Positions 1 through 64,000 of a stretch of 64,000 nt of DNA are shown here, one piece after another. Below the pieces are notes generated by a model that saw only the letters and a program-made list of their open reading frames with translations, was not told the origin of the DNA and ran no database searches. Made by a program: the position numbers and the translations under genes. This DNA is from Chaetoderma sp. LZ-2023a (taxonomy: Eukaryota; Mollusca; Caudofoveata; Chaetodermatida; Chaetodermatidae), in NCBI GenBank assembly GCA_034401795.1, contig CM067370.1, forward strand, positions 59,135,333-59,199,332, in the 5' to 3' direction. Position 1 is the first letter of the stretch; the number at the start of each line of letters is the position of its first letter.

Positions 1-475
1 TTTACTATATCTCCCCCACCAAAAGTCAATGCAAACTATACTCGAAAGCCAAATGCTCAACGTGGATCAACCGTTATACTAACAAGCAGTCCGTACAAAG
101 CAAAACTCTTGGAAGCGAAAACTAACCCTGTGCGAAAGCGAAAATTGCCAGCAAACAGCACTGCCAATAGCTCTGCCAAAACATGCAAACAGAACAGTTC
201 CATTGTTAGGCCTACATCTACAGTAAAGAATCCCGGGAAGAGAAATGCAGTTAAGAAGAATAAGGGCAAGCAACCAAAAACAAAAAATTGCAATAGGTCT
301 ACGGATAATTCGGATGAGGGAGCAGATGCAGATGCGGCATGTATTTACTGTCAAGAACTTTGGAGCAATAGTCGAGAAGGCATGATACAATGCACTGTCT
401 GCCTAAAATGGGCATGCTTGTCATGTTCCGGCGTTGATGACTCGGATGACACGTTTACGTGACATTTGCTGTTGA
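1..475 (+). pseudogene. C-terminal remnant of a DDE-type transposase with PHD-like zinc finger
   Basis: The frame is open from base 1 to a TGA at 460-462, so the 5' part lies outside the window. A typical transposase tail motif (ILTSSPYK, about 77-100) is followed by a basic K/N/S-rich linker and then by a Cys-rich finger: C-x2-C, 12 residues, C-x2-C, W-A-C-x2-C. Many pogo/Tigger-like DDE transposases end in such a PHD-like finger. Just after the stop, another frame reads D-I-C-C and stops at 475, as expected for the end of the finger. Loss of one TG dinucleotide would explain the break. I see no host gene context. It could also be a domesticated transposase, but the frameshift argues against that. 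The superfamily assignment is moderate. Confidence 0.6.
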
Positions 476-3400
476 ATGACATGGAACAGTTGTATATGAT
501 ACTCTCTTATGAAATGTTCATGTTGATTTGGTCAATTACAAGTTGATTTATTAGTTTTAGCATATGCTTAAAATATTGGGTGGATGGGGCAATATGGACC
601 AGGGGGCCATTTTGCCCCAAAACGTTGGGCCATTTTGCCCCATAAGTGGGGTAAAATGGTTTTATTCCAATAAAATTTCAATGTTCATTTACGGATTTAC
701 TGTTTGACTGAGTAATTAATCACAGTAGAATATTAGAGAATGAATGCGTATGTACCAAAATATAAATGTTACTTAATTATTGACCCATTTGGTAGGCTAT
801 AGCATGATCACAAAGTTAGGGGGTCCGTATGCCCCACCTTCCCCTATTAAAGGTCACATTCACTCCAGAATATGCACCAGTGTGTTGAATACCGGTTCCA
901 GTCAAATTATTTCCTCAAAATCTAGCAGGATTTACATTTGTCAAATTGATTTTCTTTTCTTTAGATAGCTGTTCACTTATTGACTAAGTCGATTTTTTGG
1001 GATAGGTTGAATATGTATGTACATATTTTGACCGGATGCTGTTGCTGCCACTACGAGCAACAGGTTCCAGTAAAATTATTTTCAAAAATATCCACAATTC
1101 CTTTAGATTTATATGTGGTCGCATACGGAGTGACCGCGCGTACAAGGTGCGTGAAAATAAATTTTGTTACAATTAATTAAAATGTTGAATACTTTGAAAT
1201 GAATTTGTTTGTTAAAAGTTATTTGGTTACAAGGTATGTACGTCATACTGAAAGTAGTTGCTGTGCAAGCGAAATTTGTTGTTCATTCGCGCAAGAGATC
1301 GCATCTTAACATTTTTGGCGTTAAGATAACAGCAGGGATTATAAACTGAGGACATTGTTATCACCCGCCGAGTCTAGCTAACATGGGCTTTAATTGCAGG
1401 AAACCATTACAATGGTCGGAATACACACAGACATGGATTACAAATACAATAGAGATGGCTCTAACCAACCAGCTTTCAGGAACAACATCAACAAATTAAA
1501 ATGCACGCGCAATTGCTGGTCGTACTTGTCAGATAGTTAGTCAGTCTGTATTAATCTTTAGACGATTACAGACGTAGCATTATAAGAGTCTTGCGGATTT
1601 TCGAAGTTATTTATATTTTCTAATGAGCATTTCCAAATTTGCTCCAAACATTAGGTAGTTGGTAGATCTTAACAAAAATTGGAGGAAATCTACTCCAGGT
1701 CTCAACCCTAAAAATTATTTTCAAAATTCTCATTTTCATGTGATACATGACCCATAGATTTTCCAAATTGCCGCTGCTTTTCAAATATTATGTTACGCCG
1801 TAAATATTCTAGAATTTTCTTTTACAATTTTTTAGGCCAACCACTGTGTTAAAGAATGATCGATATAGGCCTACGTCTTTATTTCAAAATAATATGAAAT
1901 TATATTTCACAGCGTCACAACAGTGCCTAATCTTCGTCACGGCGCTTGACTTTCATCGCAGCAACTGGCTCTTAGTTCGTTTTGCTCTTAGAGTCGGCAT
2001 GGCTGAAAAAACAAACATAATAAAATTCGTCAACCAGCAATTAGTGGTAATTAGATATGGATTTCAGTCTAGCTGAGTCGATATAACAGAAATATATACT
2101 ATTACTATATAATACACATGTATAGTATTAGTATATAATACTATTAGATCGACTCTGTTAAAGCGACATGGATATAGGGTAACATATAGGTAACACGGGG
2201 ATAATAATAAAACACACTAATATAGGCTGCCGAAAACGGGCTGCCGAAAATGTACTCCAAGCTGCCGAAAATGGTTGGCTGCCAAAATGTCTATGCACCC
2301 TGTAATATCCTTGTCTGGGTCTATATCTTTTGTAACAGTATTGTCGTTTGTAGGTGTTTTATGAGGATAGTATTAGTTCAGTAAGAACTGTAGTGTGTGT
2401 AATTTATGTGATTGGGAGTAATATTTCACGTATTTGCACCGGTTTCACAGAGCAGAGGGAATATATGCCTACAGATTGCCATCAGTAACCCCAGTAAGCA
2501 TATATTTATACATATTATAGACTGCTGTAGACTGTTGTCAATAATTTCAAAATGTGGTTATCAGTCCGATTGATCTGTTTGCTATTATTGCACAACAATT
2601 CATAAAAGATAAATGTCATTATTTGTGGGCTAGTTATCGGCGCCGAAATAAACTATGGTTCAAATCTCTCAAAAGACAGCTAGATGGTACCCAGTTTTGA
2701 ACACAAAAAAGTGCGCACTAGTGTAGGGGTACAATGACAGAAATAGGAGCAACGGGAAGCACATAAAAAATCCCGCAGGAAAAGAGAGAGGAGAGAGAGG
2801 CCGGTCGGTCGGCCGGCAATAATGCGGGGTTCCCCAGGACAGTGGGGTACGGGAGTTTTTAAGGGTTAAGGGTTTTTTTGTGTTTTTTTTAATTTTTTTC
2901 TGCAACGTCATCACGCCTCTGTTCTGTATGTAATGTGTGGTTGATCACAAATGATCGGTATACCACTGTCTCTAAATGGGTGCTCAGACAAGCTGCTGCA
3001 ATGTTATCACGCCTCTGTTCTGACAGCCCACCTCCCTCCTGTAGCCGCTGATCGGCGATCCTCTGTTCTGAGTCTTCTGTTCTAGCAGCCTTAATTTATA
3101 TACTACTTGGCCGCCAAATACGCTACATTTTAATTGGTCCAAAGCCGCCATGTTTTTTTATGTATCAACTTTTCTTGAACAAACCTTAACGGCCCTTAGT
3201 CCCTATTATCTCTCAAATTTCAGCCGGATCCGTTCAACAGTTCTGGAGAAGTTATTTGCACGAAAACTAGGTCATTCTGGCCAAGTGAGCTAACGAGTAA
3301 TTGCTTGAACTCCGAGCATGTCATTTTCCAAAATATTCTCTAAGCTCGCCCTTCCCAGATCTAGCCGCATCTTATTGCCCCATAACCATAGAGCAATCCT

Positions 3401-3490
3401 TCTGGACCTAAGTCTATAGCAGCGGTGTTCATTCACCAGGTTGTGGTGTTTCTATACAGGGCTAACTGTACATTATGCTTTGCTTTACAG
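476..3490. other. Non-coding stretch with small repeats; presumed intron or upstream region of the rhodanese gene
   Basis: I see no convincing exon here. Recognisable items are a twice-repeated GGGCCATTTTGCCCC motif near 600-650, a run of four GCTGCCGAAAA-like motifs at about 2,226-2,290, a phrase around CACGCCTCTGTTCTG repeated near 2,910-3,080, and a fragment of the widespread R1 repeat at about 3,120-3,400. A GC-rich GGCCGGTCGGTC patch lies near 2,800-2,817. Short open frames in this stretch have no recognisable similarity. Confidence 0.5.
2066..2160. repeat. AT-rich imperfect inverted repeat
   Basis: The arms GAGTCGATATAACAG and TTAGATCGACTCTGTTA flank alternating TATACTATTA-type sequence. 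The whole stretch can fold into a hairpin. It may be a small foldback element; no target duplication was identified. Confidence 0.5.
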
Positions 3491-3663
3491 ATATGAGAGA
3501 CAGAGAAGTTGATATCTATAACCTGGATGGCAGTCTGTTTAAGTGGGCAAATGAAGGCCGGCCGATGATAGATCTAACTAGCAAACCAACAAAATATGCG
3601 CACCCATACACTATGATCTGGGGACGGTTACTGAATAAGGAACTACGCAAGGATAAAATATAG
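3491..3663 (+). CDS. Terminal coding exon of a rhodanese-like (sulfurtransferase-domain) protein
   Basis: The exon follows a good acceptor (a T-rich tract ending TTTACAG at 3,484-3,490) and starts in phase 1. It encodes about 56 residues and ends in TAG at 3,661-3,663. The reading contains VDIYNLDGSLFKWANEGRP followed by HPYTMIWGRLLNKELR. This matches the end of rhodanese-domain proteins, where a Y-N-L-x-G-x-x-x-x-W stretch closes the domain and an HPY-x-x-x-W-G-x-L-L tail follows. The catalytic Cys loop would lie in an upstream exon that I could not find, so the other exons are probably left of the window or hidden among repeats. An AATAAA occurs at 3,766-3,771, about 100 bp past the stop, but inside a repeat. 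The sulfurtransferase role comes from family knowledge; the substrate is unknown. Confidence 0.72.
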
Positions 3664-3729
3664 CTCAATTTATTAGGTCACTGGAGGTGCAGAAGATAGT
3701 AATGGCCAGGTCTGTCCACAATATCCCGT

Positions 3730-4350
3730 AAACAGCATATGATACAGAAATGCTTCAGATATTTTAATAAAACGTGATGTATGCCTCAGTTATGATACGC
3801 AGACGTGACTTTTGAAGAATTCACATTTATAGGCATTTTAACGCAAAAATTCACTTTTTTTCAATTTCGTAAACACCATATCATACAGAATCGCTTAAGA
3901 TAATTTGATGACACTTGGCAGCTGCCTTCTTTATGATAGGATTTACCATTATCGGACCAAGATTTTTGGTGAAAATAGGCTTTTTAATGCAAAAACACGA
4001 TTTTTGTAAATTTTCTCCTAAACGCACATCATACAGAACCGCTTCAGTTATTTTAGTGAAACTTGGTGTATGCCTCACTTATGATACGCAGATGCCTTTT
4101 CAATAATTCACGTTTATAGGTCCAGTGATTTTGGTAAAAATGGGCTTTTTAATGCAAAAAACCCTGATTTTTATCAATTTCCTCGTAAACACCATATCAT
4201 ACAGAATCGCTTAGGGTAATTTAATGAAACTTGGCAGGTGGCTTCTTTAAAATGGGTAGATGTGCCTTTTGACGGATTCAACTTCATAGGTCCATCATTT
4301 TGGGTGAAAATTGGCTTTTTTGCAGAAATTTACAATTTTTGTCAATTTCT
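3730..4350. repeat. Degenerate tandem repeat, unit about 140-165 bp, roughly four copies
   Basis: The phrase CATACAGAATCGCTT(A/C)AG recurs near 3,740, 3,883, 4,029 and 4,198. Each time it is followed by AATTTGATGA(C)ACTTGG, a GCCTT(T)-rich part and a GGCTTTTTAATGCAAAAA part. Units differ by many substitutions and small indels, so the array is old. It overlaps the probable 3' UTR or downstream flank of the rhodanese exon. Confidence 0.7.
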
Positions 4351-5214
4351 TTTATTTTATTTTTTACGGCTTTGAATAAAATTGCTACCTACTACATAGA
4401 GAAAGGTATTTTCAGTGACTGAGGTCACTGAGTCAAACACCGTTTTCTAGTTACCCTCACCACGAAGGGGAGATGGTATTGCGATTGGGTTTGGCTGTGT
4501 GTCCTGAGCTGTATTTCAAAAACTGATCCAACTTTTCTCAAATGTTAACACAACGAAGGAACTTGCCATGCAAGAAGATTTCCAGACTTTGTCTGTGATC
4601 GATATAGAAGAACCCGGGTCCAGATCAGATCACATTGTGGATCTATGGATACCTCGGAACTTACGGTCTGATTTGGCTCAAATTTTAGCACAAGGGTGTG
4701 ACCATATACTAGGATGGCACAATTTTGGACGGGATCCAGAAAAAAAGAATTCTGCGGAATTAAATATCTCGCCTGTCTCATGTTTGACACAGTGCCTTTG
4801 ACAGTGTGACCTCCGTGTTATCATGCTGCTTCCTAACATTATAGCTAACAATGTATCCAAGTTTAGTTCCAATAGGATTAACCAATCCTGAAAAATTAAC
4901 TAATTGGAAAACAGAGTTTTGTATCAAGGTCACAGGTGACCTCATGCTGCTTCCTAACACATAGCCAAGTTTAATTGCAGCAGGATTAATTGACCCCGAA
5001 ATATAAGCTGAGAAGTTTTGCTAAACGCAAAAACGTAACATTGTTTACGCCGTCGGAAAAGTGACACATGTCTCGCTTTCTGCTTCGCAGACGAGACAAA
5101 AATCAGGAAAATCTGACGCTGCAAATGTTTTGAATAATCCAATATGGCCGTGAAAAGGCTCGACCAATCAAAATTCTGAATTGACGTTCTTGAGCCTACC
5201 ACCATAGGATCCCA
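4351..5214. repeat. Dispersed repeat cluster (AATTCTGCGGAATTAAAT family)
   Basis: The segment 4,747-4,990 starts with GAATTCTGCGGAATTAAAT and closely resembles 57,266-57,440, including the TATAGCTAAC(A/C)ATGTATCC and AATCCTGAAA phrases. A second copy of the middle part follows at 4,940-4,990. No gene is seen. The source element is not identified. Confidence 0.65.
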
Positions 5215-5715
5215 TTAGCCAGGGGCGATGTTTCGGTGTGTATGTGTTCTTGTGGAAGTGTACTCATTAGCCAGGAATGATGTTTGGGTGTGTATGTATT
5301 CTTGTGAAAATGTACTCATTAGCCAGGAGCGATGTTTGGATGTATAGATGTTCTCGTGGGAGTGTAGTCATTAGCCAGGAGCAATGTTTGGATGTGTAGG
5401 TGATCTTGTGGAAGTGTTCTCAGTATCCAGGAGCGGTGTTTGGATGTGTAGGTGTTCTTGTGGAAGTGTTCACAGTAGCCAGGAGTGGTGTTTGGATGTG
5501 TAGGTGTTCTTATGGAAGTGTACTCAGTAGCCAGGAGTGGTGTTTGGATGTGTAGGTGTTCTTGTGGAAGTGTACTCAGTAGCCAGGAGTGGTGTTTGGA
5601 TGTGTAGGTGTTCTTGTGGAAGTGTACTCAGTAGCCAGGAGTGGTGTTTGGATGTGTAGGTGTTCTTGTGGAAGTGTACTCACTACCCTGGAGCGGTGTC
5701 TGGATGTGTACGTGT
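5215..5715. repeat. 52-bp tandem minisatellite, about 9-10 copies
   Basis: The unit contains CCAGGAGTGGTGTTTGGATG and then TGTAGGTGTTCTTGTGGAAG. Copies start at 5,531, 5,583 and 5,635, exactly 52 bp apart, and earlier copies are more diverged. A single diverged unit recurs at 14,253-14,300 between two Penelope-like fragments. This suggests the sequence travels with those elements. Confidence 0.85.
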
Positions 5716-6275
5716 TCTTGATATTTGTTATTTCTGTGATAATGTAATCTGCATGCCTCTTGACCTTTTGTTCTAGATAATGACTGGAGTGAAAATTTCG
5801 GCATTGATCTGTGTGTTTAGGCTTTCTGTAGGCTGTGAGTTTGCTATTTCCGGAGTCACTGACATGAACAAGGATGTTTAGGAAGACAATCTTTGGCCTC
5901 GCTAATAAATCGGATGCATTATTCAATTCTAGTGTTTTACTACTTTTAAAGTAAAATAGGGTTACCTATCGGCGTGATTGATTCCAATCGAGTGTTTCAA
6001 TGGGTCTTTGATTGTTTTGGTTCCATATTGTGGGCGATTAAAATGTTCAGCTATAGGTCTGTCCCAAGATCTTTTAAATGTTTGTAACACATATTTGAAA
6101 TTATGTTTGTTTTATATTTTGTTTCGTCTACATATTTATAACATTTGTTGCATGTTAGGAAATAAATCACATTTGTTGTTTGAGCTTGAGAAAAGGTTTT
6201 TGTTTTAATGTGATATTTCAGTCCCGTGTGTGAGCTTCTAAAGATGGTTGGCAATACTCTTCCATTAAATACCAA
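5716..6275 (-). pseudogene. Fragments of Penelope-like retroelement(s): GIY-YIG tail, then RT piece
   Basis: Reading the minus strand, 6,275-5,950 carries a linker and a decayed GIY-YIG endonuclease start (VIYFLTCNKCYKYVDETKYK; the family motif is CxxCxxxYVGET). It continues as IAEHFNRP and stops. At 5,926-5,720 a different frame carries a reverse-transcriptase segment with TAYRKPKHTDQ and NFHSSH, typical of Penelope-type RTs. In an intact element the RT precedes GIY-YIG, so the order here implies two different copies joined head to tail, or a rearrangement. Frame changes and the missing core show neither is functional. The fragment runs directly into the 52-bp minisatellite. Confidence 0.7.
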
Positions 6276-6545
6276 ATTTCCTTCGATCAGTAAATTTGGC
6301 GTTGACTAGTGTAGCAAGGGTCATACCTGTGTTAAAGGTGTGGCCACATCATATTCATAGCCCATTAGATATTGCCTAAAGGAACGTAGCTGCTAAATTT
6401 GGTTTTAATTCATTAACACATGGCACCCACGTGAGCTAACAATCTTTACAATGTCACAGTGACCATGACATTTGACCACAATGTCATTGTGTTGTCCTCT
6501 TTTTATAAGGAAGCATGTGTTCAAGTTTGGGTCCAGTGTGCTTAA
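6276..6545. repeat. Dispersed repeat interrupted by an insertion at TTAA
   Basis: The part from about 6,430 matches copies near 20,800-20,900 and 57,000-57,250 (phrases such as AAGGAAGCATGTGT and GGGTCCAGT). In those copies the text continues TTAACCAAAGATGAGAT. Here that continuation is found 4.9 kb away at 11,449. This marks the edge of an inserted element. Nothing else was recognised. Confidence 0.7.
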
Positions 6546-7039
6546 AGCTCACATGTCCCATTAAATATAGATACCTTTGCACGAGATATGAGATGCCTGT
6601 TCAATTTACCCATCATTCAACGCTACCCGGCGTGCAATGCTACCCATAATCGTTGTAACTATTGGACGCCATATTCGTTGAGTCTATTGTCTGCACAAGC
6701 CATGATTTCTCAAACAAAACCAACCTGCTTGCACGTGCAAATAGTCATTTGTCCTACAGCTCTGGAAGTGTAAGCATGCACGTAGGGTGTATTCACGGCA
6801 TGACATTCGACAGTCTGTATTTCAATACTGTTCAGACAAAGGGTGTCAATGTCCAGGAGAAAATGGGAGAATGGTCATTGCTAGGGTCTTATGTTCATAT
6901 CCTGCTCATTTCATTGACATTGTCTCGGCCTTGGTGGACGACCAAGGCGAAATCAGTGTGTGTGATAAGAGAAAGGATAACGTGTTTTCCTATTAGGCGC
7001 TAACTTTAATATTAGAAAGAGTGTTAATTTACAACTAAA

Positions 7040-7233
7040 GTGACAACAGAGGAAAAAAGCAACAAAAAATGCAGGCCAAATTTTCCGATGATTGTTTTAA
7101 ACATAATTTTATTTTGTTCAATGGGGAGCACAGTAAGACATAAATCGTATACACGTGTCTCCCATACATACAAATGCTATATAATAATAAATACCTCAAG
7201 ATGGGGTATAATAAAACAAAATTAAATAGTAAC

Positions 7234-7299
<66 letters not shown>

Positions 7300-9517
7300 C
7301 TAGTTAATTGATAATCTATATCAACCACTGATTACAATTATACTAGGTAGTGTGTGTGTGTGTGGGGGGTGGGGGGGGGTGGCGTTAGGGAAAGAGAGGA
7401 GAGGGGAATATGAGAAACAGGATATAAACTAAGAATTTGACAAGAGTGAGAAAGCAATTCGTCTAATTGAGGAATACGATAAAGAAAAGGCAATACTTTC
7501 CGGCAGATTTGGACCAAATATCACAAGCAAAAGGAAACATGAAACATGGCTGCATATCACAAAGAACTTGAACAGTCAGAATCCATCTGTTGTCAGGACA
7601 CCCACCAAACTCTAGAAAAAGTGGCAAAATTCTTCAAGTGTCATGAAATATTATCGTCCCTATCGTGAGGCAATGAAAACAGATATGTACCTATGTGTTG
7701 AACAAACCGTAAATTTTATCATGGCGTAGTCCATAAGCAAAACGCAGTCAATGATGCAGCTACAATCCTCTCACTGCCAACGTTTATTTAGGCCTTGATG
7801 ACATCCTCACCTCTGCCTTACCACCCCCCCCCCCCCCCCCCCCTTCTTGTACATGCGTGCGCATGCACTCACTCACGACGCACACACACGCACACAATAT
7901 TTTCCATATCAGTAAACGGTATGGCAAATTTGATTGAACTCCACCAAACGTTTTCCGGTGACACAGAAGGTAACGCAGGTAGGTGGCTGGATGGATACTT
8001 GGATTCCCTTGTGTCCTTTACTCAATTCCACGTGGGAGGGCATGGTAGGTTGGCAACGTGCAGGAAAGTGGACCGGCTAAACAATTTGAAGCTATTACTA
8101 ATGCATCATTAACTGAATTCTGAAATCCACGTAGTATTGTTAAAGTTATCTATGAAATGCCAAACGAGAATAAAGCATTGGGACTAACATAACACTAGAG
8201 GGATGTGATAATTGAAAGGGCTTTAGTCGCTATTACATTTTTTTCAAATTCATATTTATGGCTGATATATTAACTTTATAGGTGGTGGTGGGGGGTGGGG
8301 TGGGGGTGGGGGGTGGCGCTGCAACAACCATCAGATATCTCCCAAAATATGTGCATATTGCTTGCTGAGGACGACCCAACAGTCCGCGGTATCCAGGGAG
8401 TGATAGACATTTTAGTATCTGATGAAAGTTCAAGGTAGGTATGAATATTATAATACTAATAAAAACAAATATATGAAAAGGCTATATTTGGTTATTTATA
8501 ATAAATGAAATAATTATCAGAGATTAGAATCATCGTCCAGTAAAGACTGTACGTGAAATGTGAATGTAATTCCAATTAGCCTACATTACTAACAGATGGA
8601 TTAACTGTGCAAAACACGTCTTTGATATTGAATTATCATTTTGGATAATACAGCGATTGGCTTCATAATTTCTTGCATCACAGTGATTAACAATGTTTAC
8701 GACAATATTATTTTTGCATGGTGGCGTATAAGATTTGCTAAGTTACAGATGCTATGCTATGCTAAGAAGTAGCTACTGTGAAGCTGCGGTATACTCAGGA
8801 CTATATAGTAACTTTCATGATAGGGTTCAGTTGTTTCAATGTTTTGAGTTGGCTCATTTAAGTATATCAAAATGAAAACAGACTATTTGGGCAGGGGTTG
8901 TTACAGTTGGCACCAATAGCGTCAAATTTTAACACAAAAAATTAAACCTGCCTATAATAGACACCTACTATCTGCCAACAAACCGATGGACAAATGAATT
9001 CGTCTTCAAGAACTACTGCTTTATGAACTCATTTATGTTGTGAAGGCTTATTATACAGATTGCGTCTTGGTTGGGGTCTTGCTTAGAGTTCCCTATAGTT
9101 ATACCTTACTAAATAATATGACTAAATTCCCAATAGTTTATAAGCTAATTATTTCAGCCGTTCGTCTGACGCATCAGTCGTCTCTTTCACCTATCCAAGT
9201 GGTAGTTCATCCCAGTCCGGCGAACGGGATTGTTCCATGGTAACACTGGCAAGTCCGTGTCCGCCACTCGATGAAAGTACAGGTTCAACATCTAAAAGAA
9301 AGTTAAGCGAGAGTGAAAAAACCAATAACGAACTGCATCGTGAATTATTACAAATTGAGAAAAAAGATGTTTGATGTAGATTGAAAAAATAACCATGGAA
9401 AAAGAAAAACTGGCATTGGTAATCTCTATCTTGAAGAAGAAGAAGGAAATAGTGTTAAGAGCCAATTCGTGTGCTGATACTGGAGGTGACGACACATCGG
9501 TGTACATGGAACTGTAA
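7040..9517 (+). pseudogene. Harbinger second ORF, Myb/SANT-like DNA-binding protein, broken
   Basis: Pieces of a Myb/SANT-like protein lie in order. A basic start occurs near 7,040-7,110. A Myb-like exon at about 7,455-7,665 reads LIEEYDKEKAILSGRFGP and then HETWLHITKNLN, with a TAG inside. A short exon at about 8,333-8,432 reads EDDPTVRGIQGVID and ends at a GTAGGT donor. The last piece, about 9,160-9,517, carries SSSQSGERDC, then SKRKLSESEK, then a Lys/Glu-rich coiled-coil stretch broken by a TGA. PIF/Harbinger elements usually carry a transposase plus such a Myb-like partner that helps bring the transposase to the DNA ends. Here the gene converges on the transposase. Exon boundaries are approximate. 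Confidence 0.62.
7235..7298. repeat. (TA)n microsatellite
   Basis: There are 32 uninterrupted TA dinucleotides. It is followed at about 7,350-7,380 by GT and G tracts. It lies in the first intron of the broken Harbinger Myb-like gene. An open frame across it is an artefact of the dinucleotide. Confidence 0.97.
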
Positions 9518-10074
9518 TATAGATTGAAAGTATTTACAATGCCATGTTATTCAGCCAGATATCACATTCACTTTTCTTGTTAATCATGTCGGGGGAAAGA
9601 TTTTAAAAGTACCCGGTGCGTGCAATTACGTGTGTTTGCGTTCGTATGCATGCGTTGTCTGTGCATGCACACGTGTATATGTTCAACATTTGTTGGGGGA
9701 AAATATTAAATAAATAGGTTTTCTGCATCTCAAACTGTTCTTTTACAAACCGGAAATTACTACAAGTTATTAACGACAACTACAACGATGTCGATGATGA
9801 TGATGAAGTTTTTTTTACTGAAACTGTGATAGAAACAATATGACATTTATCTCGCCATGAGCTATGATACATTTTTCTATTATTAACAGTTTTCTAATAT
9901 ATATTTTGCATAGTTTCCTTTAAAAACTTCAAGGGAATGCAACTTTTTAATATTTTGAGACAAAATAGACTTGAAGCCATTTCTGCGTATTTTATGAGAT
10001 AGACATTGATATAAATTTAAGAAATGCATCGGTTGAACAAGCTATTCTGATTTTCAAAAAGGTTTGCACTTACT

Positions 10075-11055
10075 TTAATGGAAATGGTTGTTGACTAACT
10101 GATTTCTGGCTGCGATCCCGGCTGCTCTGAGTTCCTGTTGGACGTCATCAACAACATCTGGCTCTGGCTGCCCATTGACGTCCTCTTCTTCAAAATCTGG
10201 CAAACCTCTATCTCTGGCGATATTGTGGAGTATGACACAAGCTCCAATTATATTACAAGATTTAGCTGGCGAGTAACGCAGCTCTCCTTGAAGGCAATGG
10301 AACCGCCATTTCCACTGGGCTATATCTCTTTCAACAACATTTCTAGTGGATTTGTGGGATCTGTTGTATGCCCGTTCTTGAGCGTTGTTTGGTTGAAGGT
10401 AAGGCGTCATCAGCCACGTTTTCAGGGGTAGCTGGAATCACCAGAATGTACTCATGACCCCTCCTCGTTTCCATCATGCGAGCGAGACCACTTTCCCTTA
10501 GAATGAGAGAATCATACGTACTTCCAGGTCAGCTTGCCACCACATTGATGAAGCGACATTTGGCATCCATTACAACCTGCATATTAATCGAATGGTGGTT
10601 CTTTCGATTAATGTAACATTCCTCGTGATCCGAAGGACTAGTAATCCATATGTGAGTTCCATCTATTACTGCCATTACAGCTGGAAACTGTGCGATTTCA
10701 TAAAAGTAAACAATTATATTGGGAATATCTCGATCTGTTGGGAATTTTATTATTCTATGTATTAACTGCAGCAATGCCACTGAAACATCCGAAACTACAC
10801 TGCACGCAGTTGATTGCGATACGTTAACAGTGTCACTGACTGTCCCTTGGAATGATCCAGTGGCATAAAAATGTAGCACTATGAATAATTTCTGTATAGA
10901 TAACAATGCATGATTTTTCAGAGTTATTGGTTGCAGTTCTTCATCCAGCACATCAGCAAGACTGAGAATTGTCAACCGGTCTCTAAAATGCATTGTCGCC
11001 GCATGCCACACCTTCTTCCCTCTTCCATTATTGCACCGACTAATAACACAGCCAT
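10075..11055 (-). pseudogene. PIF/Harbinger transposase (HARBI1-like), broken
   Basis: The likely start is ATG at 11,055, shifted out of frame within about 20 codons. The frame 11,011-10,529 has the nuclease core with AVIDGTHI (first catalytic D), YINRKNHHSINMQVV and FINVVAS. Next, W is replaced by TGA in V-A-S-W-P-G-S, followed by GSTYDS (second D) and LRESGLARM. After a further frameshift near 10,411, the segment 10,410-10,075 reads MTPYLQP and then KSTRNVVERDIAQWKWRFHCL, holding the third acidic residue (E of VER), then ILHNIARDRGLP. This order matches Harbinger transposases of about 350-400 residues. At least two frameshifts and one nonsense codon make it inactive. Confidence 0.87.
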
Positions 11056-11221
11056 TTCTACTATGCTTCCATGGGGAAATAGCTGCTAGATTGGCGATAG
11101 AACAGTTTTAAACACCCCACGCAAAGTTAAGACACCTGCCGAGGTGTCTTATTTCTAAGTTAAGATTTGCGTGTACTGCCGTGATTAAGCAGTTTTATGA
11201 GTACAGCTTAAAATAAGCCTA

Positions 11222-11274
11222 AGTGCCAAAATAAGTGGGGTGCCTACACGTAAGTAGTTTTATGAATTCGGGCC
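11222..11274. other. Probable right terminus of the Harbinger transposon
   Basis: The sequence ends GTAGTTTTATGAATTCGGGCCC at 11,253-11,274. Read inward from the end it is GGGCCC then GAATTCATAAAACTAC, the style of terminal repeat common in Harbinger elements. I found no matching left terminus between 6,683 and 7,040, so the left end is lost or diverged. Confidence 0.5.
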
Positions 11275-11452
11275 CAGTGGCCTATACAGAATATAGAATA
11301 AACGAATATGGCGTCCAATAGTTACAACAATTATGGAGTCATGAAAGTGCATGCTGGGTAGCATTGCATGCTGGGTAAATAGAACAGAAATCAGCAGGCA
11401 TCTCATATCTCGTGCAAAAGGGCATATATTTAATGGGGCACAAGAACTTTAA

Positions 11453-12059
11453 CTAAAGATGAGATATGAACTAAGTTGAGCTAAATAGAAAATGTTAATG
11501 TTGAAAACAAGAGGTCCCCAAGGGCCCGTGACCCTCACCTGGACCATTAGCATTTGAGACATGCATTTAAATATATGCAATTCTTTACATTATATAAGAT
11601 GGCCACCAGAAAAATTGACCATTAAAAATTCTAAGTGAAGCCTCTGGAGCCTATGACCATGGGATCATTTCGGCCGAATTTCGTTTAAAATTGATCTAAG
11701 TAGAAGCAATTTGACAATTCCCGATAAATTTTCATAAAATCTATTTTCTACCCAAAATTTGACAAATAAAAATTCTGAATAGACGATCTAGAGCCTATCA
11801 CCATCAAATTTGTTGAGCTAAATTTGGTTGAAATTGGTCAAAAGGTAGAGTAGCAATTTGACAATTTCAAGTACATTTTAAATAAGATTTCACCCCAAAA
11901 ATATGATGAATCAAAATTCTGTATGGTAGTTCTAGATCCTATCCCGACAGGATCCTTTCAGCCAAATTTGGTTGAACTCGCTCAGAATGGTGACGAGTGT
12001 AAGCAGCAATTTGACAATTTCCGGTACATTTTTAATAAAATCTAAGATTTTCACCCAAA
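11453..12059. repeat. R1-type head followed by about 145-bp repeated units (R3 family)
   Basis: The stretch opens near 11,505 with AACAAGAGGTCCCCAAGGGC and CTCACCTGGACCATTAGC. It then contains about three diverged units with CAAAATTCTGAATAGA, CCAAATTTGGTTGAA and CAATTTGACAATTTC. The same unit recurs at 38,680-39,630, 56,150-56,900 and 58,560-58,960. No coding potential. Confidence 0.7.
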
Positions 12060-14258
12060 GAATTGATGAACTGAATGAAAGAGCGTGATTGATACTGATG
12101 GGATCAATACAATGTAGTTGGTGGATCCAGAATTTCTCACGATCCTTGCGGGGAGCCGTTGCTTCCGTGCTGTCAGGATCATGACGGAGTACTTCTTTGG
12201 TCATATACTTTAGGGGATTGTGGTTGGTAATATTAAAATAAATGACGACAATTTGTAAATATCGGACTGGCCGGTCGCTCCATAAGCCTGTTCGAAATCG
12301 CATGCGTCTTCGAACCTATGATGTTACACCACAATAGGAAGAAAGTTTCAAAAAGCACGATTCTCGTTATGGAGAGAATTGCATGAATTGTTTAAACCAT
12401 CGGCAGATTATGAGATCAGTGCAGCGTAACTAACCCTCTGATCTGTGCAAATAGTCACGCCTTGTAGTCATAAAGCTATATCTAATGATTGCATTGAAGT
12501 CTTCCGGCGCCGTGTTGACAAACTGACAAATGCTATCTAACTATATGACTTATTTAATCAAGTAGAATTCTCCCAGACTGATAATCCGATTAAGCTAGTG
12601 ATCATCAGTGGTCATGACGCCAAGAGAGCCAACAAGAATTTATGATCTATGGACATTGTTAGATTGGAATCCCTTTGAAAGGCAATCAGATTAAGAGATT
12701 TCAATAGTAACTATTGATAAATGGACATATATTATTCACAGATATATGATTTGTTTAATCCAGTGGAGTGTTCTTAGACAGATAATCAGATTAAGCTGGT
12801 GGCTATCAACGGTCTGGCCTGTGGATATTATCAGATTTAGATATTGCGCCTGTATAGACAATGGCAACATTCGTTTCCGTTATGGATGGTCCTTTAAGCG
12901 CATGACAAATAACAAAGGCAAGGTTTTATGATTGTCATAATCGATAACGCGCTAATCACGCAAGGGAGAGATTGACGGAGCATGGAAAGTTCACCATGAT
13001 TGGTATATAAGTGGATGGTATGAAGGCAGTGTGGAGCTTTCATCTCGACTTCGAAATTCATGTTCCACTTCGTGTCTTTTGGCCTTCAACATCCAGAAAT
13101 TATGAAAGGTCGCTTGCTCTCTCAAGTCAAACCTTTGCGTTAGAATAAGATAGTGTAGAAACTTGTAACTGAATCGACTCATTAAATGTACGGATTGTGG
13201 CGATATTGCCTATTTATTGCATACTTATTCAGAACTATTAAAAGCATTATTAATCAGCCATAGAGTTCGAGTGATAGAAGTCCCTCCTTTCCCATTATTG
13301 AGAATCTTCACGAATAGCGCAAGGCCCAGCAACTATAAGAAATAGACAATCTAGTCCAAGCTTGTATGATTGTCGGCAAGCCAAGTTGCAGCGTAAGAGT
13401 TCGCGACACCCAGAATTCTTCAAATTGTCTTTTATTCTTAATATCCCTAAAATGTTCCTTAATACGTATTTGGAACTCATGTTTTGTTTCTCCAACATAC
13501 TGTTTGTAACACTTGTTGCATGTTAATAAATAAATGACATTGCGTGTTTGGCAATATTTTCGTTTTTATATGATATTTTAGTCGTGCGCAAGCTTCTGAA
13601 TGTGTGAGATTGGTCCATGTTGTGGCACAAATTGCAGTTTTGTTTTGTGCATGGTTCGAAAGGGTTTGACATGGTTGTACCCTGTTTTCCCGCCCTTTTT
13701 GGGTCTATATACTTGGCATTGATTAGTGTTTGAGGGATGGGTTATGTCTATAGCCAAACAGAGGATTCTCTGTAAAAGTGGCTCTACACTTAGGACTGCT
13801 TTGAAGTTGGTCCCAGTGGCATAGGATCACCTTTTAGCTAGTTTGCTTTGCGAGTGAAAGTAGAAAATATATGGAATCATGTTGTTTTTTGGTTTCTGTT
13901 TAGGTTTAGATCTGTGCGTGTTACTTTAGATGCTTTGGTCAGGCTTTCATCTAGCTCGTTTGTTGGATAGCCTCTGTTCATATAATGGTAAACAGTGTTA
14001 TGGGCATGTTTGAGATAATCGTTTTCGTTGCTACAGATACGTTTCAATCTTAGAATCTGACCGTATGGGTTTGCTTTTTTTGGTGGAATTAGGATGGGCT
14101 GATGAGTAGTGTAGATATCCATGGGTGTCTGTGGGTTTGGTGTGTAGGTCAAACCCTAGTGTTTTGTCCGCTTTGATGTAGTCACATGTATCCAAGGTGA
14201 TGGACGTGACAGTTTTCTGCTGTGAACTTGATGGTTGGATGGGAGTTGATGTATTCAT
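12060..14258 (-). pseudogene. Penelope-like retroelement, minus copy, 5'-truncated and interrupted
   Basis: Reading the minus strand from 14,258, there is an RT segment with DKTLGFDLHTKPTDTHGYL and SSAHPNSTKK, then KRICSNENDYLKHAHN and YMNRGYP. Next comes a linker with a CxxC motif (KQNCNLCHNMDQSHTF frame, near 13,640) and a good GIY-YIG start near 13,550-13,440 (VIYLLTCNKCYKQYVGETKH, then IRIKEHFRDIKNK). The C-terminal part resumes at 12,303-12,060 (LRHDPDSTEA, then KFWIHQLHCIDPISIN). Between about 13,430 and 12,310 lies roughly 1.1 kb of unrelated sequence with two diverged units of about 190 bp. Frame changes make the copy non-functional. The domain order RT, linker, GIY-YIG is that of Penelope-like elements. 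Confidence 0.82.
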
Positions 14259-14306
14259 TAGCCAAGAGCGATGTTTGGGTGTTCTTGTGGAAGTGTACCC
14301 ATTAGG
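14253..14306. repeat. Single diverged copy of the 52-bp minisatellite unit
   Basis: ATTAGCCAAGAGCGATGTTT followed by GGGTGTTCTTGTGGAAGTGTA matches the 5.2-kb array. It sits exactly between the minus and plus Penelope-like copies. Confidence 0.75.
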
Positions 14307-14309
14307 TTT

Positions 14310-16250
14310 CAGTCAGTGTTGTTGAACCAACCTTTGGACAACTATACACTGACTGACCTAAACAGGTTTTTCAGAAGACTTAACCTCCGCTTCCAATTTC
14401 CACCAAGCTTTTGGGGCAACGATGACCTCCCAAGACAACGAAAAGTCAAGTCAGCACACAGCCTGACAATACGCCCAACTCATTTCAAGATAACTTAAAC
14501 CAGCCAGTAACTGGACACCGGCTCCTGGCAATGACGCCACACTTAATGCATTTTTTAGAATGGTCAAACATGACCTCAATAAAACGGCACACCGCCAACA
14601 ACACAACAGCAAAGACATCACTAAAGATCCTGAGTCTTCACAGCTGCATTGATCATTACAATTACAACACAATTTTGATGAATTTTAATCTTCCAAGGGT
14701 GATAACTTTGGCGAATATGGGCGGAATTTGCCGAAACAAAATTATGATACTTCATCTACCCCTAAAAATCTGCTGAAAAAAAAATTGTGAGTAGGTTCGA
14801 AACTCTAAGATCTGGACTGGACAAGAAGATTTTGGAATTTTTTTAGCATTTCAAGGGCGATAACTCTGGTGAATATGGGCAGTTTTGCCGAAATAAAATC
14901 ATGACACTTCGTCTATCCCTAACACATCACTTATCAAAAGCCAAACACCAGTCAGCACTATACCTCAGATATATTCATGACATATTTATCATGTGGCCGG
15001 CAGGCATGGAAAACCTAGACATTCATAGAACATATGAACAACTCGCATCCAACTATCAGGTTTACAGCAGAAAACGCCGCGACGTCAATCACATTCTTAG
15101 ACACATGTTTACATCAAAGCGGACAAAACACTAGGGTTTGACCTACACACCAAACCCACAGACACCCACGGATATCTACAGTACTCGTAAGCCCATCCTA
15201 ATTCCACCAAAAAGCAAACCCATGCGGTCAGCTTTAGTTTGAAACGCATCTGCAGCAATGAGAACGATTATCTCAAACATGCCCATAACACTGTTCACCA
15301 ATATATGAACAGAGGCTATCCAGCAAACGAGCTCGATGAAAGCCTGACCATCTAAAGCAACACGCCCGTATCTCCTGAAACCTAAACAGAAGAAACCAAA
15401 AAACCCAACAGGATTCCAAGTATTTTCGACTCACTCGCAAAGTGAACTAGCTATCCGACACCACTCGGACCAACTTCAAAGCAGTCCTAAGTGTAGAGCC
15501 ACTTTTACAGAGAAGCCTGTTTGGCTATAGACGTAACCCATTCCTCAAAGACACACTAGTCAATGCCAAATACATGGATCGAAGAAGGGCAGGAAAACGG
15601 GCTACAATTATATCAAACAATGCACAAAACAAAACTGCAATTTCTGCCACAACATGGATCAATCTCACACATTCAGAAGCTCGCACACAAGGAGGGCTCA
15701 AATAGCATATAAAAACAAAAAACATATTGCCTTTACTAACATGCAGCAAGTACTACAAACAGTATGCTGGAGAAAACAAAGTGTCAGTTCCAAATAAGTA
15801 TTAAAGAACATTTTAGGGATATTAAGAATAAAAAGATACCCGTCGCCATTCATTTTAGTCTTACCAACCACCATTCCCTATAGGATTATAGAAGTACTCC
15901 GCCATGATCCTGACAGCACGGAAGCAACTTCTCAACCCCCCATTGTTTTGGTCTCTGTAACATCACCAGACAAGTAACAGCCTGTGACATCAAAACAGTA
16001 GAGCCAATGGAGCTCTCCATATTGAAACGCTTCACCACCACCCGCACTGCTCACCAACACATAAAACAGACTTCATCACCAGCAGCACAACCCGATGCTC
16101 CTGCATCATCATCAGCGGCACCAGAAACATCTCATCCCGCATCACCTGAACCAGCAGAAACTGCCAAACAACCATCAGTCAGTCCGGCTCTAGTTCACCA
16201 CCTTATCGATAAACCCTCTACCAGGGCTATCCCCACGCCGGCCAGATGAG
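14310..16250 (+). pseudogene. Penelope-like retroelement, plus copy, decayed
   Basis: N-terminal pieces lie at about 14,310-14,660 (LTDLNRFFRRLNLRFQF, then NWTPAPGNDATLNAF in another frame, a Penelope-type pre-RT motif). A foreign insert follows at about 14,670-14,890 and contains a repeated GGGCGATAACTCTGGTGAAT-like unit. The RT palm is at about 14,900-15,130 (LYLRYIHDIFIMWPAGMENL; the catalytic YIDD reads YIHD). Next come DKTLGFDLHTKPTDTHGY, a decayed linker, and a decayed GIY-YIG (CSKYYKQYAGEN) near 15,740-15,790. A Pro/Ser/Ala-rich open frame at 16,007-16,249 may be part of its tail or chance. It is closely related to the minus copy at 12.1-14.3 kb. Confidence 0.8.
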
Positions 16251-16599
16251 CCGTGGCACTCGCCAGGATATTCCGCCATGCTGTCAAGCCCAGGGCCCCA
16301 TAGTCAACAGCAACGATTTCTTCAATAATCACACACTAGAAAAACCTACACAACAAAACACAGCAACGATTGAAGTGAGGAAGAATTAAGGCCAGAGTCA
16401 CTCATGGCTTTACTAGTTGACTTTTAAAGGTAAGAAACTACTACTTTAAAAATTTATTATTCACAAACCGTGCCTTAAGAAATACTAACAAGAGTTCCTC
16501 CGCAAATGGCGCACAATAGCCCGCCATGATGACAAACCAATGAATGAGAGCTTTCAGAAAATATTCATTTCCTCCTCAGACCCAGACCAGACATCCTTA
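16251..16599. other. No recognisable feature
   Basis: I see no gene and no clear repeat in this stretch. It may be 3' sequence of the Penelope-like plus copy. Confidence 0.4.
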
Positions 16600-17335
16600 T
16601 GAACTGTCAGTGATCCATTAAATGGTCAAGGAGGTATCATCCGGAAACCAATTTTCAAGATGGCCATAGGAATTTCGGATTATCGTAAATTTCTTCACCA
16701 GACATTTCAACCACCCTATGAAGTGATCCGATAAATGGTAAATGAGATATCATCCAGAAAACAACTGTCAAGATGGCAGCCCATGGGTGGTGGCCATCTT
16801 GGAGTTTGGATCATCGTCAATTTCCATAGGTTTCTTCTCCAGTCCTAGTCCAACAACTCTATGAAGTTTCAAAGCGATCCATTAACGGGAACAGAGCTAT
16901 CATCCAGAAACCAATTTTCAAGATGGCCACTGGCGGTCATCTTGGATTTCTGATCAGCATTGATTTCGATAGTTTTCTTCCCCAGACCTAGTCCAATCAC
17001 CCGTATGAAGTTTCAAAGCGATCCGATGAACGGTAAGAGTTATCATCCGGAATCTAATTTTCAAGATGGATGCCAGTGGCTGGTGGCCATCTTGGGTTTC
17101 TGATTGTCAATTTCGAGGTTCCCCCCCCCCCCCAGACCTAGTCCAACCACTCTATGAAGTTTCAAACCGATTCGATAAATGGTAAAGGAGTTATAATCTG
17201 GAAACTAATTTTCAAGATGGCCACCGGTGGCTGGCGGCCATCTTGGATTATGGATCGTCGATTTTGATAGGTTTCTTCCCCAAACCATGTCCAACCACGC
17301 CATGAAGCTGCAATGCGATCCGACAAAACGTGGTT
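16600..17335. repeat. Tandem repeat of about 120-160 bp, about five copies, with internal palindrome
   Basis: Each unit has ATCATCCGGAAACCAATTTT, CAAGATGGCCACCGGTGGCT, GGTGGCCATCTTGGATTTCT and CCTAGTCCAACCACTCTATG. The CAAGATGGCCACC and GGTGGCCATCTTG parts pair with each other, so each unit can form a short hairpin. C-tract and G-tract runs at 17,119-17,133 and 17,340-17,360 flank the last unit. Confidence 0.8.
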
Positions 17336-17454
17336 TGGTGGGGGGGGGGGGGGGGGGGGGAAGAGACAAATTCTAGTGAGATATGACAAAGCCTAGTCTA
17401 TCTATCAATACAGACTGAGAACAACTCATTGATCTATTCAAACATTAGAATACA

Positions 17455-17516
17455 TCAGTCCTCTGATGAGTACAGCCATAACATAGGCACGAAACGCTAG
17501 CAATCGGGCTCAACAA
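17455..17516 (+). ncRNA. Candidate hammerhead ribozyme (Penelope-associated type), possibly decayed
   Basis: The conserved core CTGATGAG (17,473-17,480) is followed 19 nt later by CGAAAC. The intervening GTACAGCC and GGCAC can pair as stem II (GU/AC and GCC/GGC with a bulge). Upstream AGTCC can pair with GGGCT just after AATC, as stem I flanking a cleavage site of NUH form. Stem III is very weak here. Penelope-like retroelements are known to carry hammerhead motifs with weak stem III in their terminal repeats, and one lies immediately upstream in the same orientation. Activity is unproven. Confidence 0.5.
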
Positions 17517-17558
17517 ATGGACGCAAACAATCACAGACAGCTTTTACCAAAAAAATAA

Positions 17559-19127
17559 CAAGAGGCCCAATGGGCCTGTATCGCTCAACTGGAACATTGG
17601 CATTTCAACTTATCTTATTTAAGTTTTACATCCATCGGTGCCACTTCCAATTACTTTCAGTCAAATGGTTTCAGTTTTCGAGATACTGACAACAATCTCT
17701 GGACTGTTTTTTGCAATAGTGATTTTGAACAATGTTTAAGCGAAAATAGATGACATCAGTCCTAACAACAGCTGATTTCTTAACTGTCTCGCAGCTGCAA
17801 GCCACTGCAGCCAATAATTTCAATTCTTTGAAGCGATTTACTTGAACATTTTGAAACAAATTTGACCGAGTTGTTAGCGGCTTAGCCACCAACTTTCAGT
17901 CAAATCTTTTTCAAAATATTTATCAGGTTCAGAGATATAACCTTTGGAATGTCGTCTGCAAAAACTCAGCAGTCAGACGGTTAACAGTTCAAATAAAATT
18001 GAAGAAAATGGTCTCTCAAGGCAGGTGGTCTCTTAATACAGGTTGTCTCTATAGCAGGTTATTCCCCCACCACCACACAATCAATTTAACACATGCGCAT
18101 CTGGCTGAAACACCAAGTTAGCAGCAGGGGTGGGGTGAGCTGGAGTTTATTTAGAAAATAATTTGACCGAGTCATTGCTGCCTTAGGCAACAACAAGTTT
18201 CAATCAAATAGATTTCAAAATATTTTTAAGAGCCTAGATGTCAGAGCACATAATACATATCTTAAATATTTAGGCAATGAGCTTAAAAGTTAATGTTAAT
18301 TGGAATTATCTGGTTTGGCAATAAAATCTGACATGGTGATAAAACAGTGGACGGTGGGAACAAACCTGTATTTCCCCTATGAAAGTATCAGTTTCATTTT
18401 CACAACACAGATATTAGATGCCAACTTTAACAGTGACAAAGTTTGGTATCAATCCGTCAAGAAACATAAAAATGAGCAGCCATTGTTGGTGATGGACAGA
18501 CAGACATACAGAAGATGGACAGGGGGTCATTGCTATACAACAGCTGACTGACAGGTCAGCTGACTTAAGAAAACCAATTTCGGCTTCAAAATCCATCAAA
18601 TAAAAAAATTGAATATGGCAGCCAAACATGCTAAAATTTGATTGGTCCATGGCGATCATGTTTTTTTACCCATCAACAAACTTTAATGGACCTTAGTCCA
18701 TAATCATATCCCCCAAATTTCGGCCCGATCTGTTCAGCGGTTCTGCAGGTAATTTTAACGCAAACTAGGTCATCCAAGATGGATGCCGAACCATTTGGCC
18801 AATCAAGTTCCTTTGAACAAACTTGGTTCAGCTCTTGCCCTATATGCTATTTCATGAGTTTTGAATTGATCCAACAAGCGGTTTCGGAGATCTTTTAGAG
18901 GTTTCTAAAAATCGGCCAAAACTCGAGATGGCCACCGGCAAAATTAGCTGATCGACTTCCTTTGAACAAACTTAGATAAAAACTATGCAAACCTGCCTAG
19001 CCACAGAATTTATTATTTCGTTGAAATTGGCCATGTGGTTAATGAGTAGTGTTTTAAAGCAAAAGTTGGCGGACGGACAGTCGACGCGGCATAAGCTCGT
19101 TTGGCCCGAAGGCCAGGTGAGCTAAAA
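17559..19127 (+). repeat. R1 dispersed element, about 1.57 kb
   Basis: It begins ACAAGAGGCCCAATGGGCCT then GTATCGCTCAACTGG, and ends AAGGCCAGGTGAGCTAAAAA. This start and end recur in many places in the window and the ends are inversely similar around GCTCACCTGG. Internally there are AAGATGGCCGCC-like motifs and a GGACGGACAG run. It encodes nothing recognisable and is probably non-autonomous. Confidence 0.7.
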
Positions 19128-19138
19128 ACCCAGTTTGT

Positions 19139-20778
19139 AACAAGAGGCCTGTATCACTCACCTGGAATATTGGTATTTCAACTAATCTTTATTAAATTTT
19201 ACATCAATCAATGCCACTTCAAATGACTCAGTCAAATGATTTAATTTTTTTTTTTTAATATTGACAACAATCTCAAGACTGCTTTTTGCAATAGTGATTT
19301 TGAACAATATTTAAGTGAAAATAGATGACATCAGTGCTAACAATAGAAATCGATGGCATACTGTAAGACACGACCCAAAGGGAGAATCAGAAGGCAGTCT
19401 CTTACGGCAGCTGGTTTCTTAATAAAGTTTCAAATACATTGCTTAATTGGATTTAGCAAATGAAGAAAATAGTCTCGCAGGTGGTTTCTTAACCCATTCA
19501 CCCATTGGAAAAGTATTCTTTATGATATCAAACTTATTTCATTGAATATTTTGAAATTAATTTTACTTGAAACAATTGTACAGTAGGCAGCAATGACTTC
19601 CAGTCAAATTGATTTCAAAATATTCAGGTTTCTCTGTATGGATGCCTTGAAAATGCGATATAGGGAATTCACTATTGAAAGGGTTAATACAGGTGGTATT
19701 TATAGCCGGTTTAACTGAGAGTATTCCAAACTATTCATTTAACACATGTACAGCTCGCTGAATGACCAAGTTAGCAGAAGGGGATGGGTATCCAGGTGAG
19801 CTGGAGTTTATTTAGAAAATAATTTGACTGAAAGTCATTGCTGCCTTAGGTTCTAACAACTTTCAATCAAATACATTCCAAAATATTGAATAGTATAGAT
19901 GTCAGAGCGCATAATACATATCTTAAATATTTAGCCACGGGTGTAAAAAACGATAAACTGTTAATGGTTTTTATCTTGTTTGGCAATAAGATGTCGGGCA
20001 TGATAAATCATTGCAGGTGTAAAAAAACCTGTCTAATATTTGCCTATGAATTTGGCACTATATTAGTATTGCAAATAGTTAAGGGCGGATAACTCTGGTG
20101 TTTGACGTCGTATCAGTTTCATGTTCGCAGCACAGATATTAGATGCCGACATTAACATTGTGACCAAGTTTGGAGTTAATCCACCTAGAAACAACACCAT
20201 GTGCTGCCATTATTGAGGATGGACGGACAGATGGATGACAGACTGGGGGGTTATCGCTATGCGTCAGAGGGCTGACAAGCCAGTTGAGCTAATAAAACCA
20301 ATTTCAGCTTCAAAATCCATAAAATCAAATATCGAATATGCCTGCCAAACATTCTACATATTGATTTGTACACAGCTACCATGGGTTTTTACCTATCAAC
20401 TCCCCATGAACAAACTTTAATGGCCCTTAGTCCATAATTATATCCCCCAAATTCAGTCCCGATCTGTTCAGTGGTTCTGCAGGTCGTCGTTTATTTCGAA
20501 AACTAGGTCGGTCACCCAAGATGGCTGCCGAGTCAATGATATGTCATGAGTTTTGAATTGATCCACCAAGAGGTTTCTAAAAATCGGCCAAAATCCAATA
20601 TGGCCACCGGTCGATCGACTTCCTTTGAACAAACTTAAATCCCTATGCCCTAAGGATGCTTCCTGCCAAATATAATTGAAATTGGCCCAGTGACTCTTGA
20701 GCAGTCGTTTAAAGACAAAGTTGGCGGACGGTTGCCATGGCATAAGCTCACTTGGCCATTTTGGCCAGGTGACCTAAC
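19139..20778 (+). repeat. R1 dispersed element, about 1.64 kb
   Basis: It starts ACAAGAGGCCTGTATCACTC and ends near TTGGCCAGGTGACCTAACAA. It is arranged head to tail with the preceding R1 copy and shares its internal order. No coding capacity. Confidence 0.68.
19545..19633. repeat. F2 foldback element
   Basis: Arms TTGAATATTTTGAAATTAAT and ATTGATTTCAAAATATTCA flank AGGCAGCAATG. It lies inside an R1 copy. Partial copies occur near 17,840-17,930, 18,150-18,230 and 19,810-19,895. Confidence 0.65.
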
Positions 20779-21553
20779 AAGATTAGTGACATTACCCTGT
20801 AGACACCAAGGCCATTGTGTGATGCCCCTTCATTATAAGGAAGTGTGTACAATTGGGTCCAGTATGATTAACCAAATATGAGGTATGAAATGATAAGCCG
20901 AGCTAAATGCAAATTGGCAGCTAACCCTGCCAGATGACGCGGATGACGAGCGCGGTATTACAATAGCTCATTTTACTTTGTAATAAAGACAAAAATAAGT
21001 ATCTGACCCCAGTTGTAACAAGACACCAGACACAAGGGTACAATATTTTACTTCACACAGTCATCTACATAGACATGGAAGAGAAAAAAATACAAACAAG
21101 TGCTTAAACGTTTGTCATTTTTTTAATGCTTTTTATTATGCAGTTTATACATATTTTTATTTTAAAAATTAAACTGTTTTGTCATAATAATCATTAGAAT
21201 GATGAAGTTTAGAGATTGATAATTACTGATCTATTTCAGGTAATATCATCCAACTGAAAAATAATATTTACTTATAAAATCAAATAAAATATTTCTTTTA
21301 ATCATGGCCTTTCAAGTTACCTTTTAGCACAAAGTAGGACAAGAACTGTTGATAACAGGTCACCAAAAACATCTACATACGACTCTGTGCCTTTTAGATG
21401 ACCATAAGCTGACCAACTGACATCAATTGAGGAAACCATTTCTAGCCAGGGCACGCGCATTTCTAGATAAGCTCCGCCCACTTTTTTACACACTTGAATC
21501 TGTTTGAAACCAGAATTCAGAATCTAAATTTCAGGGTAAGTATACAGTTAAGT

Positions 21554-21643
21554 TGTTGAATATTTTAAAACTAGTTTAACTGAATTGCTGCCATAGAGGC
21601 AGCAACAGCTCCTTCGTCAAATTAGTTTCAAAATATTCAACAG
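21554..21643. repeat. F2 foldback element
   Basis: GTTGAATATTTTAAAACTAG pairs with TTAGTTTCAAAATATTCAAC. The inner arms GCTGCC and GGCAGC also pair. Nearly complete hairpin of about 90 nt. Confidence 0.8.
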
Positions 21644-21917
21644 GATGTTTACTATATTGTAACACTATAGCGACACATTTTTCGATTTTCGTGATAGAGC
21701 TCATTTTGATTGCGCTCTCAGCTAACTTGTGACATAAATGATTATGATGTCATATACTTGAGTGAAAGAGTGGATGGATCCCTCTACATTCACCAGTCTT
21801 TCTTTCAGTTGTATTAAGTTTCTTGTATAGACATAAATTGCTGAGACCGTACATGATATGGAATATTTGTGGTTTGTGTGTGGTACCAATGGTCAGAGAT
21901 ATAGTATTAGTCCTGAG

Positions 21918-22016
21918 TCCACTTGTTGTCATACACAATGTAAGGTTGACTCCACTTGTTGTCATACACAATGTAAGGTTGACACCACTTGTCATAGACA
22001 ATGTAAGGTTAAATAT
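21918..22016. repeat. Short tandem repeat, about 32-38 bp, three copies
   Basis: CCACTTGTTGTCATACACAA then TGTAAGGTTGA occurs twice exactly and a third time with a deletion and changes (CACTTGTCATAGACAATGTA). Confidence 0.85.
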
Positions 22017-22830
22017 CTGATTAGAAATATCATCACTTTACTCCATATTAATAATAGTTGAACAAAGTGGCTCACACAATCAAACATGCATATTTATAAG
22101 AATGTATCTCTTGCACAGAGCTCTACTTGATGGCAAATGACCTTTTACTGACAAAACTGAGCCGATTTGATGGTCTCTCGGCAAAATGATATAATGCTTT
22201 ACTTTGTCTATTTAATGCCATACACAATAGCCAATACTGGATTCATGACATATGCTAATAAATTATGCTGTCATTTATTGATATGTTAGAATTTGCCGAT
22301 ACATTAGAAAGCTGGCTGCACGATACACTATTTATGGCTACACAAGATTACGATCACCTGTCATAAGCGTCGTCTATGCATTCATGCTCTATGGACAAAA
22401 TGAATGACTGCTTTACTTTGTAGGGAAGGCAACATAGGAAACTAGAAAACTGTTAATGTGAGCTATGTGTTTCACAGAAACATTATTTGCTAGAAGTGAA
22501 AATTGCCATCAATTGCAAATACAATGTTGGTACCGTTGGTAGATCTACTTAGATAACCGCGAGTCCAGATCAATTTATACTTTTTGGTTTTACAATTTCC
22601 CCCTGCATTAATTTTCCTATTCATAAAGAAAATAAATGCAGAAATTTTATCACAGAATTTCAAGGATTGTTTCTATCTTAATTTTTGCCAGTCAGATCCC
22701 TCACTCAGAGTTTTCCATAACTGTTTTCTGTAGCTTTACATAGCATTTATTGGCTTAGTCGGCCAAAAAAAGGTTTCCGCTAAGGTCATGAGAAAAGTCC
22801 CTACGGTCATGAGGAAAGTCTCCAAGGCAT

Positions 22831-22950
22831 TTGCAGGCCAAGTGAATTATTTTTGACAATTTAGAACTGGTATGGCTGGCTCGCTAATCGAACCAGTCAT
22901 TCTAGTGGTAAATTGACAAAAAAATAATCACTTGGCCTGCAAATGGCGAT
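22831..22950. repeat. F1 foldback element (diverged copy)
   Basis: GCAGGCCAAGTGAATTATTT pairs with the closing AAATAATCACTTGGCCTGC. The centre has GGCTGGCTCGCTAATCGAAC. The outer TTAACCC ends are not clear. Confidence 0.7.
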
Positions 22951-23964
22951 TCATTATGTAAGAATATGTATCTCCTTGACTGGCCTTGTCCATTAAATGT
23001 TATTATTTTAAGTCTAATACTCGATCTCAGCTTGACCATTAAATGTTATTATTTTAAGTTCCAATACTCGATCTCGGCTTGAAATTTTTCACTATTTGAG
23101 TTTTCTTTCTCCGATCTTGTGGTGTGATGGAAATTTTAAGACAAAATATTAAACGGGCCTGGCCTCACTTACTGAACCGTGAACATGGCAGAGATATATA
23201 GTTTAACATCAGTAAAAGGATTAAAACTCCACAGGACTATCCTTTTCTCTGCACCAATGATAATTTTCAATTGTGATATAATAACCTAAGTAAAATTTTA
23301 TATCTCTTGCTACTGGCAATGTATTAATATCTCTTGCTACTGTGACAACTGGATCCTATGACTGACGGCTTTCAGCCAGTGTAGTGTGGACTGCTTAGCC
23401 GAATCACGTATTGCACAGGCAAGCTAAACTAAACATAAAAATTATATAACTAAACTCAATATCACTATAATGGTCAATATATAATTACAATAAACTACAT
23501 GAATGATAAAGCTTTAATATTGCTGTAGATAATAGGCAATGAAAGCTATGCTAACAATGTTATAGAATGGTTTATCTACAATGTTACAATGATCTTTTGC
23601 TGTCCTGACTCAATAAACTGACTGTAATTTTACGTGAAATTTTGGCTCATTTTCTTTTGTGTCAACAAGATAATCCAAATTTACACTCGCCATACTTCTC
23701 ACAACTATTCTTACTCATAAATTTCTTTGTTTAAACATACAATAGATGGCAATGTTATGTGAAGTGACCATATATGTACCTAAATAGGTTACTAATGATA
23801 TTTGGTTATATTAATACAAATTGCAAATGATCTATTTGTGACATTCTATATCAAGATAATGTGAATTTATAATGTTTTACTACATGTTACAAATATATTC
23901 TCCCAATACAGTAAAGCTCTGAAATAACTAACATATTTCCAAATAAAAATAAGATGCACTAGAC

Positions 23965-24040
23965 TTAATTTGATTGGAATTAATTTCTGCTTAAAGCAAC
24001 AACGGCTTCCAATCAAATTAATTCCAAAATATTTAACAGG
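23965..24040. repeat. F2 foldback element
   Basis: TTGATTGGAATTAATTTCTG pairs with CCAATCAAATTAATTCCAAA around a short loop. The outer part ends ATATTTAACAGG. Confidence 0.7.
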
Positions 24041-24204
24041 ACATTTGTTAGTTTCTGTTGTGGTAACATGTTAATGCATTTACGAGCTGTGCTGTAATTA
24101 TTATATCCTTCTTATACAATGTACCGGTGATTAATTCCTTCTTTGGTTAAGCTGTGTCCGTTTTCAGTATGAATTCTTCAAGCAGTGACTAAGTAATCAG
24201 CCAA

Positions 24205-24420
24205 ACAATGGCGGCATTAAAGTTCTCATCTATTCTTAAGATACATATCCTAGCTAAATTTGATTATTTGTTACTTTATGGACACTAACTAACTTGGACT
24301 GTAGCCACCATTTTAGATAGATATTTGCTGGCCCCATTACATCAGACTCTATTGTCTTCGCCGGTGCGCAGTTGTTCGTATAAAACCATTCTCGTAATGC
24401 TAATGCTAGTCATTCTTCTG
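24205..24420 (+). repeat. Left arm of an inverted repeat pair (partner 26,025-26,215)
   Basis: AATGGCGGCATTAAAGTTCT, CATCTATTCTTAAGATA and GTCTTCGCCGGTGCGCAGTT followed by CGTATAAAACCATTCTC reappear reverse-complemented in the partner arm about 1.6 kb away. The arms differ by scattered changes. Confidence 0.75.
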
Positions 24421-24483
24421 TCTGCTTCCGTGGTGAGTGCATACTAAGTGCCTAACATAGTTCATTAGTAGTTGTATACTTCC

Positions 24484-24965
24484 TATGGTGCAAGTGACTT
24501 GCTGAAGATATTTCCCGCAACTTTATTGACAATCATTTCTGACTATGGCAGCCACCGCGTTGTCAAATTTTTCTCAGAGTAATCAGTGGACTTCCCGTTT
24601 TCTTTGCGAGCAAGTGCATATGCAATTAGTTAGGCCTATATTGTATGCATATTTCAGAGTGAAATATGTTCACAACGATCAAGCTGTCCACCAGCACTTG
24701 CACGATCGCCTGATATGCCTACCGCAGATATAATATGCTTATCTGTTGATTGCCAATGAAATGAATGGAATGCTCGAGCGCATCCGAGACTGGGTGTCGA
24801 TTCCGTATATGATATAGGCCGAACTTAGTGTGTATACATTTGTTAGCTAGCAAAAATAAAAATAAAACCCGCTGACTACTGAGAAAAATTTGACACCGCT
24901 GTTGCCGCCCGAGTAAGAAATGACTGTCAATAAAGTTGCTCGAAATATCTTCACTAAGTCTTGCA
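24484..24965. repeat. Second, smaller inverted repeat
   Basis: GAAGATATTTCCCGCAACTT then TATTGACAATCATTTCTGAC (24,495-24,545) is the inverse of AAATGACTGTCAATAAAGTT then GCTCGAAATATCTTC (24,916-24,955). The intervening 370 bp has no recognisable gene. Confidence 0.65.
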
Positions 24966-25539
24966 ACATATGCCCTGCTGATTATTTTTTGAATAATTTG
25001 ATTGATAGTTGTTTAAGACGATTTTCAGCCAAATTGTTATCAAAACTTTGCCTAGTGACAATTATATTATCAGCTGATTATTTTGAGAACAATCTGACAG
25101 ACAGATGTTGCTGCCATAGGCAGCAACATCTTTCAGTATACTTGGTATGGATATATTTGTTTTTATTTACAACATAGGAAATATAGAACTAGTATTGTAC
25201 TATGCTTAATGAAATTTACGCCAAATTCTTTTCCAGTTTTTCCACTTTTTATCTGAAACTTAATTTCCCATCTCATTGTGTAAATTGTATTATTTATTCT
25301 TAGAATTATTTTTAACGTAAACTAATTAATAGAAAAAGTGCACCAGCAAAATGTTTTATGTTAATACTAATAGGCTACTCCAATACTAATAGGCTACTCC
25401 AATGAGTCCAATACTTGTTGGTGATTAAGAGTTGATCATATTGAATTGTAGAACCAGGTGTGACCTACTTTTGTTACATTACATATGATTAACCCTAACA
25501 ATGCATGTATACACCAAGGTTGGTAAATTAATATTCAGT

Positions 25540-25608
25540 TTAATATTTTGAAACTAATTTGACTGGGAGTATGCTCCCAGTCAAATTAGTCTCAAAATAG
25601 TCAACAGT
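25540..25608. repeat. F2 foldback element with near-perfect palindrome
   Basis: AAACTAATTTGACTGGGAG and CTCCCAGTCAAATTAGT are perfectly complementary around TATG. It is the cleanest hairpin of the family in this window. Confidence 0.85.
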
Positions 25609-26024
25609 TTGCCTGTATTATTAGGAATTCAGTTTTCAGGGATTGTAACATTAAAAGGGTTAATAATGCTTACAGAGCCTAATGTAAGACAGCAACAACT
25701 TTCAGTCAAATTGTTTTCAAAATGCACACCAGTCTTTCTTCTAGCAGTTCTTTAAAACTGGATTTCTGACCACCAGCTTTCATTCCACCAGCTCTTTAAC
25801 CATTTAGCACTAAATATTTTGTAATTTGATATGCATAATGCACATGTCATTTGCTCATTGATTTGAAAAGAATAATTCTAATTAAGTATTTAACTTGTTT
25901 CCTTTTAACAAATATGAAAAACAACATCTAAGACATAAGTGTGAAAGTTTCCGATTTTTTCAGGAAAATTAACATCATTAACTATGCTATTCTTACTTTG
26001 CGCTCAACCTTGTAAGCCAGCGAA

Positions 26025-26215
26025 AGAATGACTAGCATTAAGAGAATGGTTTTATACGAACAAGTGACAACCGGCGAAGACAATAGGCTGAAATAATGGC
26101 GGCTGCAAATATCTATCTAAAATGTCGGCTAGAGTCCAGTTAATTAAGGGGTCCATAAAGTAACAGTCATAAATTTAGCTAGGATATATATCTTTTAAGA
26201 ATAGATGAGAACTTT
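26025..26215 (-). repeat. Right arm of the inverted repeat pair (partner 24,205-24,420)
   Basis: Shares GAGAATGGTTTTATACGAAC, CCGGCGAAGACAATAG and CTTAAGAATAGATGAGAACT-type phrases with the partner arm on the opposite strand. Confidence 0.72.
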
Positions 26216-26303
26216 AAGAAACATAATTCACTTTAGATAGCAGTACAATGTCGGTATTAAGAAACATAATTCACTTTAGATAGTGGTAAACTCAGTGCTC
26301 ATC

Positions 26304-26494
26304 TTAACCCTATAATGTCTAAATTTGTTCAAGAATATCAAAAAATTTGCTAATGTCAAAATTTACCACTGGAATGACTGGCTCAATATACGAGCCAGTC
26401 ATTTAAGTGACACATTTTCAAAAATAATCTTGGCCTGTAAATGGGTATTCCCCAAGACCACTACAGAGGCACGTTTTTACTGTTAAAGGATTAA
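26304..26494. mobile_element. F1 foldback MITE
   Basis: Opens TTAACCCTATAATG and closes AAAGGATTAA. The centre GAATGACTGGCTCAATATAC and GAGCCAGTCATTTAAGTG form a hairpin. See the F1 finding for family logic. Confidence 0.75.
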
Positions 26495-26763
26495 AGCATG
26501 GGCAGTGATTTCTTTGTATACCAAAGCTGTTAGCGGAGCAGGAAGGTAGGCTCAAACTCGATATATCTTCTTGGTACAGTTGGATTAAACAGTTCTGTTA
26601 AGGACGAATCCATATTTATAAACCTCATAGCTTTATGTGAACACATTTACACGTAAGATATAGTCCAGTTATTGAGCAGAGTCTATTGAGTCAGGAGAGT
26701 ATTAATGAGAAGTGAAGAAATCCTAAAATAAACACAATATGTGTACATAGACAAACAACAGCA

Positions 26764-27330
26764 AATGTTTATCCTAAACTGGAAGATCAATCAATGGCAA
26801 TGAAAGATGTTTATCCTATGCTGGATTAATCAATGACGCAGGAAAGATGTTTATCATATGCTGGATCAATCAATGACACTGTAATGATGTTTATTCTATG
26901 CTGGATCAATCAATGACACTGTAATGATGTTTATTCTATGCTGGATCAATCAATGACACTGTAATGATGTTTATTCTATGCTGGATCAATCAATGACACT
27001 GGAAAGATGTTTATCCTATGCTGGATCAATCAATGACACTGTAATGATGTTTATTCTATGCTGGATCAATCAATGACACTGTAATGATGTTTATTCTATG
27101 CTGGATCAATCAATGACACAGGAAAGATGTTTATCCTACGCTGGATCAATCAATGACACAGGAAAGATGTTTATCCTACGCTGGATCAATCAATGACACA
27201 AGAAAGATGTTTATCCTACGCTGGATCAATCAATGACACAAGAAAGATGTTTATCCTACGCTGGATCAATCAATAACACTGTAAAGATGTTTATCCTATG
27301 CTGGATAAACCGACGACACTTGAAAAATAC
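26764..27330. repeat. 40-bp satellite, about 14 copies
   Basis: The unit is GATGTTTATCCTATGCTGGA followed by TCAATCAATGACACTGTAAT. Most copies are 40 bp and differ at TCC/TTC, TATG/TACG and ACACTGTAAT/ACACAGGAAA. Runs of one variant group together, as expected from unequal exchange. The start and end units are more diverged. It lies about 2.7 kb downstream of the Piwi stop. Confidence 0.95.
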
Positions 27331-27394
27331 CACCACCGCTGTTACCAAACCGATGATGAGCCAACCATTTAATAATTCAAATTTGTCCAGAAAA

Positions 27395-27560
27395 TCTCAA
27401 ATTTTTTTTCTTAGTAAATGTCCTCCATTTCTAGGCCAAGAATTTGAAAATTTCCCACTGGAATGACAGACTTTTGTGAAGCCAATCCTTCCAGTGGCAA
27501 AATTTCACATCTTCACGTAGCCTGCAAATGGGCCATTCTCAAGATCAGTGCACCGGTTGG
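27395..27560. repeat. F1 foldback element (diverged copy)
   Basis: TTTCCCACTGGAATGACAGA pairs with TCCTTCCAGTGGCAAAATTT. It is flanked by the typical GTCC.CCATTT and GCCTGCAAATGGGCCATTCT phrases. Confidence 0.65.
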
Positions 27561-27768
27561 CTTGACTGACTATTGGTGCCAAAAGCTAGTGGTGGTTCCA
27601 TAACATCATGAGGTTGAACAACTGGCTAACTTAATTAACCAGCATCTTAGTCGCACACAGCTTTTCCACTTGGCAACAGACAACACATGGCCTTAGTGAG
27701 CATTTATTGAAGCTACTTTAACTGTTCGTCTGCTGGATTTGTGCAGACTACATTTAACTCTGGATATA

Positions 27769-27861
27769 CTGAATATTTTGAAAATGATTTGACTGAAAGA
27801 TGTTGGTGGCTAAACCATCAAAAACTTTCAGCCAAATTGTTTTCAAAATATTCAGCAGGTC
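27769..27861. repeat. F2 foldback element
   Basis: TGAATATTTTGAAAATGATT and TTGTTTTCAAAATATTCAGC form the arms, with TGACTGAAAG and CTTTCAGCCA inside. Confidence 0.75.
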
Positions 27862-27989
27862 AAGTTATTGCTCATTGAAATTATTGTGGTGGGTTGCAGC
27901 AGTCGGACAGCGGTCATTTAAGACTGCATGGCTTTCATTAAGCACTTTAATACCCATTTAACAGGAAAAAAAGATCTAAATATTCATTT

Positions 27990-28150
27990 ATCGAATCACC
28001 AGGGCAGGGAAAGTATTTTTGAAAATTTACCTCTGGAATGACTGGATCAGTTATCGAGCCAGACATTCCAGTGGCAAACTGTCAACAAATACACTTCTGT
28101 CTAGCAAATGTTCATTCCTCAAGAGCACTAGAGGCCAGTTTTGTCAATAC
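27990..28150. repeat. F1 foldback element
   Basis: TCTGGAATGACTGGATCAGT and CGAGCCAGACATTCCAGTGG form the hairpin. The outer TTAACCC ends are lost. Confidence 0.65.
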
Positions 28151-28339
28151 CATTCATGAATGCAGAGGAATCTACACAGTAAACTGACCTTGATGACAAC
28201 TGTGACTGGTTATTCTTTCTATAAATAGATGGTCCCAGCAACCGGATCACAATGAATGTCTAGCATGAGAATGAAGTGATGATGTGGTTATGTACAAATG
28301 CTTGCATGCTGGTGACTTTGGTTAAACTTCAACACTATG

Positions 28340-28516
28340 GTCAAGAAAATTTACGTTGTCATTTACAGGACTATTTTTGAAAATTTACTACTGGAATAAC
28401 TGGCTGTTACTGCAGCAGTCATTCAAGTGGTAAGTTTTAAAAATACCCACCTTATTTTCTTGCCCCGCTAATGGATATTTCTCAAGACCACTGAATAAGC
28501 AGTTTTTGTCAGGGTT
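28340..28516. repeat. F1 foldback element
   Basis: TACTGGAATAACTGGCTGTT pairs with AGCAGTCATTCAAGTGGTAA. The right end reads GTCAGGGTTAAAAGG; the left end is diverged. Confidence 0.65.
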
Positions 28517-29985
28517 AAAAGGATTTTAAGCATACCGAGGAAATACCATACATCCTTCACAATCCTTGTAATATACAGAGACAGCAACAGTTACGTTACA
28601 GTGCCCAGACAAATTAACAAGCTAACTATGGCCGCTTGGAAATTGAGACACTGAAATTTCAGCACATCACAAGTCTTGAAACTATTAACTGCCACATATA
28701 TGTACGCTTTTACTTAGTCAAAGACAGCTTAGCGCATGGCATAACTACACACAGAACATCGCAAGCACTATAAATCCATCAGGGATTCACATATTCGACA
28801 AGCCATTCTATGTAGGTAACCTATATATGTAACTACATGTACAAAATATTCTGATTTCCATTTAAATCACACTAGTCTCGCAGAAGTTATTGAATTTAAA
28901 GAACCAACTTTGCCACAAATTCTATACTAAACATAATGGAATGGAAATTTGAGCTAGTATTTAAATGCATTGCAAATTTCACTAAGCAATGAATCAGTTA
29001 CACACATACAGTACTGCTCAGAAATCAGTTACGTTTAAAAAAACCAAACAAACGTGTCATTTATTAAATGTTCTGTTGAATATTTTGAACATAATTAGAT
29101 GGGAAGACATTGCTTCCACTGTAGACAACAACAGCTTCCAATTTAATTACGTTCAGAATATTCAACAGTATGTTGTCTCAGACACAATAATTAGCACCAT
29201 ATTAATCGTTGCAGTGATTGCATCTGGCATGGGGAGCAACTCCTCCTTACAGAAACAATCTCCACGTGAAGAGAAATATATTACTGTAAACTTTTCATTG
29301 GGATGACTGGCTTTTTTGTAGAGCTGCAGAGCCTGCCATGTCATTGCAATAAATCGTCATTTGCCATTATTACTTGTTTATAAACAATATGACTTATTTT
29401 AATCATCACCAGTCATCGATAAATGCTCTACACACTCACATACACAAGTTTGATTACTGCTAGGATCATTTTCATTCCTTCAAACTGTTTGATTACCAAA
29501 ATTACTTATCATAATTGACTTCAGTGACTTTGACCAATTAGATAGTGATCATTAACGCTGTAGAATAGATTTGTTGCTGATCACAGGCGTGTGTGCCTGA
29601 ATGCTTCTCTTCTAGAACTCCCCAGCACTTGCTGGATTCTAAACTTGCAGTGTCTCGAATCTGATCATTGATAGTTGCAAAGCCAATTATAATTCAAAAA
29701 GCTGCATCCTAAAGGCACTGATCAAATAAACAAACAAAAAACATTTGCCATAATCATCTATAAAAGATAAAACTCTAAACGTTGAACTCAAATAGCGTTT
29801 TCATTCTGCATATAAAACACAATTTCTTTCTCGCTAGGAATCAATTAAACCAATCCCTACTGATCAGTGAACACAAACAACATACTGGACATTCCATCTT
29901 ACATTAATTCACGGTTATCAACGCAGTTCCGAATGAAACAAACATCCGGCCTGAATACATGTTCTGCAACGCTAAGCATGTTAGC
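28517..29985. other. Presumed 3' UTR and downstream flank of Piwi (minus strand)
   Basis: The Piwi stop is at 29,986, so minus-strand 3' UTR should begin at 29,985 and run leftward. Several AT-rich hexamers could serve as poly(A) signals, for example AATAAA on the minus strand at 29,060-29,065, but none is clearly better than the others. One F2 element lies at 29,073-29,168. No other gene is seen. Confidence 0.4.
29073..29168. repeat. F2 foldback element
   Basis: CTGTTGAATATTTTGAACAT pairs with ACGTTCAGAATATTCAACAG. The inner parts AATTAGATGGGAAG and CTTCCAATTTAATT also pair. Confidence 0.8.
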
Positions 29986-30343
<358 letters not shown>

Positions 30344-30762
30344 AAATAGGAAACCAGACATTTATACATGCTATATGATCTACTTCATTACTCTAATTTA
30401 TCATTTACTGTTTTATTGGATCTCGGTTATCGAATATTTCTTTTCAATGCTCTAGAGCTTAGTTGTAGTAACAATTTAATGGACAAGGTTTTTTGTTGAT
30501 GACAGAGTAAGAATCATATTGTTTTATTGTACGGGGCATGTTCATGTATTTGACTAACTATGGAGTTTTGATGTAAGTAAATTTAATGCTAAACATACTG
30601 TAAGTCATTGTGGTTATGTTGTCAATCTAAACAGTTTTTCTTGGAATGTAATTTAGCCTTTAGTCATGTGATGAATTTATTGTCAATGAAATCATGTGAA
30701 CGACAGGATATTGGAGCATTTGTGATCGTTATATATGACTGAATACTCAAGTGTACCACGTG

Positions 30763-30996
30763 TTTAACCCTTTAATGATCAAATTTGGTCAATCTTTTTT
30801 TTAAATATCCGCCTATTGAATGTCCATTTTGGCATTTAGAGGTTAAGAGAACACAATTTTTGAAAATTTATCACTGGAATGAAAGGCTCAGTTATCGAGC
30901 CAGTCATTCCAGTGGTAAAATTTCAAATATTGTACTCTTATCCTGTAAATGGACATTCCACAAGACCATAACAGAGGCCGGTATGACCATTAAATC
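30763..30996. mobile_element. F1 foldback MITE in Piwi intron
   Basis: Left end TTAACCCTTTAATGATCAAA; right end GGTATGACCATTAAA with the final TTAA decayed. The centre GAATGAAAGGCTCAGTTATC and GAGCCAGTCATTCCAGTGGT forms the hairpin. Confidence 0.8.
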
Positions 30997-33827
30997 ACAT
31001 TGATTTCCAAAAGTAACTCGAGTAGCTACTCTATATTAGGAGTCTAAAATCACTAATATATTCAGCTTTCTTATTTTCATGCTGCAGATTTTATTACGCT
31101 TTTGAAAATAGTGGCATAACACCTGGAACATTGGCAGTGAGATTTATTTATATTTGATTTAATTTCAGGGAAACGTTTCGGATAATCCAAATTGGCTACT
31201 CTAAAAATTGACTAAACCTACGATCTAAGTTTGGGAGATGTCACAGCATTTGGTCAATAAAGTTCCCTCGAACAAAGTTGGCCCAGCTGTTGCCTTAGAT
31301 GATGTTTCATGAGTTTTGAATCAATACCCCAAGCGCTTTCTGAGAATCTTTTTTTAAAGATGTTTCTAAAAATCAGCCAAAATCCAAGCTCGCCACTGGC
31401 CAAACTGACCGATTGGCTTCATTTGAACAACCTTGGATCACTATGCCCTAAGGATGCTTTCTGCCAAATATAATTGAAATCAGCCAAGTGTTTCTCGACA
31501 ACACATTAAAATTTTCCCATTGCTTTAGCATGGGAGTTTTTTGGCGAGAAAAGAATCCAAGATGGACGCCAAACCATTTATCCGAGTTTTGAATGTGGCA
31601 AATTTGAAATCAGCACACACAAAAACATTTTCGGCATAGGCATTTCAACTAGAAAGCCCATTGGCTATAAGTAGAAACTTGAGCAGCTGACCAGAATTGT
31701 AACAAGAACACACTAGCCATGTTTCTTTATATAATAACTTCCCCAGAAAAAATGGCCCCTAGTTCCTAATCATATCTCCGCAATTTCCTCCCGATCCGTT
31801 CAATCGTTTTCATGAAAATTAGGTCATCCTAGATAGCCGCTAAAGCAGTTGGCGAATCAAGTTCGCTTGAACAAACTTGGTTTAACTGTTGCCGAGATGA
31901 CCTTTCTGAGTTTTGAATCAAACCCCACAAGTTGATTTAGAAAAGATTTAAAAAAATGTTTTAAAAAAATAGGCCAAAATTCAAGATAGCCGCTGAACAA
32001 CTTGATCAACCGGCTTTCTTTGACCAAACCTGTATCTCTATGCCCTAAGGATGCTTTCTGTCAAATATACTTGAAATTGGCCCAGTGGTTCGCGAGAAGA
32101 CATTTTAAATTTCCTATTGCTTTAGCACATGGGAGCGTTTGGATGGAAAACCGTTTATCTAAGTTTCGAAAATAACAAATTTGAAATCAGAATACCCAAA
32201 ACCTTATATAAACAAGCCCATGTGTCGCTCAACTGCAACATATTCAAACGTAACATTTCAACAGTTGGCATTTCAACTAGAAAGGCCATCAACAATTAAG
32301 TAGAACCCTAAGGAGTTGAGCAGAATTGTAACAAGTAAACACAGGCCATGTTTCTTTATGTATTAACTTCTATTGGACAAACCTAAGGCCCTTAGTCCCT
32401 AATCATATCTCCAAAATTTTGGCCCAATCCGTTCAGCGATTCTGGAGACGAAGTCGTTTTCATGAAAACCAGGTCATCCAAAATGACTGCTAAAGCATTA
32501 GGCAATCAAGTTCCATTGAACAAACTTGGTTCAGCTGTTTCCCTAGATAACCTATCTTTGAAATCAGAATACCCACCAACATATATAAAACCAATTTCGT
32601 CAAAATAAAAAAAATCAATATGGCCACCAAACATGCTACATTTTGATTGGCCCACGGCAGCCATATTTTTGGATGGATCAACTTCCCGTGAACAAACTTT
32701 AATGGCCCTTAGTCACTAATCAAATTCCCCAAATTTCAGCCTGACCCTTTAAGCGGTTCTGGAGCACTCATTTCAGCTGTTGCCCTAGATCATATTTAAT
32801 GAGTTTTGGATCGATGCGCCAAATGGTTTCAGAGATTAAAAAATATATATTTCTTCTAAAAACCAGCCAAAATCCAAGATGGCTGCCACTAAATTGGCCG
32901 ATTGGCTTTGTTTGAACAACTTGGATCCCTATACCCTAAGGATGCTTCCGGTCAAATATAATTGAAGCCCAGTAGTTCTTGATAAGAAGTAGTTTAAAGG
33001 TAAAGTTGATGGTCGACGGACGGACGGACACACCACGAATGGTAACCACAGCATAAGCACGCTTGGCCTTTCAGGCCAGGTGAGCTAAAAACAATTTCGT
33101 CTTCAAAATCCATAAAATAATAAAATTCAATATAGCTGCCAAACACGCTACGTTTTGAGGAGGCCAGTGTCAGTGTTTTTGACGCATCAACATCCCATGA
33201 GCAAACTTTAATGACCCTTAATCAAGCCTCTCCACGAGAGCCGAGTGATTGCTCTCCTCTCGCCTAAAATTAATTTTAAGCGAGTATCTCATTGCTCGCC
33301 TCCATTTCTTAGTAACAATGGCAGTATATAGGCGAGTACTGATACAGCTGGCCTCACTGGATTAAATCTAAATTGTTATTGTTCCCATTCAAAATTCTTC
33401 AAATTGGTGCCCTAGATATTTCATCAATCCACCCCTTAAACACAAAAATTTCTAAAAATTGGCCAAAATCCCAGATAGCTCACCCGGCCAATTGATCGAT
33501 GCTCTAAGGATGCTTCCTGTCAAATATAAAAATCGGCCCTGTGGTTCTCGAGAAAGACATTTAAAGTTTCCTACTGCTTTAGTATGGGAGTTCTCTTGAA
33601 CAATCTTGGTTTAACTTTGGCCCTAGATGATATTTCATCGATGCCACATACACCACCACCACACACCCACCCAACCCTTTCAGATTTTTTTAGATTTCTA
33701 AAAATCAGCCCAAATCCCAGATGGCCCACACAGCCAATTGATCGATGCTCTAAGGATGCTTCCTGCCAAATATAGAAATCGGCCCTGTGGTTCTCGAGAA
33801 AGACGTCAAGTTTCCTACTGCTTTAGT
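30997..33827. repeat. R1-family repeat block in Piwi intron
   Basis: A series of R1-type segments carries AACAAACTTTAATGGCCCTT, ATGCCCTAAGGATGCTTCCT and CCAAGATGGCCGCC-like phrases. One unit ends at 33,087 with TTTCAGGCCAGGTGAGCTAA. A GGACGGACGGACA run lies near 33,015. A CTCTCGCC/GCGAG-rich patch at 33,230-33,330 is not R1 and is unidentified. No exon is seen. Confidence 0.65.
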
Positions 33828-34450
33828 TAGAGCTGTTAGGTATACCGAAAATACCGTGCGATATCAATACCACAATAATATCAAAATACCGTGCGATATC
33901 AATACCACAATAATATCAAAATACCGTGCGATATCAATACCACAATAATATCAAAATACTGTGCGATATCAATACCACAATAATATCAAAATACAGTGCG
34001 ATATCAATACCACAATAATATCAAAATACCGTGCGATATCAATACCACAATAATATCAAAATACCGTACCAAACTAATCTCAAATTACCGAAATTTCAAC
34101 TGACAAAAATTGCCTCAAATTGCACCAGAGAGAATTCCATGAAATTTGCACATGCAATCCTCATTATTTCACGTTACAAGAGGGCTACCCATCATAATGT
34201 TGCACTGTCTGACAATTATTATAGAAGTCTCAAAATGGCTAGTGCGTGGACGTTATTTCAAATGAATCAATAGTAAAACTATTGTATTGGCGAATCATGA
34301 AAATAGCTTAAATTTGAAAAAGCACTTGCAATGTAACCACAAAAACGAGTTTGCAGAAGTATCAATGCAATACCGATACCGTACCGAGGTAATTGGGACC
34401 AAAAATACTGATATCGGTACTGAACATAAAACATCAATACTGAACAGCTC
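33828..34450. mobile_element. hAT-like non-autonomous element inserted in R1
   Basis: The ends are TAGAGCTGTTAGG and CTGAACAGCTC, inversely similar. Flanks carry TAGT on both sides (33,824-33,827 and 34,451-34,454), and removing the element restores the R1 phrase GCTTTAGTATGGGAG. Inside are the 35-bp tandem repeat and, near 34,300-34,345, NLKKHLQCNHKNEF, which resembles the end of a BED zinc finger used by hAT transposases. The rest of a transposase is absent. The repeated TAGT is shorter than the usual 8-bp hAT duplication, so the class is uncertain. Confidence 0.6.
33846..34068. repeat. 35-bp tandem repeat, about 6.4 copies
   Basis: The unit is AAAATACCGTGCGATATCAA then TACCACAATAATATC. 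Copies are almost identical (CCGT, CTGT or CAGT at one position). Each unit carries GATATC. The array is internal to the hAT-like element. Confidence 0.93.
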
Positions 34451-35036
34451 TAGTATGGGAGCATTTGCCGGGAAAAAGATTGGAGATGGCCGCCAAACCA
34501 TTCATCCAACAGTTTCCAAAAAGCAATATAAAAAAAATTTCGGCTTCAAAATCCATCAAATAAATCCCAATCCAAATCGGCTGTCAAACATGCTACTTTG
34601 ATTGGCCCTCAGCAGTCATTATTTTTTACGTATCAATTTCCCCTGAACAAACTTCAATGGCCATTATCCACTAATCATATAGCGCAAATTTCGGCCCGAT
34701 CCGTTCAGTGGTTCCGAAGTAGTTTTAGTGAAAACTAGGTCATTAAAGATGGCCGCCAAACTATTTGGTCAATCAAGTTCCCGTGAACAATCTTGGTTTA
34801 GCTTTTGCCCTGCTTATTTCATGCTTGGCCTCTTAGGCCAAGTTGAGCTAATAAAGAAATGTTCCACCATTGTTTTTGCCAAAAGGACATGCAGCTGATG
34901 ACGGGTAAGGGGACATGACAATAAATAAGTTGAGCAAAAAATTGTATCACGTTTCTGCAAATAAGGTATATCTGTTCCCTTTGAGTGTAAAGATTTCTTG
35001 AACACAAAACTGTCTGCATCTATTAGATTTACTTAC
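34451..35036. repeat. R1-family tail in Piwi intron
   Basis: R1 phrases continue to about 34,850 (GGCCAAGTTGAGCTAATAAA). From there to the exon at 35,037 I see unique-looking intron sequence without features. Confidence 0.6.
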
Positions 35037-35184
35037 CGGCCAGTTATAGTAGAGATGAGTAAGTTTATATGTCAGGCGCTGGATGTGGTCTGGCTTCAGA
35101 CCACTGTCATCCCAAATGACATTATAATGGGTTGGTGTCACAGTTCCCTGTCTGACACTCTGAGACACCAGGAAGAAATCATAC
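35037..35184 (-). CDS. piwil1-like: Piwi-like protein, exon E6 (catalytic His)
   Basis: The acceptor is ATCTGCCTAG and the donor CCG|GTAAGT. The exon starts by completing a Trp codon (TG|G) and ends in phase 0. It encodes [20 protein letters not shown], then [20 protein letters not shown], then LTHLYYNWP. The His of PTHYN is the last member of the D-E-D-H tetrad of Piwi/Argonaute slicers. The [16 protein letters not shown] stretch and [15 protein letters not shown] are closer to PIWIL1 than to PIWIL2 in my recollection. The exon sits between a 13.3-kb intron (to E5) and a 4.9-kb intron (to E7). It shows no frame damage. Confidence 0.95.
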
Positions 35185-35882
35185 CTAGGCAGATATAACA
35201 AGTCAAAGATCAGTGTTGGCAACATAAAACACAACACAATCTTGCAACAAATAGGGTAGACAATTCATGCAAATGTTAACACATGTTAAATTTTCGCGGG
35301 GGTGGGGGAGGGAGGGGCAGCAGTAGAGCTGACTGAAAACTATGAAATCTCGCTAAATTGCAATCCGTATCATGGTCTTGTTAGTACTTATGCTCAATAC
35401 AATACACAAATTCATGCATGCATTCTTATCCTAAAGAAACAACTTTTTTTTACCAGTTACAGGGTTTTGCCCACACAGGTCGGGATTAGCCACCACTCAA
35501 CAATTTTAACCAGCACTAAAGACTAAATTATCTTTTTTAAACACCACTTTTCACATATTTTGTGCAATTAAGCTTTATTTCAAGGAACTTTGTAAAATTT
35601 TAGTAAAGATGTCCGGCATTAATTTGGGTTTGAACAGAACCAGCAATGTGGTTGCAATGCTGCAACCATGAAGCTCGACTGTACAATGAACTATGAAGCT
35701 GGACTCAGTGGGATAACTATGTAGTTTACAATAACTATCAAAATGCATTGGGATTGGGTGTGCTATTGGAACTGTGGATGATGCCTATTAAAATTGTTCG
35801 AAATAATAAATTCAATATGACAAACAGTCTGAGAAAAAGCTTTTGGAAATATACATCTAAAAAAAAAATATATATATATATA
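35185..35882. other. Piwi intron sequence, no feature
   Basis: A G-rich tract at 35,298-35,320 is the only compositional oddity. No coding pattern was recognised. Confidence 0.4.
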
Positions 35883-37540
35883 CACCTGTGCAAAAGTTAA
35901 GCACCAGCAAAAACAATAGAACGTAGAAACATGATGGTACAACTAGGCTGCCATACTTTTTGTCCCCGCGTTAGCTGACATAATTCCAAGTACGAAATGC
36001 ACATGCATGCATGACTTCACGCCGCTTGATGTCCGTGCGTGGCGGGAAACAGCACACGTGTTCAGTTATGTAAAAGTCCAGTTTGAGGTGTAGAACATTA
36101 CATACAGATTTAGGCGACAAGATTAGGAATTTTGTGTTCATGACCGTGGTTTATTTGTAGAGAGAGAATTAGCTCTTGATTGTGAACCACTATGGCAAGA
36201 CGAAGGTTAAGTGATCGTGTGAAATGGCAAACCATAGGCATGCATACCACTGGTATGTCATGCAGAGAGATTGGCAGACAGCTGAACATTAACCATACTG
36301 TAATCAGTCGTTTGATTGCAAAACATGGGCAAACTAACGAGGTGAAGGACAGGCCTAGATCTGGAAGACCGAAGAAGACTACTGCCCGTGATGATCGAGC
36401 CCTAGTACGCCTTGTTAGGAGATCTCCATTCACCAACAGCAGAGTGCTCAGCCAGCAATGGGAAACGCGCAATAGAGTGTCAATGTCTACCGTCAAAAGG
36501 AGACTGTATGCTGCTGGCATGAAAGCTAGGAGACCTGTCAGACGTCCTCTCCTCACTGCACACCACAAAGAGGAGCGTCTGAGGTGGTGCAACGAAAGAA
36601 GACACTGGAACATGAGATCCTGGAGACGGGTACACTGGTCCGATGAAAGTCGGTTCCTGCTTCATGCCACAGATGGTCGAACTCGTGTATGGAGGTCCAG
36701 ACGCACGGCGTACGACCAACGTAACATCATGGAAGAAGTTCCATTTGGTGGAGGTTCTGTTATGATATGGGGGTGCATCTCATTTGATTGTAAGCTGGAT
36801 CTGTTGAGTGTACCTGGAACACTAAATGGACAAAGATATCAAGATTCCATACTGGATAGAGTTGTGGTCCCTCATTTTGTAAATCATGCACCTGGAACCC
36901 ACCCTATATTCATGGATGACAACGCCCGACCACTTCGTGCTAGAGCTGTGCATGAATACCTCCGCCAGAATGCCATCGAAACCCTACCATGGCCAGCAAG
37001 GAGCCCTGACATGAACCCTATTGAGCATATCTGGGACATTCTGGGAAACATGGTGAGGAGGGAGGGATCCTCCTGTGCAGAACCTACAGGAATTAACAGA
37101 CGCACTCCATCTTGAATGGCAACGAATACCACAATGGCGTATCAGTCGGTTGGTGACCAGCATGAGACGTCGTGTCCAGGCAGTCATCCAGGCACAAGGT
37201 GGATATACCCGGTATTAATAATGACAGTCTCAAACTCGTGCACAGATGTTAAACTTCGTTTTCAGACACCATTAATGACAATCTAGCCACGTGTGTCAAC
37301 TGTAGGGCAATAGTTGTCAGTTGTGTCAACGTAACCATATTCAGGCCTCGTTTTCAAGTTCGAACAAAAACATACAGTGTTTCCCCACCATCATAATCAG
37401 CATTCCTCTAGTTGCATTATTACCTCTTGCACTAAGATGGATGGGTACATAAATGTTTATGCTATTGCTTTCTTCATAGCACATGAATATACCCTCGCAT
37501 GTGCGTAAAAATAGGGTGGTGCTTAACTTTTGCACAGGTG
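35883..37540 (+). mobile_element. Tc1-like DNA transposon, 1.66 kb, antisense in Piwi intron
   Basis: Terminal inverted repeats of 24 bp match exactly: CACCTGTGCAAAAGTTAAGC ACCA at the left, and its inverse TGGTGCTTAACTTTTGCACA GGTG at the right. TA flanks both ends, as expected for Tc1/mariner, although both borders sit in TATATA runs. The element carries one transposase gene on the plus strand and interrupts sequence that resumes as an R1 repeat at about 37,553. Intact ends and an almost intact gene suggest a fairly recent arrival. Confidence 0.92.
36192..37218 (+). pseudogene. Tc1-family transposase, one frameshift from intact
   Basis: The start ATG opens MARRRLSDRVKWQTIGMHTT. A paired helix-turn-helix region covers about residues 1-110, including GRPKKTT, an AT-hook-like/nuclear-signal motif. 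The catalytic residues are D in HWSDESRF, D in MDDNARP, and E in SPDMNPIEHIWD. Exactly 34 residues separate the last two, the DD34E signature of Tc1. At about 37,055-37,065 a G-rich run shifts the frame, so the long frame ends at 37,115. In the other frame the expected tail (DPPVQNLQEL, then ALHLEWQRIPQWRISRLVTS) continues to TAA at 37,216-37,218. The full length would be near the family's usual 340 residues. Sequencing error in the G run cannot be excluded. Confidence 0.9.
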
Positions 37541-38270
37541 TATATATATCGTCCCAGTGGTTCGCTAGAAGACATTTTAAATTTCCCATTGCTTTAGTAT
37601 GGGTGCCTTTGGCAGGAAAATAGTCCAAGATGGTCGCCAAACTGTCTATTCAACAATTTCAAAAATTGCAAATTTGAGCTCAGAATACCCAAAAACATAT
37701 ATAGAACCAATTTTGGCCTCAAGATCCATCAAATAAAAAATCTAATGTAGCCGCCAAACACGCTACATTTTCATTGGCCCACGGCAGCCATGTATTTTGA
37801 CGGATCAACTTCCGTTGAACAAACTTTAATGGCCCTTAGTTCATAATCATATCTCCCCAAATTTCGGCCTGATCCCTTCAGGGGTTCTGGAGAAGTCGTT
37901 TTCAATAAAACTAGGCCATTCAAGATGGCTGCCGAACCAGTTGGTTAATCGAGTCTTCATGAACAAACTTGGCTTACCTTTTTCCCTAGATGAGGTTTCA
38001 TGAGTTTTGAATCGATTCCCCCAGCGGTTTCGGAGATTCTTAACGTTACCTAAAATTGGAAGAAATCCAAGATGGCCGCTGGCCAAATTCGCCGATTGGC
38101 TTCATTTGAACAAACTTGGATCCCTATGCCCTAAGGATACTTCCTGGCACATATAATTGAAATAGGCCCAGTGGTTCTTGAGAAGCGTTTAAAGGAAAAG
38201 TTGACGGACGACGGATGGTCGCCACGGCGTAAGCTCACTTGGCCTTTCAGGCCAGGTGAGCTAAAAACTA
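37541..38270. repeat. R1-family repeat (right part) in Piwi intron
   Basis: Begins within R1 text (CCCAGTGGTTCGCTAGAAGA) and ends TTTCAGGCCAGGTGAGCTAA. Contains AAGATGGCCGCTGGCC and ATGCCCTAAGGATACTTCCT phrases. Confidence 0.7.
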
Positions 38271-39640
38271 TCACAAACCCCGTTATATTTGACAAATTAA
38301 AAGGTTGATAGATTTTGACACTTGTAAACATTTCGGAAGTCATAAATTTGACATGTCAAAATGTTCATGGTATTACACCATGGCATGGGACTCAATGAGC
38401 TGCTGCGAGCTATTAACAAGAAAATCCAAGGTGGCAAGCAAGAAAATTGCCCCACTCAATATTCTCATTCGATTTCTTGAAGCCTATCATCATAGGACCA
38501 TTCCACCCAAATGTGTTTGATATCGAGCCATAGTAGTTGTGGTAGCGATTTAAAGGCTTCTGAAAATTTTTTGGAATGTCCAAGGCGGCTGGTAAAAAAA
38601 ACCCCATCTACCAATCAAAATTCACTTAACCGTGCCTAAAACTGTTTCTATCCATTTCCTATAGGATTTCCGGAAGTCTTGAAAATCACAGGTGGCCACC
38701 AGAAAAATCAACCAATCAAAATTCTAAGGTCCAGATTCTACCACTGTAGGATCACCAAAGTCAAATTTGGATAAAATCCGCCGAGCTGTTAAGGAGATGT
38801 GTTTTGACAATTTCCAGTAAATATTTCATAAAAGATTTTCACCCAAAAGATTGACCAATCAAAATTCTGAATAGAGCATCTGGAGCCTACTGACATAGGA
38901 TCGTTCCAGCCAAATTTTGTTGAAATCCATGAAGCGGTTGAGGAGATGCATTTTGACAATTTCCAGTAAATTTTTCATACTATCTAAGATTTTCACCCAA
39001 ACAAATTGATCGATCAAAATTCTGAATAGACATCTTGACAAATTTGGTTGAAATATGTCATGGCTATGGAGGAGTAGCATTTTGATAATTTCCGGTAGAC
39101 TTTTCATAAAATCTAAGATTTTCACCCCAAAAAATTGATCAATTAAAATTCTGAATAGAAGCTCCAGAGCCTACCATCATAGAACCCATCTTGTCAAATT
39201 TGGTTGAAATATGTCAAGCAGCTAAGGAGTAGCATTTTGACCATTTCCAGTAGATTTTTCATAAAATCTAAGATTTCCAGCCAAAAAATTTATCAATCAA
39301 AATTCTGAATAGAGGTTTTAGAACCTATCACCATAGAATCCATCGGGTCACATTTGGTTGAAATAAGTCAAGGGACTATGGAGGAGTAGCATTTTGAACA
39401 TTTCTGGTAAATTTTTCATAAAATCTAAGGTTTTCACAAAAACAAAATTTGATCAATCAACATTCTGAACACATGTTCTAGAATCTATCACAATACACTC
39501 CATCTGGCCAAATTTTGTTGAAATAAGTCAAGCGACTATGGAGGAGTTGCATTTTGACCATTTCCGGTAAATCTTTCATAAAATCTAAGGTTTTCACTAA
39601 AAAAAATTCACAAATCAAAATTTGGGAAAAACGCCTGGAG
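38271..39640. repeat. R3 tandem units, about 145 bp, six to seven copies from about 38,680
   Basis: Units repeat AATCAAAATTCTGAATAGA, CTACCACCATAGGATCC-like, AAATTTGGTTGAAATATGTC and TTTTTCATAAAATCTAAGAT. Copies are diverged by point changes and small gaps. A unique 400-bp lead-in shows no gene. Confidence 0.75.
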
Positions 39641-40008
39641 GATACCAGTGTCATGGTGCTATTAGGCCAGGTATAGGGAATTCTGCATGGAATTATATAT
39701 TGATTTTATCCAGCATAAACTAGAATGCTCCTAATTATGACCAGCTGAATCATATGAAATCAAGCGTGACGATTCTAGGAATATAGTGGTTAGAGGACAA
39801 TAGCCCAATTAATAGCCAGAACAATTAAAGCACCCAGCCTGCAGTGTGGACATGATAAACCACAGTATTCCAAGACATGTATATGCTGAACGTTTATATA
39901 TAATAACATACTTAAGAAAATACATGTTTATAATCCAATAACCATTTTCATTCTGAATCCCCACAAACATGATTTCAAGACATTGGCATATTAAGAAACC
40001 TGCATATT

Positions 40009-40090
40009 ATTTCGGAAATGATTTGACTGAAAGTTGTTGCTGCCTCAAGCAGAAACAACTTTCACTTTGATTATTTTCAAGTCATCAGGA
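40009..40090. repeat. F2 foldback element
   Basis: AATGATTTGACTGAAAGTTG and CAACTTTCACTTTGATTATT pair around GCTGCCTCAAGCAGAAA. Confidence 0.65.
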
Positions 40091-40840
40091 TTTTCTGATT
40101 TTGTCAGAGTAAAATACTGTCAACACATATACAGAATGAGTGGTTAATTATATTTATTTCATAGAATTGCATAAATCCTGTATTCACAAATACTATTAGT
40201 AAAAACTAATTTTGGATATGTTCTGAACTTATTTTGAACATGTCTCTTCACTACCTTCCTGTTTACCTTAACTACCACTACCTATAAAATGTAAATGAAT
40301 TTGTATATTTGACAGACAGTGAGTGAGAGAATCAGTGAGATTCAGAGCCAGAGATATAGAGATAGATAGATAGATAGTAGACATAGATCTAAGCCAGAAT
40401 AGTAGATAGATATAACGTTCGTAGTTTGTATAGAGATTTTGTATCAACATCAGTTTGTGCATAGAGTCAATTTACAATTATTAAAAGTTCAAGTCATTTA
40501 TTATTTGAAGAACCGTCTTGTTGAATACTATTGAAGTGTCTTCACCCATTTTCGCCTGCCACCTCAGCATGGCAATTTCTGAAGTGTAGCAGAGCCATTA
40601 CTACCAAGCTAATCCCCCGTGTTTCGAGATAGGTGGAAATTAGCTTCGCTACATCAGCATAGGATCCTCCCAGCCAAATTTGGTTGAAATTGGTCAAATC
40701 ATTAAGGAGAACAGGGTTCATACAACTGCCAGGGATTTTTATTCAAGGACTTTTCAAGGGCTTTCAAGGCTAACAATGCCAATTTTTCAAGGGCTCTAAA
40801 CTCGGCCTCAAACATAAGCGCCCATATGAATATGATCTCC

Positions 40841-41045
40841 TTAACCCTTTAATGGTCAATGTTGGTCAAGAAAATTTAAATACTTGCTTATTTAATGCCT
40901 ATTTGTAGGCCAAGAAGATTATTTTTGAAAATTCACCATTGAAATGACTGGTTAGGTTATCGAGCCAGTCGTAAATTTTCTTGACTTGCACATAGACATT
41001 CCCCAAGACCACTGTAGAGGTCAGGCTTGACCATTAAAGGGCTAA
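40841..41045. mobile_element. F1 foldback MITE, best-preserved copy
   Basis: Left end TTAACCCTTTAATGGTCAAT; right end TTGACCATTAAAGGGCTAA. These are inverse copies bounded by TTAA/CTAA. Inside are GCCAAGAAGATTATTTTTGA and the GACTGGTTAGGTTATCGAGC hairpin. Confidence 0.85.
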
Positions 41046-41474
41046 AGACTACATTCAGAACAGTTCAGTCATATGGTTTTTGTGAAGTATTATTTCTATT
41101 ACCTAGCCCGTTGAGATGTCAGATTCTTAAATTTCAAATTTCATTCCTCCCTTATTTATAACTGAGGTCCATTTTTGTTAACAATGTTGAATGATGTAAG
41201 CTGTCGCTGTCAATTAGACAGCACCAGCTTTCAGCAACATCATTTCCAAAATGTGCACCAGCACTGTAACAATTAACCTTTTGACATATGTGTGATATTT
41301 TGGTCAATCCGTTTAGCTGGTTGGTAGGACAGAGATAAAATGACTAATAAGCGCTAAACATGCTAAATGACAATTCAATGACTGCCAAGGTTTTCCATAA
41401 CCAGAATTCCATGACCTAGATGAGGACTAATTATATAGTGATATATGGCCCAAAATCTCTGAGCAGGGGAAATA

Positions 41475-44400
41475 CTAGTAGGTGGGTCAATATACCATTC
41501 GAACCCAAAAAAATTCTAACAAAAGTTCTGTCAACGGTTTTTGGCCCTACTGGATGTGGGGAATGACAAAAAAGTCTACCAAAATCTGACCCCCCCCGGA
41601 AGTGGGTTAAAACTAGGTCAGTTCCAAGATGGCCGCCATCAGCCCTTAAAATCACAAAAATAGTTATAACTTCCTTAATTTTTGTGATAGAACAGTGATT
41701 CTTGTTTCTCCCCCATGGTTTTCAGGGGTAAGCAATTCACTGGTGTCAATAAACTTCCAACCCGACCAATAAAAACTAACAAAAACCACAAATCCAAGAT
41801 GGTGGCCAGCAATAAAGGGTGAAATGGCAATACTAATAATAAATAGATTATTGACGTAGACCATGGGCACAGCATTACAGATGTATCAGTAGAATGCACT
41901 TCAGATGTATCTAATTAATTGACCAGCTATAGTTTCTTTATGGACATTATAATTAGCTGATATTAATAACTGAACACAGGTCTGAAAGGCTAAACTCGCA
42001 ATCTCAATATTTCTCCTCATAACCGTCCTCTAATTCCTCAGAAACCTGGTTGGCCCGATTGGCACAAGACGTAAGTTGGCATGATCCACATGCAGAAGTG
42101 CATGGAAGCCCGCTTCTTCTACAACTGCAACGAGGGGTACTGTAACAAGTTGTGCAATTGCAATGTACCATTTACAGTAGAGTGTCTGGTGTAGCATTCA
42201 AATTAGACATTTTTGGTACAAGTTGATAGTCTGCAAGTCTCCAACCCCAGTCCAAAGGATTAATGCCCCTCTCCATCCCCATCCAAGTCATGGTCTGATA
42301 GTACACCCTGAGACAATGGTATTTGGTGGAAGATTCAGTTGGGGGGGGGGGGACATTCCGGTGTAATGAATGATTTAGCGCAGGCGACTTTCTTAGTAAA
42401 TATGTCATAACGCAAGGCTGCCAGAGAGCAGGTGCTCTTCCCACCAGAAATAACACCATAAACATGAGACGTTGAATTACATCCAATGAATGCATGCAAG
42501 AATAACATTTGTGTACACAACTCACTGCCAAGAAGATGCTTTATCCAATTGATGTTGTACACTTTTGGAATACCTCTTGACTGATTGTCCAATCTAAAAT
42601 AGAGTGGCTTCTGATCTGCTGGAGTGTAATGGAGAAGAAAAATCAACAGGTCAGTGTCCTCTCCAATTAGAGTGGTGGAATGCATAGATGCTGTGGCAAC
42701 TGTAGCCTTAGCAATATCCACATCAACGCCCCCATCTGCCTGAATGACAGTACAACCCACTCTCTTCAGTTCGTCACTTATTAAACTGATTAGTTGCTGC
42801 TTATTAGTTTCTTCCCTTAAAACTCGATTTCACTGGTGAAGTTCACAATTGGATAAATAATGGTTTGTCCCCGTCTCTGGTGTGTGTTATCCTTGATCGA
42901 AGGACCTGCCCCATAACCGTCAAACACAACAGTTGCTGCCCCCTAGTGCCTACTTGGCTATTTTACCGTAGGTATCTCCTCTTACCCACTTTAGCTTGTG
43001 CAGTAAGGAGCCTCCATCAAGCACATATCTTTCAGTCTACGGGATGGTGTTTGATGTTGCTTCACTTGATGGCATCTTGTTACAGTGGTCAGTGATGGCG
43101 TGGACAAATTGAGGTTTGTCAGCCTTTCTCAAGATGTTATTGTCCTCAAAAAGGGATGGCGGATATGAACTCAGCTCGTATCTCATCCCCTACTCAAGAG
43201 ACAGATCTCTTGTCCTAGAAACCACAAGGAATCGTTGGAACAGTAGGTTAGGATCAATAATTCTGTCTGGAGCAACCTTCACAGCAGATGAAGTTCCCAG
43301 GGTCTTAGCTTTATCTTTCCTCTTAAAAGAGAATGAAAATACTGGCTGTCCAATCATTCTGTCAATAATGTTTCATCCAATGGATTCATATTCATGTACA
43401 TTGATGCCTTCTTTTGCCACTATACCACTAATGATGTTTCTCAATGCAAGGTCATAGGAGAAAGGTGAACATGAAGTTAGCTTTGTGCTTATCTTTAAAG
43501 GGTCTGATGGATCCCTTTGAATCCTTGCATCAGTCGAATCTTTGTGTTGTTCGCTTGTGGTGTATGCGAGATGATTGAACTCCTGCATGGCAATGTTGAA
43601 CTTAGACATTATAGGGGCTGAGATTGTCCACAAGGTTCGCTGTTCTTCCGTCATCTTACTGCCATGGTCAAGCCGCCTGTGCTTTTTACTGACCTCACAA
43701 GTGTTTGCTCAATGACTAGATCGCAACTGAAGCCTGATTTGTTCAGTGAATAATATAGAAGCCATCTTGAAACTTCCTGTAGACTTCAAGTAGTTATAAT
43801 ATCCTCTTGCAGCAAATATCGGCAAGGCATCAGCAACAGAACGCAAGTGATTCACCCAAGACTCAGTGCGATCTGCCTTGATCAGTGCTCGTGCAGTACC
43901 TAGCACCCGCTGATAATACATTCTCTCTCTCTCCTCTACTAGGGAAGCGAATTCAGGATTTTCACCAGCTACAGATTTTACAGTCATTTCATGAAGACCC
44001 TTGTCCACCCGCAGATGTCCATCAAATGCCCTTTCAACGGATTTACCAGTCACCATATATATATATATATGCACTACAGCATTTTCATTGTATACTACTT
44101 CCAGAATGTTTTTATGTCATGTTCCCTCCATCAGTGTACCTAATGCTCCAAGCAGATTCATGAGCAAGTGGAAATTACCAAACCATAGTACTATTTCTTT
44201 CAAGTGACTTCTGTGGCGCAGCTCTGATGAGCTCAGCAGCTTTTAAGTACAGGGACTGGTCAAACGTTATCACTTGGGAGGGAGGGGGGGGGGGGGGGGG
44301 GGGGGAGAGGGAAATGGTGTCTGAAGGCCATGTTGCTGAGGAACTCTAATGTGGACAAAATGCAAGTTTTGTCACCAGGATACATGTCGATCATGGGCAA

Positions 44401-45761
44401 ATACAGAATGGAAGATTGGCCGGGATGCGTATGTCCCTGATGAAGGATATGCATCATGCCCTGCCAATTCGGAACTGGTTGTTTGAAATGGAATGATAGC
44501 TCCCATAAGATATCAATCTTGGTGACATGGAAGTTCTTTAAACATGGTGTTTCGAAGAGCATGGGTGGCGAAGCGGTACTCTATAATATCAACTATGGAA
44601 ATCTTTACAATGTTCAGTTCTAAAATTGTTTGTATACTGACAAGAAGGCTTCTTTTCCTACCAGGGCTCAACGCGGCAATCATGCCCATCCCGTGAAATG
44701 TACTTTTACCGTCAATGCTAAGAATATTGTGATCAACATTGTCACCAGAAAATAACAATGACAAGTCCAATAGATCTGTGTCTTCAACTAGCAAATCTGG
44801 TGTGACACAGCTTGCAGCATTCTTTTCAAACCGGAGTACTTTACCATACGATGACCTATACCCCATCTCAAAAAGAGTGTCCACAAGGAATCTGGACTGA
44901 TACAGATGATGTACTTGCACTGCTAGTCCAATCTGTAATGGTGCAATAACAGCCCACGGTCTGGCTTGTCCAATACCGGCTACTTTGTGTTTGTTTGTTT
45001 TTTCAACAAATAGGTAGTTTAACATGTTTCGCAGTGTCTCTGGAAGGAAGCCCAAAGCAGAGACAAGTTTAAGTTCCTCAACATTTAGGTAGTGGTCAGT
45101 AACAGATGGTACCCTTTGTTTTAATGTCACTCCTGGCCAGCTTTGCTGGTGTCTTAATTATGGCTTTCTTTTGTACCTTTTCATCACCGTCTCTGCTCGT
45201 CTTTGTAGTAAGACCGGAGTAGATGTGTGTGTGATGGCGGCATCTCGGCGCATGCGTGCCCAAGAAAAGTACTTCCCTCGCCATTTCTACACAGGATTAC
45301 GGGTAATGTGACAACCAATCCATGAGAAACCCAAACCCTAGTTTGCAGTGTTTATTTTTTCACCTTTGGCTTCCTATAGGATTTGTATGAAACACATGGT
45401 ACACGATCCTGATTGTTGGCTGCCATATTGACCGCCACCTTGGATTTACAGATTCGACAGGGCTAAATCGATATTCCATGTGTGCCAATGAATTCCGTGA
45501 CCCTTAAAACCCTAGAGTAGACATATAAATTACTGTTTTACACCTAATAATAAGGAAGTTATAGCCATTTTCTTTATTTTCAAGATCAGTGGCGGCCATC
45601 TTGGATGGGACCCAGTTTTACCCCATTTCCAAGGGTCATATTTTGGTACTTTTTTCCTGCCATTCACTACATTGAATAAGTTAAAAAACCCACTGACAAA
45701 CGTTTTGTTAGAATTTTTGGGGGGTTAGGGTCTTTTTTTCATAAGTTGACCCGCCTATAGG
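41475..45761. mobile_element. 4.3-kb element with about 400-bp inverted repeats and a PIN/FEN-like ORF
   Basis: The left arm runs from CTAGTAGGTGGGTCAA (41,475). The right arm ends TTGACCCGCCTATAGG (45,746-45,761). Read inward they stay alignable for about 400 bp, sharing AAAAATTCTAACAAAA, CAAAAT.TGACCC, TCCAAGATGGCCGCCA and TATAACTTCCTTA. Between them lies one degenerate minus-strand coding region (42,172-45,284) with no recognised DDE transposase, RT or recombinase. The structure is that of a DNA transposon. I could not define a clear target duplication. Confidence 0.7.
42172..45284 (-). pseudogene. Uncharacterised element-borne protein with PIN/FEN-like nuclease motif, broken
   Basis: A chain of minus-strand frames follows one family order. 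It starts near 45,284, then IGQARPWAVIAPLQIGLAVQ and DNVDHNILSIDGKSTFHGMG (45,130-44,513), then VPNWQGMMHILHQGHTHPGQ (44,562-44,290), VITFDQSLYLKAAEL, and MVTGKSVERAFDGHLRVDKG then RTESWVNHLRSVADALPIF (44,074-43,709). It continues with HKDSTDARIQRDPSDP (43,654-43,373), PVFSFSFKRKDKAKTL, YVLDGGSLLHKLKWVRGDTY, and LIGEDTDLLIFLLHY then FLHAFIGCNSTSHVYGV (42,760-42,335). The acidic EDTDLL and GC(D/N)TTS motifs resemble PIN/FEN-type nuclease cores. Similar proteins are widespread in invertebrates but I know no assigned function. Several stops, frameshifts and a 24-base G tract (44,283-44,306) show decay. Confidence 0.6.
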
Positions 45762-45801
45762 CAAATATTGTCAATAATCATATACAATTATATAAATATT
45801 T

Positions 45802-45887
45802 TGCCGAATATTTTGAAACTAATTTAATTGGAGATGCAATGTCGCTGCTAGTGCTATAGGTAGTTATCAGTCATAAAATATTTAACA
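45802..45887. repeat. F2 foldback element (diverged)
   Basis: GCCGAATATTTTGAAACTAA at the left; CATAAAATATTTAACACA at the right. The inner arms are worn. Confidence 0.55.
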
Positions 45888-45915
45888 CATGTCTTAAAAT
45901 TGAGATTTTAAGCTT

Positions 45916-46104
45916 TTAACACCCAGACCAGCCACAAACAGCCTCTGAAGTGGTCTTGAGAAATGTCCATTTGCAGAGCAAGAGAAGACTTGCAATCAAA
46001 GCAGTCATTCCAGTGATAACATTTCCGAAAATAGTCTTCTCTTGCTTGTCAACTGGACATTTTCTATGAGAATTGAAACTTTCTTTTACAAATTGAAGGG
46101 TTAA
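45916..46104. mobile_element. F1 foldback MITE
   Basis: Opens TTAACACCCAGACC and closes TTGAAGGGTTAA. GCAAGAGAAGACT and AGTCTTCTCTTGC are inner arms. Confidence 0.78.
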
Positions 46105-46167
46105 TGGATTAATAATTAAATGCATGTTTATGTATAAATATACTTTTTATAATATTAAAAGCTGTGC

Positions 46168-46240
46168 TTACTGACTAATAATGTATACTGACTAATAATG
46201 TATACTGACTCATAATGTATACTGACTAATAATGTATGCT
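46168..46240. repeat. 17-bp tandem repeat, about four copies
   Basis: TACTGACTAATAATGTA repeats with one C-for-A change. Simple local expansion. Confidence 0.9.
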
Positions 46241-46377
46241 GCTTTATCATTTATTCCTCACGTGGCAAGTATTCAACTACTAATTCGTTTGAATGTTCTT
46301 GAAAAAGCCTTCAGTACAGACATGACAGAGTTTATTACAAAGGCATATGTTTGATTATGAATATGGCTGCAGATCTA

Positions 46378-47029
46378 TTATTTTCTAAGTTCAGAGAGTT
46401 TGCTTTCCATCTTCTCCTCGGTTTGCTTTAGCTGTAACTGTTTGTCTTTAGCACCACACCGGAGGGCATTAGCTTTACTTAGGAAAGAAAGCTGGGAAGT
46501 TACTTCTGCTTTATCAGAATACTCATCAGCTGATTTAATAAGGGCAGCGATGTCACTTGATAATCGCTGCTTTTTCCTTTTAATTTCTTCAATGGCTTTA
46601 ACAGCATGTCTTTTTTTTACTCTCTTCCTTTTTTTTCTCCTGCCTTTGTTTAATAAGATACTGTTCATATTTTTGCCTGGCCATGGCAGCTGACATGGTT
46701 AACTCTTTATCAATGTTGATATTTAGAATACCACCAACAGCCACAACTTTGTCACAAACAAGTCTCTGAGAAATAGTTGATACTTCATGAAGATTTTCTA
46801 CCTCTACTTCTTTATTGACCAAAAATCCACGTTCTACCTGCGCCTGTCCATGTGAGAGAACAAGCAGTAACTGGATTACATCATAGAGTTTACAAAATCT
46901 GTCATCACTACCCATAGACATATAAGTTAACAAGAACTTATCAACTCTGTCATTGCTGATGCTGAAATGTTTGAACTTATCTATACCAAATACTGGTATT
47001 TCATCAAAAAATCTATTATAGTCATTAAC
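46378..47029 (-). pseudogene. hAT-like transposase C-terminus, truncated by an R1 insertion
   Basis: The minus-strand frame from 47,029 reads VNDYNRFFDEIPVFGIDKFK and then LLLVLSHGQAQVERGFLVNK. The L-S-H-G-Q-A-x-V-E-R-G-F motif is the C-terminal dimerisation part of a hAT-type transposase. It continues with QRLVCDKVVAVGG and a Lys/Glu-rich coiled-coil tail. An A-rich run near 46,610-46,660 shifts the frame, after which the tail goes on (AIEEIKRKKQRLSSDIAALI) to a stop at 46,378. Upstream it is cut at 47,029 by the start of an R1 element, so the catalytic core is missing. A captured host exon is less likely. Confidence 0.68.
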
Positions 47030-48290
47030 AAGAGGCCCAAGGGGCCTGTGTCGCTCACCTGGATCACCATCAATTTTTGTCAAAATTGTTGGTGGGTCGT
47101 TTAGCAGTCTTAAATGAGTTTGTGGACATTTTTGCAAGTGCAATATGGCCGCCAAACACACTACATTTTGATTGCCCCACGGCACCCATGTTTTTTTGAT
47201 GGATCAACTTCCCTTCAACAAATTTTAATGGCCCAAATTTCGGCCTGATCCCTTCAGCGGTTCTGGAGGAGTCATTTTCGTGAAACCCAGGTCATCCAAG
47301 ATGGTCGCCGAAGCATTTGGTCAATCAAGTCCTCATGAACAAACTTGGCTTACCTCTTGGCCTAGATGAAGATTACCCAAGTGGTTTCGGAGATTTTTAA
47401 AGACATTTCCTGAAATTGGTTGAAATCCAAAATTGACCGATTGGATTCATTTGAACAAAATTGGATCCTTATGCCCTAAGGATGCTTCCTGCCAAATATA
47501 ATTGAAATCAGCTTGGCAGTTCTCGAGAAGACATTTTAAACTTCCCATTGCTTTAGCATGGGAGCTTTTGGCGAGAAAATTATCCAAGATGGCCGCCAAA
47601 CCGTTTATCCGACAGTTTCGAAAATTGCAAATTTGAGCTCAGAATACCCAAAAAGATATATGGAACTAATTTTGGCCTCAAAATCCATCAAATAGAAAAA
47701 TCCAATATGTCCGCCAAACAAGCTACATATTGATTGGCCCACAGTCATGTTTTTTGACGGAGCAACTTCCCTTGAACAAACTTTAATGGCCCTTAGTCCC
47801 TAATTATATCTCCCAAATTTAGGCCTGATCCATTTAGTGGTTCTGGAGAAGTCGTTTTCGGGAAAGATAGGTCATCCACGAGAGCTGCCGAACCATTCGG
47901 TCAATCAAGACGTCTTGAACAAACTTGGCTTACCTCTTTGCCTAGATGAGATATCACAAGTTTTGAATCGATTCCCCAAGCCGTTTCGGAGAATGAAATT
48001 TTTTAGACATTTCTAAAAAGCGGCCCAAATCCAAGATGGCCACCGGCCAAAATAGCCGATCAGCTTCATTTGAGCAAAATGAAATCTCTATGCCATAAGG
48101 ATGCTTCCTGCCAAATATAATTCAAATTGGCCCAGCAGTTCACGAGAAGACATTTTAAATTTCCCATTGCTTTAGTATGGGAGTTTCTGGCGGGAAAATG
48201 ATCCAAGATGGCTGCCAAACAGTTTATCAGACAGTTTTGAAAATTGCAAATTTGAGATCAGAATACCCAAAAAAACTATATTTAAAATTA
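47030..48290 (+). repeat. R1 dispersed element in Piwi intron
   Basis: Starts ACAAGAGGCCCAAGGGGCCT then GTGTCGCTCACCTGG. Contains repeated CCAAGATGGCCGCCAAACCG, TTGAACAAACTTTAATGGCC and CTAAGGATGCTTCCTGCCAA. The 3' end is not typical, so this copy may be truncated at the right. No coding. Confidence 0.72.
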
Positions 48291-48444
48291 AAATATACAA
48301 AAGAATCATTTGTCATGGTGTGGCCATTCTCTGTGTTCTCCTTTTAACATACATACAGTAAGATCTAACCCTGTTGCCATACGAGAGCATACCGTATCTC
48401 CGCATGACTGAATAGATAGCCATTAAAGCATAAGATGAACATAC

Positions 48445-48570
48445 CATTCAGGTTTTGTGATTTCCGAGTCCACTATTGTACCAGGACATGGGTTGCTCAA
48501 TCTTGAATCAGCGGCAGTGAAGATACGGGCATTGATGCGCTTCTTTACCACAACAACAGCCATCTTTGGC
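48445..48570 (-). CDS. piwil1-like: Piwi-like protein, exon E5
   Basis: The acceptor is CTATCTTTTCACAG and the donor TG|GTATGT. The exon starts by completing a Lys codon (AA|G) and ends in phase 2, leaving TG for Trp. It encodes PKMAVVVVKKRINARIFTAA, then DSRLSNPCPGTIVDSEITKP, then E. The VVVKKR and NPxPGTxVDxEIT blocks are typical of the PIWI domain between the second catalytic Asp and the catalytic His. The intron to E4 is 1,098 bp and the intron to E6 is 13.3 kb. The latter contains the Tc1, PIN/FEN-like and hAT elements. No frame damage is visible. Confidence 0.95.
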
Positions 48571-49668
48571 CTGTGAAAAGATAGATAGCATAAAACTTAA
48601 ACAAGGGGGAAATCAGGGGAAACGTCTCGGCCATCTTCAATGTCAAGCAATATCTGAAAGATAAAATTTGATTAGAAAGTAATGTATCAATTTCAACAAT
48701 ATTTTGCTATTGTGTCCTCGCCACAAAATCAATGGATGACCCTTTCTCAACTTCCTGTGGAACATATGTCTCCCAGTTTAGTTCACTAAACATTGATTAA
48801 GCCCAAAAGTGGATGTGATTTTTTTCCATTAAGATGAGAACAGGTTTAAATGGACATTGTCCCAAAATTCTGATCCGATCCCTTCAGCGGTTCCATAGCA
48901 GTTGTTTAAATTTTGTCATCCAAGATGCCCACCAGACAAATCAAGCAATCAGGTTCTCTTGAGCAGCTTCGGTTCAGGTCTAGTCTTTGATGAAGTTTGA
49001 GTTTCAAATCAATCGGCAATGCGTTTTTGGAGATATTAAAACTCATCTTTACAAACGGAGCAAAATCCAAGATGGCCACCTTCAAAAATTTAGCAATCAG
49101 CTTCATTTGAACAAATGATCGCTATGTCTCAAGGATGCTTCCTTCCAAATCTACTTGGAAGCCGGCACAGTGGTTCTAAATCATTTTTAGCTTTTCAGTC
49201 TTCGATTATTTTCAAACAACTTCTTGAACCACTGTGCCGAGTAGATTTGGAAGGAAACAAATTTAACAAGGGAGCTAACTCTGGCAACTGAAGGTGTCAT
49301 ATTTATAGTTCACATAGATATTGGCTAACGGAAAATATCTGCCAAATTAGTTTTTAATCCCTTAACAATCGATGAATGTGCAGGAAACATATATACCTGT
49401 AGGTTTCAATACGTCAAAAATCTACCAAGGGGAGTAACTCTTTTTTAAAGGTATGGCCACTTCCATCATAGCTCAAATAGATATTGCCTAAAGGACTATA
49501 TCTGGCAAATCTGGTTTTAATTCATCACCAAATGGCACATCTTGCCACCATTGTTGACAGATGGGCAGACAAATGGCTATTGTATAAGGCTCAACCAGAT
49601 GAGCTTGAGCTAGAAACTGGGTATTTATTAAGCTTTTTAATTAGCCATGTTAGCATATATTAACTTAC
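48571..49668. other. Piwi intron E4-E5 with R1-like fragment and hairpin
   Basis: From about 48,850 there are R1-like phrases. At 49,138-49,258, CCTTCCAAATCTACTTGGAA through CACAGTGGTTC is inverted as GAACCACTGTGCCGAGTAGA then TTTGGAAGG. This gives a hairpin with arms of about 35 nt and a loop of about 50 nt. Confidence 0.6.
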
Positions 49669-49822
49669 TTGTAATCCTGTCCAATAGCCTGAAAGCAAGT
49701 ATGTATCTGCTTTATCTCATGCTCCACAACAACTGGCAGTTGACCATCTCCGACACCATCACGGTACACCACTACTCTCTCTGGCGGCTTTCCATTTACC
49801 TGATGAAATTGGCGAAGAGCCG
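49669..49822 (-). CDS. piwil1-like: Piwi-like protein, exon E4 (second catalytic Asp)
   Basis: The acceptor is ATTTTTTGTTTAG and the donor AA|GTAAGT. The exon begins with CG, which completes an Ala codon with the G left by either copy of exon E3. It encodes ALRQFHQVNGKPPERVVVYR, then DGVGDGQLPVVVEHEIKQIH, then TCFQAIGQDY. The Asp of VYRDGVGDGQ is the second catalytic Asp of the tetrad. Joined to E3b, the text reads ...SIQ-AALRQF, as in PIWIL1 (LQAALRAW). Exon and phase are fully compatible with both E3 copies. Confidence 0.95.
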
Positions 49823-50141
49823 CTAAACAAAAAATATTTGTACATACATAAGAGTTGTGTGCTGGTCACAAGTTTCCCGACACAGGAACATTAATCCTTT
49901 AATACTCAAATTTGTTCAAGTAACTAAGGTCCAAGACCACCAGACATTTCTCAGAAACACTGTAGAAGCAGTTTCTGTCTGGCATGAGTGTCAAAGGGTT
50001 AAAAAATTATCTTTTGCAAACCAATGTTTTAACAATTTTCAAATTTTCATCAGTAATAAATCTGTTTGGTTTCAGAAGCATCTGGTCAGTGGTAATACAT
50101 TCCACATTTTCTTGCACTGTACAGGCTATGTGGTAGATTTA

Positions 50142-50300
50142 ACCCTCTGTAGTGGTCTTGTGGGATGTATATCTGCAGGTCAAGACTATTTTTGAAAATT
50201 TACCACTGGAATGACAAAGCTCGATAAATGAGCCAGTCATTTTAGTGGTAAAGTTCCAAAAATAGTATCAAAGACTGCAAATGGACATTCAATAAAAGCT
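50142..50300. repeat. F1 foldback element
   Basis: Starts TTAACCCTCTGTAGTGGTCT. The central GGAATGACAAAGCTCGATAA and TGAGCCAGTCATTTTAGTGG pair. The right end is worn. Confidence 0.7.
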
Positions 50301-50472
50301 AAGTATATTCATCAAACATGTATCAGCATTTCAGTAGGGCACATAATGGAGGAACCCAGTTTTACTTATACCCCACCCATCTCTAACTAAGCTCCAACCA
50401 CACTTTGCCTGTGTTGAGATCAATCGATCCTTGCACTCTGAATCTCAATTTCCAGAAAACTATAAAGGTAAA

Positions 50473-50529
50473 CTGTTGAATATTGAGCAACAGTGCCACC
50501 ATAAAATTAGTTTCAAAATATTCAACAGT
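50473..50529. repeat. F2 foldback element, shortened
   Basis: CTGTTGAATATTGAG and AGTTTCAAAATATTCAACAG are the ends. Part of the left arm is deleted. Confidence 0.7.
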
Positions 50530-50826
50530 GTGTTTATTAAATATTATTAAACATACAATTCATACATCTTAACAGACTATTAAGCATTTGACTGACTAAA
50601 TCGTGGCATTCATGATGTAACTGATTGACATCAGCCTGCTTCCCGAGTGACGTAGTTGATGTATGAGGTCATATGACTGACTGAAAAACTAGATTCATGA
50701 AGTTAGCAAATAACTTCGGCTTTATAATTAGAGGGATCTACTTCTAGCTTTTCCTACACCCACCCTATTTCTAGGTAAGCTCTGCCAATGCTTTGCGCGT
50801 GCTGGGATCGATTTATAAACGGTAAC

Positions 50827-50897
50827 TTGTTGAATATTTTGAAACTAATTTGACTGCGTGCTGTTGCTACCCAAATTAGTTTCAAAATATTCAACGG
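50827..50897. repeat. F2 foldback element
   Basis: TTGTTGAATATTTTGAAACT then AATTTG pairs perfectly with CAAATTAGTTTCAAAATATT then CAAC. Confidence 0.85.
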
Positions 50898-51150
50898 AAT
50901 GTTTATTAAATGGTAGACATACAATTCGTACACTTGATGTACTATTCAATTTTCAATACGCAATATCAATCGTTGGAACAACAGCTGTGTAGTCAGAGGC
51001 TATGTTTCACTCGCTAACTGGTTAATCATAATAAGCGTTTTGTCATTGGAGTGCACAACCTGGAGAATGCGTTTGACAAGCACACAAATCAATTTTAATT
51101 CCGCAGTCAAGCGTGCTGGTAAAACAATGTCCAAACTAAAAATATTACGA

Positions 51151-51530
51151 ATTGTTTGAATATAACGCAATTAGTGTATTCTGTTGTTATTCGAGCATAT
51201 TTGCTTGGCCTCATTTATTACAAATAACAGGCGGTATTAGGCCCTAGTTGAATTTAATCCGTAAACAATTAAAACGCGTAAAAATAAAACCAAGCGTTCA
51301 AAGCGTCACATGATCAGAATGGCGAGAAGAAATAATACGGATTGTTAAATCTTCATTGATAACTGCAGTACAGTAATGGATTTTCCCACAGTTTGGTTCG
51401 TTAACAATCAATGAGGTATGTCATCACGAGAAGCTTAAATTGTTTGAATATAACGCAATTAGTGTATTCTGTTGTTATTCGAGCATATTTGCTTGGCCTC
51501 ATTTATTACAAATAACAGGCGGTATTAGGC
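51151..51530. repeat. 92-bp direct repeats, 288 bp apart
   Basis: The sequence from ATTGTTTGAATATAACGCAA to CAGGCGGTATTAGGC occurs at 51,151-51,242 and 51,439-51,530, essentially unchanged. The 196 bp between has no gene. The arrangement could be a local duplication or the two ends of a small insertion. An open frame of 166 codons starting in the second copy (51,440-51,940) has no recognisable similarity. Confidence 0.85.
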
Positions 51531-51936
51531 AATATTTTTTTATCATAATTATCGTGCCGATGCAGGTGGTTAGATGTTTTAAATATATTAATCTCACAAG
51601 ACGTACGCTATTCAATTCTGCCTGTCAAAATTTTATTTTCATGTTCGTGATTTCAGCCTCACCTCTCCCGGCTAATGCCTATATTTTTTACACTATTAGC
51701 ACCTATTTACGCCCACACTATCACCATAGGTATGGAAGGATTCAAGTAAAACACCTTTTTAGGAACCAATTTTTTAATATCACTGACAGCAGACAATATT
51801 GTGAAATTCTTGGGCCAATGGTATATCCCAGTTTTATCAGTAACATTGAGATATCTCCCAGTGTTTATGAGAGACAGATGAAGGGTGGTCGCTATAGCTC
51901 CGATGACTGGCAACTTAGTGGTTTAAAAAAATTGCA

Positions 51937-52575
51937 TTAACCCTTTCATGACTAAGACCTACTCGCAGCCAAAACCGGCCTCAGTAGTGGTCCTGAGGAA
52001 TGCCCGTTTGCAGGCACAGGGTTCATACAGCTGGCAGGTTTTCTTATTCAATGACTTTTCAAGGACTTTCAAGACTAAAAAAGTTGATTTCTCAAGGCCT
52101 CAGAACTAGCATCCCGGACAAAGTGAGAATATGACACTGGTGCAAAATTTCATACAGCTTACCTTTAGAACCGTTCAAATTAGTTTGAATTTTGGAACTT
52201 ACTCGGTTCCAGATAGATTTTGCCAATCTAATTTTCTTAAATCTTTATTTACATTAGTACGTGAATGTTTTGCAGACAGTAAAAATCACATGGGAGGAAA
52301 TGTTGATTTCAAGGGCTTTTCAAGGCGGATGGGTGAAATTCCAGTACTCTTCAAGACAAATTTCAAATTCAAGACTTTTCAAGGCAGATGCCAAAATTCA
52401 AAGCTTTTCAAGTTTGTACGAACCCTGAGGGAAAGAATATTTTTGAAAATCTACCACTGTAATGACTGGCTCGATAACCGACGTATAATTTTCAAAAATA
52501 GCCTTCCCTTGGCCAGCAAATGGACATAAGTAAATATTTTAACTTTTTGAACAAATTTGGTCATTAAAGGGTTAA
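51937..52575. mobile_element. F1 foldback MITE split by another MITE
   Basis: Left end TTAACCCTTTCATGACTAAG; right end TTGGTCATTAAAGGGTTAA. The inner F1 text is broken after GCAGGCA at 52,016 and resumes at GGGAAAGAATATTTTTGAAA. The break holds the 411-bp element at 52,017-52,427. Confidence 0.82.
52017..52427. mobile_element. CAGGGTTC-ended MITE nested in F1
   Basis: The ends CAGGGTTCATAC and GTACGAACCCTG are inverse copies. The interior repeats TTTTCAAGGACTTTCAAG-like motifs. A partial copy lies at about 40,709-40,840. CAGGGTT-type ends are common in hAT elements; no clear 8-bp duplication was seen. Confidence 0.7.
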
Positions 52576-53160
52576 AGTAATCCTGAAGCACTATAGCTAG
52601 TCTTTAACAATTCAGTGACTATCGTTTGACACAATGTACAATACACTGACTAATTACTAGCATTACACAATGGGCTTTATACTGAGCATTGGCCAACAGC
52701 AAAAGCAGTATTCAAAGTGTTCGAGTGTATTAATCTATGATCATTCCACAGATAAAGAAAAATTAGTCACCTCTCCACAGATGTTTCATTGAAATTGGGA
52801 TTCTGACTAAGGAGTATCTTAAAGAAATTGTTGACATTTTGTCCAGAAAATTCACTTTTACAAATCCAAGTCCTGTTACATTCTAGACCCCTTCCAGACA
52901 AATTTGTTAAAAATCTGGCAAGCGGTTTAGGAGATAAATCTTAAAGCAAAAGTTGGACACATAATGGACAGTCGCCAAAGCATAAGCGGCACTGAATTTT
53001 AATATAGATTTCCATCAAGTTTTTATGCTTCAGGATAATTGAGATGTTAAATAACTAAACCTGTATTTTATTCCATCTCATATCAATCATATTCTACATA
53101 GTCAAATTATCTTAATTTGACCAAGCAATGTCATGGCTTAATTCTAATTAATATTTCCAA
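52576..53160. other. Piwi intron sequence, no clear feature
   Basis: A short R3-like patch occurs near 52,860-52,960. No exon. Confidence 0.4.
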
Positions 53161-54124
53161 GGGTCGATGTAAGCGCTGGCTCGAGGCCAGTGGCTTTTAC
53201 ATTGGGCAAGTTAAAAATTCAAGTAACCAGTCCGGCGGGCCAGTTAAAATTTCTACCAAAATAACTTCCATTTAGACACCAAACCCAACAAGGGTAATGC
53301 GTAATCTAGCAAATGAGCATTAACATAAAAAATACTTTCAAAATATCCGCCATGTAATGCTTTCGGCAGGTTAACGATCGTTGAATTTGAAATCTCCTCA
53401 AAATTTTATTTGCCACATGTGTGGCTGTTTTGCATCGGCAACTAATGCATTGCTATGTACTCGCAATCTAAATCTATGTTAGCCAATGTCGGGAATGAGA
53501 ACGTTTGTTTCTAGCCTAAAACGGAGAATGCAATCATATCAATCTTAAATCTCGCAGTTTAAAAGGCATGGGCTGTATATTGGGGGTATATCGGCATTAA
53601 ATTGTATTTTACAAGTAAAATATTAATGCGTTCCTCATTTCTCCCCGCTACGTATCGCATGAACCTAAATTACGATCAGTTGTTCAAAGAAAATTTTCTA
53701 AGCGAGACGCGCATGTGTATATGTGCGTTCAGAACGAGTGGTTTTGCGGTACTGCTTTGGCAATATAGGCCTAAACAAACGACTGGCGGTGGCATTTCTG
53801 ACCGATCAGGCGATCACACATCGCAAATACAGTAAACCTCGTTCAAAATCATAGTGTTTTACAGGTTACTTCATTGACTAAATAAACAAGTACAGCACAT
53901 TTTTTACTGTGATATATTACGTACCAAAATTTAAATTTAAAAAAACATGTTAATTGTGACCGTTATTAGTGAATTAATAAAAATATATAGCCATTTTACA
54001 TCTGAATAACATCAGTTTTTAATTGCAGGTGATGTTTTCAGGCCAGTTATATTCCTGTCGGGCCAGCTACTTTTGAACTTAGCTGGCCCGGTTGGCCAGT
54101 AGACTCTAAAAGTTATGTCGACCC
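53161..54124. mobile_element. Non-autonomous element with GGGTCGA ends, 964 bp
   Basis: The left end GGGTCGATGTAAGCG and right end TTATGTCGACCC are inverse copies. GGCCAGT-rich subterminal stretches occur on both sides (GGCGGGCCAGTTAAAA and GGGCCAGCTACTTTTG). The open frame at 53,602-53,835 is not recognisable. Class unknown. Confidence 0.62.
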
Positions 54125-54242
54125 CTGAATCAATCTAATTAATAACTACGAATCGAAGCAATGAAAATTGAGAAGAAAATCTATAACTAATGTTAAACGA
54201 TTGGTTCAATGATGAACAAATTTGACAACACAACTGAAATAC

Positions 54243-54417
54243 CTGTGATTGATGTATAAAGTCCACTGAGCAGCTCTTCATGGGTTTGTTGAAAAGACAC
54301 CTTTGAATAGTATTTTGTTAGGCTCTTATTCATAGAGCAGACCACTCCACCAACGGAGAGTCCCTTCTTTGATGAATCGTGGTATGTATCGATACCTATG
54401 ACCATTATCCCGCTTAC
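54243..54417 (-). CDS. piwil1-like: Piwi-like protein, alternative exon E3a (first catalytic Asp and Glu)
   Basis: The acceptor is GCACTTGCAG, immediately followed by GTAAGC, and the donor is ACAG|GTATTT. Length 175 nt, phase 0 in and phase 1 out. It encodes VSGIMVIGIDTYHDSSKKGL, then SVGGVVCSMNKSLTKYYSKV, then SFQQTHEELLSGLYTSIT. Asp at exon residue 10 (GID) and Glu at residue 48 (EEL) match the first Asp and the glutamate finger of Piwi slicers, 38 residues apart as in mouse MIWI. Compared with E3b, 40 of 58 residues are identical, and differences cluster in the second half. It has no stop or frameshift. A decayed duplicate is unlikely because spacing, phase and catalytic residues are all kept. 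Confidence 0.9.
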
Positions 54418-55661
54418 CTGCAAGTGCAGCGCCATTGTTTAACAAAAAGAGCATCGTAACAAAAATAAACGCATGCAAATAAATGCAAAGAATAAACATA
54501 AATAGAATATTAATCAACAAATGTTAAGAGAAACATGACATGCAAACTAAAAAGTAACTGAAATAATGAATAGGCATCTGTAAAGAAACATTAAAATTAT
54601 TAGCAGCAAAAAGCACATAACAAACAAGCAGCCAAGGTTAGATACGAAGAAAAAAATTAGTAAAACTGATGGATGCTCCCCGAAATGTGTACTTAAAACA
54701 ACTGTATTGTAAACTGCCCTTCATTTCATACAAGTATAGGTTTATGACAAGAGCTCCGTAAAGACGAGCTTCAGCAGACAAAAAATTTCCGTGATGTTCA
54801 GTCAACTGTGAAAACTAAATCAGTGACCTCCTTTTCATAAGCAACCTGGAGCATATAATGCATCTGCATCGACAACCCAAGCTTGGTGACTATTATGAAA
54901 ATGTCTCAGACTATGGCCCAGACAAACATGTAGGGTAGGAATTGACACAAAATGTGGCGACTATTTTTCGGGGAGCATAAAAACCACAATCAAACAATGG
55001 ACCTACCTGTATACACTCGTAATATACCTGCTGCATTAACCCTGTGACACTCAAGCCGACCCAAAATGGCTTCTGCAGTGGTCCTGAGAAATGCCCTGAG
55101 ATTAGTTTTGAAAATTTATTACTGCAATGAATGGCTCAATAATCGAGCCAGTCATTCCAGTGATAAATTTTCAAAACCAATCTTCTCTTGGTGTGCAAAT
55201 GGGTTAATACCACAGATGCACCATTCTGATTAAGATCCAAGAACTAGCTACAGCTACTAATAGACTTGATAATTAATTAATGACACCAAGAATGCAATTC
55301 CTTTCTTAGAAAGAAATCAACAGGGCGGGATTGATAAAAATCTAATCAAATTTTGACAATACGCTTTGACATTAAAATAAGATTTTGTATTTTTTTTTTT
55401 ACAAAATCAGCATGCTTAATTTTGTGTAATCGATATTTTGCATAGCATACAACAAGAGGCTCAAGGGGCCGGTGTCGCTTATCTGGCGCACAGGCATTTC
55501 AACTAGAATGGTCAAGATGACTTACACTTACTAGGCGACGTCGCATTTTCCAGCATGCAAGGGAGTGACCTCTGACTATGACTACTGACACACATTACAC
55601 TATAAATCTTAATTATACATGCAAACAAGACTATATTAATATGCCAAGCATATTGGCACAC
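54418..55661. other. 1,244-bp intron between the two E3 copies
   Basis: Contains an F1 hairpin (55,036-55,206) and the first 100 bp of an R1-type repeat (55,450-55,545). AAACAATGG lies 19-27 bp upstream of E3a on the minus strand and opens an in-frame ATG (M-A-L-H-L-Q) running into E3a. The rest shows no feature. Confidence 0.6.
55036..55206. mobile_element. F1 foldback MITE between the alternative Piwi exons
   Basis: Bounded by TTAACCCTGTGACACTC and GTGCAAATGGGTTAA. The central GGCTCAATAATCGAGCC with flanking AATTTATTACTGCAATGAAT and CATTCCAGTGATAAATTTTC makes a long hairpin. Confidence 0.82.
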
Positions 55662-55836
55662 CTTGAATCGAGATTTTGAGCCCGTCCATAAGCTCCTGCA
55701 TGTTTGACTGGAACAAACAACGACTGTAATATTTGGTGAGTGACCCGTTCATACTAGCAACTACACCTCCAACACTGAGGCCTTTCTTGCTGGAATCGTG
55801 GTAAGCATCAATACCCAGCACCATGATACCTCTAAG
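55662..55836 (-). CDS. piwil1-like: Piwi-like protein, alternative exon E3b (first catalytic Asp and Glu)
   Basis: The acceptor is TGTTGTTAATATAG (a weak pyrimidine tract) and the donor CAAG|GTGTGC (weak). Length 175 nt, phase 0 in and phase 1 out, identical to E3a. It encodes LRGIMVLGIDAYHDSSKKGL, then SVGGVVASMNGSLTKYYSRC, then LFQSNMQELMDGLKISIQ. Asp 10 and Glu 48 are present. The second half (RCLFQ, QELMDGLK) is closer to canonical PIWIL1 (RCIFQ, QELVDGLK) than E3a is, so E3b looks like the ancestral form. It follows E2 across a 3.5-kb intron. It must be used instead of, not together with, E3a to keep the frame. Confidence 0.92.
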
Positions 55837-57530
55837 CTATATTAACAACATAGTTATGAGAAAAGACATTAATGCAGGTGACAAAATCCACAGCAAGCAA
55901 AATCACAATGTGCAAAAGTGAACGGTTAATAACATATAAGCAGAAATGTGGTTGCAATGCAATCATGAAGCTCGACTTTACAATGATCTATAAAGTTGGA
56001 CTTCAAACATAAAATAAATATAGAAGGCATATCAATATGATAAGCACTTATCAACAAGAGGCACAAGGGCCTGCGTCGCTCACTTGGGCCATTAGCATTT
56101 GACCCATTTGCATTTAACTAGGCATGATGGATAATTTCCGGAACATCGAAGATGACCACCTAAGAAATTGACCAATTGAAATTCTCATTTGATTTCCTGA
56201 AGCTTAGAGTCATAGGATCATTCCACCCAAGTTTGGTTAAAACCTAGTCATTGACTAAGTAGTAGTAGCGATTTAAACTCTGCTGGTAAATGCAAGATTA
56301 CTGCCAGAAAAATTGACCAATCAAGATTTTCATTGTAAGTCTTGAAGTTCATCATGATAGGAGCATGAGCATTCCACCCAAGTTTGATTGAAATCAGGCC
56401 ACTGATTAAGGAGTAGCATCTTAAAGGATTTCTGGAAAATCTTTACCAATCAAAATTCTGTATATAAGTTCTGAAGTCTAGTCCAATATGGTCTTTTCAG
56501 TCAATTTTTCATAAAGATTTCCCTCAGAAAGTTGATCAATCAAAATTATGAACAGAAGCTCTGGAGTTTACCATGATAACTTACCTCCATTAAAATTTCG
56601 TCAAAATATGTCAAGCAACTAAGGAGAAGTAGCGTTTTGAAAATTTCTGTTAAATTTTTCATAAAATCCAAGATTTTCAGCCAAATCATTGGTCAATCAA
56701 AATTCTGAATAGAGGTTCTAGAGTGTAGCACCATAGAATACGTCTAGCTAAATTTTGTTCAATTATGTCAAGCAACTAATGAGTAGAATTTTGAGTTTCT
56801 GGTAAAAAAAATTTTTTTTTAAATCTATGATTTTAACCAAAAATATTTACCAATAACAATTCTGAATAGAAATTCTGGAGGGTACCAACATAGGGTTCTT
56901 CCAACACAATTTGATTGAAATCGGCCAAAGCATTGATGGACACAAGACGGACGGATGGAATGGCATAAGCTCACTTGACCCTTTGGGGTCACTCATTATA
57001 AGGAAGCATATGGCCAAGTTTGGGTCCAGTATGATTAACCAAAGATTACATATAAACTGCTAAGTTGCACTAAACGGAAAATAATGATGGAAAAAAAACC
57101 CCGATGTTTTTACCAAGGTCACAGTGACCTTGACCCTTTGACCCCCAACGTCATTGTGTCATGCCGTGTTATTATAATGAAGCATGTGTCCAAGTTTGGG
57201 TTCAGTATGATTAACCAGATGAGACATACTGTTAAGTTAAACGGAAAATGATAATATTAAAAACAAGAATTCTGCGGAATTAAATGGCTCGCCTGTCTCC
57301 TGTTTGTCACAGTGGAATTAACCGTTGACCTTATGACCCCAACAGCATCATGCTGCTCCCTATCATTATAGCTAACCATGTATCCGAGTTTACTTGCAAT
57401 AGGCGTAACCAATCCTGAAATATAAGGGGAGATTTTGCTAAATGCAGACCATTAACGTTGACGCTGCCGCCGCCCTGCAATAGCGCATTTTACTTCGTAA
57501 AGTCGAGCTAAAAACAATATGTATGTAGAT
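55837..57530. repeat. Piwi intron: R1/R3 and R2-type repeats
   Basis: An R1 head (ACAAGAGGCACAAGGGCCTG) at about 56,054 leads into R3 units to about 56,950. R2-type text (GTCCAAGTTTGGGTTCAGTA) follows at 57,000-57,250, then a GAATTCTGCGGAATTAAATG copy at 57,268-57,500. No exon. Confidence 0.65.
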
Positions 57531-57569
57531 GCTAGGACATGCTATAATTGTTTTAAGCATGCCGCAGCT

Positions 57570-58115
57570 AGCACGCCCAGTGAAGATGCACATTAATGTA
57601 CTCAATCAATCAATCCATACAACAATATTATAGTAGCATGCATGAGAGCAACTTCAAGCATAGCAATGCTAGTACAGACTAAAGCATGACCATAAACTGA
57701 TACTGTTACGGATAAATTATAATTAAACTATGTATAAATAAAATGAGAGCAACTTCAAGCATAGCAATGCTAGTATAGACTAAAGCATGACCATAAACTG
57801 ATACTGTTACGGATAAATTATAATTAAACAATATGTATAAATAGCACGCCCAGTGAAGATGCACATTAATGTACTCAATCAATCAATCCATACAACAATA
57901 TTATAGTAGCATGCATGAGAGCAACTTCAAGCATAGCAATGCTAGTACAGACTAAAGCATGACCATAAACTGATACTGTTACGGATAAATTATAATTAAA
58001 CTATGTATAAATAAAATGAGAGCAACTTCAAGCATAGCAATGCTAGTATAGACTAAAGCATGACCATAAACTGATACTGTTACGGATAAATTATAATTAA
58101 ACAATATGTATAAAT
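57570..58115. repeat. Two-level (nested) tandem duplication, 273 bp outer and 102 bp inner
   Basis: AGCACGCCCAGTGAAGATGC starts at 57,570 and 57,843. Within each outer copy, GAGAGCAACTTCAAGCATAG occurs twice (57,643 and 57,745; 57,917 and 58,018). The first inner copy always has GTACAG and AACTATG. The second always has GTATAG and AACAATATG. So the inner duplication came first and the pair was then duplicated. Copies are nearly identical, hence recent. Confidence 0.9.
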
Positions 58116-60939
<2,824 letters not shown>

Positions 60940-62140
60940 CTAACTGTAATGCCGTTTATGTATCGGCTTTAAGATATTTAAATGGTGATAACTCTGTAAT
61001 GAATAATTTTGTGGTCGCGAAAAAAGCATATGCCCAGTTGTACATGATACTGTTATTGTCGACAAAATTTAAGTTAATCCATTGAGACCTCTAGGAGTTC
61101 GTTGACAAGAAATGATTGTCAGAGATGGACGGACCGACAGGGACATACATACATTTTGGACAGGCATATGGACGTACAGGTATAGGGATAGCACATGTAC
61201 ACCTTCACGTGCTAATGATAACACTTACTAAGTTTCAAAAGAATCGGAGCTAAACTGTAGGAGTTGCGTTGACAAGAAATGATTGGCAATGCAGTTTATG
61301 TATTAGTTTTAAGATTAAAGGGTGATAACTTTGCAGTGAATAATTTTTTGCCCGTGAAAAAAGCACGTGTACATCTGCACATGAAACTAATAATGTGGAT
61401 GAAACTAAGTTAATCAATTGAGACCTCTAGGAGTTGCGTTGACAACAAATGATTGTCAGAGATGGATGGACCGAGACGGCCATAGACACATTTTGGACAG
61501 ATGGATGGACCTACAGGTATACGGATAGCACATCTTCACATGATAATGATAACACTTACCAAGTTTAAAAGGAATCGGAGATAAACTGTAGGAGTTGCGT
61601 TTACATGAAATGATTGGCAATGCAGTTTATGTATCAGCTTTAAGATATTTAATGGGGGATAACTCTGTAATGACCGATTTTTTGGCCGCGAAAAAAGCAC
61701 AAGCACATGATACCAATAATGTGGAAGAAATTTAAAGTTAATCCATTGAGACCTCTAGGAGTTGCGTTGACAAGTAATGATTGTTAGAGATGGATGGACG
61801 GATGGACTGACATACATACATTGGACAGATGGATGGATGTACAGATATACGGATAACAAATGCGCACCTTCACGTGGTATTGGTAACACTGTTTCAAAGT
61901 AATTGGAGCTAAACTGTAGGAGGAGTTGCGCCGCCAAGGAATGATTAGCAATGCCGGGTATGTATCGGCTTTAAGATATTTAAAGGGGGATAACTCTGAA
62001 TAATTTTTTGGTCACAAAAAAGAACAGGCGCACGATATGGAGGGGGACAAACTTTAAGTTAATCCATTGAGACCTCTAGGAGTAGTTGCCTTGACAACAC
62101 GGGGACAGACAGATGGACATGCTAAATGTTCTGTGTGGAG
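60940..62140. repeat. About 335-bp tandem repeat, about 3.6 copies
   Basis: GTTTATGTATCGGCTTTAAG recurs near 60,955, 61,287, 61,625 and 61,958. It is followed by GGTGATAACTCTG(TA)ATGA, GCGAAAAAAGCAC, AGTTAATCCATTGAGACCTC and TAGGAGTTGCGTTGACAAGA. Copies are moderately diverged. GGACGGACCGACAG-type runs occur in each unit. Confidence 0.85.
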
Positions 62141-62499
62141 TAAATTAATTTTCAAATTTTTTTGCCATTTTCTAATCATTAAAATTTTGTTGTTGAAATA
62201 AGTTAAATTTAAGTCTATACTTCAGACTGTAACGCCCCAGGCACCCCTTACTTTACCAATAGTATATCTGGCAATGCTAAGTGATTATAAAAATATATAT
62301 AAATTAAATCGCCATATGACCTGTGACGATTTTCTTTTGCAATATTACTGTATTTAGTGGGTGGGCAAGCTGCCAATCATCAATGCGTATACTGGTACTG
62401 TATTTCACAACACAAATATACCTGCAATACACACACGGCTAGCAGCTAAAGGAAGAGCACTTGCAGGCAAATTTTTGTTATTGCCATTGCTAATGTATG

Positions 62500-63543
62500 G
62501 GGCGGCCTGGGCCGTTACAGTCTGGAATAAGCAGGGCGGCCTGGGCCGTTACAGTCTGGAATAAGCAGGGCGGCCTGGGCCGTTACAGTCTGGAATAAGC
62601 AGGGCGGCCTGGGCCGTTACAGTCTGGAATAAGCAGGGCGGCCTGGGCCGTTACAGTCTGGAATAAGCAGGGCGGCCTGGGCCGTTACAGTCTGGAATAA
62701 GCAGGGCGGCCTGGGCTGTTACAGTCTGGAATAAGCAGGGCGGCCTGGGCCGTTACAGTCTGGAATAAGCAGGGTGGCCTGGGCTGTTACAGTCTGGAGT
62801 GAGCAGGGTAGCCTGGGCTTTTACAGTCTGGAATGAGCAGGATGGCCTGGGCTGTTACAGACTGGAGTGAGCAGGGTGGCCTGGGCTGTTACAGTCTGGA
62901 ATGAGCAGGGTAGCCTGGGCTGTTAGTCCTGTTAGTCTGGAGTGAGCAGGGTGGCCTGGGCTGTTACGGTCTGGAGTGAGCAGGGTGGCCTGGGCTGTTA
63001 CGGTCTGGAGTGAGCAGGGTGGCCTGGGCTGTTACGGTCTGGAGTGAGCAGGGTGGCCTGGGCTGTTACAGTCTGGAGTGAGCAGGGTGGCCTGGGCTGT
63101 TACAGTCTGGAGTGAGCAGGGTGGCCTGGGGCGTTACAGTCTGGAGTGAGCAGGGTGGCCTGGGCTGTTACAGTCTGGAGTGAGCAGAGTGGCCTGGGAC
63201 GTTACAGTCTGGAGTGAGCAGGGTGGCCTGGGACGTTACAGTCTGGAGTGAGCAGGGTGGCCTGGGACGTTACAGTCTGGAGTGAGCAGGGTGGCCTGGG
63301 ACGTTAGTCTGGAGTGAGCAGGGTGGCCTGGGACGTTACAGTCTGGAGTGAGCAGGGTTGCCTGGGCTGTTAGAGTCTGGAGTGAGCAGGGTGGCCTGGG
63401 ACGTTACAGTCTGGAGTGAGCAGGGTGGCCTGGGCTGTTAGAGTCTGGCATGAGCAGGGTGGCCTGGGACGTTACAGTCTGGAGTGAGCAGGGTTGTCTG
63501 GGCTGTTAGTCTGGAGTGAGCAGGGTGGCCTGGGACGTTACAG
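62500..63543. repeat. 34-bp minisatellite, about 30 copies, in Piwi intron
   Basis: The unit is GGGCGGCCTGGGCCGTTACA then GTCTGGAATAAGCA. The proximal block (62,500-62,770) is nearly uniform with GGCGG, GGCCG and AATAAGC. The distal block (62,770-63,543) has GGTGG, GGCTG or GGACG and AGTGAGC. Units with missing ACAG (30 bp) occur near 62,930, 63,305 and 63,508. It stops 102 bp from the donor of Piwi exon E1. The G-rich strand and high CG content contrast with the AT-rich surroundings. Confidence 0.96.
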
Positions 63544-63644
63544 GCAGCAAAGCGTTAAAGAGTTACATGTAAATGAAGGCATTAGCAGGTACAGAAAATC
63601 AGATACAACTTTAAAGGAATTTTGCACTCCCATTACAAACGTAC

Positions 63645-63796
63645 CAGGCCTTTCACAGCATGTTAATTTCTTGATCGCATCATAGCGATCTTTCCGATTA
63701 TTTGGCAATAGACACAGTACCAACTGCGTTGTAGGCATCACCGTTTCACGGAGGGCATTCAGATATGATTCATTTCGATCATTGCTCAACCTAACC
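63645..63796 (-). CDS. piwil1-like: Piwi-like protein, exon E1 of this window (MID domain)
   Basis: The acceptor is GCTGCTCTCTTATTTCTAG and the donor CCTG|GTACGT. It starts with one base completing a codon and ends in phase 1. It encodes VRLSNDRNESYLNALRETVM, then PTTQLVLCLLPNNRKDRYDA, then IKKLTCCERP. The QLVLCLLPNNRKDRYDAIKK stretch is diagnostic of the Piwi MID domain, and its Tyr and Lys line the guide 5'-phosphate pocket. Upstream exons (N domain, PAZ) must lie beyond the right edge of the window; none is recognisable in 63,797-64,000. Confidence 0.95.
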
Positions 63797-63896
63797 CTAG
63801 AAATAAGAGAGCAGCAAATAATCATTTGTCACGTTTTTAGCTCTTTCACCGTTAAATCCAGGCAATAGTAAATTCTTCACAATTTATATCATGTTA

Positions 63897-63982
63897 TGTT
63901 GAATATTTTGAAATTAATATAAGGCAGTAGCTTCCACTTCCCCCCCCCCCACCCCCTTAAATTAATTTTAAAATATTCAACA
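63897..63982. repeat. F2 foldback element
   Basis: GTTGAATATTTTGAAATTAA and TTAATTTTAAAATATTCAAC form the arms, with a C-tract in the loop. Confidence 0.75.
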
Positions 63983-64000
63983 ATTGCCTTGAAAATAAAA

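Follow-up and report, generated by a model that had tools for sequence, protein, structure and literature searches.

Can one Piwi gene give rise to two Piwi proteins that differ around the slicer centre by choosing between two copies of a catalytic exon? An initial annotation had proposed this for a Piwi gene in a 64,000-nucleotide stretch of the Chaetoderma sp. LZ-2023a genome (the window; positions 59135333–59199332 of contig C12 in a 2.44-Gb assembly). We located the exons of the gene by tblastn and with a Piwi profile, and then read their borders directly. The gene that carries the exon pair is of the Piwil1 type, lies on the minus strand and is wider than had been noted, extending past the window at its high-coordinate side: in coordinates continued beyond the window, both searches placed PAZ exons near 117.8 and 109.3 kb (117786–117980 and 109296–109403) and a MID exon at 72131–72313, all on the minus strand. 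About 120 residues between the 109- and 72-kb exons were found neither by tblastn nor with the Piwi profile; a 500-N assembly gap (80037–80536) sits where they fall and probably hides them. Within the window, also on the minus strand, are the MID/PIWI exon E1 (63645–63796; VRLSNDRNESYL...CCERP; tblastn, with AG/GT borders) and, each placed by its borders and tblastn, the PIWI exon E2 (59302–59420), which ends in phase 0 (...VEIP), E4 (49669–49822) with the second catalytic Asp (VVVYRDGVGDGQ), the PIWI exon E5 (48445–48570), E6 (35037–35184) with the catalytic His (PTHYNV) and the last coding exon E7 (29986–30102; ...LFFL, then stop). The upstream and downstream alternative catalytic exons, E3b (55662–55836) and E3a (54243–54417), rest on borders, tblastn and the tree described below and are separated by an intron of 1244 nt (54418–55661). 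An exact 273-bp tandem repeat lies inside the E2–E3b intron.

The exon pair is as the initial annotation had described it. E3b and E3a are adjacent, measure 175 nt each and run from phase 0 to phase 1, with AG|exon|GT confirmed to the base. Their translations are identical at 40 of 58 residues, and the first halves are the most alike (24/29 identical residues, compared with 16/29 among the last). The two offer alternative forms of the segment that carries the first catalytic Asp (residue 10) and the glutamate finger (E, residue 48). Inclusion of E3b and E3a together brings a stop 30 codons into the second copy (GKRDNGHRYRYIPRFIKEGTLRWWSGLLYE, then stop), and skipping of both brings one 8 codons into E4 (RLFANFIR, then stop); either copy alone stays open through E4–E6 and on to the stop in E7, and gives the full PIWI domain that had been claimed for one-of-two use. 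This use is imposed by the reading frame itself. Each mRNA would take either E3b or E3a between E2 and E4, and mRNAs with both copies or with no copy would presumably be removed by nonsense-mediated decay.

The protein-level evidence agrees for both combinations. Against the Pfam Piwi domain (PF02171; cut-off 28.9), the E1–E7 model scored 338 bits with E3b and 343 bits with E3a, and with either copy the joined model spans positions 1–301 of the 302 in the domain. Across the open frames of 124 kb (the window plus 60 kb of flank), the Piwi profile gave no match to this segment at E <1 beyond E3a and E3b. D10 and E48 occur in each E3 copy, D in E4 and H in E6, so that the D-E-D-H tetrad, as we assign its residues in this gene, is kept with either exon.

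The initial annotation had suggested seeking a second E3 copy in related genomes. We compared the exon with protein models in databases (217 Piwi proteins among the matches listed, the two large searches contributing the best 120 of 1844 and the best 120 of 714); when the query was limited to the 58-residue E3a region, the yield was only 18 candidates and 7 proteins. Both types are present in oyster and mussel models. In Saccostrea echinata, the NCBI isoforms X1 and X2 are both 871 aa long and differ at only 18 positions, all of them from residue 640 to 689 and so inside the exon, which spans 632–689; their contigs have the same length, so both presumably derive from a single contig. The isoform pair already stands in public annotation, apparently unremarked. 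The Mytilus galloprovincialis model P0018 joins the two copies head to tail, b before a, with the first copy clipped at its end, as a predictor must do to preserve the frame. Single b-type models occur in Ostrea edulis (isoform X2), Mya and Dreissena, and a-type models in Crassostrea virginica (isoform X1), Saccostrea cucullata and a pair of database entries placed with the oysters. Since the database is clustered at 90% identity, the second isoform of a species is usually hidden. A further a-type entry, P0128, is an uninterrupted 873-aa frame on a contig of 3,293 bases, in a cluster of 32 members, and is therefore probably derived from an mRNA. Four scallop rows show a single intermediate type, Mactra a divergent b-side type and Potamilus a divergent type. 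Judged from these models, above all S. echinata X1/X2 and Mytilus, the exon pair is conserved in relatives and is not private to Chaetoderma sp. LZ-2023a.

This bears on the possibility that an assembly error put the exon of a second Piwil1 locus inside the gene. The gene does contain the 500-N gap, and the exact tandem repeat lies in the intron next to E3b; the gap, however, is more than 24 kb away from E3, and the oyster and mussel models have the same arrangement. A Piwi domain search of the Chaetoderma genome gave at least 18 matches in at least four loci (E3b not among them), and with the profile searches these comprise this gene, one Piwil2-type gene (on contig C14) and two Argonautes (on C17), names that we assign by sequence resemblance. 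Among the matches listed, this gene is the only Piwil1-type locus. The Piwil2-type gene has a single E3 exon; the exon duplication is thus seen in this gene only. We consider an assembly error extremely improbable.

The two copies have been separated for a long time. At the nucleotide level, E3a and E3b are identical at 98 of 174 positions (76 differences), and their agreement at third positions (17/58) and at fourfold sites (3/17) is at about chance level. In this one pairwise comparison pS is 0.91, which is saturated, and dN is 0.39; dN/dS is far below 1, although we give no exact value because dS is saturated. Five conserved serines switch between the TCN and AGY codon families from one copy to the other. 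When the 76 differences were placed at random 20,000 times, 88% of the placements gained a stop and the maximum identity was 26/58, and all ten E3 columns that are invariant in a 30-protein alignment (A2) are retained in both copies of the window. E3a and E3b are both old and under long purifying selection. The initial annotation had called for a selection test on each copy; the E3a/E3b comparison combines saturated synonymous sites with a conserved protein.

The acceptors set the pair apart from the rest of the gene. Upstream of its acceptor AG, E3b has an AG-free zone of 132 nt (55837–55970 with the AG) and E3a one of 127 nt (54418–54546, likewise with the AG), both on the minus strand. Six other acceptors of this gene have 23–54 AG-free nucleotides and seven of the Piwil2-type gene 21–60, so that only E3a and E3b exceed 100 nt among 15 acceptors in two Piwi genes. 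For the Piwil2-type gene, the acceptor was taken as the AG nearest the start of homology (any listed AG gives ≤68 nt), and an eighth match, the start of which is not at an acceptor, was left out. Of the 6464 gaps between successive AGs on the coding strand of the 124 kb, only 6 are 127 nt or longer, and two of these six are the E3 acceptors; an AG-free zone as long as 127 nt would be expected in about 0.1% of cases. The chance probability of the split (2/2 E3 acceptors compared with 0/13 others) is 0.0095, for a pattern that was noticed after the fact. At the donors of both E3 copies, 7 of 9 positions fit the consensus, and 7 or 8 do so at the five other donors scored.

E3a might nevertheless be a decaying relic that is out of use, given that its acceptor carries a sequence resembling a 5′ splice site (CAG|GTAAGC) and that its donor departs from the consensus at +4 and +5. 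Its frame, its splice sites and all ten invariant residues are nonetheless intact, the synonymous saturation and the unexpected length of its AG-free zone speak against decay, the PIWI domain scores no lower with E3a than with E3b, and the a type is used in the oyster models. We regard a relic as very improbable. Both alternatives that the initial annotation had set against its own proposal, decay of one copy and a collapsed assembly, therefore fit poorly with two intact, constrained copies and a pair that is present in the models of relatives; the exon pair is real and, judging from these comparisons, probably functional.

How the choice between the copies might be made is suggested by the acceptors. 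According to the available text of PMC1431707, AG exclusion zones of ≥100 nt mark distant branch points in human genes and go with more alternative splicing, the regulatory elements lying between branch point and exon. Sites resembling yUnAy lie 89–106 nt from the AG in both E3 zones, and nearer ones occur too; in neither zone were PTB-type motifs in excess over shuffles. The long AG-free zones at both E3 acceptors would make these a shared type of regulated acceptor, and exon choice is probably set there by way of distant branch points, in the manner of tropomyosin-type exons. Steric exclusion does not apply because 1244 nt lie between the copies, nor does incompatibility of U12 and U2 sites, since the introns of the eight exons examined are GT–AG with U2-like donors. 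Docking and selector RNA pairing was also considered; the best complementarity between the E3b–E3a and E3a–E4 introns involves a palindromic repeat, and we do not count it as evidence. This palindromic, repeated element lies at 55099–55183 and has copies downstream.

The pyrimidine tracts of E3a and E3b are weak (9/17 each, compared with 11–14 at five other acceptors), and both wrong combinations stop early, features that would suit a poison-exon switch in which double inclusion or skipping is a regulated output that lowers Piwil1 and does not serve to make two functional proteins. A poison exon, however, has no need of catalytic residues and a PIWI fold, and both have been kept over saturated synonymous divergence; oyster models, moreover, have a alone and b alone. 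Such a switch appears quite improbable to us. That one gene yields two Piwi proteins, as the initial annotation had proposed, is supported by the frame, the purifying selection, the oyster X1/X2 isoforms and the Mytilus model, and on this sequence evidence the gene probably makes two versions of the Piwi enzyme.

To place the duplication in time, we built a tree of the E3 segment (43 copies, 58 residues, LG+G4; unrooted and with few columns) from 39 proteins chosen out of the 217, the two window copies and the Mytilus copies, leaving out P0102 and the Potamilus entry P0168, both missed by the motif search. A branch with support of 95/92 unites window E3a, Mytilus copy 2, five oyster-type a copies and gastropod rows (seven, from Haliotis, Gigantopelta, two Patella, Lottia, Batillaria and Littorina; two further rows group with Littorina, which makes nine gastropod or gastropod-like rows in total). 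On the b side are window E3b, Mytilus copy 1, two oyster b copies, Mya, Dreissena and Mactra among the molluscs, together with annelid, nemertean, echinoderm, cnidarian, hemichordate, amphioxus and vertebrate rows. The same branch parts seven a copies from six b copies, and the four scallops are placed beside the a side. With the b copies falling among non-mollusc phyla, b, and hence the sequence type of E3b, looks ancestral and a, the type of E3a, looks like a molluscan novelty, a polarity that the tree favours without proving; because the segment tree is unrooted, the direction from b to a is one that we infer. The most likely timing, likewise favoured and not proven, is that the duplication predates the split of bivalves and gastropods. 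An exon choice of that age may exceed half a billion years.

The main competitor of this timing is that the exon was duplicated independently in the lineage of the window, in mussels and in oysters, with a-like sequences converging and the same splicing mechanism at work. In approximately unbiased (AU) tests on the 58 columns, which have low power, four clades are not rejected: the window pair (p 0.256), the oyster copies (p 0.147), all bivalve copies (p 0.145) and the bivalve a copies alone (p 0.313); the two window copies share residues such as L20 and K35 against Mytilus and oyster, and convergent duplication of tandem exons is documented in other gene families (PMC9741552, in its available text). 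A clade of the Mytilus pair, by contrast, is rejected (p 0.026; one of five clades tried), and holding the window, Mytilus and oyster sets together all at once costs 38 log units (p-AU 0.044; KH and SH 0.062). The same exon is duplicated in Mytilus in the same order, b then a. Furthermore, when the copies of window, Mytilus and oyster are divided into an a set and a b set, the two sets have no residue in common at 8 of 54 columns, compared with 1, 0 and 0 when the labels are exchanged in Mytilus, in oyster or in both, and T11 and C27 are common to all three a copies. We therefore hold independent duplication to be unlikely and a single duplication before the bivalve–gastropod split to be the better reading.

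The resemblance between the window copies still calls for comment. They agree with each other against the other species at 4 positions (Mytilus) and 5 positions (oyster), the residues concerned being 3, 4, 16, 20, 26 and 35, and sites at which a strictly matches a and b strictly matches b are fewer (1 between window and Mytilus, 2 between window and oyster); between Mytilus and oyster, within-species agreement occurs at 1 site against 3 strict matches. This agreement within the window may reflect partial gene conversion, co-evolution with the rest of the protein or lineage drift; recent gene conversion is disfavoured because the conserved serines differ in codon type. Outside E3, the window gene falls within the mollusc set (95/93, in the tree without Piwil2 rows). 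A placement with gastropods, given by a quick tree (98), was set aside: the mixture-model tree places the gene only inside molluscs, and we claim no class.

Taken together, it seems to us highly probable from the comparative sequence evidence that one Piwil1-type gene carries tandem, mutually exclusive exons for its slicer centre and would encode two proteins that each have the D-E-D-H tetrad, with a duplication most likely older than bivalves and gastropods and a choice controlled at the acceptors.

What the two proteins would do differently is suggested by structure. The structure predicted for oyster X1 gives the exon (residues 632–689) strands 635–644, 652–659 and 667–674 and the start of a helix (677–699). 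We take residue 641 to be the catalytic Asp and residue 679 the glutamate finger, and both are invariant in alignments A2 and A3. The oyster X1 and X2 models have the same secondary structure in the PIWI domain (pLDDT 81.7 and 81.4), and the solved structures nearest the X1 model are MIWI (top), MILI, EfPiwi and Siwi. At nine residues of the exon, a is distinct from b across window, mussel and oyster (11, 27, 31, 40, 45, 46, 50, 54 and 58; residue 58 is unfilled in Mytilus copy 1). Six of the nine, from 40 on, lie either ahead of the glutamate finger, in a strand and loop, or in the helix that bears the finger and continues past it. With differences around the glutamate finger and the next helix, the two Piwis probably differ in behaviour; on the models, the a/b difference would tune catalysis or a partner surface, and catalysis would not be lost. 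The probable differences are in cleavage rate or in the preferred target or partner, and they may play out between tissues or stages. The fuller proposal, a spliced switch of the Piwil1 slicer centre that predates bivalves and gastropods and yields two enzymes differing in cleavage or partners, we put forward tentatively, as a possible rather than a probable reading of the sequences.

On the common view, the piRNA pathway of animals diversifies by duplication of Piwi genes. In this gene, the catalytic heart of Piwi appears to be diversified within one gene, by exon choice, which, if true, would provide a second ping-pong partner, or a division between germline and soma, without a second gene. 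Duplications of mollusc Piwil1 have been reported, and piRNA data from molluscs have been read as showing both homotypic and heterotypic loops, ascribed to PIWI paralogs (PMC6128900, in its available text); if the two isoforms exist, those loops could involve isoforms as well. Studies that treat mollusc Piwil1 as one protein may have mixed two. The pair would also offer slicer enzymology natural paired variants near the glutamate finger (18 residues in S. echinata), testable in oysters.

The initial annotation knew of no described Piwi with such an exon pair, and we likewise found no Piwi or Argonaute gene with one among the papers listed from an open library of 5.39 million, from which subscription journals are mostly absent; the accessible text of three mollusc small-RNA papers (PMC6128900, PMC12479628 and PMC4793324) does not mention it under the terms isoform, splicing or exon. 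Orthologs of the same gene type (MIWI and the Piwil1 of S. echinata, Mytilus, Mya and Dreissena) have one version of the segment per MIWI chain or database entry, with the exception of the two in Mytilus P0018. A small change in the PIWI domain can alter the affinity and turnover of an Argonaute, as a swap of loop 602–608 in HsAGO2 shows in the available text of PMC10240194, although that swap was engineered between species, concerns another loop and is not natural splicing. The alternative oxidase of oyster (PMC5589949, available text) likewise has a duplicated, alternatively spliced exon in an oyster enzyme gene, but the enzyme is unrelated and the setting is stress. Exons with distant branch points (PMC1431707, in part) share the AG exclusion zone of ≥100 nt found at both E3 acceptors; they differ in that a branch point near the donor of the upstream exon is sterically ineffective here, given the 1244-nt intron, and the branch points here are candidates. 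Tandem exons of the mutually exclusive kind are known already and are often of ancient origin (PMC9741552), with examples in tropomyosin and alpha-actinin (PMC1431707) and in OGDH (PMC7969005), as far as the available parts of these papers go. In the pattern outlined there (PMC9741552), which the Piwil1-type gene would share, adjacent homologous exons enter one per mRNA, key residues are kept, the changes are mostly conservative and most events are ancient; neither Piwi nor Argonaute occurs in the accessible main text. Unlike tandem exons in general, the exon that would be swapped here holds two of the four catalytic residues of a small-RNA-guided nuclease.

In the Piwil1-type gene on the minus strand, exon E2 (window 59302–59420) lacks two residues that all eight relatives aligned with it in A1 possess, reading LGKN--LMS where these mostly have LSKKQMLMS. 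E3a, one of the two alternative copies of the catalytic exon, starts with VS, encoded at the acceptor, in place of the LK of most other sequences compared; VS at the start of E3 is also found in the scallop Argopecten. The E3a acceptor itself (CAG/GTAAGC, window 54412–54420) has the appearance of a good 5′ splice site as well.

The introns of the gene carry several repeats. An 85-nt palindromic repeat (87% self-complementary; window 55099–55183) lies between E3b and E3a and has relatives, both direct and inverted, within the E3a–E4 intron; these elements could pair across E3a. The E2–E3b intron contains a 273-bp tandem duplication with 100% identity (window 57569–58116), itself harbouring a 101-bp repeat, and this identity would fit either a very recent event or a duplication introduced by assembly. 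Immediately downstream of E1 is a minisatellite of about 30 copies of a 34-bp unit (window 62500–63543). Five minus-strand open frames of 106–214 amino acids occupy the E5–E6 intron (window 42338–47203); a Pfam search of these frames gave no match, and our guess is that the stretch is probably a mobile element. Beyond the window, in continued C12 coordinates (L010), a further Piwi intron holds an uninterrupted 342-amino-acid frame (75839–76864) that, by eye, we take to resemble a Tc1/mariner transposase. A scaffold gap of 500 N within the gene (80037–80536; L010) falls in the same interval as its missing conserved middle exons.

Elsewhere in this genome, two Argonaute genes are located on C17 (L021–L028) in opposite orientation, approximately 400 kb apart. 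The Mytilus galloprovincialis model P0018, labelled 'aubergine', additionally includes an unrelated N-terminal half (Pfam PF04821) and is therefore a fused gene prediction; its Piwi part alone entered the analysis. In Saccostrea echinata (P0172 and P0126/P0127), another contig bears a second Piwil1 model, which is nearly identical and contains the a-type exon.
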